A stretch of DNA of 45,497 nt, from positions 1 to 45,497 of IMG/VR virus record IMGVR_UViG_3300006790_000004. One strand, 5' to 3'. A program made the translations under genes and the position numbers. Shown here piece after piece: positions 1 to 45,497 of the stretch. A model generated the notes under the pieces. The model searched no databases, had not been told where the DNA came from, and saw nothing but the letters and a program-made list of their open reading frames with translations. Source of the stretch: a virus. Within the stretch, counting starts at the first letter, position 1. Each line of letters opens with the position of its first letter.

Positions 1-123
1 AAGATTGGTACTCCCAAGGGGAATCGAACCCCTGTTTTCGCCGTGAGAGGGCTTCGGCGTCGGATGTAGGTTGGTTCGTCCGACGCAGAGACACTGGATT
101 TTGACGATTTGTCGAACAACATT
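1..123. repeat. terminal direct repeat, copy 1
   Basis: Bases 1-123 are identical to 45375-45497. Both copies share the tRNA fragment and the 70 bases after it, so they look like one attP-containing stretch read twice, not attL plus attR. A circular genome or an assembly overlap explains this best; real terminal redundancy is possible. Confidence 0.95.
6..52 (-). other. attP: attP core: 3' half of a tRNA-Glu(CTC) gene
   Basis: Read on the minus strand, this is a tRNA 3' half: anticodon loop CTCTCAC (anticodon CTC), 3' anticodon strand GGCGA, variable loop AAAC, T arm AGGGG/CCCCT around TTCGATT, acceptor strand TGGGAGT, discriminator A and CCA. The 5' half is absent: sequence before the anticodon does not form D arm or acceptor stem. 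A 3' tRNA fragment next to an integrase gene is the usual attP core, restoring the host tRNA on integration. Exact crossover limits cannot be set without the host sequence. Confidence 0.85.
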
Positions 124-133
124 CGACGACAAA
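57..133. promoter_or_regulatory. inverted repeats beside attP core
   Basis: Two inverted repeats follow the core: GCGTCGGA (57-64) with TCCGACGC (79-86), and TTTGTCG (108-114) with CGACAAA (127-133). Their position suits binding sites for integrase, excisionase or a host bending protein. This is inference from position and symmetry only. Confidence 0.45.
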
Positions 134-164
134 ATTTGCGCTTCGCTGGCCAGTTAACGGGCGC

Positions 165-254
165 TCAAATCAGCCCGAAAAGAGCGCCCAAAATGACCGC
201 GGCGCCGAGGGCAAGAACCCAGGCGCCGCGTCGTTCGTAAGGACGGAGGTTCAT
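165..254 (-). CDS. 29-aa putative single-pass membrane peptide
   Basis: A short frame starts at ATG 254, overlapping the stop of the upstream gene as ATGA. The product begins MNLRPYERRGAW and continues as a hydrophobic stretch rich in Ala, Leu, Gly and Ile to the end, so it would form one membrane helix with a basic N-terminus. It is the last member of a tightly coupled chain running from the repressor through the integrase. No family is recognised. The coupled start is the main support; being so short, it could be a chance frame. Confidence 0.4.
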   Translation of the reverse strand: MNLRPYERRGAWVLALGAAVILGALFGLI

Positions 255-391
255 CCGCCCACGACTGCGATGATCGCCCCGACGACCGCCATGCAGCCGA
301 AGATAAGGATCGTCTCGAAGTTGCGGAGAATCGCCAGCCCGAGCCAGATGGCCAGCACCGCGACGAGGATTCCGCCTGCGATCTCGATCAT
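251..391 (-). CDS. 46-aa small membrane protein
   Basis: Starts at ATG 391, overlapping the preceding stop (ATGA). The peptide begins MIEIAGGILVAVLAIWLGLA, a clear transmembrane helix, followed by a short polar turn (RNFET) and a second hydrophobic segment ending VVGG. It therefore looks like a two-helix hairpin in the inner membrane. It lies in the operon downstream of the integrase, where phages often carry lysogenic conversion or superinfection exclusion genes. Function unknown. Confidence 0.6.
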   Translation of the reverse strand: MIEIAGGILVAVLAIWLGLAILRNFETILIFGCMAVVGAIIAVVGG

Positions 392-585
392 GCTTGTCTC
401 CTTGGGCTGGGAAGCGCCAGCTGCGGCGTCAGCACTTCATATTCGGCGTCGATGATATTGGAATCTTCCTGCGCCTCTTTGAGCACCGACGCGCGGGCCG
501 CTGCCTCGTAAGCACGACGGCGCGCGCTGTCCAGCCTTGCGTTCTGGTGCGCGGCCAGCAGCATCGCGGCGTTCCCAAGGCACAT
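388..585 (-). CDS. 65-aa hypothetical protein
   Basis: Start chosen at ATG 585 because it overlaps the stop of the upstream membrane-protein gene (TGATG), the junction type used throughout this operon. The product starts MCLGNAAMLLAAHQNARLDS and has an Ala/Arg-rich amphipathic, probably helical middle and an acidic stretch (EAQEDSNIIDAEYEV) near the C-terminus. Not recognised. It is sandwiched between small membrane proteins and could be their cytoplasmic partner, which is speculation from position. Confidence 0.55.
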   Translation of the reverse strand: MCLGNAAMLLAAHQNARLDSARRRAYEAAARASVLKEAQEDSNIIDAEYEVLTPQLALPSPRRQA

Positions 586-794
586 CAGACCGCCCCCCTC
601 GCCCGATTCCGCACCCATGCGATGACCGTGAACCAGAATGCGCCGGCCAGCGCGCAGATGAAGAACAGTGCCCCGCCCTCATACTTGAACAGCCCGACGT
701 CGCCGCGGCTCTCGACCGGCACGAACATCAAGACGGCCGCCAGCGTCAGGCCGACGATCGAGCCGATCACGGCCGAATTCCTTAAGCTCCACAT
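585..794 (-). CDS. 69-aa two-helix membrane protein
   Basis: ATG 794 follows the integrase stop directly (TAAATG), so translation is probably coupled. The sequence has a short polar N-terminus, a hydrophobic helix (about residues 8-25), a charged loop with VESRGDVG, a second helix (about 40-60) and a basic end (RNRARGAV). Topology would be a hairpin with positive ends in the cytoplasm. No family recognised. Being co-transcribed with the repressor and integrase, it could be made in the lysogen. Confidence 0.6.
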   Translation of the reverse strand: MWSLRNSAVIGSIVGLTLAAVLMFVPVESRGDVGLFKYEGGALFFICALAGAFWFTVIAWVRNRARGAV

Positions 795-1844
795 TTAACC
801 CTCCAACGCGCTTGCAAGCGCTTCCCATGAGTGATGGCCGTACACCCGTTCCACGGTCGCGACCGTGTCGCCGAGCAGTTTGGCCACATCGTAGAGGCTC
901 TTTCCGTCCTGTAGCAAGTGCGTGGCCCGGCTGTGCCGCATCGTGTGCGGCTTCACCCGGTCGACGATCCCGACGCTCTCCACCAGCTCGCGGTACGGCC
1001 GGTAGAAGTCGGCGCACTCGAAGAGCCGGGGCGTGCGGGCCCGGTCTGTCAGCGCCTTCAGCGGTACCTCCATGACCCGCAGGATCGGCACGATCGGCTG
1101 GCGCTTCTTGGTCGCAATCTTGCCCGGCGCCTGCAGGTGGATCCGCCGGGCGCGCCAGTTGACCTGCGCCATCGTCAGCGCCTCGATCGAGCGCCGGCGC
1201 GCGCCGGTGTAGTAGAGCAGCTTCGCGAACCACTCGAGTTCGCCGCCAACCTTCTCGGCCGCCGCAAAGATCGCGTCGACTTCCTCCGTCGTGTAGTAGG
1301 GCGCCTCGTCGTCTGGCCCGAGCGTCTTTTCGCGGGGCAATTCGATCGATGGCAGCGAATTTATGCGCTTCCATTTCTTCGCATGATTCGACGCTGCGCG
1401 CAGAACATTGAGCTCGCGCCTGATCGTGCTATCGCTCCCAACCTTGCAGGTGTGACGCTTCCCGCCACCGATCACGCCGTCACGCCTTGCCTGCGCGTAG
1501 TCGCGGGACTGCGGGATGTCGATGTCCTCGATCGAGCGGTCGCCGAAGAACGCCTTCAGGTGCACGATCGCGTTCTCCTGGCGGACCACATCGGCGCAGT
1601 GCTTGCGTGCGTGTTCGGCCAGGTAATCGTCGAGCGCGCGTGTCACATCAAGTCTTCCAGACCGTGCATCTCGGATTTCGCGGCCGTTGATGAGGAATTC
1701 GGCGAAGCGATTTTCCGCTTCAGTGCTGTTTCCCGTACGAAGCGAGAGGCGCTTTGTCGATCGGCGGCTCGCGTCGTACCAGTACGCGTAGTAGATGCCT
1801 GCCCGCGCTTGAAGCCACGGGGTGTTCCTCTGGGGTCTCGCCAT
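795..1844 (-). CDS. int: tyrosine recombinase (phage integrase)
   Basis: A 349-aa site-specific recombinase expected to join attP (6-52) to a host tRNA-Glu gene. Residues about 1-60 resemble an arm-binding N-terminal domain, 65-165 a SAM-like core-binding domain, and 185-349 the catalytic domain. Catalytic residues can be read: Arg216 in TGARRRSIEAL, Lys in the 243-248 region, His300 and Arg303 in HTMRHSR, a His near 337, and nucleophile Tyr335 in ERVYGHH. The start is ATG 1844 with AGGA about 11 bases upstream. The preceding HTH frame runs on into this gene for about 200 bases. Length is normal for phage integrases. Confidence 0.95.
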   Translation of the reverse strand: MARPQRNTPWLQARAGIYYAYWYDASRRSTKRLSLRTGNSTEAENRFAEFLINGREIRDARSGRLDVTRALDDYLAEHARKHCADVVRQENAIVHLKAFFGDRSIEDIDIPQSRDYAQARRDGVIGGGKRHTCKVGSDSTIRRELNVLRAASNHAKKWKRINSLPSIELPREKTLGPDDEAPYYTTEEVDAIFAAAEKVGGELEWFAKLLYYTGARRRSIEALTMAQVNWRARRIHLQAPGKIATKKRQPIVPILRVMEVPLKALTDRARTPRLFECADFYRPYRELVESVGIVDRVKPHTMRHSRATHLLQDGKSLYDVAKLLGDTVATVERVYGHHSWEALASALEG

Positions 1845-2002
1845 GTTGCGTTAAATTCCTCTACCTGGTGTTTGCCGAAGCGCATATGGCCACCTTCGGA
1901 GTGGCCGACGGGTTGGATCTTCTTGTCGGCCACGTAGCGCTGGATCGTGCGGGTCGAGACCCCGCACGCTTTGGCGAACGCGCCGATGCTCATCAGTTTC
2001 AT
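1643..2002 (-). CDS. MerR-like HTH protein, probable excisionase
   Basis: The first 50 residues (MKLMSIGAFAKACGVSTRTI onward) form a MerR/excisionase-type winged helix: IGAFAKACGVSTRTIQRY is the helix-turn-helix and HMRFGKHQVEEF the wing region. The start at 2002 overlaps the repressor stop (ATGA) and has AAGGTG upstream. The remaining ~70 residues are Arg/Thr/Ser-rich and overlap the integrase gene by 202 bases in another frame, so the C-terminal part may be dispensable. Location between a regulator and the integrase suggests a recombination directionality factor. It could instead be a regulator of int. Confidence 0.65.
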   Translation of the reverse strand: MKLMSIGAFAKACGVSTRTIQRYVADKKIQPVGHSEGGHMRFGKHQVEEFNATWRDPRGTPRGFKRGQASTTRTGTTRAADRQSASRFVRETALKRKIASPNSSSTAAKSEMHGLEDLM

Positions 2003-2430
2003 CCTTCACCTTTCAGCAGTTGCATGATCTTCAGGGCGGCCGGCCATTCGACGGCCTGGTTGACGCGGAGCCACACGCGGCCGTCGCCGAGATCGCGCGC
2101 ATCGAGCGGCGGGGCGGCATCCTGCGCGCGGGCGACGCCGCGGGTCGGTATCAGCTCGGCCTTTTCAACGCCAAGGGCGTTGGCCAGCGCAGCGAGCGCG
2201 GCCGGCCCGGGGAGCGATTTGCCCCGCATGTAGACGGAAATGGAGTCTCGGCCGAGCGCCTGGCCGGATGGCAGGTGTTCCGATGCGCGACGGGCGAGCT
2301 CGCTCTGGTTCCAGCCCTTTTGCACCATCGCGCGCTGCAGGCGGTTCGCGAATTCGATGCGAACGGCGTCGCGTGGCGCGCCCTCTGGCAAGTCGGATGG
2401 CTCTTCATTGTGAAATGCACGGCGGGTCAT
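1999..2430 (-). CDS. XRE-family transcriptional regulator, candidate lysogeny repressor
   Basis: A 143-aa protein with a Cro/CI-type HTH at about residues 24-95: FANRLQRAMVQKGWNQSELA is helices 1-2, followed by a longer insert and ISVYMRGKSLPG, the recognition and following helix. A C-terminal part of about 45 residues contains no visible peptidase Ser/Lys dyad, so it is not a typical LexA/CI self-cleaving repressor. Start ATG 2430 is chosen for its AAAGGAC ribosome site. It heads the repressor-xis-int operon and has a good promoter at 2561-2589 that overlaps candidate operators. It is the best repressor candidate in the window. Confidence 0.75.
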   Translation of the reverse strand: MTRRAFHNEEPSDLPEGAPRDAVRIEFANRLQRAMVQKGWNQSELARRASEHLPSGQALGRDSISVYMRGKSLPGPAALAALANALGVEKAELIPTRGVARAQDAAPPLDARDLGDGRVWLRVNQAVEWPAALKIMQLLKGEG

Positions 2431-2560
2431 GTGTTTGTCCTTTTGTGGTAGCTGCACTCAATTATTTCGTGCTTCAGGTCGTTCCGCGCATCTCACGTTT
2501 TCCATCCTCTTGTCGGGTTGGTGCCCGTGTCATGGGAATTCACCCCTTCAACAATTAACG

Positions 2561-2589
2561 ACAATAGCCTACATAAACATCTCTTGCAA
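2561..2589 (-). promoter_or_regulatory. promoter of the lysogeny operon
   Basis: On the minus strand, TTGCAA (2589-2584) and TATTGT (2566-2561) are separated by exactly 17 bases. The predicted start near 2554 leaves a leader of about 124 bases before the XRE gene. The -35 box lies within operator motif CTTGCAAGAG (2581-2590), and the -10 box lies within AACGACAAT (2557-2565), suggesting autoregulation. Confidence 0.6.
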
Positions 2590-2590
2590 G
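2581..2590 (-). promoter_or_regulatory. candidate operator CTTGCAAGAG, copy 1
   Basis: Exact 10-bp motif with palindromic core CTTGCAAG covering the -35 box of the lysogeny promoter. Other exact copies: 25069-25078, 26336-26345 and 38502-38511, all in promoter regions. Confidence 0.45.
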
Positions 2591-2644
2591 ATAGGCAATT
2601 CGATGTATCTGGTATGATTAATCAGGGGAATAGCGCGAGGCCGC

Positions 2645-2665
2645 GAAACCTCGAGTCAAGGTTTC
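2645..2665. other. hairpin in the 2431-2736 intergenic region
   Basis: GAAACCT (2645-2651) pairs with AGGTTTC (2659-2665) around a 7-base loop, and is followed on the plus strand by ACGTTTTG. It lies between the end of the leftward lysis operon and the lysogeny promoter, so a weak terminator or regulator site is possible. The rest of the 306-base gap holds the promoter at 2561-2589 and ATTGTCGTT at 2682-2690; no gene is seen. Confidence 0.35.
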
Positions 2666-2736
2666 ACGTTTTGTAATGCTAATTGTCGTTTATTGGGGAA
2701 TCAACTTCGGTCGGATCATCCGACGCCGGCTACGCT

Positions 2737-3057
2737 TCAGGGTCGGCGCAGCATCGCCGTGATCTCGTCGAGCCGCTTTTCGACGTAGGAGTGGCTGCGC
2801 AAGATGTGTGCGTTCATCTCGTCAAAGCGTTTGTCGAGGCGCACCAGATGACCGTCGAGATCATCACGACGCACGTATTCGTCTCGGACGCGGTTCACGC
2901 GCTCGTGCAAGGGGTCGATGCCGGACTTGATCTCACGGGCCATGTCTTCTTTCGCTCCGGTGATCGCTTGAGTGTGCGCCCTGTCCCTGGCCATGGCAGC
3001 GAGAACAATCGGCGTCAGGAACCCGCCTACGCCTAGGAGAAGCTGCCATGTGTCCAC
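2737..3057 (-). CDS. 106-aa membrane-anchored coiled-coil protein of the lysis cassette
   Basis: Begins at GTG 3057 (AGAGAG upstream). One N-terminal transmembrane helix (about residues 5-22, WQLLLGVGGFLTPIVLAAMA) is followed by a long charged, heptad-like helix full of Arg, Asp, Glu and His to the C-terminus. This is the layout of XhlA-like or holin-accessory phage proteins that sit at the inner membrane with a cytoplasmic coil. It is the last gene of the leftward lysis cluster, after holin and spanins. A holin-associated role is inferred from topology and position. Confidence 0.65.
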   Translation of the reverse strand: MDTWQLLLGVGGFLTPIVLAAMARDRAHTQAITGAKEDMAREIKSGIDPLHERVNRVRDEYVRRDDLDGHLVRLDKRFDEMNAHILRSHSYVEKRLDEITAMLRRP

Positions 3058-3099
3058 GATACTACTCTCTTTTGATAACGTCTTCTTGGGGTGGTTGGT

Positions 3100-3336
3100 T
3101 CACCCGCAATACGCGTTCCGGGTCACGTTGTTGGTCCGAGCTTCGTCCTGGGTTTCCTTGGTGTCTCGGCTCGAGTAGGTCCAGGGGCGCCACAGCCGGC
3201 ACACATCGCCAGCAATTACTGTTTCAGTCTCGGCGGTACGGGTCGCCGGGATCGTCTGGCATCCCGCCAGCAAGGAAATTGTCGCGAGCATCGAGAGCGC
3301 GACGAGTGCGCCGGTTGTGCAGGATCTCGATTTCAT
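3100..3336 (-). CDS. outer-membrane spanin subunit (Rz1-like lipoprotein)
   Basis: A 78-aa lipoprotein. From ATG 3336 it has a basic N-terminus (MKSRSCTTG), a hydrophobic segment and lipobox LLAGC, so signal peptidase II should leave an acylated Cys. The mature part carries a C-R-W-P-W-YSSRDTKET motif and ends near an Asn/Arg/Cys cluster, features seen in many phage lysis-cassette lipoproteins. Its 5' 113 bases overlap the i-spanin gene in another frame, as in classical Rz/Rz1 pairs. It would bridge from the outer membrane to the inner-membrane partner in the last lysis step. An in-frame ATG at 3357 is possible but less suited to a signal peptide. Confidence 0.8.
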   Translation of the reverse strand: MKSRSCTTGALVALSMLATISLLAGCQTIPATRTAETETVIAGDVCRLWRPWTYSSRDTKETQDEARTNNVTRNAYCG

Positions 3337-3430
3337 TGAGCACCGCCTTTTCGACATCGGCGCGCTCGGCCCGCTTCGCGATCAGCGAAGCGAACCGGAG
3401 CACCATTTCCAGGAGCAGGAGCCAGGTCAT
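3224..3430 (-). CDS. inner-membrane spanin subunit (Rz-like)
   Basis: A 68-aa protein starting at ATG 3430, overlapping the holin stop (ATGA). Residues 2-17 (TWLLLLEMVLRFASLI) form an N-terminal signal-anchor helix. The rest is charged and helical (KRAERADVEKAVLNEIEIL), fitting a short periplasmic coiled coil, and ends in a Pro/Asp/Arg tail. Topology, size and overlap with the lipoprotein gene in a shifted frame match i-spanins. It is shorter than lambda Rz, so the assignment relies mostly on architecture. Confidence 0.72.
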   Translation of the reverse strand: MTWLLLLEMVLRFASLIAKRAERADVEKAVLNEIEILHNRRTRRALDARDNFLAGGMPDDPGDPYRRD

Positions 3431-3675
3431 TCGACGGGCGGCTGCCGCTTGGCCAAGCCCGACACGCCATCGCGCACGACGTTGACCAGCATTTTCAGGA
3501 CGCCGAGGCCGGCGACGATCGCCGTGGCCGTTGCGGGGCTCAAAAACATCGTGTCGGTGCATTCAAGTTCACCGCCGGGCAGCGTGACGCAGCCCATCGC
3601 CGTGAGGACGGCCGTGGCGCCGGCGATGAGGATCATCAACACGTTCAGGATGTTGTGGAAGAGGTTCGAATTCAT
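3427..3675 (-). CDS. holin-like membrane protein
   Basis: An 82-aa protein with two hydrophobic segments, about residues 9-28 (ILNVLMILIAGATAVLTAMG) and 45-62 (SPATATAIVAGLGVLKMLVN), joined by a polar loop containing two Cys residues (GCVTLPGGELECTD). The C-terminus is short and basic. Position between the amidase and the spanin pair and the two-helix layout indicate a class II-type holin that would release or activate the endolysin. No specific holin family is recognised. Confidence 0.72.
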   Translation of the reverse strand: MNSNLFHNILNVLMILIAGATAVLTAMGCVTLPGGELECTDTMFLSPATATAIVAGLGVLKMLVNVVRDGVSGLAKRQPPVE

Positions 3676-3687
3676 GTCGGGTCTCCG

Positions 3688-4416
3688 TTACGTTTCAAGG
3701 ATGAGTTGCAGTTCGCGCACCTTGGCCAACGCCTCTTCGATGCGGGGGTCGTCGTCGTCCTCGGCGGCTGCGATCGTGATGAAGTCGCCGTGCGCCCACC
3801 CGGTGACAGGGAAAGGCGTCGTCACGCGAAACCAGTCGCCGCGGCGCGCAGAGATCGTCAGCGTGGTGCCGCGCGGCATCGAGCCGATCTGCTCTCCGCC
3901 AGGCAGGTCGCGCAGGATGAGGCTGTCGACGGCAACGACGCCGCTGGCCTTCATGTCCTCGACCACGGCCACCTTCGGCGGCTTGATCGACGGCGCGCCC
4001 TTCTGCACCGACGCCCACCACGGCACGACGTCGAAGCCGGGACACTGCGTCGCCGCGAGGTCGCGGTGGCCGACGACCTTGGCACCTGGGTATTTCGAGA
4101 GCAGCGTGCGAATCAGCGAAATCTGCGCTTCGATCTGCTTCGTCGTCCGCGTGTCGAGCCCGGTATTCGGCGCGCCCGGCTTCGTGCCGCCGATCGCGCA
4201 GACGCCGAGCTTGCCGCTGTTCTGGCCCGCGACATGCGCGCCGAGCTCCGTTTCAGAGCGGCCTTTCTCGATCGTGCCGTCGAGCCGGATCACGTAGTGG
4301 TAGCCGACGCCCTTCCACCCACGCGCCTTGTGCATGGCGTCGATTTCCTTGACGCCGATGTCGAGGTTGTTGGGCGTCGCGCTGTAGTGCAGGACAATGT
4401 GCGTGATCTTGGCCAT
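3688..4416 (-). CDS. N-acetylmuramoyl-L-alanine amidase endolysin with SH3-like domain
   Basis: A 242-aa peptidoglycan amidase of the Amidase_2/PGRP type. Zinc ligands appear as His10 (HIVLHYSAT), His117 (VGHRDLAA) and Cys125 (QCPGFD), as in T7 lysozyme. Residues about 165-225 form a bacterial SH3-like domain (ILRDLPGGEQIG, WFRVTT, GWAHGDFI) for wall binding. There is no signal peptide, so export would depend on the holin. ATG 4416 is chosen over an upstream start because GGAGA precedes it and the domain begins there. It heads the lysis cluster just after the virion genes. Confidence 0.92.
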   Translation of the reverse strand: MAKITHIVLHYSATPNNLDIGVKEIDAMHKARGWKGVGYHYVIRLDGTIEKGRSETELGAHVAGQNSGKLGVCAIGGTKPGAPNTGLDTRTTKQIEAQISLIRTLLSKYPGAKVVGHRDLAATQCPGFDVVPWWASVQKGAPSIKPPKVAVVEDMKASGVVAVDSLILRDLPGGEQIGSMPRGTTLTISARRGDWFRVTTPFPVTGWAHGDFITIAAAEDDDDPRIEEALAKVRELQLILET

Positions 4417-4433
4417 GTCGGTCTCCGTTTCTC

Positions 4434-7304
4434 TCAATTTTCTACATCAAGAGCGGCGTCAGCGCCAACATCGATCGGGTCAAGCACCGTGTCCTCGCCG
4501 TAGGACCGGCCGCCGGCAGCAGCCGCCAACAGGCGGTTCAACTTCGCATTCCAGGCGTCGGTTCCGATTTCCTTGACCGGGCGCGTCATCAGGTGGACCG
4601 CGAGGTCGGGATTCGTCCACATATCGTCGATGATGCTTGTCAGCGCCTGCTCGTTGTTCGGCAATGTATCGAGCAGCAGGTTGATCGTGCGGAAGATACC
4701 GCCGCCCTTCAGGATGCCGAACTTGGCCTTCAGGCCGGCTTCGAGCATCCGCTTGCGGCTGGCCACGCTGCCCTTCTGCGCCGCCAGGTACTTGTCGACG
4801 GTGTTCGACCCCGCGGTGGCGCGGACGTCCAGGGACGCTTCGCCGGCCATCAACTGGCGCGCCTGCTGCAGCGCCTGCATCTCTTCGGGCGAATAGAGCT
4901 GCGCGAGCGCCTTGTCGTTGCTCCGCATCATCTTTTCGAGGCTGGCGCGGCTGACACGCATACTGTCGGGGTCGCCGACATTGCGCGCCGTGGTGGCGGT
5001 CTTCTGCTTGATCCAGTCGCGCGTTGCGGCCTTCAGCCCGTCGAGCGCCGCCGGGTCGCCGGACAACCCTTCGACCAACTGGCCCATCTGGCGCTCCGGG
5101 TCGCCGCCGCCCATGACCTTGGCCACGGCGTTCTCGGGGCTGTTGCCGATGGCGGCACGGAACGCGCTCGAGTTCATGTCGGTCGTGGTCTTGCGCAGGT
5201 TCGTGCGCGCGCTCGCCACTTCGGCGCCGAGCTCGCGGGAGATGCGCCCACCTTCGGCCGCGCGATTGAGTTCCGCATCGATCGTCGAGCGGATTTCGGG
5301 GAACTGGTCGATGACGGCCTTGTTCTTGTCGGCCCACGTCTTGAAGCGGTCGTACCGAATGTCGACGTCGCCGGACAGCACATTGCTGCGCGCGAGGTCG
5401 CCGAGCATCCAGTCGCGCGCGCTGGCCGCCGTGACGGGGTTGCCATTGACGTCGATCGCCCGCTGCAGGCTCGCGGCGTCTTCCGGCTTGCGCAGGAACT
5501 TGTCGCCAAACTCGCTCGGCCGCGTGCCGGACGATTCTTCGCCCGTCCGGTTGGCGCGCTTCAGCTGCGCCTCATATTCGCCGGCGCGGCCGGTCTTGAA
5601 CCGCGGGGCGTATTCCTCGGCGTAGAACTGGCGCGCTTCGGGGTTGATCTCGTCGATGCGCTCATTGAGGACGCGGCCGATGCCGTCGAGATAGGACACG
5701 TCGCGGCCTGCGGCCACGGCTTCCTTGCGCATGGCACTGACGTCGGCGCGCAGCACTTTCATGTCGCCATATGTTAGGTCGCGGATGCTGCGGTCGCCGG
5801 TCTCCGGGTCGACGTCTTCCATCAGGTCGCGGATCCGGCTCGACATGGTCGAGTAGTCTGTGCCAGCGCGCGCCGCGCGAGGAACCGACGCTTCGACTTC
5901 CTGCATCGCTTCGTAGAGTTCTTCGCCAGGGACGTTCGTCGAATCATCGGGCGCGTTGTAGAGCGCGTTCTTCCTGTCGCGAGCGCCGCGGTACTGCTGG
6001 TCGAACTCGCCGGCCAGGCGGGCAGACGCTTCACCCTGGCGCGTGCGGTACTCGCCGATCTCCGACGCCTGGCGGTCCAAGTCGGCCCGCGCCGTCGCCT
6101 GGCGCGCCTCGGCGTCGTCGAGGCCACGCTGTGCCGTGCCGATCGTGTCGTCGTAGATTTGCGTGGCTCGATTGGTGAAGTCGCGCGAATTGGCGTCGCG
6201 CGGCACGGATGCGTCGATCCGCTCATCCGCCAGGACACGGCGTGCGGTGTCGCGCTCGACGAACGGCTTCGCGTTCCGCGCACGGGCGTTATTCTCTTCG
6301 ATCGACATGCCGATGTCGTCGGCCAGCATCGCCGTCGTCGGCGTCTGCGTCCGGTTGGCGAACTGGCTGAACTGCTGCTGGCCGTCTTCGATGTTGGCCA
6401 CGGCCTGCGGACGGTTGCTCGGCATGTTCTGCGTGATGCGCGCAGCCATGTCCATGTCGGAACGGGTGTGGCGCTCGCCCGTGGCCGGATTGACCGGCGC
6501 GTCGGGGTCGAGATTGCCGCGCAGCACGTTGCGGCCGCGCTCGACGGTCCCGCGCGCCGCGCTCATCGGCAGCGCCGTGCCATACGCCCCGCCGACACCG
6601 CCGACGATCGCTGCGCCGATGGGCCCGAGCGGGCCGAGCATGTCCTTGGCGCTTTCCGGCACCGCGTCTTCATAGCCCTCCATCGCGAGGCCAGCGCCGA
6701 CACCGCCGCCGATGTCACCGGCAACGACACGACCGGGCGCGGCGCGGTACGGCTTGGAAAGAGTGTTCAGCGAGCGATCGACGATGCTCGTGCCCGCACG
6801 CTGCCCCTGCGCCGCGAGACCGAAGGACGGGATGGCCGCTGCGGTGCCGAAGCGCGCGGCCTCGCCCGCATACCGCGTACCCTGCGTCACATTCTCTTCC
6901 GGTACGACTTCGCGGCCGGTCGCTTCATAGACGTCCTCGGCGCGATCAGCGATCCAGTCGGAGCCCATGAACGGCTTTTCGATGCGCGTGTCGACGCTGC
7001 CGCCAAACAGTCTCGCAAGAAGGTCCGCGCCGGAGAGACCGGCGTTGATCCCCATCGTGGCGATGTCGACCGGCGCGCCGAGGGCGTCGGCCACACCACG
7101 GCTGCCGCGCTGCGCCAGATAGGTCGCGCCTTCGATCGAGCCGGGGCCGGACTGTTCGACGGCCGGCGCCGGGGCGGCAGCCTGCGTCATCGCCGGCGCG
7201 GCTGCGGGTGCCTGCGGGATCAGGTCGTCGAACGACAGGCCGGGGCGCTGCGCCGGCGCACCGCGGTTCTGCTGCGGGATCAGGTCGTCAAACGACAAAG
7301 GCAT
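4434..7304 (-). CDS. 956-aa internal virion / DNA-ejection protein
   Basis: A very large protein at the end of the virion gene cluster, where podoviruses encode the largest ejection protein (T7 gp16, P22 gp16 position). The N-terminus carries the nonapeptide LSFDDLIPQ twice, at about residues 3-11 and 23-31. A Gly/Ala-rich hydrophobic stretch lies near residues 195-250 (GDIGGGVGAGLAMEG, GPIGAAIVGGVGGAYGTALP), possibly membrane-active. The rest is long, charged and helical, rich in Arg, Asp, Glu and Gln. No transglycosylase motif was seen. Its ATG overlaps the previous stop (TAATG). Function is inferred from size, order and composition. Confidence 0.65.
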   Translation of the reverse strand: MPLSFDDLIPQQNRGAPAQRPGLSFDDLIPQAPAAAPAMTQAAAPAPAVEQSGPGSIEGATYLAQRGSRGVADALGAPVDIATMGINAGLSGADLLARLFGGSVDTRIEKPFMGSDWIADRAEDVYEATGREVVPEENVTQGTRYAGEAARFGTAAAIPSFGLAAQGQRAGTSIVDRSLNTLSKPYRAAPGRVVAGDIGGGVGAGLAMEGYEDAVPESAKDMLGPLGPIGAAIVGGVGGAYGTALPMSAARGTVERGRNVLRGNLDPDAPVNPATGERHTRSDMDMAARITQNMPSNRPQAVANIEDGQQQFSQFANRTQTPTTAMLADDIGMSIEENNARARNAKPFVERDTARRVLADERIDASVPRDANSRDFTNRATQIYDDTIGTAQRGLDDAEARQATARADLDRQASEIGEYRTRQGEASARLAGEFDQQYRGARDRKNALYNAPDDSTNVPGEELYEAMQEVEASVPRAARAGTDYSTMSSRIRDLMEDVDPETGDRSIRDLTYGDMKVLRADVSAMRKEAVAAGRDVSYLDGIGRVLNERIDEINPEARQFYAEEYAPRFKTGRAGEYEAQLKRANRTGEESSGTRPSEFGDKFLRKPEDAASLQRAIDVNGNPVTAASARDWMLGDLARSNVLSGDVDIRYDRFKTWADKNKAVIDQFPEIRSTIDAELNRAAEGGRISRELGAEVASARTNLRKTTTDMNSSAFRAAIGNSPENAVAKVMGGGDPERQMGQLVEGLSGDPAALDGLKAATRDWIKQKTATTARNVGDPDSMRVSRASLEKMMRSNDKALAQLYSPEEMQALQQARQLMAGEASLDVRATAGSNTVDKYLAAQKGSVASRKRMLEAGLKAKFGILKGGGIFRTINLLLDTLPNNEQALTSIIDDMWTNPDLAVHLMTRPVKEIGTDAWNAKLNRLLAAAAGGRSYGEDTVLDPIDVGADAALDVEN

Positions 7305-9016
7305 TACAGCCCCTCCGGGTTGATGCCATTTTGCTGCAGCCGCTGGATCACGGCGTCACGGTCGGCGCCGCGGCTGATCGCATCGCGCGCTGCGCCGAGG
7401 GGGTCAACGGCCGGATCGACCGGCGCCGCTGGCGCTGCGGGTTGAATGCCGCCGGCACCGCCGCCGAGATAATCCTGCACCGTGCTTTGCTGCACGCCAA
7501 GGATGCGTTCAATCTGGTCGAGCTTCGACAGGAACTTGTTCTGGTTCATCAGCCAGCTGCGGGGGTCGCCGACAATCTGCTTGAAGAACTGCACGTCCTT
7601 GTCCGACACGCTGCGGCCGGACTGCCCGGCCAGGGCTTCCGCTGCCGAGTAGACCATCAGATCGGAGATCGTGTTGAGTTCGGTGAGGTTCGGATCATAG
7701 ACGCCGGAAAGCAGCGCCGGCGAAATGCCGTTACGCGCGGCGTCCTGCATCGTCTCCTGCACGGCCGCGTCGATGCTCTCAAAGCCGAGGCCGGTAGCCA
7801 ACCCCTGCGACAACTGCGTGACGTCCTGCGCCACTCCCTTGACGAACCCTGGCACGCCGAAGTTCGACGGGTCGCGCTGCGCGATTTCTCGTGTCATCCC
7901 GATCAGTCGACCGAACTTGGTCAGCGACACGTCCTGCTGCTGCAAGCCCGACGTCGTCGAGTTGGTCAGGCCGGTTTCGTCCGAACCACCTTCGACGTTT
8001 GCGAGGAAGCCGCCGGGCGCGAGAGGCTGGTTCGTCTGCGCGTCGGTGACGCCGTCATATGTGATCGAGACCGTGCCGTCAGGAGCGCGATAGTTGCGCG
8101 GCGTGCCGGGCGAACGCTCCGTCGGCCGAGCACCGAGGTACTGCTGCTGCTCCGCACCTAGGTCAGCCATGCTGTCCCAATTCTGTGCAGCGAGCGTGCC
8201 TTGGCGTTCGGTGTTCGAAAGCACCGGCTGGAAGTTGCCATTGGCCACGTCCGCCTGCGGGGCGAATGTCGGGTTGCCGAGCATGTCGAGGACCGACGTC
8301 GGCTTCTGGTCGAACTGCCGTGCGCTCTCGCCGACCGATCGATCCACGTTGTATCGGCGATCGGCGGACTGAAGATCGTTGTTGCGGTACGTCTCCGCAT
8401 TGCGCACCTGGTCATTGGCGCTGACGTTGTCGAATTCGTAGAGGTCTTGCGCACGGGTCTGGTCGACGCCGTAGCGACGGTCGTCGCTGGTCAGATTGTT
8501 ATTGCGAAACGTTTCGGCGTTGCGCACCTGATCGTTGGCACTGACGTTGCCGAATTCAAACATGTCTTGCGCACGGGTCTGGTCGACCCCGTAACGGCGA
8601 TCAGCGGATTGGAGGTTGTTGTTGCGGTACGTCTCGCCGAGGTCCGCGTTGAACGCGTCCGCCGTGTTGCGATACGACTGGCCGGTGCCGACCTGAAAGT
8701 TCTGCGTGCGAGGATCGGCCGCGCCGTATTCCGTCGCAGCACCGAGCAGACCGAGGTTGCCGAACTTGCTCGGATCATAGCCGGAGCCGAGCAGGATCGC
8801 CTGCGCGACTGGATCGCTGGCCATCGCCTGCACACCACCACCGCCGGCAACCCGGCTCATCAGGTTGTCGGTCTCGGTGTTCTCGCGCTGCGCGGCGTAG
8901 AGCTTTTCCTGGTTCAGCATTGAGCTCGTCTGGTCGCCGTAAAGCTGCTTGCCGAGATTCGACAACGCGGCGCCGAGCGGATCGCGGCCGGAGAAAGCGC
9001 TGATGATCTTCGGCAT
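7304..9016 (-). CDS. 570-aa internal virion protein with 40-residue repeats
   Basis: Second of three consecutive large proteins after the tail genes, so probably an ejection protein (T7 gp15-like position). Residues about 125-225 consist of 2.5 copies of a 40-residue unit with the pattern RNNxLxSxDRRYGVDQ and then SANDQVRNAETF, matching exact 120-bp periodicity in the DNA. The remainder is Gln/Asp/Ser-rich with few hydrophobic segments; the C-terminus is helical with ADRDAVIQRLQQNGI. ATG 9016 overlaps the preceding stop (TGATG). No enzymatic motif was seen. Confidence 0.65.
   Translation of the reverse strand: MPKIISAFSGRDPLGAALSNLGKQLYGDQTSSMLNQEKLYAAQRENTETDNLMSRVAGGGGVQAMASDPVAQAILLGSGYDPSKFGNLGLLGAATEYGAADPRTQNFQVGTGQSYRNTADAFNADLGETYRNNNLQSADRRYGVDQTRAQDMFEFGNVSANDQVRNAETFRNNNLTSDDRRYGVDQTRAQDLYEFDNVSANDQVRNAETYRNNDLQSADRRYNVDRSVGESARQFDQKPTSVLDMLGNPTFAPQADVANGNFQPVLSNTERQGTLAAQNWDSMADLGAEQQQYLGARPTERSPGTPRNYRAPDGTVSITYDGVTDAQTNQPLAPGGFLANVEGGSDETGLTNSTTSGLQQQDVSLTKFGRLIGMTREIAQRDPSNFGVPGFVKGVAQDVTQLSQGLATGLGFESIDAAVQETMQDAARNGISPALLSGVYDPNLTELNTISDLMVYSAAEALAGQSGRSVSDKDVQFFKQIVGDPRSWLMNQNKFLSKLDQIERILGVQQSTVQDYLGGGAGGIQPAAPAAPVDPAVDPLGAARDAISRGADRDAVIQRLQQNGINPEGL
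8341..8640 (-). repeat. 120-bp tandem coding repeat, about 2.5 copies
   Basis: Blocks starting at 8341, 8461 and 8581 line up with a period of exactly 120 bases, for example GTTGCGGTAC at 8381 and 8621 and ATTGCGAAAC at 8501. The units encode a 40-residue repeat in the internal virion protein. Divergence is mostly at third positions, indicating selection on the protein. Confidence 0.85.
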
Positions 9017-9693
9017 CAAATATACCCCGACTGGTACTGTCTGCGCGGCACGGCGCCGCCACCGGCGCGGCTACCCGCCCATGAACTCGCCATTGAACCG
9101 AAGCCTTGCAAAAGCCCGCCGATCGGCGAGATCGGCTTGTACGCGCGCTGCTCGGCGAAATCCTGCGAGTACGGCAGGAGCGCGGAGTTGCCGGCTGCGA
9201 AGTTCGAATTGACGCCGAGGTTGCGCCCGGTCTCCATGTCGGCGAAGCCCTGATCGAGCCAGGTGTCGCCGTAGCCGCCGAGCTTGCCGAGCTTTTGCGC
9301 CTGGCTCTTGCTCTGGTCGAGCGCGCCCTGCATCCGCTTGGCCAGTTCCGATTTGACGACCGTCGGCGCGGAGCCGCTGATCGGTGCGGCAACTTCGCCG
9401 CCTTCCGGCGTGGCAGCCGGTGTCGATGCGGCTTCGACCAGCTCTTCTTCGCGGCCCGTGTCCTTGTTCTGCTCTTCGAGCTGTGCCTTTTGCAGTTCCT
9501 GCTGGCGAAGGTTGAATTGCTCGCGGCTGTCCTGCGCCAGTGCGTCGTTCTTGCCGAGCGTGCGCTTCAACTCGTCGTTCCGCGCCTTGGCCATCCGGCG
9601 GGCGTTGGCCTGCTCTTCCTTCTGCTGGATCATGGACCCGATGCCACTGGCGGCGCTGGCTGCAAGGCCGATCAGTTCGATGCCGGTACACAT
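9016..9693 (-). CDS. 225-aa internal virion protein (gp14-like position)
   Basis: N-terminal 20 residues (MCTGIELIGLAASAASGIGS) are short-residue-rich and hydrophobic, then a long charged coiled-coil region (QQKEEQANARRMAKARNDEL and on to residue ~85), then a Pro/Glu/Ala linker and a Gly/Tyr-rich end. A small first ejection protein with an N-terminal membrane-seeking helix before two giant ones matches the T7 gp14-gp15-gp16 and P22 gp7-gp20-gp16 sets. ATG 9693 overlaps the upstream stop. Assignment is from order and composition. Confidence 0.65.
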   Translation of the reverse strand: MCTGIELIGLAASAASGIGSMIQQKEEQANARRMAKARNDELKRTLGKNDALAQDSREQFNLRQQELQKAQLEEQNKDTGREEELVEAASTPAATPEGGEVAAPISGSAPTVVKSELAKRMQGALDQSKSQAQKLGKLGGYGDTWLDQGFADMETGRNLGVNSNFAAGNSALLPYSQDFAEQRAYKPISPIGGLLQGFGSMASSWAGSRAGGGAVPRRQYQSGYI

Positions 9694-10613
9694 CAGCGCA
9701 CCACCTTCGACGAGCCGGCGCCCGACGTGTTCGCGGCGTAGGGGCTGGTGTAGCCCCGCGCCGGCGCGTTCTGCCGCGCCTGCTGGAAGTTGCCGAAGGA
9801 CGACAGCGCGCTCGCGAAGATGTCGCCGATCGGGGAATACTGCGGCGGCGCGACGAGCGCCGTGGCCTGGCCGACCGCCTGCGCGTTCACCGCCTGCGGA
9901 TCGGCCGACGCCTCATTGAGCGAATACATGTTCGACTTGGCGCTCTCGACCTGTCCGCGGAGCTTGTTGGACGCGTCGAGCGCTTCGTTCGAGATGTTCG
10001 TCTTGGCGTCGGAGTAGTCGCCGAACAGATCGGCGAGGCTGTTCGCGCCGACGCTGGACTCGAGGACACCACGCCCGGCCAGTTGCGCCGAGAGCTTGTC
10101 CTGCGCCTTCGAATACTGCTTGTCGACCTGCGGGATGTAGAAGCCGGTGTAGTCGCCTCGATAGTCGTTGTAGTAGTCGTCGCCGAACTTCGAGAACGCC
10201 TTGTCGATGCCGATCTTGCCGAGGCCGACATCGCGCTGCCGGATGGCTTCGCGCATGTCCATCGACGCCTGCGGGTCTTCGCGCAGCTTGGCGCCGAGCG
10301 CGTCAGCGTCGACGCCGGGCACTGCGCCGACAGTCTCCGTCTCCTGCCGCGTTCCGCCGTTCATCCCGCCGAGCGCCATGCCGGGCTCGTATCCCATCTC
10401 GATCGGGCTCACGGCAATATTGCGCGTTACCTGCGTGCCAGGGGTGCCCCGGCGCATGGCGGCCAGCTGCTGCTGCGCCTGCTGCGGAGTGATTTCGCCC
10501 CGCGCCTCGCGGGTCTTGATGTCGGATTCTTGCTTGAACGCAGCATCCCAGCGATCATAGTCGCCGGTCTTGTATGCGTTGTAGGTGTCATCGCCACCGC
10601 CGCCAAAACACAT
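9693..10613 (-). CDS. 306-aa structural protein, unknown role
   Basis: Start chosen at ATG 10613 (MCFGGGGDDTYNAYKTGDYD), preceded by AGGAG nine bases away; a longer frame starts upstream without such a site. The product is soluble, with a Gln/Arg-rich N-terminal helix, a central Tyr/Asp-rich part (FGDDYYNDYRGDYTGFYIPQ), a helical region with Ser/Asn/Gln and a disordered C-terminal tail. It sits between a GNAT-like gene and the ejection proteins, so it is probably a virion-internal or tail-associated protein. Not recognised as a named family. Confidence 0.6.
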   Translation of the reverse strand: MCFGGGGDDTYNAYKTGDYDRWDAAFKQESDIKTREARGEITPQQAQQQLAAMRRGTPGTQVTRNIAVSPIEMGYEPGMALGGMNGGTRQETETVGAVPGVDADALGAKLREDPQASMDMREAIRQRDVGLGKIGIDKAFSKFGDDYYNDYRGDYTGFYIPQVDKQYSKAQDKLSAQLAGRGVLESSVGANSLADLFGDYSDAKTNISNEALDASNKLRGQVESAKSNMYSLNEASADPQAVNAQAVGQATALVAPPQYSPIGDIFASALSSFGNFQQARQNAPARGYTSPYAANTSGAGSSKVVR

Positions 10614-10708
10614 CTCGGTGCGCTCCTGTTCGGAATGCACCGGGTTGACGAGGTCCGGCAAAATTTAACGGCGAATGATCGGGAAAATAGCAAAGGCGGC
10701 GCGCAGTG

Positions 10709-11134
10709 TCACGCCCAAATGAAGACTTTCTGCCCGGCGGGCGTCTTCTCTTCCTGATACCCGATAGCGCGCATCCATTTTTCCGCCTGCGGGTGTGGCG
10801 ATTGGGTCGCGGAGACGATCGGCCCGAAGCGCTCGACGGCCCCACGCATGTAGTTTCGCGCGTAGCGGACGCTCTTGAACCCAAGATCGAAGAAGCCCTG
10901 CGATGCGGCCAGCCAGGTTGTCATCACGCCGAATTGCGGCGCGATGGCGATGACGGCCATCGGACGGTCGTCGTGCCAGAACGTCTCGGCGCAACCCCTC
11001 CGCGCAAAGTCCTCGAAGATGAACGCGACTTCTGCCTCCATCTTTCCGACCGTCGCGAACTCCGCGCGGTGGCTCGCGCTCAAATCCGCCAGAACCGCCA
11101 GGATGTCGCCAGCGCGCGCGGGCCGCATCATCAT
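10709..11134 (-). CDS. 141-aa GNAT-like virion-cluster protein (T7 gp13-like position)
   Basis: The layout resembles an acetyltransferase fold: N-terminal strand-helix (RPARAGDILAVLADLSASHR), central strands (RPMAVIAIAPQFGVMTTWLA) and a C-terminal part with HPQAEKWMRAIGYQEEK, similar to the end of GNAT domains. The canonical acetyl-CoA loop Q/RxxGxG/A is not evident, so catalysis is doubtful. Podoviruses often have such a protein between the tail nozzle and ejection proteins. Start at 11134 overlaps the nozzle stop (ATGA). Confidence 0.6.
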   Translation of the reverse strand: MMMRPARAGDILAVLADLSASHRAEFATVGKMEAEVAFIFEDFARRGCAETFWHDDRPMAVIAIAPQFGVMTTWLAASQGFFDLGFKSVRYARNYMRGAVERFGPIVSATQSPHPQAEKWMRAIGYQEEKTPAGQKVFIWA

Positions 11135-13206
11135 CCGCGTTCACCGTTTTCGTAGTGGACGGCGGTCGACGACAGCGAAGCGAAGCCCGCCTGATCGCAG
11201 GTGTAGCGCATCGCGAAGATCGGCGCGTAGCCGGGCATCTTGTTCGAATTCTTGTGATAGGTCGTCCCGCGGAGAATGCCCGCGTCGATGACCTTCGACG
11301 TGTCGTTCGGGTCGACCAGCACTTCGACTTTCCAGGTGTTTATCGCCGCGTGGTCGTAGCCTTGCAGAACCTTTTGGTTCGCAGGATCCTGCGCAGACGC
11401 AAAAGGTGTTTCGGCCAGAACAGGAAACTCTTCTCGCGCCGGGTACTCCTGGCCACTGCGTCCTCCGTACTGGTAGATCGTGTTGCCCGACCGCAGGAAG
11501 ATGTCACGCTCGGAGCGAATGAACACGTCGATCGATTGCTCGAAGTCGATGTACGACCACGCCGAAATCTTCGACGACGGGAAGTAGGACAGGATGATGA
11601 TGCGGTTGCCGATCGCGAGGAAATAGCGGCCATTCAGCCCCTCGATGACGGCGGACGCGCTGGCCAGTTCCGCGCCCGTCACTTCGCGCATCACTTCCTG
11701 CGCGTACGGATCGATCGCGCTGCCGACGTCGCTGGCGTAAGCGGCGTTGTAGCCGTCGCGGGACCGCAGCGAGCGGACGCCCGTGTCGTCGAGGTAGAAG
11801 ACGTCGTTCGCGCCGTAGGACACGATCGAGCGGAAGGCCATCGTGCCGGTGTTGTCGACGATCTGGATGATCTGGTTCAATTCGGCGTCCTGGTCCAGCG
11901 AGTAGACGATGACGACCGAGCGCGCGAAAATCGCGACATATTCGTTGTAGACGGCCGCGCCGACGAGGCGCTGCGCACCCTCTGCCTGACTGGCCATGTT
12001 GATGAAGCCGGCGCCCGTGCTCGCGGCGACGTCCGACCAGTTCGACGGGTCGTTGAGCTTGCAGTACCGGAACAGGCTGCCCGCCGTGGACCAGACGCGG
12101 TTCTTGTGGATGAGGATCGACGTTCCGGTGCCTGCGGCCCGGCCGGTGGTCACGCGGGAAACGCCATTGAGCGTAATCGTCCACTGGTCGGGCGCGTCGA
12201 AAGAGCCGCCACTGATGACGACGGAACTGATCTGCGCAACGGGCTCGACCGGGGTCACGCCGCCTGCCATGTTCGCTGTCGTCGCGGTGACATCGCCGGC
12301 CACGGTTGCGGAAACGACAAGGCCGTTCGCCGCAGCCCACTCTTCGGCGGGCGCGGAGATCGTGACCACAGCGCCGACAGCGCTCGCCAGATAGCCGTGC
12401 GTGATCGAAGCGTTGTTGATTGCGACGACGACGGCGTTCGCCGTTGCGTCGTTCGACGACACCCAATTTACCGGCCCTTCCAGAAGCTCGACGCCGTCGA
12501 CGGTCAAGCTGGCCAGGCGGTTGACGCCCGGCGACGATGTACCGCCGGTGATCTGGACGGTTCCCGTTGCGGTGACGCCTGCGACTTCGACCACATTGGC
12601 CTGCAGGAGCGTGACGGCCGCCGTTGGCGTCGACGCCACATTCGGGTCGGCGGTGCCGGTGGAGACCGTGAAGGGCGTGCCGGCGTCGACCGCCTCGATG
12701 ATGACCGTGTTGCCGAAGGCGGTGGCTTGGATCGTGTCGTCGCCGTTGAGCTTTTCGGCAAGCACTTCTGCGACGGCAGCATGGCTCGACGATGCGTCGG
12801 CCAGCGCGTCCCAATCGGTGATCCGCACCCCGTCATAGAAGTGGTACATGTTGCCGTCGGCGTATTCCGCGATGACGTAGAGCTTGCCGTCGAACGGCTT
12901 GACGTCGACAACGCGGGTCATCACCGGCGTCGAAGGTGCGATGAGTTGCTGGTACTGCACGCCGACTGGAATCCCGCTCGGCGTCGTGCCGGAGCCGAAT
13001 ACGTAAATCTGGCCCTTGAGCGTAGTCATCCCGACCGTGCCGGCCGGCAAGTCGAACCGATCGGCGAATTTCTTCGTGCGCTCGATGTCGCCGCCGCGCG
13101 ACAGGACGGCGTTTTTCAGGATCCACAGCGTACCGGGGATGCCCGACGTCTGCGGGCGACGTCGATCCATGCCGTATTTGAAATCGCCTACGGCAAGATA
13201 CGCCAT
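11131..13206 (-). CDS. tail nozzle protein (T7 gp12 / P22 gp10-like)
   Basis: A 691-aa beta-rich protein. The true start is ATG 13206 (MAYLAVGDFKYGMDRRRPQT), overlapping the adaptor stop (TGATG); the open frame extends upstream but only as a shadow of other genes. It contains repeated Gly/Thr/Val strands and a stretch characteristic of tail nozzle proteins (NDPSNWSDVAASTGAGFINM, then VAIFARSVVIVYSLD). It would form the distal tube of the short tail and hold packaged DNA in place. Neighbours (adaptor before, ejection proteins after) match podovirus order. Confidence 0.78.
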   Translation of the reverse strand: MAYLAVGDFKYGMDRRRPQTSGIPGTLWILKNAVLSRGGDIERTKKFADRFDLPAGTVGMTTLKGQIYVFGSGTTPSGIPVGVQYQQLIAPSTPVMTRVVDVKPFDGKLYVIAEYADGNMYHFYDGVRITDWDALADASSSHAAVAEVLAEKLNGDDTIQATAFGNTVIIEAVDAGTPFTVSTGTADPNVASTPTAAVTLLQANVVEVAGVTATGTVQITGGTSSPGVNRLASLTVDGVELLEGPVNWVSSNDATANAVVVAINNASITHGYLASAVGAVVTISAPAEEWAAANGLVVSATVAGDVTATTANMAGGVTPVEPVAQISSVVISGGSFDAPDQWTITLNGVSRVTTGRAAGTGTSILIHKNRVWSTAGSLFRYCKLNDPSNWSDVAASTGAGFINMASQAEGAQRLVGAAVYNEYVAIFARSVVIVYSLDQDAELNQIIQIVDNTGTMAFRSIVSYGANDVFYLDDTGVRSLRSRDGYNAAYASDVGSAIDPYAQEVMREVTGAELASASAVIEGLNGRYFLAIGNRIIILSYFPSSKISAWSYIDFEQSIDVFIRSERDIFLRSGNTIYQYGGRSGQEYPAREEFPVLAETPFASAQDPANQKVLQGYDHAAINTWKVEVLVDPNDTSKVIDAGILRGTTYHKNSNKMPGYAPIFAMRYTCDQAGFASLSSTAVHYENGERG

Positions 13207-13910
13207 CAGCTCGAAATCCGAACCACGGCGCGGCCAGACAGCGCCTGCTCTCGCCCGGTGCCGAGGCCCATCTGCGCCGGTGTCGACCCGCCCGCGCTGC
13301 TGCGCAGGCCGTGCATCCGAAGGTGCTCGTTGGCCATGTTCCGCTTCGTCTCGGCGTCCTTCGCCCCAACACTCTCGGCGAGCTCGGCCGCTGCGAACAG
13401 GATGATCAGTTCGTTGTCGAGCCAGCACTGGTCGGAGTCGTTGACGAGCGGCAGCGCCGCCTGCACGCCTTCGAAATACGCATACTGCGTCGCTCCGTCC
13501 GGCAACGGCCAGAATTCGATCTGCGCCGTGCCGGTAAATTGCACGTCCCATTTCAGCGCCGGCGACGATCGCTCGTCGGATTCGGGATCGTGGGAATTGT
13601 AGTCCTCGAGCGAAATCCCGCGCGTCACGGGGTAGAACAGGTTGTTGTGCTTGATGCTGATCTTTTCGATGCGCTCGACATCCAGGCCCGCCGGCACGTC
13701 GTAATAGCGCTGGCCGGCGTTCAGGGTGATGCGCGGGAACCGCCGGCGAAGGAACGCCCAATCCTTCTGATAATAGAGCACCTGGTAGACGTGGTTGATC
13801 GTCCGCTTGATCGAGGGCAAATCCTCGACGCCAACGGACGGTTCCTGCGAGCGCCGAAGTTCGGCGCGCACGTCCAGACAGAGTTGATTGAGCGTGACGC
13901 CGCGGGCCAT
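13206..13910 (-). CDS. head-tail adaptor (gp11/gp4-like tail tubular protein A)
   Basis: A 234-aa protein with an N-terminal helical part (MARGVTLNQLCLDVRAELRR) and mixed strands including RRRFPRITLNAGQRYYDVPA and QIEFWPLPDGATQYAYFEGV, then a helical segment with LDNELIILFAAAELAESVGA. These patterns resemble phage adaptor/tail tubular A proteins, which dock under the portal. It lies directly upstream of the nozzle gene with a one-base overlap, as expected. Assignment rests on pattern and order; no catalytic residues are expected. Confidence 0.68.
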   Translation of the reverse strand: MARGVTLNQLCLDVRAELRRSQEPSVGVEDLPSIKRTINHVYQVLYYQKDWAFLRRRFPRITLNAGQRYYDVPAGLDVERIEKISIKHNNLFYPVTRGISLEDYNSHDPESDERSSPALKWDVQFTGTAQIEFWPLPDGATQYAYFEGVQAALPLVNDSDQCWLDNELIILFAAAELAESVGAKDAETKRNMANEHLRMHGLRSSAGGSTPAQMGLGTGREQALSGRAVVRISS

Positions 13911-13913
13911 GGC

Positions 13914-14309
13914 CTAGACCTTCTCGAGATCGTCCAGGTCGGATTCCTGCGTCTCGTCCTCGGCCAGGTCGGCCTTGTCGACCTTCGGCCGGCCGCGTGC
14001 GGGCTTCTTGGGCTCTTCGGCCTTTTCCGCGCCGGGCAGTTCCTTCGGCAGGGCGCCGGCCACGCCGAAGATACCGTTCAGGCTCTTGATGTCGTCGAAC
14101 GCGCGCAGCGCCTTGCCGTACCTGCGCGTCAGGTCGCCGCGCTCTTCGGCATCGGTGCGCTTCACGGAGCCGGTCGCCTTGATGTCGGCCACGGCGTCGT
14201 TCCCATGGATGACGCGCAGCACGGTGATCTCGGCGGCGGTGATGTCGGTTTTCGGGACTTCGTTGTAGAGGCTGCCGGAAAGGCGCACCTTGCACGAATA
14301 GAGTTGCAT
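13914..14309 (-). CDS. 131-aa head-region hypothetical protein
   Basis: Starts MQLYSCKVRLSGSLYNEVPK, with an N-terminal domain of about 90 residues mixing strands and helices (ITAAEITVLRVIHGNDAVAD) and a disordered C-terminal tail of alternating basic (KKPARGRPK) and acidic (LAEDETQESDLDDLEK) segments. Located between the capsid-proximal 142-aa protein and the adaptor, just after a terminator. A head-completion or regulatory role is possible. Not recognised. Confidence 0.65.
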   Translation of the reverse strand: MQLYSCKVRLSGSLYNEVPKTDITAAEITVLRVIHGNDAVADIKATGSVKRTDAEERGDLTRRYGKALRAFDDIKSLNGIFGVAGALPKELPGAEKAEEPKKPARGRPKVDKADLAEDETQESDLDDLEKV

Positions 14310-14330
14310 TTGAGGCTCCTGGCTCGCAAC

Positions 14331-14358
14331 GAAAAGGGGCCGGCTAGGAGCCGACCCC
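14331..14358 (-). terminator. intrinsic terminator within the late operon
   Basis: Minus-strand reading gives GGGGTCGGCT, loop CCT, AGCCGGCCCC and then TTTTCG. The 10-bp stem is complete with one G-U pair. It lies after the 142-aa head protein gene, so it should reduce transcription into the tail genes. Confidence 0.8.
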
Positions 14359-14396
14359 GTGAAGATAAACGTCGTTCGACAAAATGTCGATACGTC

Positions 14397-14825
14397 CTAC
14401 GTGATGTTGTTGGCGCGCAAGACGTTGCTGATCTCGTTGATCCGCTTCGCCAGCGTCGCGACGGCGTTGCGAACTTCCGCCTGCGTGTAGGTGGCGCCGA
14501 TCGCCGCGATCGTTCCGGTGCCGGTGCCGCCCGAATTGTCGACGAGGTTGGCGGCAGTCGCCAGCGGCAGCTGCAGCGTCACTGCCTTGCCGGCGGGGAG
14601 GCTGGTCGCGTCCTTGTAAGTGACGGTCGCGGACGAACCACCGTAGGCCACGGTGAAGGTGTCGGCGGCCTGCTCGAGGACATTCTGCAGGCCGGACGCA
14701 ACGAGAATTTCGCCGGACTGCGCGTAGGACGCCGCGGCGCGCCCTGCGGGGTAGGTGAAGACGATCGTCCCGTCGGTCGCAACCGCAGCGGCCGGGGTGA
14801 CGGTGATGGTGTCGAATTGGGGCAT
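14397..14825 (-). CDS. 142-aa capsid decoration or head-fibre-like protein
   Basis: Start ATG 14825 (MPQFDTITVTPAAAVATDGT) has AGGAG nine bases upstream. The first ~105 residues are strand-rich with Val, Thr, Ala and Gly and resemble an immunoglobulin-like or decoration fold. The last ~30 residues (YTQAEVRNAVATLAKRINEI onward) form a heptad-like helix suited to oligomerisation. It directly follows the major capsid gene, separated by a terminator that would tune its level. Role inferred. Confidence 0.6.
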   Translation of the reverse strand: MPQFDTITVTPAAAVATDGTIVFTYPAGRAAASYAQSGEILVASGLQNVLEQAADTFTVAYGGSSATVTYKDATSLPAGKAVTLQLPLATAANLVDNSGGTGTGTIAAIGATYTQAEVRNAVATLAKRINEISNVLRANNIT

Positions 14826-14856
14826 GGCCCACACTCCTGTTGTTTCGAGGAAAGCG

Positions 14857-14880
14857 AAAGCGCGGCCGAAGCCGCGCTTT
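14857..14880 (-). terminator. UUCG-tetraloop terminator after the major capsid gene
   Basis: Minus-strand AAAGCGCGGC, loop TTCG, GCCGCGCTTT is a perfect 10-bp stem followed by CGCTTTCC. A strong hairpin immediately after a major capsid gene commonly keeps capsid mRNA high relative to downstream genes. Confidence 0.85.
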
Positions 14881-14887
14881 CAAGCCG

Positions 14888-15931
14888 TCAGGCGATCGAG
14901 TAGACGCCCTGCGCGTTGCGCTGGCGGCAGACGAGACCGCCGACCCAGGTGAGGGCGCGATAGAAGACGTACTTCGTCTCGGGTCGGGCCGGGTTGTGCT
15001 TCTTCATGGACTCGCCCTCGATGGCCATCGGGTGGATGTACCGGGTGTCCAGGACGTAGCAAAACTTCGCCTTCCCCATGTCGTCGAGCGTCGGGTCGTA
15101 CTGGAAGTTGACCCCCTTGAACGACACGTCGGCGATCGACGCGTCGGTCTTGCCCTTCGACGTCCAGCCTTCGAGCGTGTAGTTGCCCTTGGCCCGCAGT
15201 TCCTTCTCCATCGCCTCGATGAAGTCGGAGCCGGCGAGAACGAGGTTCGGACGGCCGCCGTAACGGCGCAGCTGGCGCCATTCCTTCTGCAGCGTCGTGA
15301 CGATGTTCTGGTCGGCCGGCGTGGTCGCGGTGATGCCGAGCGTCGCGCGGTTGCGCCACCACTCGTTCGCCGACTGGTCGATGCCGCCGACGACCGCAGC
15401 GCTGGTCGGGTCGTTGAGGACGAACGACGTGACGCCGGGAACTTCCTTCGGATCCTGCGACCCGTCGTTCCAGAACATCTCGTTCATGCCACGATCGGTG
15501 CCCTCGATCATGTCCTCGACCTTGTCCTTCATCAGGTTGGCCAGGACCGTCTTCTCGCGCTTCGAGTGCATCCGCTCGCCCTCGCCGGTCGCGGTGTCGA
15601 CCACGGAGATGCCGTCCTTCAGCAGCTCGTGCATCGTCACTTCGATACCGGAGTGGATGAGCTTCCAGGGGTAGCGGGCGCGCTTGATGTTCGCCGGATT
15701 GGCATAGCCAACGGTGTCATCGTGCTCGAAGCCCTGGATCGTGGTCGTGTAGTCGCCCTTGACGCCGACCGTGATTTCTTCCTTGCCGCCGGGGAACGAT
15801 TCCTCGGCTGACATCATTGCCTTCAGAAGCGGCTTGTCCTGCAGGGACTGCGAGCGCACTTCCGGCACTTTGTAGTGGTAGTCGATCGCGGCGTTGGCGA
15901 CATTCTCGATTTCAGCAGCCGTAAACGGCAT
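14888..15931 (-). CDS. major capsid protein
   Basis: A 347-aa protein with no signal or membrane segment. It starts MPFTAAEIENVANAAIDYHY with AAAGGG upstream; a TTG codon two residues earlier is less likely. Features fitting an HK97-fold capsid are a long N-terminal helical arm, central mixed domain and conserved-looking stretches such as GIEVTMHELLKDGISVV, RNRATLGITATTPAD and LVLAGSDFIEAMEKEL. It follows the scaffold gene and precedes a strong terminator, as expected for the most abundant virion protein. No N-terminal protease domain is present, consistent with a separate scaffold. Confidence 0.88.
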   Translation of the reverse strand: MPFTAAEIENVANAAIDYHYKVPEVRSQSLQDKPLLKAMMSAEESFPGGKEEITVGVKGDYTTTIQGFEHDDTVGYANPANIKRARYPWKLIHSGIEVTMHELLKDGISVVDTATGEGERMHSKREKTVLANLMKDKVEDMIEGTDRGMNEMFWNDGSQDPKEVPGVTSFVLNDPTSAAVVGGIDQSANEWWRNRATLGITATTPADQNIVTTLQKEWRQLRRYGGRPNLVLAGSDFIEAMEKELRAKGNYTLEGWTSKGKTDASIADVSFKGVNFQYDPTLDDMGKAKFCYVLDTRYIHPMAIEGESMKKHNPARPETKYVFYRALTWVGGLVCRQRNAQGVYSIA

Positions 15932-15950
15932 GACCAATCCCTTTCAAGGA

Positions 15951-16991
15951 TTAGCCGTTTCCTTCGAGAGCCTGTTCGACAGCATCCATGTAGGTCGCAG
16001 GCTTCGCGCGGGAAACGGAAGAAGCCGGCCTGCCTGTCTGGTTCGAAATCGGTTTCGGTGCGGGGCGGAATTGGCGCAGACGCTTTTCGACGTCTTTCAG
16101 CGTTTCATCCAGAACCTGGCGAACAGCTTCCTTGGTCCGAGGGACCGCGTTCTCTGCCGCGAGGCGCCGCAACCGAAGCTCGACCTGTTCCGTGACAAGT
16201 TCCTGCTTCAAGCTCCAATCTGGATCGGAAGCCTTCTTCTCCGCGGCCCACGTATCGCCCGTCGATGCCAGCATGTGCTGAAGATTCTGCGTCTCGCTTT
16301 GCTGCCGCTGTTGGGCGGCGCGATTCGCTTCGAGTTCCGAACGCTGGCGGGTATTGACGTTGGCCACCCGCTCGCGCTGCAGTTCATGGGCGCGCGCCTT
16401 GGTGATGTAGCCAAGACGAATGTCCTCCTGCAGATCGGCCGGCAACACGTTGCCTGCCCGCGTTTGCAGCTCGTTGTAGATCGGACCAATCACCTGCAAC
16501 GCCTGGTCATACTGTCCCTTGTTGATCAGGGACGTGATTTGCAGAACGTTATCGAGATGCTTCGGCTCGATCTCATTCGTCCGCATGTAGTCGACCAGTT
16601 TCCCCATCTGCTCGGCCTGGGGCCGAAGGTTTTGGAGTTCCTGATCTTTCTCTGCGACGACCGCCTCGACCTGCTTTCGCCGATCGACAAGGTCACGAAT
16701 GCGACGCTGCGCGTTCTCGGAATACTTCTTCAGCTCGTCATCGGAAGGATCGTCGACTTTCGCCGCAGCCTCTTCCGACGTTGCTTCTTCGTCGGGGTTT
16801 GCGTCGGGATCGGAAGAATCGTCTTCTTCACCGCTCGCAGAGGCAGGCGATTCCTCTTTATCCGCATCGAAGAGAGCTTCGACGATCTCTTCGTAGGATT
16901 TTACGCCCTCGGTCGCGGTGGACGATTCCGCGGCAGCAACGTCCTGAATGTCGGCAACTTCCGCTGCCATGTCCGTTGACGAGTCCGGCAT
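15951..16991 (-). CDS. scaffolding protein
   Basis: A 346-aa protein of highly charged composition. Residues about 1-85 are acidic and probably disordered (DADKEESPASASGEEDDSSD), 85-270 are long coiled-coil helices rich in Gln, Glu, Arg and Leu, and the C-terminus is basic (RLRQFRPAPKPISN, then SRAKPATYMDAVEQALEG), the usual capsid-binding end of scaffolds. It lies between portal and major capsid genes, the classical location. It should direct procapsid assembly and be released on DNA packaging. Confidence 0.82.
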   Translation of the reverse strand: MPDSSTDMAAEVADIQDVAAAESSTATEGVKSYEEIVEALFDADKEESPASASGEEDDSSDPDANPDEEATSEEAAAKVDDPSDDELKKYSENAQRRIRDLVDRRKQVEAVVAEKDQELQNLRPQAEQMGKLVDYMRTNEIEPKHLDNVLQITSLINKGQYDQALQVIGPIYNELQTRAGNVLPADLQEDIRLGYITKARAHELQRERVANVNTRQRSELEANRAAQQRQQSETQNLQHMLASTGDTWAAEKKASDPDWSLKQELVTEQVELRLRRLAAENAVPRTKEAVRQVLDETLKDVEKRLRQFRPAPKPISNQTGRPASSVSRAKPATYMDAVEQALEGNG

Positions 16992-17007
16992 ACGTCAAAT
17001 CTCCTAT

Positions 17008-17026
17008 GCGAAACGTCGTGTTTCGC
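17008..17026 (-). other. 7-bp hairpin between portal and scaffold genes
   Basis: GCGAAAC (17008-17014) pairs with GTTTCGC (17020-17026) around five bases. On the minus strand it stands just upstream of the scaffold ribosome site AGGAG and has no T run, so an RNA processing or stability element is more likely than termination. Confidence 0.4.
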
Positions 17027-17059
17027 GAATGAATTTATTCTCATCTTTCGACAGTGGTG

Positions 17060-19102
17060 TCAACCGACCGGCGAAGGGGCTGTGTACGCCGGCTGTGGGC
17101 CAGGTTCGTTGCCTGGTGCGACGGGCGCGTTCTGCCCGCCCTCGCCGCCCTGCGCGGCTGGATCGGTCTCCGGGTCGCCGGTGCCGGGCTGTGTGGCGCC
17201 CATTTTGGCCATCATTGCGTTCATGGCCGTTATCGACGGCATCCCGTCGGCAAACGCCTCTTCGGTGTCGATGTCGAGCAGCGAGAGGTATTTCTTGCCG
17301 ATCGGTTCCGGATTCATGTTCGGCAGCTGGACGATGTACGGCATCCCGCGTTCCATGTTGGCCAGTTCGGCGGCGCGGTTCGGCCGTCCGCTGGATCCTG
17401 CCTGGACCTTCAGCATGATTTCCTTCGCCGCTTCCTCGCGCATTTCGGGGCTCTCGGGCCAGACGGCGCCGGGCCCGACGATCTCCATCACGGTCTCTTT
17501 CTCGACGTTCAGGAGCATGACCTGGCCAGCGGCGCGCGCCAGTTCGGTCAGCACTTCATCGAGGTCGTCGACATTGTCGGACTGGCTGACCGAACGGCTC
17601 TGTTCGGCGATCGAGGTTTCCGTCGCCGTCCCGCCGGCCGAGCCGCCAAGGTTCGCTTCCTGCGCGCCGACGGCGCGAAGCAAGTCCTGGAAGACCATGT
17701 TGACTTCGTAGAGGTTCGGGTCGATCGGCGCGGTCGGGCCGCGCTGGATCAGGTCTTCGACTTTCTGCCCGCTGGCCAACGTCGGCATCTCGATGATTGC
17801 GTGATCGGCATGGAAGGCCAGCTTGTCCTTCTCGGCCTGGTCGAGCCCCTTCGCCGTGACATAGAACGGCCGAGCGGCGACGCGGTGCTGGCGCAGCGCC
17901 TCGCGCGACCGATTATATTCGTTCTGGATGTGCTGCGCGTGTTCGACGTCGCTCTGCGGATAAAGCTCCGAATGGTGCTCGATCTCGTTGAACACGATCG
18001 GAAAGTATGGCCAGAAGCGTTCGGTCCAGACTTCGGGCGTCGCCGGCTCGGCGAGGAAATCGTCGTAGCCTTCGCACACGGTGAACGTCTGCAGGTTGTC
18101 CTTGTCCCACACCTGGTAGACGCGCGCCGTGCATTCCTCCGGCTTCTTGTCGTAGGGGTTGCCGTCAGGCGCGTACCACTTGAAATCGCTCTTGATGTCG
18201 ACCTTGTAGGTCTTCTTGATCTCCTTCGGCGTCATCTCGAATTCTTCCGCCACCCATCCGGCGCCAGACAGCGACTTCAGGTGGTAGCACGCCTTGTCGA
18301 TGATCAGTTGGTCGGCGCGCGGGAAGCTCAACACCGGGCCTTCGCGCACGACCATCATCTTGTCGCGTTCGAGGTCGGCGAGGTTCAGCCGCAGCTGCTC
18401 CATCTCTGCGCTCGCATCGTCGAGCTTGTCGTCGGCGAGCATCGCCAGCGCCGCTTCGACGTTCGCGATCTTCGATGTGATGTCGGTGATTTCGGCCATG
18501 GTCTCGGGCCGCGGCTCGAGGATGCGCTGATAGCCGAGCTTGATGTACGCGACCTTGCACGTCTTCGCGCGGCGCACGGCGGCTTTCAGCTGCTGCTTGT
18601 AGTTGGCGCCCTGCTCGTCGAGATAATATTCCCACAGATATTGCAGGGTCTGCGCCATGCGGTCGAGCATCTGCGTCTGCTGGCGGACCTGCAGCACCTC
18701 CTGAACAATGGCCGTCGCGTTGGGGTCGCCCATCGCGCCCATTTCCATCGCGGCCTGCAGCGTGTCGCTGCGCCCGTCCCAAAGCCGGTACATCAGGCGC
18801 GGGCGGCGCTCGGCGACCGTCTTCGGGTTGCGGGCGTAAAGCGCGCTGACCGTCTGATTGATGTGGCGCGCGATGATCGGCACGGTGTACTTGCCGGATT
18901 CGTGCCATTCCTTCGTCGCGCCGAGGCGGGCGAATTCCTCGTTGTCGCGCATCAGCTTGAACTGCTTGGCGTGATGCGCCTTGGTATCCTTGATGCGCGA
19001 GCACCACTGGCCGACCAGCGCCTTGCGGGCATCGCTGGTTTCGGGCTGCTCTGCGACGTCAGGTTCGACGGGCGCGGCTTCGTTCATGATCTCGTCGGCC
19101 AT
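17060..19102 (-). CDS. portal protein (head-tail connector)
   Basis: A 680-aa protein of podovirus-portal size. ATG 19102 overlaps the large terminase stop and has GAGGGA upstream. Helical N-terminus with RARL-type surface residues, a region typical of portals around ARHINQTVSALYARNPKTVA, a long coiled segment (VEAALAMLADDKLDDASAEM), the clip/wing region with AHYPIFVF-like strands (WPYFPIVFNEIEHH) and a C-terminal disordered Pro/Gly/Gln tail. It would form the dodecameric DNA channel. Position between terminase and scaffold confirms it. Confidence 0.87.
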   Translation of the reverse strand: MADEIMNEAAPVEPDVAEQPETSDARKALVGQWCSRIKDTKAHHAKQFKLMRDNEEFARLGATKEWHESGKYTVPIIARHINQTVSALYARNPKTVAERRPRLMYRLWDGRSDTLQAAMEMGAMGDPNATAIVQEVLQVRQQTQMLDRMAQTLQYLWEYYLDEQGANYKQQLKAAVRRAKTCKVAYIKLGYQRILEPRPETMAEITDITSKIANVEAALAMLADDKLDDASAEMEQLRLNLADLERDKMMVVREGPVLSFPRADQLIIDKACYHLKSLSGAGWVAEEFEMTPKEIKKTYKVDIKSDFKWYAPDGNPYDKKPEECTARVYQVWDKDNLQTFTVCEGYDDFLAEPATPEVWTERFWPYFPIVFNEIEHHSELYPQSDVEHAQHIQNEYNRSREALRQHRVAARPFYVTAKGLDQAEKDKLAFHADHAIIEMPTLASGQKVEDLIQRGPTAPIDPNLYEVNMVFQDLLRAVGAQEANLGGSAGGTATETSIAEQSRSVSQSDNVDDLDEVLTELARAAGQVMLLNVEKETVMEIVGPGAVWPESPEMREEAAKEIMLKVQAGSSGRPNRAAELANMERGMPYIVQLPNMNPEPIGKKYLSLLDIDTEEAFADGMPSITAMNAMMAKMGATQPGTGDPETDPAAQGGEGGQNAPVAPGNEPGPQPAYTAPSPVG

Positions 19103-20736
19103 CAATATCCCTCGATCGCTTTCAGTGTGGTTTCACGGCGCGCGCGCAGCGCGGCCTGCCGGAGCGTCCATTGTGGCGAGCCGACGCGGATGACGTTGTC
19201 GACGGCGCGCTCTTTCGTCGGGCCGACCTCCTGCAGGATCCCCATGCCGATATGCGCGAGCCAGTCGACGAAATCGTCATTGGCGCCGTAGGGGAACCGC
19301 AGCAGTTGCGACTTCGCGTCCTGCCACCAGGTGGCGCCCCGCGGGAACCTGATCTGTTTCAGGCTCATCCGGCCCTGCACGGCACGGGCGCGCGTCAGCT
19401 TGTCCTTCGACGGCCGAACGGGGTCGATCGTGATGTAAAGGTTTTCCTCGATCATCCGCTTCTTCAGAAACGGGCCGAAGGACTTCGAAATCAGCTCGTC
19501 TTCCATCCACCACAGATTCGGCCGGTGGATGCGGAACTGCTGCAGGATTTCCTCGACCGTGCGGTCAGTCTCCATGCGGTCCCAGGCGATGTCGGGCATC
19601 ACCCAAACGATGTCGTTCTCGCAGACGCCGATGCAGCCGGCGACGGTGTAGTCGCGGTTCTGTTTCGTCGACACGGCATGGTCGGACGCGCCATATTTGC
19701 GAAGATTGTCGGGCAACTCTTCCGGGTCATATTCGACAATCCACTCGCGCTTGAAGAACTCGCCAGCGTCGGCCGTCGGTTTCCCCATGTAGAGCGCGTT
19801 GAATGTGCGCGGGTCCATCCGCTTGGCTTCCGCCAGGAACGGCAGCCCCTTCCGATCTGGCCACAGCGCCGACATCGGCTTCGTGCCGAACTGGTCGACG
19901 ACGCGTTCGTTCTTCGGCACCTCGAGCGTCAGCCCGAGTGCATCGGCCAGCTTTGGATCCTCGACCACGGCCGGCAGGTTGATGTAGGTCCAGTCGTCGG
20001 CGATGCCCTTGTATGCCTTGTTGCGCTCCGGGTGCTCCGGGTCACAGAGGCGGCCGATCAGGTCATCGGAGTGCCAGCGCGTGTGGACGACCACGATGCC
20101 GGACTTCGAATGGCAGCGGGTGAAGACGACCGCATTGAACCATTTCCATGTCCGATCGCGATAAAGCTGGCTCTGCGCATCGTCGTCGCTTCGGATCGGA
20201 TCGTCGACGATGAAGAAGTCGGCCGGCTTGCCGGTGCCGGAGCCGCCGACGCCGACGAACGCGGTCTTGCCGCCCTCCGGCGTGATGAGCAGGTCGACGG
20301 CGCCCTTGTCGAGCGAGTGGTTCGGGAAGATGGCCTTATGCGCGTCGGACTGGATGCGATCGCGAACTTCGGAGCCGAATTCCTCGGCGAACGACTGATT
20401 GTACGTGCCGAGCATGATGTTGCGGTAGGGGTTGCGGGCGGCGCACCACGCCGGGAAGGCGCGGGACAGCACCTCGCTTTTGCCAAGCTGTGGACCAATC
20501 GAGACGGCCACACGCTTCAGTTCGCCGCGCTCGACCTTTTCCATGATCTGGCACAGCAGGACCGCCTGCGGCGTCGTCTCGTATCGGGTGGCCAGGGCTT
20601 CGCCCGTCCGCTCCGGGTCCGGCATTTGCAGCTGGATGTAGCGGAAGAGATTGTCCTTCGCTTCCTTGCGCGCGAGGATGTGCAGCGCGGCGTTGCGCTG
20701 CTTTTCCTTCAAGGCGATTTGGTCGTTGTTCGACAT
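19102..20736 (-). CDS. terL: terminase large subunit
   Basis: A 544-aa packaging motor. The ATPase domain has Walker A-like GPQLGKSE (about residues 81-88) and Walker B FFIVDDP (about 174-180), with TRWHSDDL near 218-225, a motif common in phage terminases. The nuclease domain is C-terminal, with acidic residues in GASDHAVS and DDFVDWLAH. No ribosome site precedes ATG 20736, and the promoter at 20743-20771 predicts transcription starting at or next to the A of ATG, so a leaderless mRNA is likely. The terminase small subunit candidate is 5 kb upstream. Confidence 0.93.
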   Translation of the reverse strand: MSNNDQIALKEKQRNAALHILARKEAKDNLFRYIQLQMPDPERTGEALATRYETTPQAVLLCQIMEKVERGELKRVAVSIGPQLGKSEVLSRAFPAWCAARNPYRNIMLGTYNQSFAEEFGSEVRDRIQSDAHKAIFPNHSLDKGAVDLLITPEGGKTAFVGVGGSGTGKPADFFIVDDPIRSDDDAQSQLYRDRTWKWFNAVVFTRCHSKSGIVVVHTRWHSDDLIGRLCDPEHPERNKAYKGIADDWTYINLPAVVEDPKLADALGLTLEVPKNERVVDQFGTKPMSALWPDRKGLPFLAEAKRMDPRTFNALYMGKPTADAGEFFKREWIVEYDPEELPDNLRKYGASDHAVSTKQNRDYTVAGCIGVCENDIVWVMPDIAWDRMETDRTVEEILQQFRIHRPNLWWMEDELISKSFGPFLKKRMIEENLYITIDPVRPSKDKLTRARAVQGRMSLKQIRFPRGATWWQDAKSQLLRFPYGANDDFVDWLAHIGMGILQEVGPTKERAVDNVIRVGSPQWTLRQAALRARRETTLKAIEGY

Positions 20737-20742
20737 ATTTCG

Positions 20743-20771
20743 CTTATACCTACAATCGCTGCGCTCGACAA
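20743..20771 (-). promoter_or_regulatory. late promoter before terL
   Basis: TTGTCG (20771-20766), 17 bases, TATAAG (20748-20743) on the minus strand. The start codon lies only six bases after the -10 box, predicting a leaderless terL message. Confidence 0.6.
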
Positions 20772-20818
20772 TTGCGTCGCAGCTTGAAGCTTTTGCTGCG
20801 TCTTGCTACTGCTCGCCT

Positions 20819-21001
20819 ATGGACAACGAAAACGCCCTCACCCTCCTAGGCTTCGCGTTTATCGCACTGACCGCTTTCGCGGCGTTTCACTGGAACAAGC
20901 CCGTCCCGCACCGCCAGGTCATCGCGATCTATGGCGACAACCCAAGCCGCGCCGAGTGCTTGGCAATCCACGACAGTCTACGGACGCACCCAGCCTGCTA
21001 G
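20819..21001 (+). CDS. 60-aa membrane protein on the opposite strand
   Basis: Starts MDNENALTLLGFAFIALTAF: one transmembrane helix at residues 8-24, then HWNKPVPHRQ and a soluble 35-residue tail with two Cys. It is transcribed against the late genes, between terL and the tail fibre, and its stop overlaps the fibre stop. No clear ribosome site is visible. The protein-like sequence argues for a real gene; function unknown. Such inserted lone genes are often morons. Confidence 0.5.
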   Translation: MDNENALTLLGFAFIALTAFAAFHWNKPVPHRQVIAIYGDNPSRAECLAIHDSLRTHPAC

Positions 21002-22998
21002 CTCGTCGTTTCCACGACGCCGAACAGCCAGATGTTCCCGCTGGCAGAATAGAGCTTGTTCGGGTTCACCAAACCGTGGCCTCGGCTGAAGGTAAGAAAG
21101 GACGGCGTGAACGGCAGCTTGCGCACGAGGGTGCTTGATCGCTTGAAATAGAGCTTGAAGCGGTTGTTCGGCGTAGAGAGCAGAGTGCCCGTTTCATCGA
21201 GAAAAATCGCCACAAAACTCGTTTTCGTGGCCGAGAAAATGTGTACCTGCGCGAAAGAACCGGCCGCGCTTGCGATGGTTATGTCATAGAGACTATCGGC
21301 GGGCGGGTGGTTGACTGTGAGAAAATTGGTCCCGCCGTCCCACGTAGCCGAATACGTCCCGGCGCAATCGGTACTGACAGAGAATGAAGTCCCGCTAGTC
21401 CACGAGACAAAGCCTGCCATTTCGGTGTGCATTTGAACTTCGAAACTCGTCTCGGCTCCAGATGCGCCATAACCGCCGGCAACCACGATGCCGCCGACTG
21501 CATCGGTGGCTGTGGAATTGATGGTAGAGCCGCGCGTGGCTCCCAAGATCGGAGGAACGCCACCCTCAATCACCGTTGGGTGGGTGATTGTGACGACACC
21601 TGTTCCCGCGTTGTGGGATGAGGAAACAGCCCCCGCGAAGGCGGGGTCGGTAATTAGCCCACCGCTGTAACCGTTGACGGGAACCGTCGCAGCAAGCGGC
21701 AACGCCAGTTGGAGGGTAGCACTACTGGTGCCGACCGAGGCGCCACAAATCAGGCCGCGTCGTGCAAACGTTTCGTCGGGAACCGCAAGCAGCGACCGAA
21801 CGCGTGCTCCTGTAAAACTAAACGGCAGGGTGATGTCGGTTGTCGATTGGGAGATCGTTGCGGCATTAAACCCGATCGGCGCATGGCCGGCGTCATTCAG
21901 AAACGCCCACCCGCCGCTGTCCGTCGATTGACGAATTACGCCTAGAAGCGTCCGCTCGCCCACGCCCGATGACACTAGCGCGCCGTCGCTGGCGTCAATG
22001 ACCTTATTACTGTCACGCAGGAGCGCAGCGCCGCCGTCGAGATTGAGATTGCCGGTGCCGGTCTGCGCGATGGTGAAGTCGCCGTTCGCGCCGGACCCGC
22101 GCAACAGCCTGGCCGAAAACGGAGCAGCCGCGACCCCGTGGAATGAAATCTGCGAGTAGCCGTCGGTCTCGACGTTGGCCGCTAGATTGACGTCGCGCTT
22201 TGTCGCCCATTTGGTTTCATAGGCCGCGGGGTCGAACGTTGCCGCCGCCGCCGCCGAAGCTGCTGCCGCATCCGCGCTCGCATCTGCCGCCGTCGCCGAT
22301 GCCGCTGCAGCATTCGCGCTGGTCATCGCATTGCCGGCGGACGTCTGTGCCGTGCCGGCCGCACCGCTCGCAGTGCCAGCGGACGCCGCCGCGGCGGTCG
22401 CGCTATTCCCGGCCGCCGTGGCCGAATTGGCAGCTGCGGTCGCCGATCCGGCCGCTGCCGTCGCCGAGGTCGCTGACGCCGTCGCCGAATCCGCCGATTT
22501 GGCCGCATGGTGGAGCGCCGAGAACTGGCCGGTCTCGACGGCCGAATCCTCCGGGTTTTCGGCCCACTGCTGCGCCTTGTCGCGCGCTGCGACCGCTTCC
22601 GTCGTCGCCGACGTGAAATCAGCGATCAGCACCCACTTGCCGGCGGCCAGGTCCGTCGCAAACACGCCGGAAATGTGTGAAACATCGGCGCGGTAAAAAC
22701 TGTTGTCGAAAAAGACCGTGTCGCGAACGACATAGTTTTTCGCAATTTCCCATTCCGTGGGCGGATTGAAGCCGAAACCATCGAGCTCGGCCTTCAGCTG
22801 GTCGTAGCCGATCGTCTGGTTCGCGATCGCCGTGTCGTCGCGCTGGATGAGCGCGATGTTTGCCAGCACCTGGTCGAGCGTCAGCTTGACGCGGTTCAGC
22901 TCTTCGTCGATGCGCGGCGCCGGGACGGGGTCCGCAGGCGTCAGCGCCTGCTGGTTCGCGAAGTTGAACGCTCGGTTGTAAGGGGGCGGTTGGGCCAC
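20998..22998 (-). CDS. tail fibre / receptor-binding protein
   Basis: A 666-aa protein starting at GTG 22998 with GGAGAG upstream. The N-terminal ~130 residues resemble T7-type fibre attachment domains (YNRAFNFANQQALTPADPVP, ending in WVLIADFT). Residues ~135-235 are a low-complexity Ala/Ser/Thr coiled stalk with ATAAxxSATAA heptads. The C-terminal ~400 residues are strand-rich and contain Gly/Thr/Ser segments, fitting a receptor-binding or spike domain. It should recognise the host surface. It stands apart from the rest of the tail genes and has its own promoter. Confidence 0.85.
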   Translation of the reverse strand: MAQPPPYNRAFNFANQQALTPADPVPAPRIDEELNRVKLTLDQVLANIALIQRDDTAIANQTIGYDQLKAELDGFGFNPPTEWEIAKNYVVRDTVFFDNSFYRADVSHISGVFATDLAAGKWVLIADFTSATTEAVAARDKAQQWAENPEDSAVETGQFSALHHAAKSADSATASATSATAAAGSATAAANSATAAGNSATAAAASAGTASGAAGTAQTSAGNAMTSANAAAASATAADASADAAAASAAAAATFDPAAYETKWATKRDVNLAANVETDGYSQISFHGVAAAPFSARLLRGSGANGDFTIAQTGTGNLNLDGGAALLRDSNKVIDASDGALVSSGVGERTLLGVIRQSTDSGGWAFLNDAGHAPIGFNAATISQSTTDITLPFSFTGARVRSLLAVPDETFARRGLICGASVGTSSATLQLALPLAATVPVNGYSGGLITDPAFAGAVSSSHNAGTGVVTITHPTVIEGGVPPILGATRGSTINSTATDAVGGIVVAGGYGASGAETSFEVQMHTEMAGFVSWTSGTSFSVSTDCAGTYSATWDGGTNFLTVNHPPADSLYDITIASAAGSFAQVHIFSATKTSFVAIFLDETGTLLSTPNNRFKLYFKRSSTLVRKLPFTPSFLTFSRGHGLVNPNKLYSASGNIWLFGVVETTS

Positions 22999-23054
22999 GG
23001 GGTCTCTCCGGCAGTCATCCCCGCTCGCGACACGGCCAATACGTCGACGGTCGG

Positions 23055-23083
23055 AAAATAGCTTGTTGGCTTTCGTCGATCAA
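23055..23083 (-). promoter_or_regulatory. promoter of the tail fibre gene
   Basis: TTGATC (23083-23078), 17 bases, TATTTT (23060-23055) on the minus strand, with a predicted start near 23048 and GTG at 22998. The 129-base gap to the divergent peptidase gene also contains TACATT at 23094-23099, a possible weak plus-strand -10 box. Confidence 0.55.
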
Positions 23084-23127
23084 GCTTTTCCGCTACATTC
23101 GCGCAAAACAACCGCTGGACCGCGCCA

Positions 23128-23949
23128 ATGACGACTGCCGCCGACTGGATTCGCTACGCAAATCAAGGCGCGACGCGCAACATGCCGCTCGACGGGCGGC
23201 TGCTCGACGCGCTGTCGTTCTTGCCTGAACTCGGGCTGACGATGGAGGTCTTTTCAGGCGGACAGCCTGCGAAAGGCTCCGGCCGACCGCGCGTCGGCTC
23301 GACCCGGCACGACCACGGCAACGCCGCCGACGTGTTCTTCTACCGCGACGGCCAGCGGCTCGATTGGGCGAACGACGAACACCGGCCGATCTTCGAAGAC
23401 ATCGTGCGCCGCGGCAAGGCGGCGGGCATCACCGGCTTCGGCGCCGGGCCGGGCTACATGCAGCCGGGATCCATGCACGTCGGCTTCGGCAATCCCGGTG
23501 TATGGGGCGCCGGCGGCAGCGGTCGCAGCGCACCCGACTGGCTTCGCGCGGCCTATGAAGGCGGCGGACAGCCGCAGATGGTCGCGCAGGCGCAGCGCCC
23601 CGCGCCCCAAAACCCCGGAACGCCCGCCCCGCAACTGCCGGCACCGCAGAACATCGCCGATCGTGGCGTCGCACCCGTCCAGCAGCCTGCGCCATCGCCG
23701 CAAATAGCCATGGCGCCCGCGCAGCCGGAGCAATCGGTCCTCGGGAGCATGATGGCGGGCTTCGTTCCGCCGAAAAACATGATGCAGCCGCAACAGCCGG
23801 CACAGCCCGTTCAAATGGGTGATCCAGCCGGCGCGCAGGCGGTCCTGCAGAACGCAATGGGCCTTCAGGAGCGCGGCAAAAAGCTGAAATCGGAGTTCAT
23901 GCCGGATCTCGACGCGATTCTCGGGCTCGGGGCGAAGCGGACGGCCTGA
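23128..23949 (+). CDS. M15-type zinc peptidase, second lysin or virion-associated enzyme
   Basis: A 273-aa protein. Residues ~35-125 look like an M15 D-Ala-D-Ala carboxypeptidase or L-Ala-D-Glu endopeptidase fold: STRHDHGNAADVF gives the HxxGxAxD zinc motif (His61, Asp68), and His117 in GSMHVGF is the third ligand. A long Pro/Gln/Ala-rich disordered linker follows (about 150-235), then a helical end. No signal peptide. It is on the plus strand, opposite to all nearby late genes. The linker suggests a virion-attached enzyme more than the main endolysin, which is the amidase at 3688-4416. Confidence 0.75.
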   Translation: MTTAADWIRYANQGATRNMPLDGRLLDALSFLPELGLTMEVFSGGQPAKGSGRPRVGSTRHDHGNAADVFFYRDGQRLDWANDEHRPIFEDIVRRGKAAGITGFGAGPGYMQPGSMHVGFGNPGVWGAGGSGRSAPDWLRAAYEGGGQPQMVAQAQRPAPQNPGTPAPQLPAPQNIADRGVAPVQQPAPSPQIAMAPAQPEQSVLGSMMAGFVPPKNMMQPQQPAQPVQMGDPAGAQAVLQNAMGLQERGKKLKSEFMPDLDAILGLGAKRTA

Positions 23950-24086
23950 ACTGGCCGCGCCCTGCCTTCCACATCGGCCATCGCGTAATCGTCCGCGCTG
24001 GCACAGTCCAAATCGTTGGCCAGTTTCGCGAAACCAACCAGCGGCGGGGTAACTCCGTATCGCTGGTCGTGGTCTCGGATGGCCAT
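23865..24086 (-). CDS. 73-aa doubtful hypothetical protein
   Basis: ATG 24086 lies four bases after the stop of the upstream minus-strand gene and has GGAAG nearby, so coupling is possible. The product (MAIRDHDQRYGVTPPLVGFA onward) has no recognised domain. It overlaps the 3' end of the peptidase gene by 85 bases and lies antisense to the plus-strand frame at 23946. Only one of the two is likely real, and the plus-strand frame looks more protein-like. Confidence 0.25.
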   Translation of the reverse strand: MAIRDHDQRYGVTPPLVGFAKLANDLDCASADDYAMADVEGRARPVQAVRFAPSPRIASRSGMNSDFSFLPRS

Positions 24087-24230
24087 TTGCTCACTTCCAG
24101 AACGAGATCAGGGTTCCGACGAAACCGAGCCCGTCCAAGTTGTCATTGCGCCGGATTTCCGCTTTCGGCAGGTCCGGCGGCACAACGTAATTTGGGCTGT
24201 CGTGGCCCTCGCGCTGCAACGCCGCCTTAA
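23946..24230 (+). other. open plus-strand frame after the peptidase, possible small gene or extension
   Basis: This frame reads NWPRPAFHIGHRVIVRAGTV and continues with strand-like IVGQFRETN and VSLVVVSDGHLL, resembling a small SH3/KOW-like protein. No ATG, GTG or TTG start is seen; only CTG at 23946. It is in the -1 frame relative to the peptidase, overlapping its stop. About 71 percent of third positions are G/C, below the roughly 90 percent of one sampled gene segment. It could be a decayed gene or a frameshift extension. Confidence 0.3.
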
Positions 24231-24294
24231 CCTCTTTCGAAACGAGCAGCCCTGTAAAATCGGGCTTTGGCGGCGGGCTTGGCTTTCGAAACAT
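24091..24294 (-). CDS. 67-aa hypothetical protein
   Basis: ATG 24294 (MFRKPSPPPKPDFTGLLVSK) has AGGGGAA seven bases upstream. The product has a Pro/Lys-rich start, a short helical middle and an end rich in Phe, Trp and Gly (GLGFVGTLISFWK). A GTG at 24366 would add a hydrophobic 24-residue extension (AAAAGIVGLCVSAAN), which could be a membrane segment. It belongs to the leftward cluster with the gp49-like gene. Not recognised. Confidence 0.5.
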   Translation of the reverse strand: MFRKPSPPPKPDFTGLLVSKEVKAALQREGHDSPNYVVPPDLPKAEIRRNDNLDGLGFVGTLISFWK

Positions 24295-24428
24295 GCCGGG
24301 CTTCCCCTGATTAGCCGCAGAAACGCATAAACCGACAATCCCCGCTGCGGCGGCCTCTTCGGCCACGATCAGGAGCTTGGCCCACGCGCCGGCAGACGCG
24401 GTTTAAGGCCGAGGGTCGGTGTTCGAAA

Positions 24429-24749
24429 CTACGACTTGAACTGTGTCTGTTCGGACAGCCGCGAGCGCAGCAGGTATCCCTCGAGAGGCCAAATCTTGTT
24501 GCGGGCGTTGTCGCGCGCGATCTTCTGGCCGATCTCTTCGTCAAAGTTCTCGGGCGATGCGGCGGCGCTTTCGCCAACGACGGTGAAGCCGTTCCGCAGC
24601 GTGAGCGCACAGACCGTGAGGGTCGTGCCGGGGAAGACGTAGAACTGCTCGGCCAGGATTGTGTCGTCGATCAGCGCCGGCGTGAGCCGCGGTGCATTGA
24701 GGTTCTTGCTCTGAATTTCGGCTTCGATTTGGTTTTCGTTGAGAGGCAT
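24429..24749 (-). CDS. Gp49-like phage protein
   Basis: A 106-aa soluble protein starting MPLNENQIEAEIQSKNLNAP after AAGGAAA. It has the pattern of the phage Gp49-like family: LTPALIDDTILAEQFYVFPG, then TLTVCALTLRNGFTVVGESA and IGQKIARDNARNKIWPLEGY. Members occur in many tailed phages of proteobacteria and have no established function. The gene lies downstream of the triple stem-loop region and its promoter, so those may form its 5' leader. Confidence 0.75.
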   Translation of the reverse strand: MPLNENQIEAEIQSKNLNAPRLTPALIDDTILAEQFYVFPGTTLTVCALTLRNGFTVVGESAAASPENFDEEIGQKIARDNARNKIWPLEGYLLRSRLSEQTQFKS

Positions 24750-24872
24750 GGTGATTTCCTTTTCGCCTTTTAGCGGTTGGTCACCGCCCTTGGACCCTTG
24801 TCGCGTATGGCTTTGCGAGGTGATTTCCTCGCTTTGATCACCACCCCCTAAATGCTTGCAGTTCAGGGTTTG

Positions 24873-25010
24873 GAAGCGAGCCGCGGACTGCTCCGGGAGG
24901 AAGAGGTCTGCGGCTCGCTTCCGGCTCCGTGGCTCGGGGAGGAGGTCGAGCCCCGGAGGATTGGTGCCCGACGCCGTCTTCCACGCTTTCGGGACACTTG
25001 GCATCGGGCG
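24873..25010. other. triple stem-loop intergenic region, candidate structured RNA
   Basis: Three near-perfect stems follow each other: 24873-24888 with 24908-24923 (15 of 16), 24926-24937 with 24948-24959 (11 of 12), and 24967-24976 with 25001-25010 (9 of 10). The 344-base gap (24750-25093) has no convincing gene. A minus-strand promoter at 25047-25075 would transcribe all three into the gp49-like gene. No known riboswitch or sRNA is recognised. The mismatches form G-U pairs on the plus strand in stem 1 and on the minus strand in stem 3, so the coding strand is undecided. Confidence 0.5.
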
Positions 25011-25046
25011 GCTCGTCGAAAGGACAAACAAACGAGAGCGAGTAAA

Positions 25047-25075
25047 TTTGTAGAAGAATGTCGTTCGACTTGCAA
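25047..25075 (-). promoter_or_regulatory. promoter before the structured region
   Basis: TTGCAA (25075-25070), 17 bases, TACAAA (25052-25047) on the minus strand. The -35 box lies in the plus-strand operator motif CTTGCAAGAG (25069-25078), which has a palindromic core. Confidence 0.5.
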
Positions 25076-25087
25076 GAGGGCGACTTG
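25059..25087. repeat. direct repeat flanking HNH gene, 3' side
   Basis: TGTCGTTCGAC (25059-25069) and TGCAAGAGGGCGACTTG (25071-25087) both recur exactly on the 5' side of the HNH gene at 25628-25638 and 25650-25666, in the same order. Confidence 0.8.
25069..25078 (+). promoter_or_regulatory. candidate operator CTTGCAAGAG, copy 2
   Basis: Exact copy of the 10-bp motif, covering the -35 box of the promoter at 25047-25075. Confidence 0.45.
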
Positions 25088-25093
25088 GTAAAT

Positions 25094-25678
25094 TTACTGG
25101 CCGTGCGTTGCCGAGAACCCGAGAGCCGCCATCGCGGTTTTCCGCGCGGCCGCAGCCTGCTCGAGCGTGGGGAACTCGCCGAGCGCACGATACCGCCCGC
25201 CGACCTTGATCCTCGCGCGCCACTTTTGATCGCGCTTCAGATACGTGACGCCGGTCACGCCACTCGTGTTGTTGACCTGCCGGCTGCGGTTGCGGCGGTT
25301 CTGCAGGTCCGTCACATCGCTCAAATTCGACCAGCGGTTATTCGAGCGATTGCGGTCTTCATGGTCGATCTGCCCGGTGGGCCACGCGCCCGTGACGATG
25401 GCCCAAATCACGCGGTGCGCTCGGAGGGTCTTGCCGTCGACATCGACCCGACGGTAGCCCTTTTCGGTGCTCCCTGCGATTTCCCCCACGTATCGGGTGT
25501 TCCACGTTCGCCCTTGGTGCGGGCTGCTGAATTCGGAGAGCGGGCGGCGCTTCCAAGTCAGCTGTCCGCTGTCTGGATCGTAGTGAAGAACTTGGCGCAG
25601 TCGGCTGATGTCGGTAATGTCGATTATTGTCGTTCGACATGACCGAAGATGCAAGAGGGCGACTTGCAGAATTTGCAA
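25094..25678 (-). CDS. HNH homing endonuclease-like protein
   Basis: Up to 194 aa. Central HNH pattern: YRRVDVDGKTLRAHRVIWAI, then TGQIDHEDRNRSNNRWSNL, the H-N-N core, followed by an AP2-like DNA-binding tail (SGVTGVTYLKRDQKWRARIK, then LGEFPTLEQAAAA). The in-frame start is TTG 25678; the nearby ATG 25640 (MSNDNN) is out of frame, so either a rare start or an N-terminal frameshift applies. The recognisable domain begins near ISRLRQVLHYDPDSGQLTWK. The gene lies between direct repeats, suggesting a mobile insertion. Confidence 0.82.
   Translation of the reverse strand: MQILQVALLHLRSCRTTIIDITDISRLRQVLHYDPDSGQLTWKRRPLSEFSSPHQGRTWNTRYVGEIAGSTEKGYRRVDVDGKTLRAHRVIWAIVTGAWPTGQIDHEDRNRSNNRWSNLSDVTDLQNRRNRSRQVNNTSGVTGVTYLKRDQKWRARIKVGGRYRALGEFPTLEQAAAARKTAMAALGFSATHGQ
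25628..25666. repeat. direct repeat flanking HNH gene, 5' side
   Basis: Holds the same 11-mer and 17-mer as 25059-25087 with a 10-base larger spacing between them (ATGACCGAAG extra). The 25679-25810 stretch beyond it holds no gene, only GC-rich small dyads such as CGGCCCTAGGCCG. Confidence 0.8.
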
Positions 25679-25810
25679 ACTTAGGAATATCAGGTTGCAC
25701 GCGCACGAACTGCGGCGGCGGGGCAGCCCCGGGGGGTGGCCTCGGCCCTAGGCCGGCCAGAGGGTGATCGCCGAGCCCAAAACCCGACGTCGCCTTCCCT
25801 AGGCGGATAC

Positions 25811-26326
25811 TTACCCAATCAAATCAGATAGATCGTCTGCATCGCGTGCCACGACTGGCGCGCCATGCGCCGAAACAGGGGTGATGTCGTGCGCTCGGCC
25901 GATGATCTCGCGATCGAGCTTGGTGATGTACGCGTGCAGCTGTTCAGTCGTCATCTGTTCAGGATCCAGATGGCGGTTCGGGTCGCCGTCCTTCGGCTGC
26001 ACATGGCCTGCACGGTCCAAAAGGCTGTTGCTGGCGGCCACGCGCGCCGCCGGCTTCACGCCGTTGTCTGTGGCGATGGAGTAGAGCGCGCGGAAGGCCG
26101 CAGGGACCGCGATGTCCTGCAGCCACTTACGCTGCAAGAGAGCCAAAACGCGAGCGTATTGGGGCGTTGAATATAGGTCAGCAACCCTGACGTTTTTATA
26201 TCCTACTTCAGCTTTCGCTGAATTAACCGGTATGTTGTTAATCGTCAGCCAAACGAATTTTACCAGCGCCGCGTCGGCGCCGTGTTTGGCCAGTTCCGGC
26301 AGCTGAAAAACGAGGTTTTCAGCCAT
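25811..26326 (-). CDS. probable terminase small subunit
   Basis: A 171-aa soluble helical protein. Start ATG 26326 (MAENLVFQLPELAKHGADAA) has AAGAG upstream; an ATG at 26356 lacks one. The central pattern, ALLQRKWLQDIAVPAAFRAL, then KPAARVAASNSLLDRAGHVQ, resembles phage terminase small-subunit and related packaging-recognition proteins. The C-terminus has an acidic patch (DADDLSDLIG) that could contact the large subunit. It is unusually far (5 kb) from terL but on the same strand. Family assignment is moderate. Confidence 0.55.
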   Translation of the reverse strand: MAENLVFQLPELAKHGADAALVKFVWLTINNIPVNSAKAEVGYKNVRVADLYSTPQYARVLALLQRKWLQDIAVPAAFRALYSIATDNGVKPAARVAASNSLLDRAGHVQPKDGDPNRHLDPEQMTTEQLHAYITKLDREIIGRAHDITPVSAHGAPVVARDADDLSDLIG

Positions 26327-26335
26327 GTCAGAAAT

Positions 26336-26345
26336 CTCTTGCAAG
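26336..26345 (-). promoter_or_regulatory. candidate operator CTTGCAAGAG, copy 3
   Basis: Exact copy on the minus strand, five bases upstream of the -35 box of the rightward early promoter and within the leader of the terminase-like gene. Confidence 0.45.
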
Positions 26346-26349
26346 TCTG

Positions 26350-26378
26350 TTGACATGCTATTGTCGCTGTTTTATGTT
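26350..26378 (+). promoter_or_regulatory. strong early promoter of the small-ORF operon
   Basis: TTGACA (26350-26355), 17 bases, TATGTT (26373-26378): the best sigma70-type promoter seen in the window. The start should be near 26385. It fires rightward, against the late genes. A facing minus-strand candidate (TTGTCC, 17 bases, TATGTC, 26421-26393) could serve the terminase-like gene. Confidence 0.75.
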
Positions 26379-26395
26379 GATCGTCATAAGCAGAC

Positions 26396-26430
26396 ATAAC
26401 CCGACAAACGCAAAAGGACAAACCGCCATG
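26396..26430 (+). repeat. early leader repeat, partial copy 1
   Basis: Shares AAAGGACAAACCGCCATG with the fuller copies at 26711, 27007 and 27277. It is the ribosome site of the first early gene. Confidence 0.7.
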
Positions 26431-26715
26431 GCTAAGATCGAATTCCGCGCCAAGATCGAAACGATTTACAACGTCGACGACACTGTCGCCTACCAGCGGA
26501 TCAAAGTGCCGGCGCTCGATCGCAAGCATTGCGATATGGCCGCATTCCGCAAGCATCCTAAGCTTGGCGGCCTCGCCAACAGCGACCTGTTCAGGAACGC
26601 CTTGGCCAGGATCAAGCGCGATCGCCTCGGCGATTATGTGCGGCTCGATCGTCTGCCTGAAAACGTCAACGTCGACACGTCAGGCTTTCTCGCTCTTGTG
26701 TCTTTTGACGCCTAA
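26428..26715 (+). CDS. 95-aa early hypothetical protein
   Basis: First gene of the rightward early operon; AAAAGGAC precedes ATG 26428. The product (MAKIEFRAKIETIYNVDDTV onward) has an N-terminal strand-rich part and a basic middle (KHCDMAAFRKHPKLGG), ending in LVSFDA. Size and fold suggest a small soluble alpha/beta protein. Not recognised. Its position directly after a consensus promoter implies expression early in infection, where phages usually place host-takeover or anti-defence proteins; that role is inference. Confidence 0.75.
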   Translation: MAKIEFRAKIETIYNVDDTVAYQRIKVPALDRKHCDMAAFRKHPKLGGLANSDLFRNALARIKRDRLGDYVRLDRLPENVNVDTSGFLALVSFDA

Positions 26716-26759
26716 CAAGTCGAAACCTGCGAACAAAATCGAGAGGACAAACCGCCATG
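26711..26759 (+). repeat. early leader repeat, copy 2
   Basis: CCTAACAAGTCGAAACCTGC and on to the start codon, 49 bp. It spans the stop codon of one gene and the start codon of the next, and differs from copy 4 at two positions. Confidence 0.85.
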
Positions 26760-27011
26760 AACGCCTATTTGCAATTCAGCGCCGGACCTAATGGCCCTTT
26801 CCAGACGGTCGCTGTTGAGTGCCGTGAAACGGAAGCGCCGCGCTCCGGCCGCACGGTCAGCGGCTACGGCCGCAAGTTGCCGACGTCTTACCAGGTGAAA
26901 TGGGAGGGCCGCTGGCGCCGCGTATACGTTGCGCAGTTTGGCAACGCCGGCTCGGCGTACATCGGAAAGCCTGGCGCATGGGTCGCCACGGTCGACATCG
27001 ATCGCACCTAA
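26757..27011 (+). CDS. 84-aa early hypothetical protein
   Basis: Starts MNAYLQFSAGPNGPFQTVAV. The sequence alternates short strands with basic/aromatic residues (YQVKWEGRWRRVYVAQFG) and looks like a small beta-barrel, possibly nucleic-acid binding. No family recognised. It is framed by copies 2 and 3 of the leader repeat, so it behaves as a self-contained cassette. Confidence 0.72.
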   Translation: MNAYLQFSAGPNGPFQTVAVECRETEAPRSGRTVSGYGRKLPTSYQVKWEGRWRRVYVAQFGNAGSAYIGKPGAWVATVDIDRT

Positions 27012-27053
27012 CAAGTCGAAAACTGCGAACAAAATCGAAAGGACAAACCGATG
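27007..27053 (+). repeat. early leader repeat, copy 3
   Basis: 47 bp; identical to copy 4 except for two missing bases just before ATG. Confidence 0.85.
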
Positions 27054-27281
27054 CAAGCTCACAAATTCTCCAACGGCGGTTACGTGGCACACAAGGTCCG
27101 CGTGAATTCCAATGTCTCGCCGATGCACTTCTCCGTCTGGTTTTCGGCCGAAGGCGAGTTGCTCGACTGCGAGGCATTCGACAAGGCCGGCCGCACTCGC
27201 CCCGTTCCGGCAAAGGTGCGCAAGACCTTGGCCAGCATGTTCGGCTGGGTCGTCGCGGCCTCGCGCCTTCCCGCAGCCTAA
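27051..27281 (+). CDS. 76-aa early hypothetical protein
   Basis: Starts MQAHKFSNGGYVAHKVRVNS. It has strand-like FSVWFSAEGELLDCEAFDKA and a basic helix RPVPAKVRKTLASMFGWVVA. Soluble and weakly basic; no family recognised. Like its neighbours it is bounded by leader repeats and read from the early promoter. Confidence 0.7.
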   Translation: MQAHKFSNGGYVAHKVRVNSNVSPMHFSVWFSAEGELLDCEAFDKAGRTRPVPAKVRKTLASMFGWVVAASRLPAA

Positions 27282-27325
27282 CAAGTCGAAAACTGCGAAC
27301 AAAATCGAAAGGACAAACCGCCATG
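27277..27325 (+). repeat. early leader repeat, copy 4
   Basis: 49 bp from CCTAACAAG to ATG. A degenerate fifth copy at 27785-27825 keeps GTAGAAACCTGCGAAAGGA. A related GTCGAAACCTGCGAA lies on the minus strand near 31650, before the primase gene. Confidence 0.85.
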
Positions 27326-27709
27326 ACAACCTCCATCTACGATCTGCACGACAAAGCCTTCGCCCAGGTTTCCGCATATGTCGTCGTGAAGGACGGCGCC
27401 AAGGTCGCCACGATTGCCTTGAAATTCCCTAAGGACGGCGCCGGCCGCGTTCACGCCTATGTTCACTGGCTCGGCGTGCCGATGGTTCGTGGCCATGCTG
27501 GTGGCTATGGTTATGACAAGCGCAGCGCGGCCGTCGCCGATGCTGTGCGCAAAGTGACGCTCGATGATCGGGAGGACGCGCACCGCGACGACCTGGGGCA
27601 GCCCGTAACGGATCGCGCGGAGTTCATCGACGCGCTGACCACTGATGGTGGCGAATACTTCGACCGCAAGCTCGAGAATGCCGGCTTTACCGTCCTGCAG
27701 GCCGTCTGA
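27323..27709 (+). CDS. 128-aa early hypothetical protein
   Basis: Starts MTTSIYDLHDKAFAQVSAYV. The first 60 residues are strand-rich (VKDGAKVATIALKFPKDGAG, VHAYVHWLGVPMVRGHAGGY); the second half is helical and acidic (KVTLDDREDAHRDDLGQPVT, EYFDRKLENAGF). No catalytic pattern is evident. The leader repeat provides its ribosome site. Unknown function, early operon. Confidence 0.75.
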   Translation: MTTSIYDLHDKAFAQVSAYVVVKDGAKVATIALKFPKDGAGRVHAYVHWLGVPMVRGHAGGYGYDKRSAAVADAVRKVTLDDREDAHRDDLGQPVTDRAEFIDALTTDGGEYFDRKLENAGFTVLQAV

Positions 27710-27789
27710 TGCTCCACACCCTCGCATCCGCCATCGCCATGACCGCATTCGTCGCCGCCGTAATGGCCGCGCTTGCCGTCATCGCCTGA
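27709..27789 (+). CDS. 26-aa membrane micropeptide
   Basis: ATG 27709 overlaps the preceding stop (TGATG). After MLHTLASAIAM the peptide is entirely hydrophobic (TAFVAAVMAALAVIA), one membrane helix. Translational coupling supports it; shortness limits confidence. Confidence 0.4.
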   Translation: MLHTLASAIAMTAFVAAVMAALAVIA

Positions 27790-27822
27790 ACCGCTTGTAG
27801 AAACCTGCGAAAGGAAACGAAA

Positions 27823-28221
27823 ATGAAAACCCTTGAAGCCTTTACCGCCGCATACATCGGCGCCGCGCTTTGGTCGTCGATCGACGATGATGGCGAACCC
27901 CTGGACGCCGGCCGCGATGATTCCGACATTGCATCCGCCGCAATCGAGATCATGAAAGCCGATTGTGCCGCATTCTACAGCGCCAACTCCGCGCACATCC
28001 ATTGCGATGACGCGCCGCTGGCGAGCGACTTCGAAGGCTCGATCGCCGCCCGTGAAGCCGCAATGGCCGGACATGATTTCTGGCTCACGCGTTGCGGCCA
28101 TGGCGCCGGCTTTTGGGATGGCGATTGGCCGGAGCCGCACGCAACCGCGCTCGACAATGCGTCCAAGGCATTCGGCAACGTCGATTTGTATGTCGGCGAT
28201 GACGGGAAGATTTACGCATGA
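27823..28221 (+). CDS. 132-aa acidic early protein
   Basis: GAAAGGA precedes ATG 27823. The product is acidic throughout (WSSIDDDGEPLDAGRDDSDI, then HCDDAPLASDFEGS) and contains HDFWLTRCGHGAGFWDGDWP, a Trp/His/Gly-rich motif seen in small phage proteins of proteobacteria, with VDLYVGDDGKIY at the end. Strong negative charge suggests a DNA mimic or a regulator of DNA-binding host proteins, but that is only inference from composition. Function not established. Confidence 0.78.
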   Translation: MKTLEAFTAAYIGAALWSSIDDDGEPLDAGRDDSDIASAAIEIMKADCAAFYSANSAHIHCDDAPLASDFEGSIAAREAAMAGHDFWLTRCGHGAGFWDGDWPEPHATALDNASKAFGNVDLYVGDDGKIYA

Positions 28222-28295
28222 TCAACCTGCTATCTGCCCTCGGCAAATCGTTTTGCGTCGCCCTGGTCCTGATGATCGTCATCGCAAACTGCTAA
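28218..28295 (+). CDS. 25-aa membrane micropeptide
   Basis: ATG 28218 overlaps the preceding stop (ATGA). The peptide, MINLLSALGKSFCVALVLMI and five more residues, is one hydrophobic helix. It ends just before the operon terminator. It is the second such coupled membrane micropeptide in this operon. Confidence 0.42.
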   Translation: MINLLSALGKSFCVALVLMIVIANC

Positions 28296-28316
28296 CCGGA
28301 TCCCATTCGATCGATC

Positions 28317-28344
28317 AAAAGCCCGGCCATCGCGCCGGGCTTTT
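28317..28344 (+). terminator. bidirectional terminator between convergent early operons
   Basis: AAAAGCCCGGC, loop CATCGC, GCCGGGCTTTT: an 11-bp perfect stem with A and T runs on both sides. It closes the rightward small-ORF operon and the leftward primase operon. Confidence 0.92.
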
Positions 28345-28430
28345 CGCATGTCTGAAACCGTCGACCATCTCAATTCTCTAAAATCGACAGGAAGGCACCG
28401 CCAGCGCGCGATTTGACCCTGTCCGGTGTC

Positions 28431-29021
28431 CTACACCATCCCAAGCGCCTTGCGCCACTCCTGGGCCGCGCTACCCGCCGCAGAATTGATCCTGTAAAGA
28501 TAGGATGGGCCCGTTCGGAACCATCCGCCCTCGGCCGCACGATCTGGCGACGGGTGCTCGACGCGATCGATCACGCCTTTCCTCGGCATCATCTGGAACG
28601 CCCACGCCTTGACGCTGTTGCGGGAATATTCCGGCATCAGCGCGACCAGCTGCGCGAATTCGTACCACTTGCCCGGCTTCATGCGCGCCGCCATGACTTT
28701 CCAGCCGGGCAGCGCCAGCGTCCTGCGCAGATGGTAAGACTGTTTGCGCTCCGGGGTCAGCGCACCTTTGAGCCGGGCCCGCGCTTCGATCTTCTTGGCC
28801 AGGCGCTTGGCCTGCTTTGTCCGGCTGATGCGCTTGCCGGCCCGCATCCGGGTCTTCGAGCCCTTGCCGTGTTTCGTCTTCGCCGCCCGCCTCGCCTTCT
28901 CGACGTCGACGAGCAGCGCATCCGCCCTGCCCTTCGCCTCGGCCTCTTTTTTGGCCCGCTCCAAAAACTTGAGCCCGGCCGGTTGTTTTTTACCGGGCTC
29001 CAAAAAGTCGAGGTCGGTCAT
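28431..29021 (-). CDS. 196-aa basic, probably nucleic-acid-binding protein
   Basis: Very Lys/Arg-rich over residues ~10-95 (KFLERAKKEAEAKGRADALL, then KTKHGKGSKTRMRAGKRISR), consistent with a helical or disordered nucleic-acid-binding arm. Residues ~105-185 look like a compact domain with MKPGKWYEFAQLVALMPEYS and RKGVIDRVEHPSP, resembling a winged helix. Start 29021 overlaps the upstream stop (ATGA). Last gene of the leftward early operon. Not recognised. Confidence 0.68.
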   Translation of the reverse strand: MTDLDFLEPGKKQPAGLKFLERAKKEAEAKGRADALLVDVEKARRAAKTKHGKGSKTRMRAGKRISRTKQAKRLAKKIEARARLKGALTPERKQSYHLRRTLALPGWKVMAARMKPGKWYEFAQLVALMPEYSRNSVKAWAFQMMPRKGVIDRVEHPSPDRAAEGGWFRTGPSYLYRINSAAGSAAQEWRKALGMV

Positions 29022-29308
29022 TTCGATTTTCTCCGTTTCAGGCCGGGTTTGATTCCCGGCGCCTTGTGGGCGTCACACCGCCGCCTTGGCCATCGGGTGC
29101 GGTCGAGAGGCGTCATCGTGGTGAAGGTGAACGTGCCGCCGCATTTCGGGCAGACACCCATCAGTGTCGCGATGTCGATCGGGCTGCCGTCCTTGCGAGC
29201 CCCAAGATCGATCCGCTCGCAATGGTACCGCTGCCCGCGCCATGTCACCGATTTCCCGACACGCAGGGCCACGGTTGCAAGCGCCTCGCTCCCTGTTTCA
29301 TCCGTCAT
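29018..29308 (-). CDS. 96-aa small zinc-binding-like protein
   Basis: Starts MTDETGSEALATVALRVGKS. It contains CPKCGG (about residue 53) and a later Cys-His (RRRCDAHK), which could complete a zinc site, followed by a basic tail (KPGLKRRKSK). The upstream half has short strands (VTWRGQRYHCERIDLG). A small DNA- or RNA-binding protein of the replication operon is likely. Stop overlaps the next start. Confidence 0.65.
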   Translation of the reverse strand: MTDETGSEALATVALRVGKSVTWRGQRYHCERIDLGARKDGSPIDIATLMGVCPKCGGTFTFTTMTPLDRTRWPRRRCDAHKAPGIKPGLKRRKSK

Positions 29309-29310
29309 GT

Positions 29311-29474
29311 TTTACCCCCACTTTAAAAACCTCATCGTTTGATCGTTTACCCCCAGTTCCCCCACACCTCCCTCCCCCTTTAGGGGAGTAGGGGGGAGGG
29401 GGTGCGGTTGGGGACTTACTGCCACCCCCACTTACCCCCACTTTCCGCCCCCCACTTTTGAACTGGGGGTAAGT
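29311..29474. repeat. iteron-like array of TTACCCCCACTT elements, candidate origin
   Basis: Related C-tract elements occur at 29311-29324, 29346-29358, 29422-29433, 29432-29443 and 29447-29459, plus one inverted copy (AACTGGGGGTAAGT, 29461-29474). A palindrome CTCCCC-CTTTA-GGGGAG lies between. The array fills the gap after the primase gene, a usual place for an origin. A 64-codon minus-strand frame crosses it (ATG 29492, coupled to the primase stop), but only about 62 percent of its third positions are G/C, so coding is less likely. G-quadruplex formation on the minus strand is possible. Confidence 0.55.
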
Positions 29475-29488
29475 GCTCCAATTGTCGT

Positions 29489-31600
29489 TCATTCGAGCCC
29501 CGCCGTGTCACTCGAATCCACATCCGCCATCGCCTGGCCAACAACGACAATTGGCCTGTCCTTGCCCTTCTCGTCGCGCACCTTCTCGACGCGCAACCAG
29601 CCTGCGTTGACCCATCCGCGAATGAGTTCCTTGATCTTCGATTTGTCGGCGGCGGCCTCTGGGTCGAGCCCGACGACCTGGCCGATCGCGATGCCGACCC
29701 ATTCCTTCGACAGGACACTCTCACGGTATTCCTTGCCCGTGATCGCGCGCTGCACCTTCCTGATGTCGTCCACGCCGATTTCGGCGAATGCGTCCGGCCA
29801 CTCCCATTGCGCTACCACGCCAACATCATCGCCGTTGTCGAGGTGGACGCTTTCGAGCCTGTACCATTCGGAGCTATCGGCCGGCGGCGCCATGTTGGCC
29901 TTGTCCGAATAGGTGCGGAAGAAGTACCGATGATTCGGGATGCCGGCCTTCGCCGCCTCTTCCTGCGTCATCCGGTTGAGCGTCCTGACGTCACGAGCGG
30001 CGTCTGTGAGCGCCTTGCCACCTCTGGCCGACTCGGTGACGATCTCGCCCTCTCCCTGCTTCCTGGTGTGGTGGACGAGCTCGATGCTGGCGTTCGTCGC
30101 GTCGGCGACCTTGCCCCATTCCTTCACGACCATATCAATGGCCGGGTTGTCGTTCTCCGGCACGGCGTGCGAGCTGACGAACGGGTCGACGATCAGGCAG
30201 TCGATCTCGTGCCTCCGCATCTCGGCGATGACGCTGTCCATGACGGGGCGGACGATGCGCGCGCCGTCCTTGTCAGCTATCGCGACGCGCAGGGACTGCA
30301 AGCGGCCTGAATCGACGAAGAGCCGTTGTCCGATGTCGTCGGGCGCGAGGTGATAGCGTTGGGCGGCGGCCTGGTAGCGCCGCTGCAATTCGTCATACGG
30401 ATCTTCGAGGTTGATGTACCAGACGTTCAGCGGCTTCTCCGGCGCGACGCCGAGCAGCGGCTTGCCCGACACCATGGCCAGGCTCTCGGCGATCGTCAGG
30501 CTCGACTTGCCGATGTTGCCTGGTGCGACAGTGACACTGACATATTTGCGGATGAAGTGTTTGCCGTAGAGCCATTCGCGCTTCGGAATGTTTTGTGGCT
30601 CGATCCACGAGTAGGGTGTGGCCTTGATCGGCTTCACGGGTTGGGCTTTGGGTGCCGACGCCGCTGCGATCTGCTCCCGGCTCGGCCTTCTACCTTCATC
30701 GAAATCGGCCGGCACTGCGAAGTCGGGTGCGTCGGCTGTATCTTCGACGATGCCGAAATCGGCGTGGACGTTGCTGCCGCCCCATGTGCCTGTCGCGAAG
30801 CGGTAGGCGTTGCCGACCTTGGTCTGCAGTTCGTCCGGCATCCATGGCGGGACGGCCTTGGTCTCGTTCCAGCGGTCGAGCATCAATTCAAGCGCGAGTG
30901 ATTCAGACAGGCCGTAGTCGCGCAGCCGCGCCGCGACGCGGAAGGTCGTGTCGTCACCGCCATCGCCCTCGATCGCGCTCGGCGCCATGCCTTCCAGATA
31001 CGAAATGGCCTTGGCCACCGCCAGCGGGTCATCAAGGTCCGTGATCGGCGCGGCCGTGTGCGGCTTGTGCGCGGCCTGGTGCTTCGCCAGCATGTCATAG
31101 AACGCATCCGGCGCCGCCTGCAATGTCCGGCTGCCGTTGAGCACGTAAAGCCCTTCGACGGTGCGCGGGCCTTCGTCCGTGAAGCTGCCGGCGCCGAGGA
31201 CGTAGCCACCGTCGCCGCGGATGTCGATGCCAGGATAGCCGGCGAGCGTGTTGGCGCGGTTGCGGATCGGCCGGTCGGATTTGAGCAGGACGTGCAGCCC
31301 GCCGGACGGGGTCTTCGTCCGCATCCCCGCCGGCACGCCGAGCTCGAGCTCCATCAGCTCGAGCGATTGAAGGCCAGGCTTGCCGTCCTTCACGTCCGCG
31401 TCGATCGCGACGACGCCACCGCCGGTCGCGATGCCGATATTGTAGTCGGGGTTTTCCTGCCACCACTCGTCGATCGATGCGAGATCGGTCGTCGCCTTGG
31501 CCGGCCATTCCCGCGTTGCCGGCACTTTGCTGCCTGGCAACACGGGGAACACGCGAAACCCGTTGCTCGCGTAGAACCGGGCGTGGTCACGCTTGTCCAT
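29489..31600 (-). CDS. primase-polymerase / RepA-like helicase
   Basis: A 703-aa replication protein. Residues ~8-175 are a bifunctional primase-polymerase domain: VVAIDADV (Asp67, Asp69 metal ligands), TPSGGLHVL (His103) and IDIRGDGGYVLG. Residues ~335-560 are a RecA-fold ATPase of the AAA_25/RepA type, with Walker A APGNIGKSS, Walker B CLIVDPF and sensor ELVHHTRK. The C-terminal ~100 residues look like a winged helix. Start ATG 31600 is chosen for AAGGAC seven bases upstream. It should prime and unwind at the phage origin. Main gene of the leftward early operon. Confidence 0.9.
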   Translation of the reverse strand: MDKRDHARFYASNGFRVFPVLPGSKVPATREWPAKATTDLASIDEWWQENPDYNIGIATGGGVVAIDADVKDGKPGLQSLELMELELGVPAGMRTKTPSGGLHVLLKSDRPIRNRANTLAGYPGIDIRGDGGYVLGAGSFTDEGPRTVEGLYVLNGSRTLQAAPDAFYDMLAKHQAAHKPHTAAPITDLDDPLAVAKAISYLEGMAPSAIEGDGGDDTTFRVAARLRDYGLSESLALELMLDRWNETKAVPPWMPDELQTKVGNAYRFATGTWGGSNVHADFGIVEDTADAPDFAVPADFDEGRRPSREQIAAASAPKAQPVKPIKATPYSWIEPQNIPKREWLYGKHFIRKYVSVTVAPGNIGKSSLTIAESLAMVSGKPLLGVAPEKPLNVWYINLEDPYDELQRRYQAAAQRYHLAPDDIGQRLFVDSGRLQSLRVAIADKDGARIVRPVMDSVIAEMRRHEIDCLIVDPFVSSHAVPENDNPAIDMVVKEWGKVADATNASIELVHHTRKQGEGEIVTESARGGKALTDAARDVRTLNRMTQEEAAKAGIPNHRYFFRTYSDKANMAPPADSSEWYRLESVHLDNGDDVGVVAQWEWPDAFAEIGVDDIRKVQRAITGKEYRESVLSKEWVGIAIGQVVGLDPEAAADKSKIKELIRGWVNAGWLRVEKVRDEKGKDRPIVVVGQAMADVDSSDTAGLE

Positions 31601-31659
31601 GGTCTGTCCTTCGGTCATGGTGATCTATAAAATTCGCAGGTTTCGACATGACGCGCAAG

Positions 31660-31932
31660 CTAGGGGTCGATCGACAGGCGAATGCCGCGCGCGAGCAGTT
31701 TGTCTTCGAGGGTCATGTCATCCTCTGCGATGAGCGCGAGCCGGCACCCGATCGCCGCAGCCAGTTCCTCGACGGCCATGACGGATGGCGCATTCTTGCC
31801 GGATCGCCAGTTCAGGATGTTGTTCTTTGACGTGTCGGCTATGACCGCCAGGCGAGTGTTCGACACGCCCATCGCGTCGGCACGATCGAAGATCGCCTTC
31901 AGGATGGGGCTGGCTGTGCGTGCGGCGTTCAT
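31660..31932 (-). CDS. 90-aa XRE-type HTH protein
   Basis: Residues ~20-70 form a Cro/CI-like HTH: MGVSNTRLAVIADTSKNNIL, then NWRSGKNAPSVMAVEELAAA. The C-terminus is short and acidic. AGGACC precedes the start. Size suits a regulator of early genes or a small DNA-binding accessory of the replication operon. Confidence 0.75.
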   Translation of the reverse strand: MNAARTASPILKAIFDRADAMGVSNTRLAVIADTSKNNILNWRSGKNAPSVMAVEELAAAIGCRLALIAEDDMTLEDKLLARGIRLSIDP

Positions 31933-32243
31933 GTGTGGTTGGTCCTATGTGCGCGGCCGAGGCCGATGTTTTCGGAGGTGCCGCGCTCTAGCGCCCGGTC
32001 GACAGTCGACGGATGCACACCAAGTGCCGCGGCGGCCGCACGCAGAGAGGGATAGGGCCTTCCGCGGATCGTGGTGGGCCGGGGCGGGCGACCAACCCGG
32101 CCACCATTCAACCCCACGCGATCTTCCGCGCCGCGCTTCAGGGCGTTGACGATCGCGGTTGGGTGGACACCGAGCGCCCGCGCGGCGTCGGTGATCGACG
32201 GGTATCGCACTCCGCGGATCAGGGTCGGGACTTTAGCCGGCAT
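31929..32243 (-). CDS. tandem NUMOD1-like HTH protein
   Basis: The 104-aa product is two copies of the same ~45-residue unit: RGVRYPSITDAARALGVHPT and RGRPYPSLRAAAAALGVHPS, each followed by a helix ending in KRG or ERG and GL. The unit matches the NUMOD1/IENR1 DNA-binding repeats found in homing endonucleases, but no HNH or GIY-YIG nuclease is attached. It may be a stand-alone regulator or a relic of an endonuclease. Its stop overlaps the next start. Confidence 0.7.
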   Translation of the reverse strand: MPAKVPTLIRGVRYPSITDAARALGVHPTAIVNALKRGAEDRVGLNGGRVGRPPRPTTIRGRPYPSLRAAAAALGVHPSTVDRALERGTSENIGLGRAHRTNHT

Positions 32244-33180
32244 CTGTCTTCCCTTCCTCCCCTGCCGCCGATTGGGGATGGAGGGCGGCTTCGATTATAT
32301 CTCGCGCTATGTCGTTAAAGTTTGAGATACCGTCACGTCTTAACTGGCGGTATGCGTCTATACCACGCTCCACCATCGCCTCCGTCACCGCTGGCCCCCG
32401 CTCGGCTTGTGCGAGACGGGCTTCGGCGCGCAGAGCGACCAGTTCATGACATGCAGCGTCCATCACGGCATAGGCTTCGGGCTGGTGGCCAGTGGTGCCT
32501 GCGCCGATGATCTTCACCCACTTGTCGAGATCGCCTTCAAACCGCAGCCGCTCGTTTTCCGCCACCCGCTCCCGCAGTGCTTCGCTACCAGCGCGCTTGT
32601 ACAGCGGTTCGACAATGTAGGGGCTGTCGGCAGGATGGCCCGGATGGTTGCGACCGAAACCGCGATGCCGCTCATCCTCGTTCCGGCCTATCCACGTATA
32701 GGCATAGGGCTGTGCTTCGCTATCAGCGACGGGCGGGGCGGCGCTTCCGGTCAATGCAGTTCGTGCAAAGTCCATGTCGCCATAAGCATCAACGACCTCG
32801 CCTCCAAGGGCGCGAATAGCCCGCTCATAGTCTTCCGCGAGAGCGACCAGTCGTTCAAGTGCAGCGACCGGCTCCCCCTTCACCCCCTCCACCGACGAGA
32901 CGGGCGGTGTAGTGGCACCTTCCTGCCAAGGAGCGTCCGTCTCGCATCCTGCGCATATATCGGACAGCAGGCCGTTATCGCGAGGCCCGCCGCAAATCGC
33001 GCATCGCTTCTCGTTGCCCTTCACCCCCTCCACCGGACGGGAGAGGGCGGCGAGGTATGCCTTGATTGCAGCTTCGATTTCGCCGCCGAAGTGGGCGTAA
33101 CCCCGTTCCTCGACAGCGATGATTGCTGCGTCGAGCGCCTTGCGGTCCAGCGCTTCCCGCGCTTGTTCTAAGCTGTCCAT
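32233..33180 (-). CDS. 315-aa hypothetical protein with a zinc ribbon
   Basis: A modular soluble protein: an N-terminal helical segment (MDSLEQAREALDRKALDAAI), repeated linker VEGVKG at about residues 51 and 97, a CxxC...CxxC zinc ribbon (RCAICGG and DICAGCE), a Tyr/His-rich middle (AYTWIGRNEDERHRGFGRNH) and helical C-terminal parts. The domain chain looks like recombined small modules common in phage early regions. Overlaps its neighbours at both ends. No function known. Confidence 0.68.
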   Translation of the reverse strand: MDSLEQAREALDRKALDAAIIAVEERGYAHFGGEIEAAIKAYLAALSRPVEGVKGNEKRCAICGGPRDNGLLSDICAGCETDAPWQEGATTPPVSSVEGVKGEPVAALERLVALAEDYERAIRALGGEVVDAYGDMDFARTALTGSAAPPVADSEAQPYAYTWIGRNEDERHRGFGRNHPGHPADSPYIVEPLYKRAGSEALRERVAENERLRFEGDLDKWVKIIGAGTTGHQPEAYAVMDAACHELVALRAEARLAQAERGPAVTEAMVERGIDAYRQLRRDGISNFNDIARDIIEAALHPQSAAGEEGKTDAG

Positions 33181-33665
33181 TAGCGGGCTCCTTTCAGGGC
33201 GGTGCGGGCGCGGCGAAGGTCTGCGACGGTGTATTCGGCTTCCCGACTTTCGGAGCAGCCAAGGTCGATGTGAATTGGTGCGGGGATGGCGTCGAGGTCA
33301 TAGTATTCGGCCTCGGACACGAACGGCTCCAGCGCCGCCTTCAGAACTGCATTCTTGCGCAGCAAATTTTCGATCTGTGTGCCGAGTTGGGCTTCGCTGG
33401 TAAGACGCGAAGATTGTTCGAAATCGCGCGCCGATCTCAACGCCTCTATCTCTTTGGATTGGGCTTCGAGCGCGGAGGCGGCTTCGCGAATGTCTGAAGG
33501 CCCGAAGCCAGTCGCGCGATAGCGCCACTCGGTACCTTCGCCATCGTTTTTGATTGCATAGTAAAGTTCGTGCGGGGTCGGCTTCGTTTCGACTGCATCG
33601 AAATACGCGACGTATTCGTTCAGCCGAAGCACCAGGTCGTCATTCGGGGCGGGCGTGGTGGTCAT
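33180..33665 (-). CDS. 161-aa hypothetical protein
   Basis: Start ATG 33665 has AGGAG eight bases upstream. The first 60 residues are acidic and mixed (NEYVAYFDAVETKPTPHELY), the middle is a coiled-coil (SALEAQSKEIEALRSARDFE, then LGTQIENLLRKNAVLKAALE) and the end is short. Likely an oligomeric soluble protein. Not recognised. Confidence 0.65.
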   Translation of the reverse strand: MTTTPAPNDDLVLRLNEYVAYFDAVETKPTPHELYYAIKNDGEGTEWRYRATGFGPSDIREAASALEAQSKEIEALRSARDFEQSSRLTSEAQLGTQIENLLRKNAVLKAALEPFVSEAEYYDLDAIPAPIHIDLGCSESREAEYTVADLRRARTALKGAR

Positions 33666-33802
33666 TAAATCTCTCCTGTCGGGCAACCCTTCGCACGGCG
33701 AAGGACGATTTCAGCATGGGTGCGCCCGATGCGGCCGGAGATCCAGCACAGCAGGTGCAGCCCGATGACGGCGAGGCTGGCGCCGTAGAGGAAGGTGGTC
33801 AT
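33665..33802 (-). CDS. 45-aa single-pass membrane protein
   Basis: ATG 33802 overlaps the previous stop (ATGA) and has AAGGGA upstream; its TAA overlaps the next ATG. Residues 3-22 (TFLYGASLAVIGLHLLCWIS) form a transmembrane helix, followed by a basic cytoplasmic tail (GRIGRTHAEIVLRRAKG). Function unknown. Confidence 0.6.
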   Translation of the reverse strand: MTTFLYGASLAVIGLHLLCWISGRIGRTHAEIVLRRAKGCPTGEI

Positions 33803-34032
33803 TTTACTTTCCCTTCGGCTTCAGCGATCGCGGCCAGCAACGGGTCTATGACCAGTTTGTCGGTGCGCTCGGCGTTCTTGCGCAGGCTTTTCAGCATCGA
33901 ATGGCAGACGGCGACGCCTGCAATACTCGTCGCGCCGCCTGCGGTCTCGATGCGCTCGACCCATTGATAGACCGCGCCGAGCATCGCGGCGGCGTTCTTT
34001 GCGGCGGCCAGCAGTTCTGGTGAATTTGCCAT
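33799..34032 (-). CDS. 77-aa helical hypothetical protein, first gene of the leftward early operon
   Basis: Start ATG 34032 (MANSPELLAAAKNAAAMLGA) has AAAGGAC upstream. The product is helical, Ala-rich at the start, then basic (KSLRKNAERTDKLVIDPLLA). No domain is recognised. It is first from the leftward early promoter at 34112-34140, so should be made very early. Confidence 0.65.
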   Translation of the reverse strand: MANSPELLAAAKNAAAMLGAVYQWVERIETAGGATSIAGVAVCHSMLKSLRKNAERTDKLVIDPLLAAIAEAEGKVK

Positions 34033-34111
34033 GTGAGTTTGTCCTTTCGTGATTTGCATCTGTCGAAACCGCAACCTAAAAGCGGGTATCGTTGGTTTCA
34101 ACATTTTTCGA

Positions 34112-34140
34112 CAATTACTCTTGCTTTTCGACAAATGCAA
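34112..34140 (-). promoter_or_regulatory. leftward early promoter (PL-like)
   Basis: TTGCAT (34140-34135), 17 bases, TAATTG (34117-34112) on the minus strand. It overlaps the rightward promoter on the other strand. TTTTCGACAA occurs twice here (34105-34114 and 34125-34134), 20 bases apart, suggesting shared control. Confidence 0.5.
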
Positions 34141-34148
34141 TGTAAATT
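34121..34148 (+). promoter_or_regulatory. rightward early promoter (PR-like)
   Basis: TTGCTT (34121-34126), 16 bases, TAAATT (34143-34148). The predicted start falls on the ATG at 34156, so the Cro-like mRNA would be leaderless; no ribosome site is visible. Confidence 0.5.
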
Positions 34149-34155
34149 CGGCTCC

Positions 34156-34377
34156 ATGACCAAATCCAGACGCATCCAGAAGCCCGAGACGGTTGAGCTC
34201 GACCCGCTTGCGCCGCGCATCGAAGAAGCGCTGCTGCATGCCGATGTGAGCGCGACCAAGTTCGGCTACACCCACTTCGGCGACCCCGCGTTCATCACCA
34301 AGATGCGCAAGGGGCGCCGGTTCTATGACAGCACCCGCGCCAAGGTCGAGGCGATCCTGACGGAGATCGGCGTCTGA
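34156..34377 (+). CDS. 73-aa Cro-like small DNA-binding protein
   Basis: Starts MTKSRRIQKPETVELDPLAP. The pattern IEEALLHADVSATKFGYTHF, then GDPAFITKMRKGRRFYDSTR, resembles small alphaproteobacterial phage regulators with a GDP-F-x-x-x-x-R-x-GR motif and a helix-turn-helix-like middle. Its position at the start of the rightward early operon, beside overlapping divergent promoters, suits a Cro function. ATG 34156 lacks a ribosome site, consistent with a leaderless message. Confidence 0.7.
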   Translation: MTKSRRIQKPETVELDPLAPRIEEALLHADVSATKFGYTHFGDPAFITKMRKGRRFYDSTRAKVEAILTEIGV

Positions 34378-34883
34378 TGATCAGCACCCCGAAGGAACTC
34401 GACGAGGAATTTGCACGTCGCGAAGTCGTCGAGCGCAACCGCCGCGCTATCCACGACGAATGTTGTGGCGACGATCTGCCGGCGTACCTCTCCCCCGACG
34501 CGCAGGGCCAGATCGGGCTCTACCCCGACAACAATCCGAAGACCGTGGTCGGCATGACCAAGCCGAGCACGAACGCCATCCCGCCGGTCGCGGTCCTGCA
34601 TCTCGGCAAGGCGATGGCCGACGGCGCGCGCAAGTACGGAAAGTTCAACTGGCGAGTCAAGACAGTCACGACGTCCGTCTACACTGATGCGATCGAGAGA
34701 CACATGCTCGCCTATCGCGACGGTGAGGATTTGGCTGTTGACAGCGGCTGTCACCACCTCGCCCATGTGATGGCGTGCTGCGCGATCCTTCTCGACGCCG
34801 AAGCCTGCGGCAAGCTGCAGGACGACCGCGGCCCCAGGGGAAACGCAGCGGCCGTGATTGACTCCTGGTCGAAGCAGACGTAG
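34377..34883 (+). CDS. dATP/dGTP diphosphohydrolase-type protein (DUF5664)
   Basis: A 168-aa protein whose middle and end match the DUF5664 / dATP-dGTP diphosphohydrolase N-terminal family: HLGKAMADGARKYGKFNWRV, then YTDAIERHMLAYRDGEDLAV and CHHLAHVMACCAILLDAE. The all-helical MazG-like acid/His pattern (E-x-x-x-H and D-x-x-C-H-H) suggests nucleotide pyrophosphohydrolase activity or nucleotide binding. Members occur in Z-genome and ordinary phages; no purZ is seen here. Start overlaps the Cro-like stop (TGATG). Confidence 0.75.
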   Translation: MISTPKELDEEFARREVVERNRRAIHDECCGDDLPAYLSPDAQGQIGLYPDNNPKTVVGMTKPSTNAIPPVAVLHLGKAMADGARKYGKFNWRVKTVTTSVYTDAIERHMLAYRDGEDLAVDSGCHHLAHVMACCAILLDAEACGKLQDDRGPRGNAAAVIDSWSKQT

Positions 34884-34942
34884 GACAGATTTCCTATTTG
34901 ACGTGCATGATGTTTGATGAACTGATCCCAAAGGACAAAAGC

Positions 34943-35395
34943 ATGACATCCATTCTCGCTCTCGACCTCGGCACCAATTGCGGCTTCTGCATCGGCACCG
35001 AGCAATCCCACATCTCCGGCCATTGGAGCATGAAGAACGGTCGCCACGAGGGCGGTGGGATGCGCTTCGTGAAGTTCCGGCGCAACCTGCGCGACCTGGC
35101 CGACGCCTATCCGGTTGACCGCTGCTACTACGAGGAAATCCGCCGGCACGCAGGCGTCGACGCAGCGCATGTGTTCGGGGGGCTGCTCGCGATCCTCACG
35201 GCATGGTGCGAAGAGCACAAGATCCCTTACGAAGGCTTGCCCGTGGGCGAGATCAAAAAGTCGTGGACTGGCATGGGGAACGCGTCGAAAAGTGCGATGA
35301 TTTCCGAAGCAGAATCACGGGGTTATCAGCCGACAACTGACGACGAAGCTGACGCCATCGCGATCTTTCACCTGGCGCTTGCCCGCGAAGCGTAA
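34943..35395 (+). CDS. RuvC-like Holliday junction resolvase
   Basis: A 150-aa RNase H-fold nuclease. Acidic catalytic residues are readable: Asp8 in LALDLGTNCGF, Glu64/Glu65 in CYYEEI, and Asp134/Asp137 in DDEADAIAIF. GEIKKSWTGMGNASKSAMI is the typical basic DNA-binding segment of phage RuvC-like enzymes. The start at 34943 follows AAAGGAC. It probably resolves branched DNA before packaging. Confidence 0.85.
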   Translation: MTSILALDLGTNCGFCIGTEQSHISGHWSMKNGRHEGGGMRFVKFRRNLRDLADAYPVDRCYYEEIRRHAGVDAAHVFGGLLAILTAWCEEHKIPYEGLPVGEIKKSWTGMGNASKSAMISEAESRGYQPTTDDEADAIAIFHLALAREA

Positions 35396-36708
35396 TGGAC
35401 ACCCTCTTCCCCTACCAGGCGGACGGCGTCGACTGGCTCGCGCCCCGATCGGCCGCGCTGCTCGCCGACGAACCGGGCCTCGGCAAAACCGCCCAGGCCG
35501 TCCGCGCCGCCGATCGCATCGGCGCGCTGCGCGTGCTGGTGGTCTGCCCGGCGACGCTCGTCGAGAACTGGCGCCGCGAGATCCTGACATGGCGCCAGGG
35601 TGACTGGACGGCGTTCATTACGTCCTACGACAAGGCGCGGGGCAAGCACTTCAAGGCGATCATGGCCGAGACGTGGTGCGTCGGCATCTTCGACGAGGCG
35701 CATTACCTGAAGAGCGGCGAGGCCAAGCGCACGACGGCCATCTACGGCGACCATGATCCGGTCAACCCGGTGCCGGGCCTTGCGCAGCGCTGCGACCACG
35801 TCTGGTCGCTGACGGGCACGCCGATGCCGAACGACCCAGGCGAGCTTTACAGCCACCTTCGCGCGCTGGCGCCGGAGCGCATCAAGAGCCCGAAGACCGG
35901 CGTGCCTTGGAGCTTCTACCAGTTCCAGCACCATTTCTGCCAGATGAAGCCGGGCTTCCAGGGGCCGGTCGTCGTGGGGTCGAAGAACGAAGACCGGCTG
36001 AACACGATCCTCGACGGATTCATGCTGCGCCGGCTGAAACGCGACGTGCTGCCGGACCTGCCACCGATCCAGTTTTCGCCGTTCTACGTCGACGCGAAGA
36101 TCGACGAAAAACAGTTGGGCTTCTCACCAAAAGACATCGGCGACATCGCAGCGGCGATCGAGGAACACGGCATCGAGGGGCTGAAGAAGCGGTTCGTCCA
36201 CCTGGCGCAGCTGCGCCGCGCGACCGCGCTGGCCAAACTGGCGCCGGCGATCGACTACATCCGCCACTGGCTCGAATCCACCGACCGGAAGCTGGTGGTG
36301 TTCGCGCATCACAAGGACATCATCCGCAGCATTTTCCACGCCACCGGAATCACCGGCTGCGCGGTGCGGATCGACGGCACGACGATGCCCGATGAGCGCA
36401 AGCGCGCTGTCGACCGATTCCAGAACGATCCGATCACGCGCGTCTTCATCGGCCAGATCACGGCGGCTGGCACTGGCATCACGCTCACCGCGGCCAGCGA
36501 CATGCTGTTCGTCGAGAGTTCGTGGACGCCGGCCGACAATGCGCAGGCGGCCATGCGGATCCACCGGATCGGGCAGAAGGACGGCTGCAACGTCAAGTTC
36601 ATGATGATTTCAGGCTCGATCGACGAGGCCGTTCAGCGCGCCGTGATGCGCAAGACGTCGTCGATCGCAAAGGTGCTCGGCGACGAGCCGAAGGGAGAGG
36701 TGGCATGA
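35395..36708 (+). CDS. SNF2-family DNA helicase/translocase
   Basis: A 437-aa protein close to the minimal SNF2 core, resembling SMARCAL1/HARP-type annealing helicases in phages. Motif I is DEPGLGKT (residues 25-32; Pro replaces the usual Met), motif II DEAH (100-103), motif III LTGTPMPND (139-147), motif V near ITAAGTGITLT, motif VI QAAMRIHRIGQ. Start overlaps the resolvase stop (TAATG). It likely remodels forks or branched DNA with the neighbouring resolvase and recombination proteins. Confidence 0.93.
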   Translation: MDTLFPYQADGVDWLAPRSAALLADEPGLGKTAQAVRAADRIGALRVLVVCPATLVENWRREILTWRQGDWTAFITSYDKARGKHFKAIMAETWCVGIFDEAHYLKSGEAKRTTAIYGDHDPVNPVPGLAQRCDHVWSLTGTPMPNDPGELYSHLRALAPERIKSPKTGVPWSFYQFQHHFCQMKPGFQGPVVVGSKNEDRLNTILDGFMLRRLKRDVLPDLPPIQFSPFYVDAKIDEKQLGFSPKDIGDIAAAIEEHGIEGLKKRFVHLAQLRRATALAKLAPAIDYIRHWLESTDRKLVVFAHHKDIIRSIFHATGITGCAVRIDGTTMPDERKRAVDRFQNDPITRVFIGQITAAGTGITLTAASDMLFVESSWTPADNAQAAMRIHRIGQKDGCNVKFMMISGSIDEAVQRAVMRKTSSIAKVLGDEPKGEVA

Positions 36709-36995
36709 GTTTCTTTAAGGAAGTCGAAGGCGAGGCCGCCGTGCTCATCGAGAACGGCGTCTACAAACAGGTGCCTTTGTTCACCCGCGACGGCTATCTC
36801 TACGCCAAGATCGGTGGCGGCTTCGTGCGCCTGATGGCCGACGGGGCCACGACGAAGGCGAAGATGCGCTTGGATTTCATGTCGTGGAACGGCCCGCTGT
36901 GCCGCGACGGAATGGGTCGTCTTTGCACAAAGGACGTGACCGGTGCGAAGACGCTCGGCGAGCAGGCGCAGAAGCTGTTGGGCGGCGCGGCATGA
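36705..36995 (+). CDS. 96-aa hypothetical protein
   Basis: ATG 36705 overlaps the helicase stop (ATGA). Strand-rich first half (VLIENGVYKQVPLFTRDGYL, YAKIGGGFVRLMA), then KAKMRLDFMSWNGPLCRDGM and a helical end (KTLGEQAQKLLGG). Resembles small conserved proteins of alphaproteobacterial phages placed beside replication genes, without known function. Confidence 0.72.
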   Translation: MSFFKEVEGEAAVLIENGVYKQVPLFTRDGYLYAKIGGGFVRLMADGATTKAKMRLDFMSWNGPLCRDGMGRLCTKDVTGAKTLGEQAQKLLGGAA

Positions 36996-37417
36996 CCTGG
37001 CTCCCGTATCTGATGGGCTTCGCCGAACACGCGGCCACGAAGTCGAAGGACAGCACGAAGGTCGGTGCGGTCCTGGTCGGGCCGGAGCGCGAGGTTCGGT
37101 TGACCGCGTTCAACGGCCCGCCGAGGGGCGTAAAGGACGATGCGTCGCGTCGTGAGCGGCCGGCGAAGTATCTCTTCGCTTCGCACGCGGAGCAGAACCT
37201 GGTCGCATTCGCGGCTCGGGAAGGCATTCGGACGAAGGGCTGCACCGTCTACGTGACGCACGCACCCTGCAGCGCCTGCGCGAAGACGCTGATCCAGGCC
37301 GGCATCGCGAAGGTCTGCGTCGGCACCGGCACGACGTCGATGCCCGCCGAAGAGTTCGAAGCGGCCGACGCCATGTTCGACGAGGCGGGCGTGATCGTAT
37401 GGAGGGCCGACGCGTGA
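36992..37417 (+). CDS. dCMP/cytidine deaminase family protein
   Basis: A 141-aa zinc deaminase. HAE (residues 65-67, SHAEQNLVAF) gives the zinc ligand His65 and proton-shuttle Glu67; PCxxC (92-96, APCSACAKTL) gives the two Cys ligands. N-terminal STKVGAVLVG is the usual substrate-site strand. It is short, so a dCMP deaminase-like role feeding dTTP synthesis is the most likely; an activity on other cytidines cannot be excluded. Start overlaps the previous stop. Confidence 0.88.
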   Translation: MTWLPYLMGFAEHAATKSKDSTKVGAVLVGPEREVRLTAFNGPPRGVKDDASRRERPAKYLFASHAEQNLVAFAAREGIRTKGCTVYVTHAPCSACAKTLIQAGIAKVCVGTGTTSMPAEEFEAADAMFDEAGVIVWRADA

Positions 37418-38460
37418 CGGCCTACTACAACGAGTTCGACCCGTACGCCGCAGCATGGCTGCGCAACCTCATTTCCGCCGGCCACATCGCGCCTGGCGAC
37501 GTAGACGAACGGAGCATTCTCGATGTCCGACCAGACGACCTTCGAGGCTACACGCAGTGCCATTTCTTCGCTGGAATCGGCGGATGGAGCCTCGGCGCCC
37601 GGCTCGCAGGCTGGCCCGACGATCGACCCCTCTGGACAGGATCATGCCCCTGCCAGCCATTCAGCGTCGCCGGCAAAGGCGAAGGCGCGAAAGATGAAAG
37701 GCACCTCTGGCCGGTCTTCTTCGAACTCATCCGTGCCAGACGGCCCGATGTCGTCATGGGAGAACAGGTTGCGGCTGCGGTTGGCAAGGATTGGCTCGAC
37801 GGAGTGTTCTCTGATCTGGAAGGCATCGGATACGCCAGCGGGGCGGCCGTTGTCCCGGCTTGTGCCGTCGATGCGCCCCATCGAAGAGATCGACTTTGGT
37901 TTGTGGCCGACGCCAGCGGCGGGGCTGCACAACGACGGGGAGGACCCGGCGTCATTCCGGGCACGTCAGGCGAAATGGAAGGACAGCCCGAAGCGCTACC
38001 ACAACAGTCCGCCGTTGCCGATCATCGCGAAAGAGACGGCGGCGCTTTGGGCGACGCCATCGGCGCGCGACTGGAAGGACACGCCGGGCATGTCGACGAT
38101 CGGAACCAACCCCGACGGCTCGACACGAACGCGGCTGGACCAGTTGCCGCGCCAGGCGGCGCTGTATCCGACGCCACGTTCGGCGGACGGCGAGAAGAAC
38201 GTTCGCTCGCTGGGCGGGACGTTGCGGGAGATCGAGCGGAAGGGTTCGCCGCAGGACACCTGCCAGGCCGCGCAAATCACACAAGCTGGTCCGACGCTCG
38301 ATGGGCCATCGGCGCAGACGGAAAAGCCCGGCGCGTTGAACCCGGCATTCGTCTGCTGGCTCATGGGGTTCCCGCCCGAGTGGGAAAGCTGCGCGCCTAC
38401 GGCAATGCCATCGTCCCGCAAGTCGCGGCGGAAATCATCGGCGCCTACCTCGACGCCTGA
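37414..38460 (+). CDS. dcm: DNA (cytosine-5) methyltransferase
   Basis: A 348-aa C5-methyltransferase. Start GTG 37414 overlaps the deaminase stop (GTGA) and has GGAGG upstream; ATG 37399 is an alternative. Motifs in order: I FAGIGGWSLG (51-61), IV PCQPF with nucleophile Cys80, VI GEQV (116-119; Gln in place of the usual Asn), VIII HRRDRLWFV (156-164), X YGNAIVPQVAAEII (about 326-339). The target recognition region lies at ~170-310 and has poor codon bias, because a second frame runs through it. It may protect phage DNA from restriction. Confidence 0.9.
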   Translation: MTAYYNEFDPYAAAWLRNLISAGHIAPGDVDERSILDVRPDDLRGYTQCHFFAGIGGWSLGARLAGWPDDRPLWTGSCPCQPFSVAGKGEGAKDERHLWPVFFELIRARRPDVVMGEQVAAAVGKDWLDGVFSDLEGIGYASGAAVVPACAVDAPHRRDRLWFVADASGGAAQRRGGPGVIPGTSGEMEGQPEALPQQSAVADHRERDGGALGDAIGARLEGHAGHVDDRNQPRRLDTNAAGPVAAPGGAVSDATFGGRREERSLAGRDVAGDRAEGFAAGHLPGRANHTSWSDARWAIGADGKARRVEPGIRLLAHGVPARVGKLRAYGNAIVPQVAAEIIGAYLDA

Positions 38461-38461
38461 A
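37523..38461 (+). CDS. long frame nested within the cytosine methyltransferase gene
   Basis: In the +1 frame, a protein starting MSDQTTFEATRSAISSLESA runs through the methyltransferase gene, with LRLRLARIGSTECSLIWKAS, repeated LWPTP or LWATPSARDWKD units, and GALNPAFVCWLMGFPPEW near the end. Similar sequences recur beside phage methyltransferases (from memory). Hand-counted G/C at third positions: 36 of 40 at 37981-38100 and 17 of 20 at 38221-38280, against 24 of 40 and 10 of 20 in the methyltransferase frame. It has no stop of its own and stays open into the gene at 38561. Confidence 0.55.
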
Positions 38462-38491
38462 CAATTTGTAGAAAATTACGATAAAAGTCTA

Positions 38492-38520
38492 TCGACAGAC
38501 ACTTGCAAGAGGACTATGTT
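38492..38520 (+). promoter_or_regulatory. promoter of the recombination operon
   Basis: TCGACA (38492-38497), 17 bases, TATGTT (38515-38520), with predicted start near 38527 and first gene at 38561. The operator motif CTTGCAAGAG lies in the spacer. Confidence 0.6.
38502..38511 (+). promoter_or_regulatory. candidate operator CTTGCAAGAG, copy 4
   Basis: Exact copy inside the spacer of the promoter at 38492-38520; a bound repressor there would block RNA polymerase. Confidence 0.45.
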
Positions 38521-38560
38521 GCAAGTCCGATACCCCGAACGAAACACGGAGAAAACCCAC

Positions 38561-39016
38561 ATGATCAAGATCACCATCGAAGGCGAAACCGGCGCGGAAG
38601 TCGCGTCCAAGCTGCAGGGATTGATGGACGCTTTCAGCGGCACGGCAGCGCCCGCACCGGCTGAAACTCCGGCCGCCGAGCCGAAGAAGACGACGAGGGC
38701 CAAGGCCGACAAGAAGGCCGAGCCCGAAGTGAAGGAAGAGCCGGAGCAGGAAGCCGTCGAGCAGACCGCCGAAGACGTCGCCGAAGTGTCGAAAGATGAG
38801 AAAGAAACCGCTCTCGACATCGACACGATGCGCTCCTACGCGCTCGGTTATGTGAACGCCGCTGCCGACGACCAGGCCAAGCGCCGCGAGCTCTTCCAGG
38901 AGATCCTGAAGCAGTTCGACGTCGCCAAGTTCAACGACATCCCCGTCGCGAAGCTGGCGGCGGCCAAGACCTTCATCGACGGCAAGCGCGCAGCGCTCGG
39001 TCTGGACGTCGAATAG
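38561..39016 (+). CDS. 151-aa acidic coiled protein at head of recombination operon
   Basis: GGAGA precedes ATG 38561. Residues 1-25 (MIKITIEGETGAEVASKLQG) form a short alpha/beta unit, 28-85 are disordered with Ala/Pro/Lys/Glu (EETAEKK-type repeats such as ADKKAEPEVKEEPEQE), and 90-150 are a helical domain (YALGYVNAAADDQAKRRELF, then VAKLAAAKTFIDGKRAALG). Found next to DUF2800 and DUF2815 genes in similar phages, so probably part of the recombination module. Function unproven. Confidence 0.72.
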   Translation: MIKITIEGETGAEVASKLQGLMDAFSGTAAPAPAETPAAEPKKTTRAKADKKAEPEVKEEPEQEAVEQTAEDVAEVSKDEKETALDIDTMRSYALGYVNAAADDQAKRRELFQEILKQFDVAKFNDIPVAKLAAAKTFIDGKRAALGLDVE

Positions 39017-39085
39017 CAATCGGCTCCGATCACCGCCCTGCATCGCGCGGGGCGGATTTCTGAACCGATGAAAGGACAAATCGGG

Positions 39086-40348
39086 ATGACCGCCACCCCC
39101 CACTCCGCACGCGCCCACGCCACCCTCGCGCCGTCGGCCGCACACAGATGGATTGAATGTGCCGGATCGATCCGCATGGAAGCGGATTTCCCGAACACGA
39201 CGTCGGTCTACGCCGCCGAAGGCTCGGCCGCGCACGAACTGGCCGGCTGGTGCCTGGCGAACGACGAGCAGCCGGAAGACCACATCGAACTGTGGATCGA
39301 CCTGCACTCGACGAACGGCAACATCTTCGTCGCCGAGCCGCCGGAGGACGCCGAAGAGAACCGCTATTTCGAGATCACCGAGGACATGGTCGAAGCCGTG
39401 ACGGTCTACACCGATCATGTGCGCGCCTTGTTGAAAGGTGCGAAAGATAGCGAACTCGAAGTCGAGCAGCGGCTGGACATGACGCATCTCCATCCGGAGA
39501 TTTACGGCACCGGCGACGCGACGGTCTACATCGAGAGCCAGGCGCACCTGCACGTCTGCGACTACAAGCACGGCAAGGGCCATGCGGTCGACGCCGACGA
39601 GAACCCGCAGTTGCTGCTCTACGGCGTCGGCGCGGCGATGCGTCACCACAACCGCCCGCTCGAGAAGATCACGCTCCACATCATCCAGCCACGCGCGGCG
39701 CACCCGAAGGGGCCAATTCGCAGCTTCGAGCTCGACATCTTCGGGCTGTTCGAATTCGAGGACGTCATCAAGGCGGCAGCGCTGGCCACCGACGCGGGCG
39801 ACGCGCCTTTGAAGGCCGGCGACTGGTGTCGCTTCTGCCGCGCGCAGGCGGTGTGTCCGGCTGCCCGCCAGAACTCCCTGACCAACGCCGCCGCCGAGTT
39901 CGGCGAGATCGGAGACCCCGTGTCCGTCACCGCGCCCGAAAAGCTGACGCCGGAGCAACTGGCCGCCGTCCTGAAGGAAGCCGATACGATCGGCAATTGG
40001 CTGAAGTCGGTGCAGGAGTTCGCGCACAGCGAGGCGTGCAACGGCAGGATGCCGGTTGGCTACAAGCTCGTGGCGAAGCGCGCAATCCGCAAGTGGAAGG
40101 ACGAAGACGCCGTCAAGGCCGAGCTCGACATGCTCGGCGTCGACCAGGCGGAAGCCTTCACCGAGCCCAAGCTGAAAAGCCCTGCGCAGCTCGAAAAGCA
40201 TTGGCCCGGTTCCAACAAGGAAAAGCGCCAGGCGGCCATGGGCGACCTCGTCGTCAAGAATTCCAGCGGCACGAACCTCGCGCCGCTTTCAGACCCCCGC
40301 CCGGCCGTCAAGGCCGACGCGGCAACGGATTTCGGCACAGCCGAATAG
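39086..40348 (+). CDS. DUF2800 RecB/Cas4-like nuclease
   Basis: A 420-aa protein of the DUF2800 family. Start ATG 39086 is chosen because AAAGGAC stands just before it; ATG 39068 would include that site. It begins with the typical LAPSAAHRWIECAGS (first Cys), has the PD-(D/E)XK core as YGTGDATVYI and HVCDYKHGKG, and a C-terminal Cys cluster CRFCRAQAVCP for an iron-sulfur cluster. It is probably a 5'-3' exonuclease working with the DUF2815 protein in recombination. Confidence 0.88.
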   Translation: MTATPHSARAHATLAPSAAHRWIECAGSIRMEADFPNTTSVYAAEGSAAHELAGWCLANDEQPEDHIELWIDLHSTNGNIFVAEPPEDAEENRYFEITEDMVEAVTVYTDHVRALLKGAKDSELEVEQRLDMTHLHPEIYGTGDATVYIESQAHLHVCDYKHGKGHAVDADENPQLLLYGVGAAMRHHNRPLEKITLHIIQPRAAHPKGPIRSFELDIFGLFEFEDVIKAAALATDAGDAPLKAGDWCRFCRAQAVCPAARQNSLTNAAAEFGEIGDPVSVTAPEKLTPEQLAAVLKEADTIGNWLKSVQEFAHSEACNGRMPVGYKLVAKRAIRKWKDEDAVKAELDMLGVDQAEAFTEPKLKSPAQLEKHWPGSNKEKRQAAMGDLVVKNSSGTNLAPLSDPRPAVKADAATDFGTAE

Positions 40349-40396
40349 GCCACGCGGCCAGCCTCCCAACAGGCCGCATTTCGGAGAGACTGAATA

Positions 40397-41038
40397 ATGA
40401 CTGATGCACTGATGAAAGCCCACGTATCGGAGAAGAGCGGCAACCTTGTCACCTGCAAGATGCGGATGATGTACGCATCGCTCTTCACGTCCGTCCCGCC
40501 CTCGAAGAGCGTGAAGGATCCGAAGCGGTTCCAGTGGGGGCTCACTGGTCTCATCCCGGCCGATGCCGACATTGACGCCATCACGGCCGAGATCAAGCGC
40601 GTGGCCGAAGAGAACATGACGGCCAAGCAGCGCGAGACGACGAAGTGGAAGAACCCGCTTCTGAAGACCGCCGACGTCAACTCCCTGGCGCAGTATGCGG
40701 ACGAATATCCGTACTGCATCCGGCCCAACGCCAAGGAGTTCACCCGTGACGGCCGCCCTCGCCCGCGCCCCGACGTCGTCGACGCCAAGGGCAAGGAAGT
40801 GAAGGCGGAAGACGAAGCCGACGACTGCTACAACGGTCGTTGGTTCCGCTGCTCGCTGAACCCCTACTGGTATCCGGCCAACGATGGCCAGCCGGGGATT
40901 TCGCTCGGCCTCGTCAACGTGCAGCTGCTCGGCCACGCCGATCCGCTCGCCGGCGGCAAGGTCTCCGCTGACAAGGACTTCGAAGCCGTCGATGGCGAAC
41001 TCGACGACCTCGAAGACGACACCGCGGGGCTCGAATAA
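40397..41038 (+). CDS. DUF2815 single-strand DNA-binding/annealing protein
   Basis: A 213-aa protein of the DUF2815 family, which always accompanies DUF2800 nucleases in my experience of phage genomes. OB-fold-like strands (KMRMMYASLFTSVPPSKSVK, KRFQWGLTGLIP), basic KQRETTKWKNPLLKTAD, then FRCSLNPYWYPANDGQPGIS and an acidic C-terminal tail (LDDLEDDTAGLE) like that of SSB proteins. Likely coats or anneals single strands made by the nuclease. Confidence 0.87.
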   Translation: MTDALMKAHVSEKSGNLVTCKMRMMYASLFTSVPPSKSVKDPKRFQWGLTGLIPADADIDAITAEIKRVAEENMTAKQRETTKWKNPLLKTADVNSLAQYADEYPYCIRPNAKEFTRDGRPRPRPDVVDAKGKEVKAEDEADDCYNGRWFRCSLNPYWYPANDGQPGISLGLVNVQLLGHADPLAGGKVSADKDFEAVDGELDDLEDDTAGLE

Positions 41039-41039
41039 G

Positions 41040-41357
41040 ATGCCGTGGGTTGGAGAGACAACACTCGCCGGCGTCGGCAGCCTCGCGAAGGGCACGGCTA
41101 CTGAAGTCAGCCAGCACCCGCTCGCGAAGGCCAGCGACACGTTCAACGGCGTGAGCGTGTTGGCCACGCGCGTCGAATCGCTGGCTTCGTTCCTCGCCGG
41201 CGAACCGAAGACAGACGGCGCGCGTGGCATCGACGCGCACAGCCTCTACGAAGGTGCGCTCGGCATCCTGGCCGTCGAAGCAGGCAGCGCAGCGAACCGC
41301 ATTGCGGATGCGCATTCCGCGCTTTCCCGCATCGAAGAAGCGGTGGGGCTGCGCTGA
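41040..41357 (+). CDS. 105-aa helical hypothetical protein
   Basis: Starts [20 protein letters not shown]; a helical protein with two Ala/Ser-rich segments ([35 protein letters not shown]). No family recognised. It lies between the SSB-like and GapR genes with almost no spacing, so it may assist recombination or replication. Confidence 0.65.
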
Positions 41358-41635
41358 TGGCTGACGAGATCGACGACCTCGAAACGCCAGCGATCGGGCA
41401 CAACAGCGTCGCAGCCGGCCAGCTCCGGTCCTTCATCGAGCGCATCGAGCGGCTCGAAGAAGAGAAGAAGGCCCTCGCGGACGACATTCGCGAGGTGAAA
41501 GCCGAGGCCAAGGGCAACGGCTTCGACTCGAAGATCATCACGCGCATCGTCCGCATCCGAAAGATGGACAAGGCGCAGCGTGAAGAGGAAGAGCACCTGA
41601 CGGAGCTTTACCTTCACGCGCTCGGGATGATCTAG
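41357..41635 (+). CDS. gapR: GapR homologue (DUF2312)
   Basis: A 92-aa protein aligning well, from memory, with alphaproteobacterial Gap[21 protein letters not shown], then [20 protein letters not shown] and [20 protein letters not shown]. GapR proteins encircle overtwisted AT-rich DNA as tetramers and help relieve positive supercoils during replication. The N-terminal ~18 residues are a phage-specific extension. A phage copy inside a replication operon suggests help with fork progress or interference with host GapR. Start overlaps the previous stop region (TGATGG). Confidence 0.93.
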
Positions 41636-41656
41636 CGGACCTCGGGTCGACCAAGC

Positions 41657-41687
41657 TTGCGGGCGCACGCCATAAGTGCGCCCGCAA
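41657..41687. other. 12-bp perfect hairpin after gapR
   Basis: TTGCGGGCGCAC (41657-41668) pairs fully with GTGCGCCCGCAA (41676-41687) around GCCATAA. No T run follows, so it may be an RNA-stability element or Rho-assisted terminator. It fills the gap between the gapR and adenine methyltransferase genes. Confidence 0.6.
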
Positions 41688-41702
41688 TGTCGAAAATAGC
41701 GA

Positions 41703-42302
41703 ATGAATTTGATCTACAGGATGGATTTGATGCTTAATCTCGGCGCAGCGATGGCCGGCGGGAATGGCCGAAACCACCATCCTGACGACTTCTACCCGAC
41801 ACCCTTCGACGCCGTCGAGGCGCTGCTCGCCGAAACCGGCCAGTTCATGGGCCGCACAGTCCACGAACCCGCCTGCGGCGACGGCGCGATCTCGCGCGTC
41901 CTGGAATTGCACGGCTACGACGTCATTTCGACCGACCTGATCTATCGCGGCTACGGGCTCGGCGGGATGGACTTCCTCGCGCACGCGCCGGTGGCCGACA
42001 CGATCGTCACGAACCCGCCGTTCAAATATGCCGCCGAGTTTGTTCGGCACGCCATGGCGCACAAGCCACGCTACCTCGCGCTGCTGCTCAAATCGAACTT
42101 CTGGAATGCGCGCATCCGGCTGCCGCTCTTCAACATCGCGCCACCGCGCCAGATCCTGCCGCTGACGTGGCGGCTCGACTTCACCGGCGGCGGTGCGCCG
42201 ACGATGGACTGCACCTGGTTCGTGTGGGGCGATTTCGAACCATCGCAGCCCTTCCGCCCGCTGCCGAAGCCCACGAAAACCCTTTCGGAGATGATGCTGT
42301 GA
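41703..42302 (+). CDS. N6-adenine DNA methyltransferase-like protein
   Basis: Up to 199 aa. Motif I-like VHEPACGDGAIS (S-adenosylmethionine binding) precedes motif IV NPPF (VTNPPFKYAA), the order of beta-, gamma- or Dam-like N6-adenine enzymes. The middle DFYPTPFDAVEALL is typical of phage versions. ATG 41721 or 41730 are also plausible starts. No target recognition domain is obvious, so specificity cannot be given. Probably anti-restriction. Confidence 0.83.
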   Translation: MNLIYRMDLMLNLGAAMAGGNGRNHHPDDFYPTPFDAVEALLAETGQFMGRTVHEPACGDGAISRVLELHGYDVISTDLIYRGYGLGGMDFLAHAPVADTIVTNPPFKYAAEFVRHAMAHKPRYLALLLKSNFWNARIRLPLFNIAPPRQILPLTWRLDFTGGGAPTMDCTWFVWGDFEPSQPFRPLPKPTKTLSEMML

Positions 42303-42532
42303 CCCTCGAAAGAGCCATTGAACAGGCGGCAGCCGGCAACGCGCTGCGCCTTTCCGTCTATCCCGCGTCGGCTGGCTACCAGGCGAACCTGTCCGCCGAC
42401 GGGAAATCCTTTCGCGTCGAGATGGCGCCGGACGCCGTCACGGCACTGAAGAAGGTGCTCGGCCTCCTGCCGGGCGCTTCAGGGCCGCTTCTTGCCGTCG
42501 AAGAGCCGGACGGCTTGGAGGACTTGCTGTGA
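42299..42532 (+). CDS. 77-aa hypothetical protein
   Basis: Starts at GTG 42299, overlapping the methyltransferase stop (GTGA). A small alpha/beta protein: VTLERAIEQAAAGNALRLSV, YQANLSADGKSFRVEMAPDA, then a helix and an acidic tail (EEPDGLEDLL). Not recognised; coupled to both methyltransferase and polymerase genes. Confidence 0.65.
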   Translation: MTLERAIEQAAAGNALRLSVYPASAGYQANLSADGKSFRVEMAPDAVTALKKVLGLLPGASGPLLAVEEPDGLEDLL

Positions 42533-44745
42533 GCCGCTTCCACCGGGATTTTGAGAGTAGAAGTACGGTCGACCTGAAGAAAACCGGCGCAGCGAAATAC
42601 ATGCGCCACCCAACGACGTCGATCTGGTGCATGTCCTACGCCCTCGACGACGACCCGGTGAAGGTGTGGACCCCTGGCCAGCCCGTGCCGTCGGAGATGA
42701 TCGAGGCCGCCGATCTCGGCTACGAAGCGTGGGCGCACAACGCCGCGTTCGAGATCGAAGTCGAGCGTCATGTCGGCCCGCGCTACGGCCTTCCGCAGTT
42801 CCGGTTGAGTCAGCAGCGCTGCACCATGGTCGGCGCCTACGCCATGTCCCTGCCCGGCTCGCTCGAGATGGCCGCGCCAGCGGTCGGGCTCGACCTCGGC
42901 AAGGACATGGTCGGCCGCCGGCTGATGCTGCAGATGGCCAAGCCTCGCGGCAAGATCGAGTACGCCAAGGGCTTCAAGGAAATCCCGTTCACCGCCGTCC
43001 GCATCCAGGAGATGGACGAAGACGGTTGGGAGGAATACGCGATGCCGGACGGCCGCCCGGTGGCGCGCGTGCGGTGGTGGAACCAGCCCGACAAGATCGA
43101 GCGGCTGAAAGCCTACGCGCTCGTCGACACCGAACTCGAGCGCGATCTGGAAAGGCGCCTGCGGCCGCTGAAGCCGTCGGAATTGGCGCTCTGGCACCTC
43201 GATCAGACGATCAACAACCGCGGCGTGTTCATCGACCGCGACCTCTGCAATTCCGCGAAGAAGATCGTCGAGCGCGCTTCCGACCAGCTCGACGCCGAGA
43301 TGCGCGAAGCGACGGGCTTCGAGGTGTCGGCCTGTTCAAACCGCAACCAGCTGGTGACGTGGCTGCGCGCGCAGGGCATCGACACGGACACGCTGAAGCG
43401 CGACGCGATCGACGAACTGCTCGGCTCCGACCTGGAAGCGCACATCGTCGCCACGGAGGCGCGCTTGGCTAAGGGCACGGCCGAAGAGCAGGAACTGCTG
43501 CTGTCCTTCGCCGACACGCCAGCGCAACGCGCAGCACGTTCGCGCGTGGTGCTGGAATTGCGCCGGGCGTCAGCGCGAGCGTCCGTCGCCAAGATCGATG
43601 CGCTGCTGCTCGGCGCCGACCACGAAGACGATCGCGTGCGCGGGCTGCTGCAATTCCACGCCGCATCGACCGGCAGATGGGGCGGGCGCCGCTTTCAACC
43701 GCAAAATCTCAAAAGACCGGACGAAGCGGACATCCCGACGCTGATCGACGTCGTCGCCACGGGCGATTTCGACTACCTGGCCATGATGTACGACGACCCC
43801 CTTTCAGCCGTCTCGGACGTCTTGCGGGGTTTGATCAAGGCCGGTCCCGGCAAGAAGATCGTGGCGGCGGATTACAGCAACATCGAAGGGCGGGTGCTCG
43901 CGTGGCTGGCCGGCGAAGAATGGAAGCTGGAAGCGTTTCGGCGCTACGACCGCGGCGACGGCCACGACCTATATAAGATCGCGGCGGGCAAGATCCTCGG
44001 CAAAGACCCCGGCGCCGTCACGAAGGATGAGCGCCAGTCGCCCGGCAAGGTCTCGGAATTGGCCCTCGGCTATGCCGGCGGCGTCGGCGCCTTCCGCACG
44101 ATGGGTGGCGATCGAGTTGCCGAGATGAGCGATGAAGAAATCGATGCGGTGAAGGTCGCCTGGCGCGAGGCTCACCCCGGCGTGACGGCGCTGTGGAAGG
44201 ACGTCGAAAATGCAGCCATCGCCGCGACGGAAGACAAGGGCTCGACGCACAGCGCCGGCAACGGAAAGATCATCTTCCGCATGGCCGGCACCTTCCTTGC
44301 CATGCGGTTGCCGTCCGGCCGGTTCCTGTTCTACCCGAACGCAATGGTGCAGCAGGTCAAGACGCGGTGGCTCGATAAGGACGGCCAGCCCGTCTACAAA
44401 AAGGCGTTGACCTACTTTTCGACGATCGACCCGGCGAAGAAGGGCAAGATCGTCGACGACCCCAACAACACGAGCCGGTGGGCGCGCATTTCCACATATT
44501 CTGGAATGCTCGTCGAAAATGCCACGCAGGCGGTCGCGCGCGACGTGATGGCCGCAACGATGCCCGCGCTCGAAGCTGCCGGCTACCCGATCACGCTCAC
44601 ATGTCACGACGAGATCGTGACCGAGCCGGATGCTGACCACGGCAGCGCTGAAGATATGGAAAAACTGATGTGCGAGCTGCCCGCCTGGGCGGCCGGCTTG
44701 CCCGTCGTAGCGGAGGGTTTTAGCGGTGACAGATATAAAAAATGA
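42529..44745 (+). CDS. family A DNA polymerase with 3'-5' exonuclease domain
   Basis: A 738-aa replicative polymerase, GTG 42529 overlapping the prior stop. Exonuclease motif I appears as RDFESRS (about residues 6-12) and a later Asp (ALVDTELERDLE) fits exo III. Polymerase motif A is VAADYSNIEGRVLAWLAGE (catalytic Asp), motif B RQSPGKVSELALGYAGG, motif C TCHDEIVTEP. The order exonuclease, palm, thumb is that of T7-type phage polymerases. With the primase-helicase it makes a largely self-contained replisome. Confidence 0.95.
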   Translation: MSRFHRDFESRSTVDLKKTGAAKYMRHPTTSIWCMSYALDDDPVKVWTPGQPVPSEMIEAADLGYEAWAHNAAFEIEVERHVGPRYGLPQFRLSQQRCTMVGAYAMSLPGSLEMAAPAVGLDLGKDMVGRRLMLQMAKPRGKIEYAKGFKEIPFTAVRIQEMDEDGWEEYAMPDGRPVARVRWWNQPDKIERLKAYALVDTELERDLERRLRPLKPSELALWHLDQTINNRGVFIDRDLCNSAKKIVERASDQLDAEMREATGFEVSACSNRNQLVTWLRAQGIDTDTLKRDAIDELLGSDLEAHIVATEARLAKGTAEEQELLLSFADTPAQRAARSRVVLELRRASARASVAKIDALLLGADHEDDRVRGLLQFHAASTGRWGGRRFQPQNLKRPDEADIPTLIDVVATGDFDYLAMMYDDPLSAVSDVLRGLIKAGPGKKIVAADYSNIEGRVLAWLAGEEWKLEAFRRYDRGDGHDLYKIAAGKILGKDPGAVTKDERQSPGKVSELALGYAGGVGAFRTMGGDRVAEMSDEEIDAVKVAWREAHPGVTALWKDVENAAIAATEDKGSTHSAGNGKIIFRMAGTFLAMRLPSGRFLFYPNAMVQQVKTRWLDKDGQPVYKKALTYFSTIDPAKKGKIVDDPNNTSRWARISTYSGMLVENATQAVARDVMAATMPALEAAGYPITLTCHDEIVTEPDADHGSAEDMEKLMCELPAWAAGLPVVAEGFSGDRYKK

Positions 44746-45295
44746 GCGCTGGCTGCCGGTGCCCGAATACGAGGGTTACTACGAAGTCTCATCGGAAGGT
44801 CGGTTTCGGTCGCTGGATCGAACTGTCACCTTTGCGGACGGCCGGCGTCGCTTTTTCGCAGGCAGGCCGCTGAAACTGAAGACCAGCGCGTATGGCTACC
44901 CGTTGGCCCTGCTATCCGCCGGGATGGACCGAAAGAAATGGGTCGGCGCGCACATCGTTGTTGCGGCGGCGTTTCTCGGCCCACGCCCGGAAGGGATGCA
45001 AGTCTGCCATGACGACAACGATCGTTCGAACCCGCGGCTGTCAAATCTCCGGTACGACACCCCGGCCGGGAACGCCTTCGATAAAATCCGCCACGGGACC
45101 GTGCTGTTTGGCATGAATACGCCGAGCGCGAAGTTCGAAGACGACCTGGTGGCCGCAATCATCGCGGAATCGAACGGCACTGTTTCCGAAATCGCCGCCA
45201 AATTCGGTGTCAGCCGCACCCACGCCTGGAACGTGCGCAACGGAAAGCGCCGGAAGTCCAGATCAGCAGCACTTAGCGACCTGATTCTTGACTGA
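44726..45295 (+). CDS. HNH homing endonuclease (NUMOD4-HNH-HTH)
   Basis: A 189-aa protein. GTG 44726 overlaps the 3' end of the polymerase gene by 20 bases. N-terminal NUMOD4 motif ERWLPVPEYEGYYEVSSEGR, central HNH AHIVVAAAFLGPRP, then CHDDNDRSNPRLSNLRY with the H-N-N core, and a C-terminal HTH (SEIAAKFGVSRTHAWNVRNG). Free-standing homing endonucleases beside polymerase genes are common and usually cut intron-less or rival alleles. Nothing is seen in the 79 bases after it up to the terminal repeat. Confidence 0.9.
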   Translation: MTDIKNERWLPVPEYEGYYEVSSEGRFRSLDRTVTFADGRRRFFAGRPLKLKTSAYGYPLALLSAGMDRKKWVGAHIVVAAAFLGPRPEGMQVCHDDNDRSNPRLSNLRYDTPAGNAFDKIRHGTVLFGMNTPSAKFEDDLVAAIIAESNGTVSEIAAKFGVSRTHAWNVRNGKRRKSRSAALSDLILD

Positions 45296-45374
45296 TGCCG
45301 CGTAGGCGGTGGCGACCCACGATGCGTGCCAGTTCGGTCTGACCGACACCCCATTCTACGCGTAAGCCTTTGAA

Positions 45375-45497
45375 AAGATTGGTACTCCCAAGGGGAATCG
45401 AACCCCTGTTTTCGCCGTGAGAGGGCTTCGGCGTCGGATGTAGGTTGGTTCGTCCGACGCAGAGACACTGGATTTTGACGATTTGTCGAACAACATT
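45375..45497. repeat. terminal direct repeat, copy 2
   Basis: Identical to bases 1-123 and including the same tRNA-Glu 3' fragment at 45380-45426. It marks where the circle closes. Confidence 0.95.
45380..45426 (-). other. attP: attP core, second reading of the same site
   Basis: Same 47-base tRNA-Glu(CTC) 3' half as at 6-52, read again because of the terminal overlap. Confidence 0.8.

Follow-up and report, generated by a model that had tools for sequence, protein, structure and literature searches.

A conserved +1-frame gene within a phage cytosine methyltransferase gene most likely encodes the recognition part of the enzyme

Background

The multispecific C5 methyltransferases of Bacillus phages SPR and phi3T carry recognition modules of about 40 residues each that are arranged in tandem and can be exchanged. 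In C5 methyltransferases, specific contacts to the DNA are made by the small domain, which comprises the variable region and motif IX (PMC3404938). Two members of this class are natural two-polypeptide enzymes: M.EcoHK31I, which recognizes YGGCCR (Lee, Kam and Shaw 1995, as cited in PMC3404938), and the alpha/beta methyltransferase M.AquI, which recognizes CYCGRG (PMC3404938). According to the account of M.EcoHK31I given in PMC3404938, the larger subunit contains motifs I–VIII and X and is predicted to contain also the target recognition domain (TRD), whereas the smaller subunit contains motif IX alone.

The window analyzed here is the entire 45,497-nt virus record IMGVR_UViG_3300006790_000004 of IMG/VR. 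It contains a C5-cytosine methyltransferase gene (alpha) that is overlapped by a long open reading frame in the +1 frame (beta). A first-pass annotation had proposed that either two proteins are encoded or the recognition domain is read from the other frame by frameshifting.

Anatomy of the locus

The methyltransferase frame (Table 1) has an alternative start at ATG 37399. It matches phrog_363 (E 8.9e-84) and Pfam PF00145 (E 8.2e-18), resembles M.HhaI over residues 76–170, and carries the catalytic motifs of C5-cytosine DNA methyltransferases, including PCQ, ENV (replaced by EQV), and VIII as well as the GN of motif X; the corresponding stretches of the translation are GSCPCQPFS, GEQVA, APHRRDRL, and YGNAIVPQ. 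The catalytic motifs extend to about 37908, and motif X is intact in the same frame, as had been noted.

The +1 frame is open from ATG 37523, located 21 nt behind an in-frame stop (TAG 37502), and comprises 313 codons inside the methyltransferase gene, which agrees with the original estimate of more than 300. The LWPTP and LWATP units reported with it are found at 37901–37915 and 38045–38059; YPTP follows at 38165. A recount of G and C at third codon positions gave 35/39 and 17/19 in the +1 frame versus 24/40 and 10/20 in the methyltransferase frame, so that the earlier hand counts for the +1 frame (36/40 and 17/20) were right to within edge codons. Over 37909–38290, the values are 105/127 and 75/127, respectively; the GC3 of the polymerase gene is 0.83. 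The N-terminal domain of beta, modelled as a helix and a beta hairpin, overlaps the catalytic motifs of alpha and includes the invariant residues Gly91 and Trp99 (TGG at 37817).

Table 1. Features of the overlapping genes and their surroundings in the window.
Feature	Position	Strand	Remarks
Alpha, C5-cytosine methyltransferase frame	37414..38460	+	GTG start, GGAGG upstream
Ribosome-binding site (GGAG) of the +1 gene	37511..37514	+	8 nt 5' of ATG 37523
Beta, +1-frame gene, family-homologous part (306 codons)	37523..38440	+	phrog_1008 match; stop, substitution, and synonymous-constraint tests
Beta N-terminal domain (residues 75–115)	37745..37867	+	AlphaFold pLDDT about 75–90; relative synonymous entropy 0.48–0.60
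Beta recognition-type unit 1 (WPTP...)	37904..38047	+	
Middle region	37909..38290	+	Purifying selection on the beta frame, no conservation of the alpha frame
Beta recognition-type unit 2 (WATPSARDWKDTPGM...DQLPRQ)	38048..38164	+	Common to 28 other units
Beta recognition-type unit 3 (YPTPRSADGEKNVR...)	38165..38335	+	
Beta motif IX-like segment (LNPAFVCWLMGFPPEW)	38336..38383	+	Overlaps HGVPARV of alpha
Alpha motif X (LRAYGNAIVPQ)	38389-38421	+	Intact in the methyltransferase frame
Next gene, acidic protein	38561-39013		Own GGAG; promoter-like site 38492-38520; same frame as beta

Between the end of the methyltransferase gene and the next gene, the +1 frame lacks a stop (38461–39016), which results in an open reading frame of 497 codons. 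It runs on to 39016 because the next gene shares its frame; the product of that gene could be assigned neither to a PHROG family nor, at a significant level, to a Pfam family. The +1 frame of most relatives ends 20–70 nt short of the methyltransferase stop, so the extension in the window is probably incidental but possibly a fusion. A similar run-on into an adenine methyltransferase gene is present in phage eiAU. Directly upstream, a dCMP deaminase gene (36884–37417; phrog_174, E 7.2e-39) overlaps the methyltransferase start, and another DNA methyltransferase gene, which belongs to a different family (phrog_799, E 2.3e-49), is located at 41703–42302.

Conservation and selection of the +1 frame

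The evidence from the window alone is modest: 5 of 300 synonymous permutations of the codons reach the length of the +1 frame, which is compatible with an artefact, i.e., a +1 frame of GC-rich phage DNA that is open and seemingly conserved solely by virtue of the methyltransferase protein and codon bias. The evidence that the frame is a real second gene comes from its relatives and is decisive. IMG/VR was searched separately for relatives of the methyltransferase and of the +1 product, and each search yielded 80 loci; the addition of ten phage records and of the locus in the window gave a set of 170 distinct loci. Both frames occur on the same strand with an offset of +1 in 170/170 loci, including the 80 found by the methyltransferase alone, and the offset is always +1 among 139 distinct relatives. 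In the 80 methyltransferase-found loci, the median open share of the gene is 89% in the +1 frame, 20% in the +2 frame, and 34–53% in the antisense frames. Among 138–139 loci, which are related by descent and do not represent independent events, stops in the +1 frame are absent from beta residues 6–68 (121 expected) and 69–128 (114 expected); the stops in the +2 frame agree with expectation. Just 5' of the beta start (methyltransferase codons 8–38), +1 stops are more frequent than the synonymous expectation (217 versus 147), as they are in a second set of loci (101 versus 77).

The result was replicated independently with 80 loci from bacterial genomes, where the offset is +1 in every case and not one of 145 expected stops is present; since this set was found via the +1 product, the presence of the frame was selected for, but its overlap with a methyltransferase gene was not. 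The +1 frame is retained also in the methyltransferase gene of a Paenibacillus phage, which has a GC content of 49%, but is absent from the ordinary methyltransferases examined as controls (E. coli K-12 dcm, HaeIII-type, and E. coli plasmid methyltransferases).

Substitution rates at the three positions of methyltransferase codons, determined for pairs of loci with 80–90% identity, show which frame is constrained in which part of the gene. They have the ordinary signature before the +1 start (0.139/0.096/0.407) and amount to 0.117/0.078/0.250 over the catalytic overlap and to 0.116/0.068/0.160 in the C-terminal part. In the middle region, the rates are 0.379/0.211/0.168 (0.381/0.186/0.149 in the independent bacterial set), which corresponds to an order of third > first > second position when read in the +1 frame. 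Substitutions that are synonymous only in the methyltransferase frame, which the first-pass annotation had named as counterevidence, are not what was observed. The column entropies point the same way: that of the methyltransferase frame is about 3 bits in the middle region, and the +1 frame conserves WxTPxxRD, WPTP, and LNPxFxxWLMGFPPEW. An additional comparison of pairs of units is biased because the pairs were picked by their identity in the +1 frame; both sets of substitution rates were picked otherwise. In the middle region, the methyltransferase frame is unconstrained and the +1 frame is under purifying selection.

The synonymous variability of the methyltransferase codons, relative to the expected value, is 0.96 upstream of the +1 start, 0.82–0.84 over +1 residues 1–68, 0.48–0.60 over residues 69–128, and 0.32 in the alpha codons that overlap the LNP motif (LNPAFVCWLMGFPPEW), the most conserved part of beta. 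The methyltransferase codon that gives rise to Trp99 of beta is NTG followed by G in 139/139 relatives, even where Leu is replaced by Met or Val, against a background of 35% NTG among Leu codons. At the beta start, GAT, which creates the ATG, is used at 87 of 109 Asp-Val sites (39% in the background). Among the 87 relatives with this ATG, 57 have a GGAG 8 nt upstream, and nGG Arg codons amount to 52% (28% in the background).

Selection acts on both the conserved coding gene beta and its start, and the proposal that two proteins are encoded is now strongly supported by the stops, the substitutions, and the start of the frame in its relatives. The substitution pattern, the stop counts, and the replication in the bacterial set rule out chance openness in GC-rich DNA. 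An artefact of protein sequence and codon bias has a negligible probability, as substitutions in the middle region track the codon positions of the +1 frame, stops are missing after the beta start in every locus, the Paenibacillus phage gene keeps the frame at 49% GC, and the ordinary controls lack it.

Relatives of beta

Beta is a member of phrog_1008 (residues 9–295 on profile positions 13–286 of 329, E 1.4e-33) and matches also phrog_31772 and phrog_27243. The search for homologues that had been suggested as a test of the second protein retrieved 254 phage records by tblastn, including those of Paenibacillus phages; the +1 product has no significant counterpart among the families of Pfam, NCBIfam, and PADLOC. 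The +1 frame is present also in gene 58 of coliphage N15 (locus L171), where it is unannotated, and in Salmonella phage epsilon15. Both frames are annotated in few records (K1H, K1ind2, Leyra, and PhiXhv-18), and most show only one; in Arthrobacter phage Jinkies (L175) and Stenotrophomonas phage SOVA965 (L179), the name “DNA methylase” is attached to the recognition frame, and the catalytic frame is unannotated. Text searches of the literature found no published account of the overlap in phages.

In actinophages, the beta family occurs as a separate gene (Vash gp33, Eaglepride gp81, and Scottish gp69) or forms the C-terminal half of single-chain enzymes (prophiT49-1 and PFR1). The phrog_1008 profile matches the separate TRD genes Vash gp33 and Scottish gp69 and also the single-chain enzymes of prophiT49-1 (residues 268–457, E 2.8e-64) and locus L220 (residues 314–488, E 7e-46); phrog_363 matches the single-chain forms in the catalytic N-terminus and in motif X, which places the two families in a Rosetta-stone relation. 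In 89/91 loci of the SOVA965 and Vash types, the offset of the recognition frame from the catalytic frame is +1, and a comparison of the profiles of the beta family and the SOVA-type TRD frame gave a probability of 99.4% (E 6.5e-22). Judged by sequence, beta and the recognition halves of phage methyltransferases of the single-chain and two-gene forms are homologous.

Similar frames were encountered on plasmids. The dcm gene of an Enterococcus lactis plasmid (43% GC; L369:1159–2616) contains a +1 open reading frame of 144 codons (P 0.01 by synonymous permutation) with LKTS...PWMNWGMTWNGNCLT, which resembles the N-domain of beta; the overlap may thus extend into the dcm genes of Firmicutes. A plasmid methyltransferase gene of Streptomyces violaceusniger (L365:1540–2640) has an unannotated N-domain and LPTP units in the +1 frame.

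Recognition-type modules and a motif IX-like segment

The +1 products of the beta family contain one to five units that start with W/LxTP and have a median length of 42 residues. Among these units, 135 pairs are at least 75% identical although they are located in proteins whose N-domains are less than 60% identical, and 116 of the 135 pairs occupy another position in the array or belong to an array of other length. Unit 2 of the window is up to 92% identical to units in proteins whose N-domains share only 28–43% identity.

Near-identical W/LxTP modules of 30–40 residues are located in the catalytic frame of some phages and in the +1 frame of others. One module is encoded in the catalytic frame of L273 (LLPTPRATDGTKGGPHQRGSSGDLMLPSAV) and in the +1 frame of L279 (97% identical), L275, L274, and L174; a second module is in-frame in L220 but in the +1 frame of L277, L280, L282, and L283. 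Such pairs imply that the same module is used in either frame and that modules have evidently been exchanged both between proteins and between frames. A tandem DNA duplication of a module in L279 (2501–3763), with LLPTPRATDTNGAGAHGTGGPDLRTAVT-type repeats in the +1 frame that match repeats in the methyltransferase frame, is possibly a snapshot of array growth.

The segment LNPAFVCWLMGFPPEW of beta looks like motif IX because single-chain relatives have LSPRFVEWMQGLPDGW in front of motif X and the model of a single-chain relative aligns with M.HhaI from end to end (Z 24.8, 245 residues aligned). Its sequence resembles LTPRExxRLQGFPD. With motif X in the alpha frame and LNPAFVCWLMGFPPEW in the beta frame, the arrangement would by sequence fit the EcoHK31I type, the putative motif IX being identified through the single-chain relatives.

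In the model of the single-chain relative, which was based on an alignment of full-length relatives because fragment alignments with mixed halves had misplaced the recognition fragments, the C-terminal part with motifs IX and X has a pLDDT of 86–97 and the LPTP units are below 50. The AlphaFold model of beta alone, whose alignment was built without eight rows from annotated records, is of low confidence (mean pLDDT 59.7), and its comparison with PDB folds, uninformative at this confidence, gave no match. Beta, its family profile, and the related TRD profiles had no significant sequence match among PDB chains, and the C-terminal 84 residues of a single-chain relative had none either. Since beta and the LPTP units are poorly modelled, the presumed role in recognition rests on position and modular exchange.

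A probable two-polypeptide enzyme

The best explanation, with a probability of roughly 0.8, is that of a phage C5-cytosine methyltransferase made of two polypeptides, with alpha and beta read from one stretch of DNA and beta setting the specificity. Alpha would provide motif X and the AdoMet-binding catalytic core, with a freely varying linker between them; beta, translated from its own internal start at ATG 37523, would comprise a short N-terminal domain as well as W/LxTP target-recognition modules in an array and the motif IX-like segment. The two would assemble into an active enzyme in which beta determines the sequences that are methylated, probably protecting the phage DNA from host restriction. 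In this family, the region of the small domain is under selection in the +1 frame and not in the catalytic frame. The simplest account has beta contributing the modules and motif IX in trans, and beta most likely represents the DNA-recognition part of the enzyme. The formation of a complex, the role of the modules in specificity, and the biological purpose are all inferred.

The recognition modules follow directly after the catalytic domain in the +1 frame, and single-chain relatives exist, which would also suit a programmed frameshift near the end of motif VIII, giving one chain with a +1-encoded recognition domain; frameshifted methyltransferases are mentioned among phage predictions (PMC10885494). 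Such a product would lack independent initiation and be conserved only after the shift site, but roughly 128 codons of the +1 frame are open and conserved 5' of the first module, with a sharp onset at a conserved ATG with GGAG and 0 stops in beta residues 6–128. A late shift would leave this part untranslated, an early one would lose the catalytic motifs, and in the type represented by the window motif X would end up in the wrong frame. The conserved start and the conservation of +1 residues 1–128 favor internal initiation, and frameshifting is very unlikely; of the earlier proposal, the location of the recognition region in the other frame seems to hold, and the mechanism is disfavored.

In some actinophages, the modules and motifs IX and X are located in the catalytic frame, yet the +1 open reading frame of the N-domain persists, suggesting that beta may do more than recognition and may be more than a detached piece. 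This persistence, the invariable position of the N-domain over the catalytic region, and the lack of a PDB fold match for beta are also compatible with a real protein that has an unrelated job, e.g., as regulator, anti-restriction protein, or assembly chaperone. That alternative is unlikely, however, because the modules and the motif IX-like segment are homologous and in places near-identical to the recognition half of single-chain enzymes.

An even chance is given to the further possibility that the catalytic core is encoded in one frame and a swappable set of recognition modules in the other, with the modules evolving by recombination and hopping between frames over time; phages would then re-target the enzyme through swaps in the overlapping gene, and any sequence in this region would be tolerated by the catalytic gene.

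Implications

Same-strand overlaps of about 300 codons with both frames under selection are rare. The present one is widespread among phages of Proteobacteria, Paenibacillus, and Actinobacteria, is common, with 254 annotated phage records, and goes mostly unannotated, as only one of the frames tends to be shown. If beta sets the specificity, the sequence preference of the enzyme would be unreadable from the annotated methyltransferase gene, and expression of a recoded or codon-optimized methyltransferase would destroy the second subunit. The locus would also be a natural case of protein modules that move between reading frames.

Comparison with known systems

The closest known system is M.EcoHK31I, which has motifs I–VIII and X in the large chain and motif IX in the small one, an arrangement that the window would share by sequence with its putative motif IX. 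Its small subunit is reportedly encoded inside the large one in another reading frame; the small frame of the window is similarly nested in the large one, with the overlap present in 170/170 relatives. The difference, based on the descriptions of the two systems rather than their sequences, concerns the recognition domain: instead of residing in the larger polypeptide, whose middle part is unconserved and unselected in alpha, recognition-type modules are located in the small, overlapping frame. Also unlike M.EcoHK31I, the system of the window is phage-borne, and no adjoining restriction enzyme gene was noted.

M.AquI resembles the locus in having catalytic and recognition halves on separate polypeptides but is split within the variable region, with motifs IX and X together on the small subunit, and is not known as a deep same-strand overlap. 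The two-gene forms of actinophages (Vash gp32/gp33, Eaglepride gp82/gp81, and Scottish gp68/gp69) have the same phrog_1008 half and the same +1 offset, and the single-chain forms (prophiT49-1 gp22 and PFR1 Orf45) have the same phrog_1008 recognition half; they differ in that motif X is located in the recognition half or the single chain, whereas it is in the catalytic frame of the window. The same two frames, both annotated, are present in K1H (“C-specific methylase” and “Mte8-like protein”), K1ind2, Leyra, and PhiXhv-18; the literature searched contained no analysis of function, mechanism, or selection for these pairs. In contrast to SPR and phi3T, whose modules are in-frame parts of a single chain, the modules of the window sit in an overlapping gene. 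What is new here is the place where recognition appears to be encoded, the breadth of the overlap, and the hopping of modules between frames.
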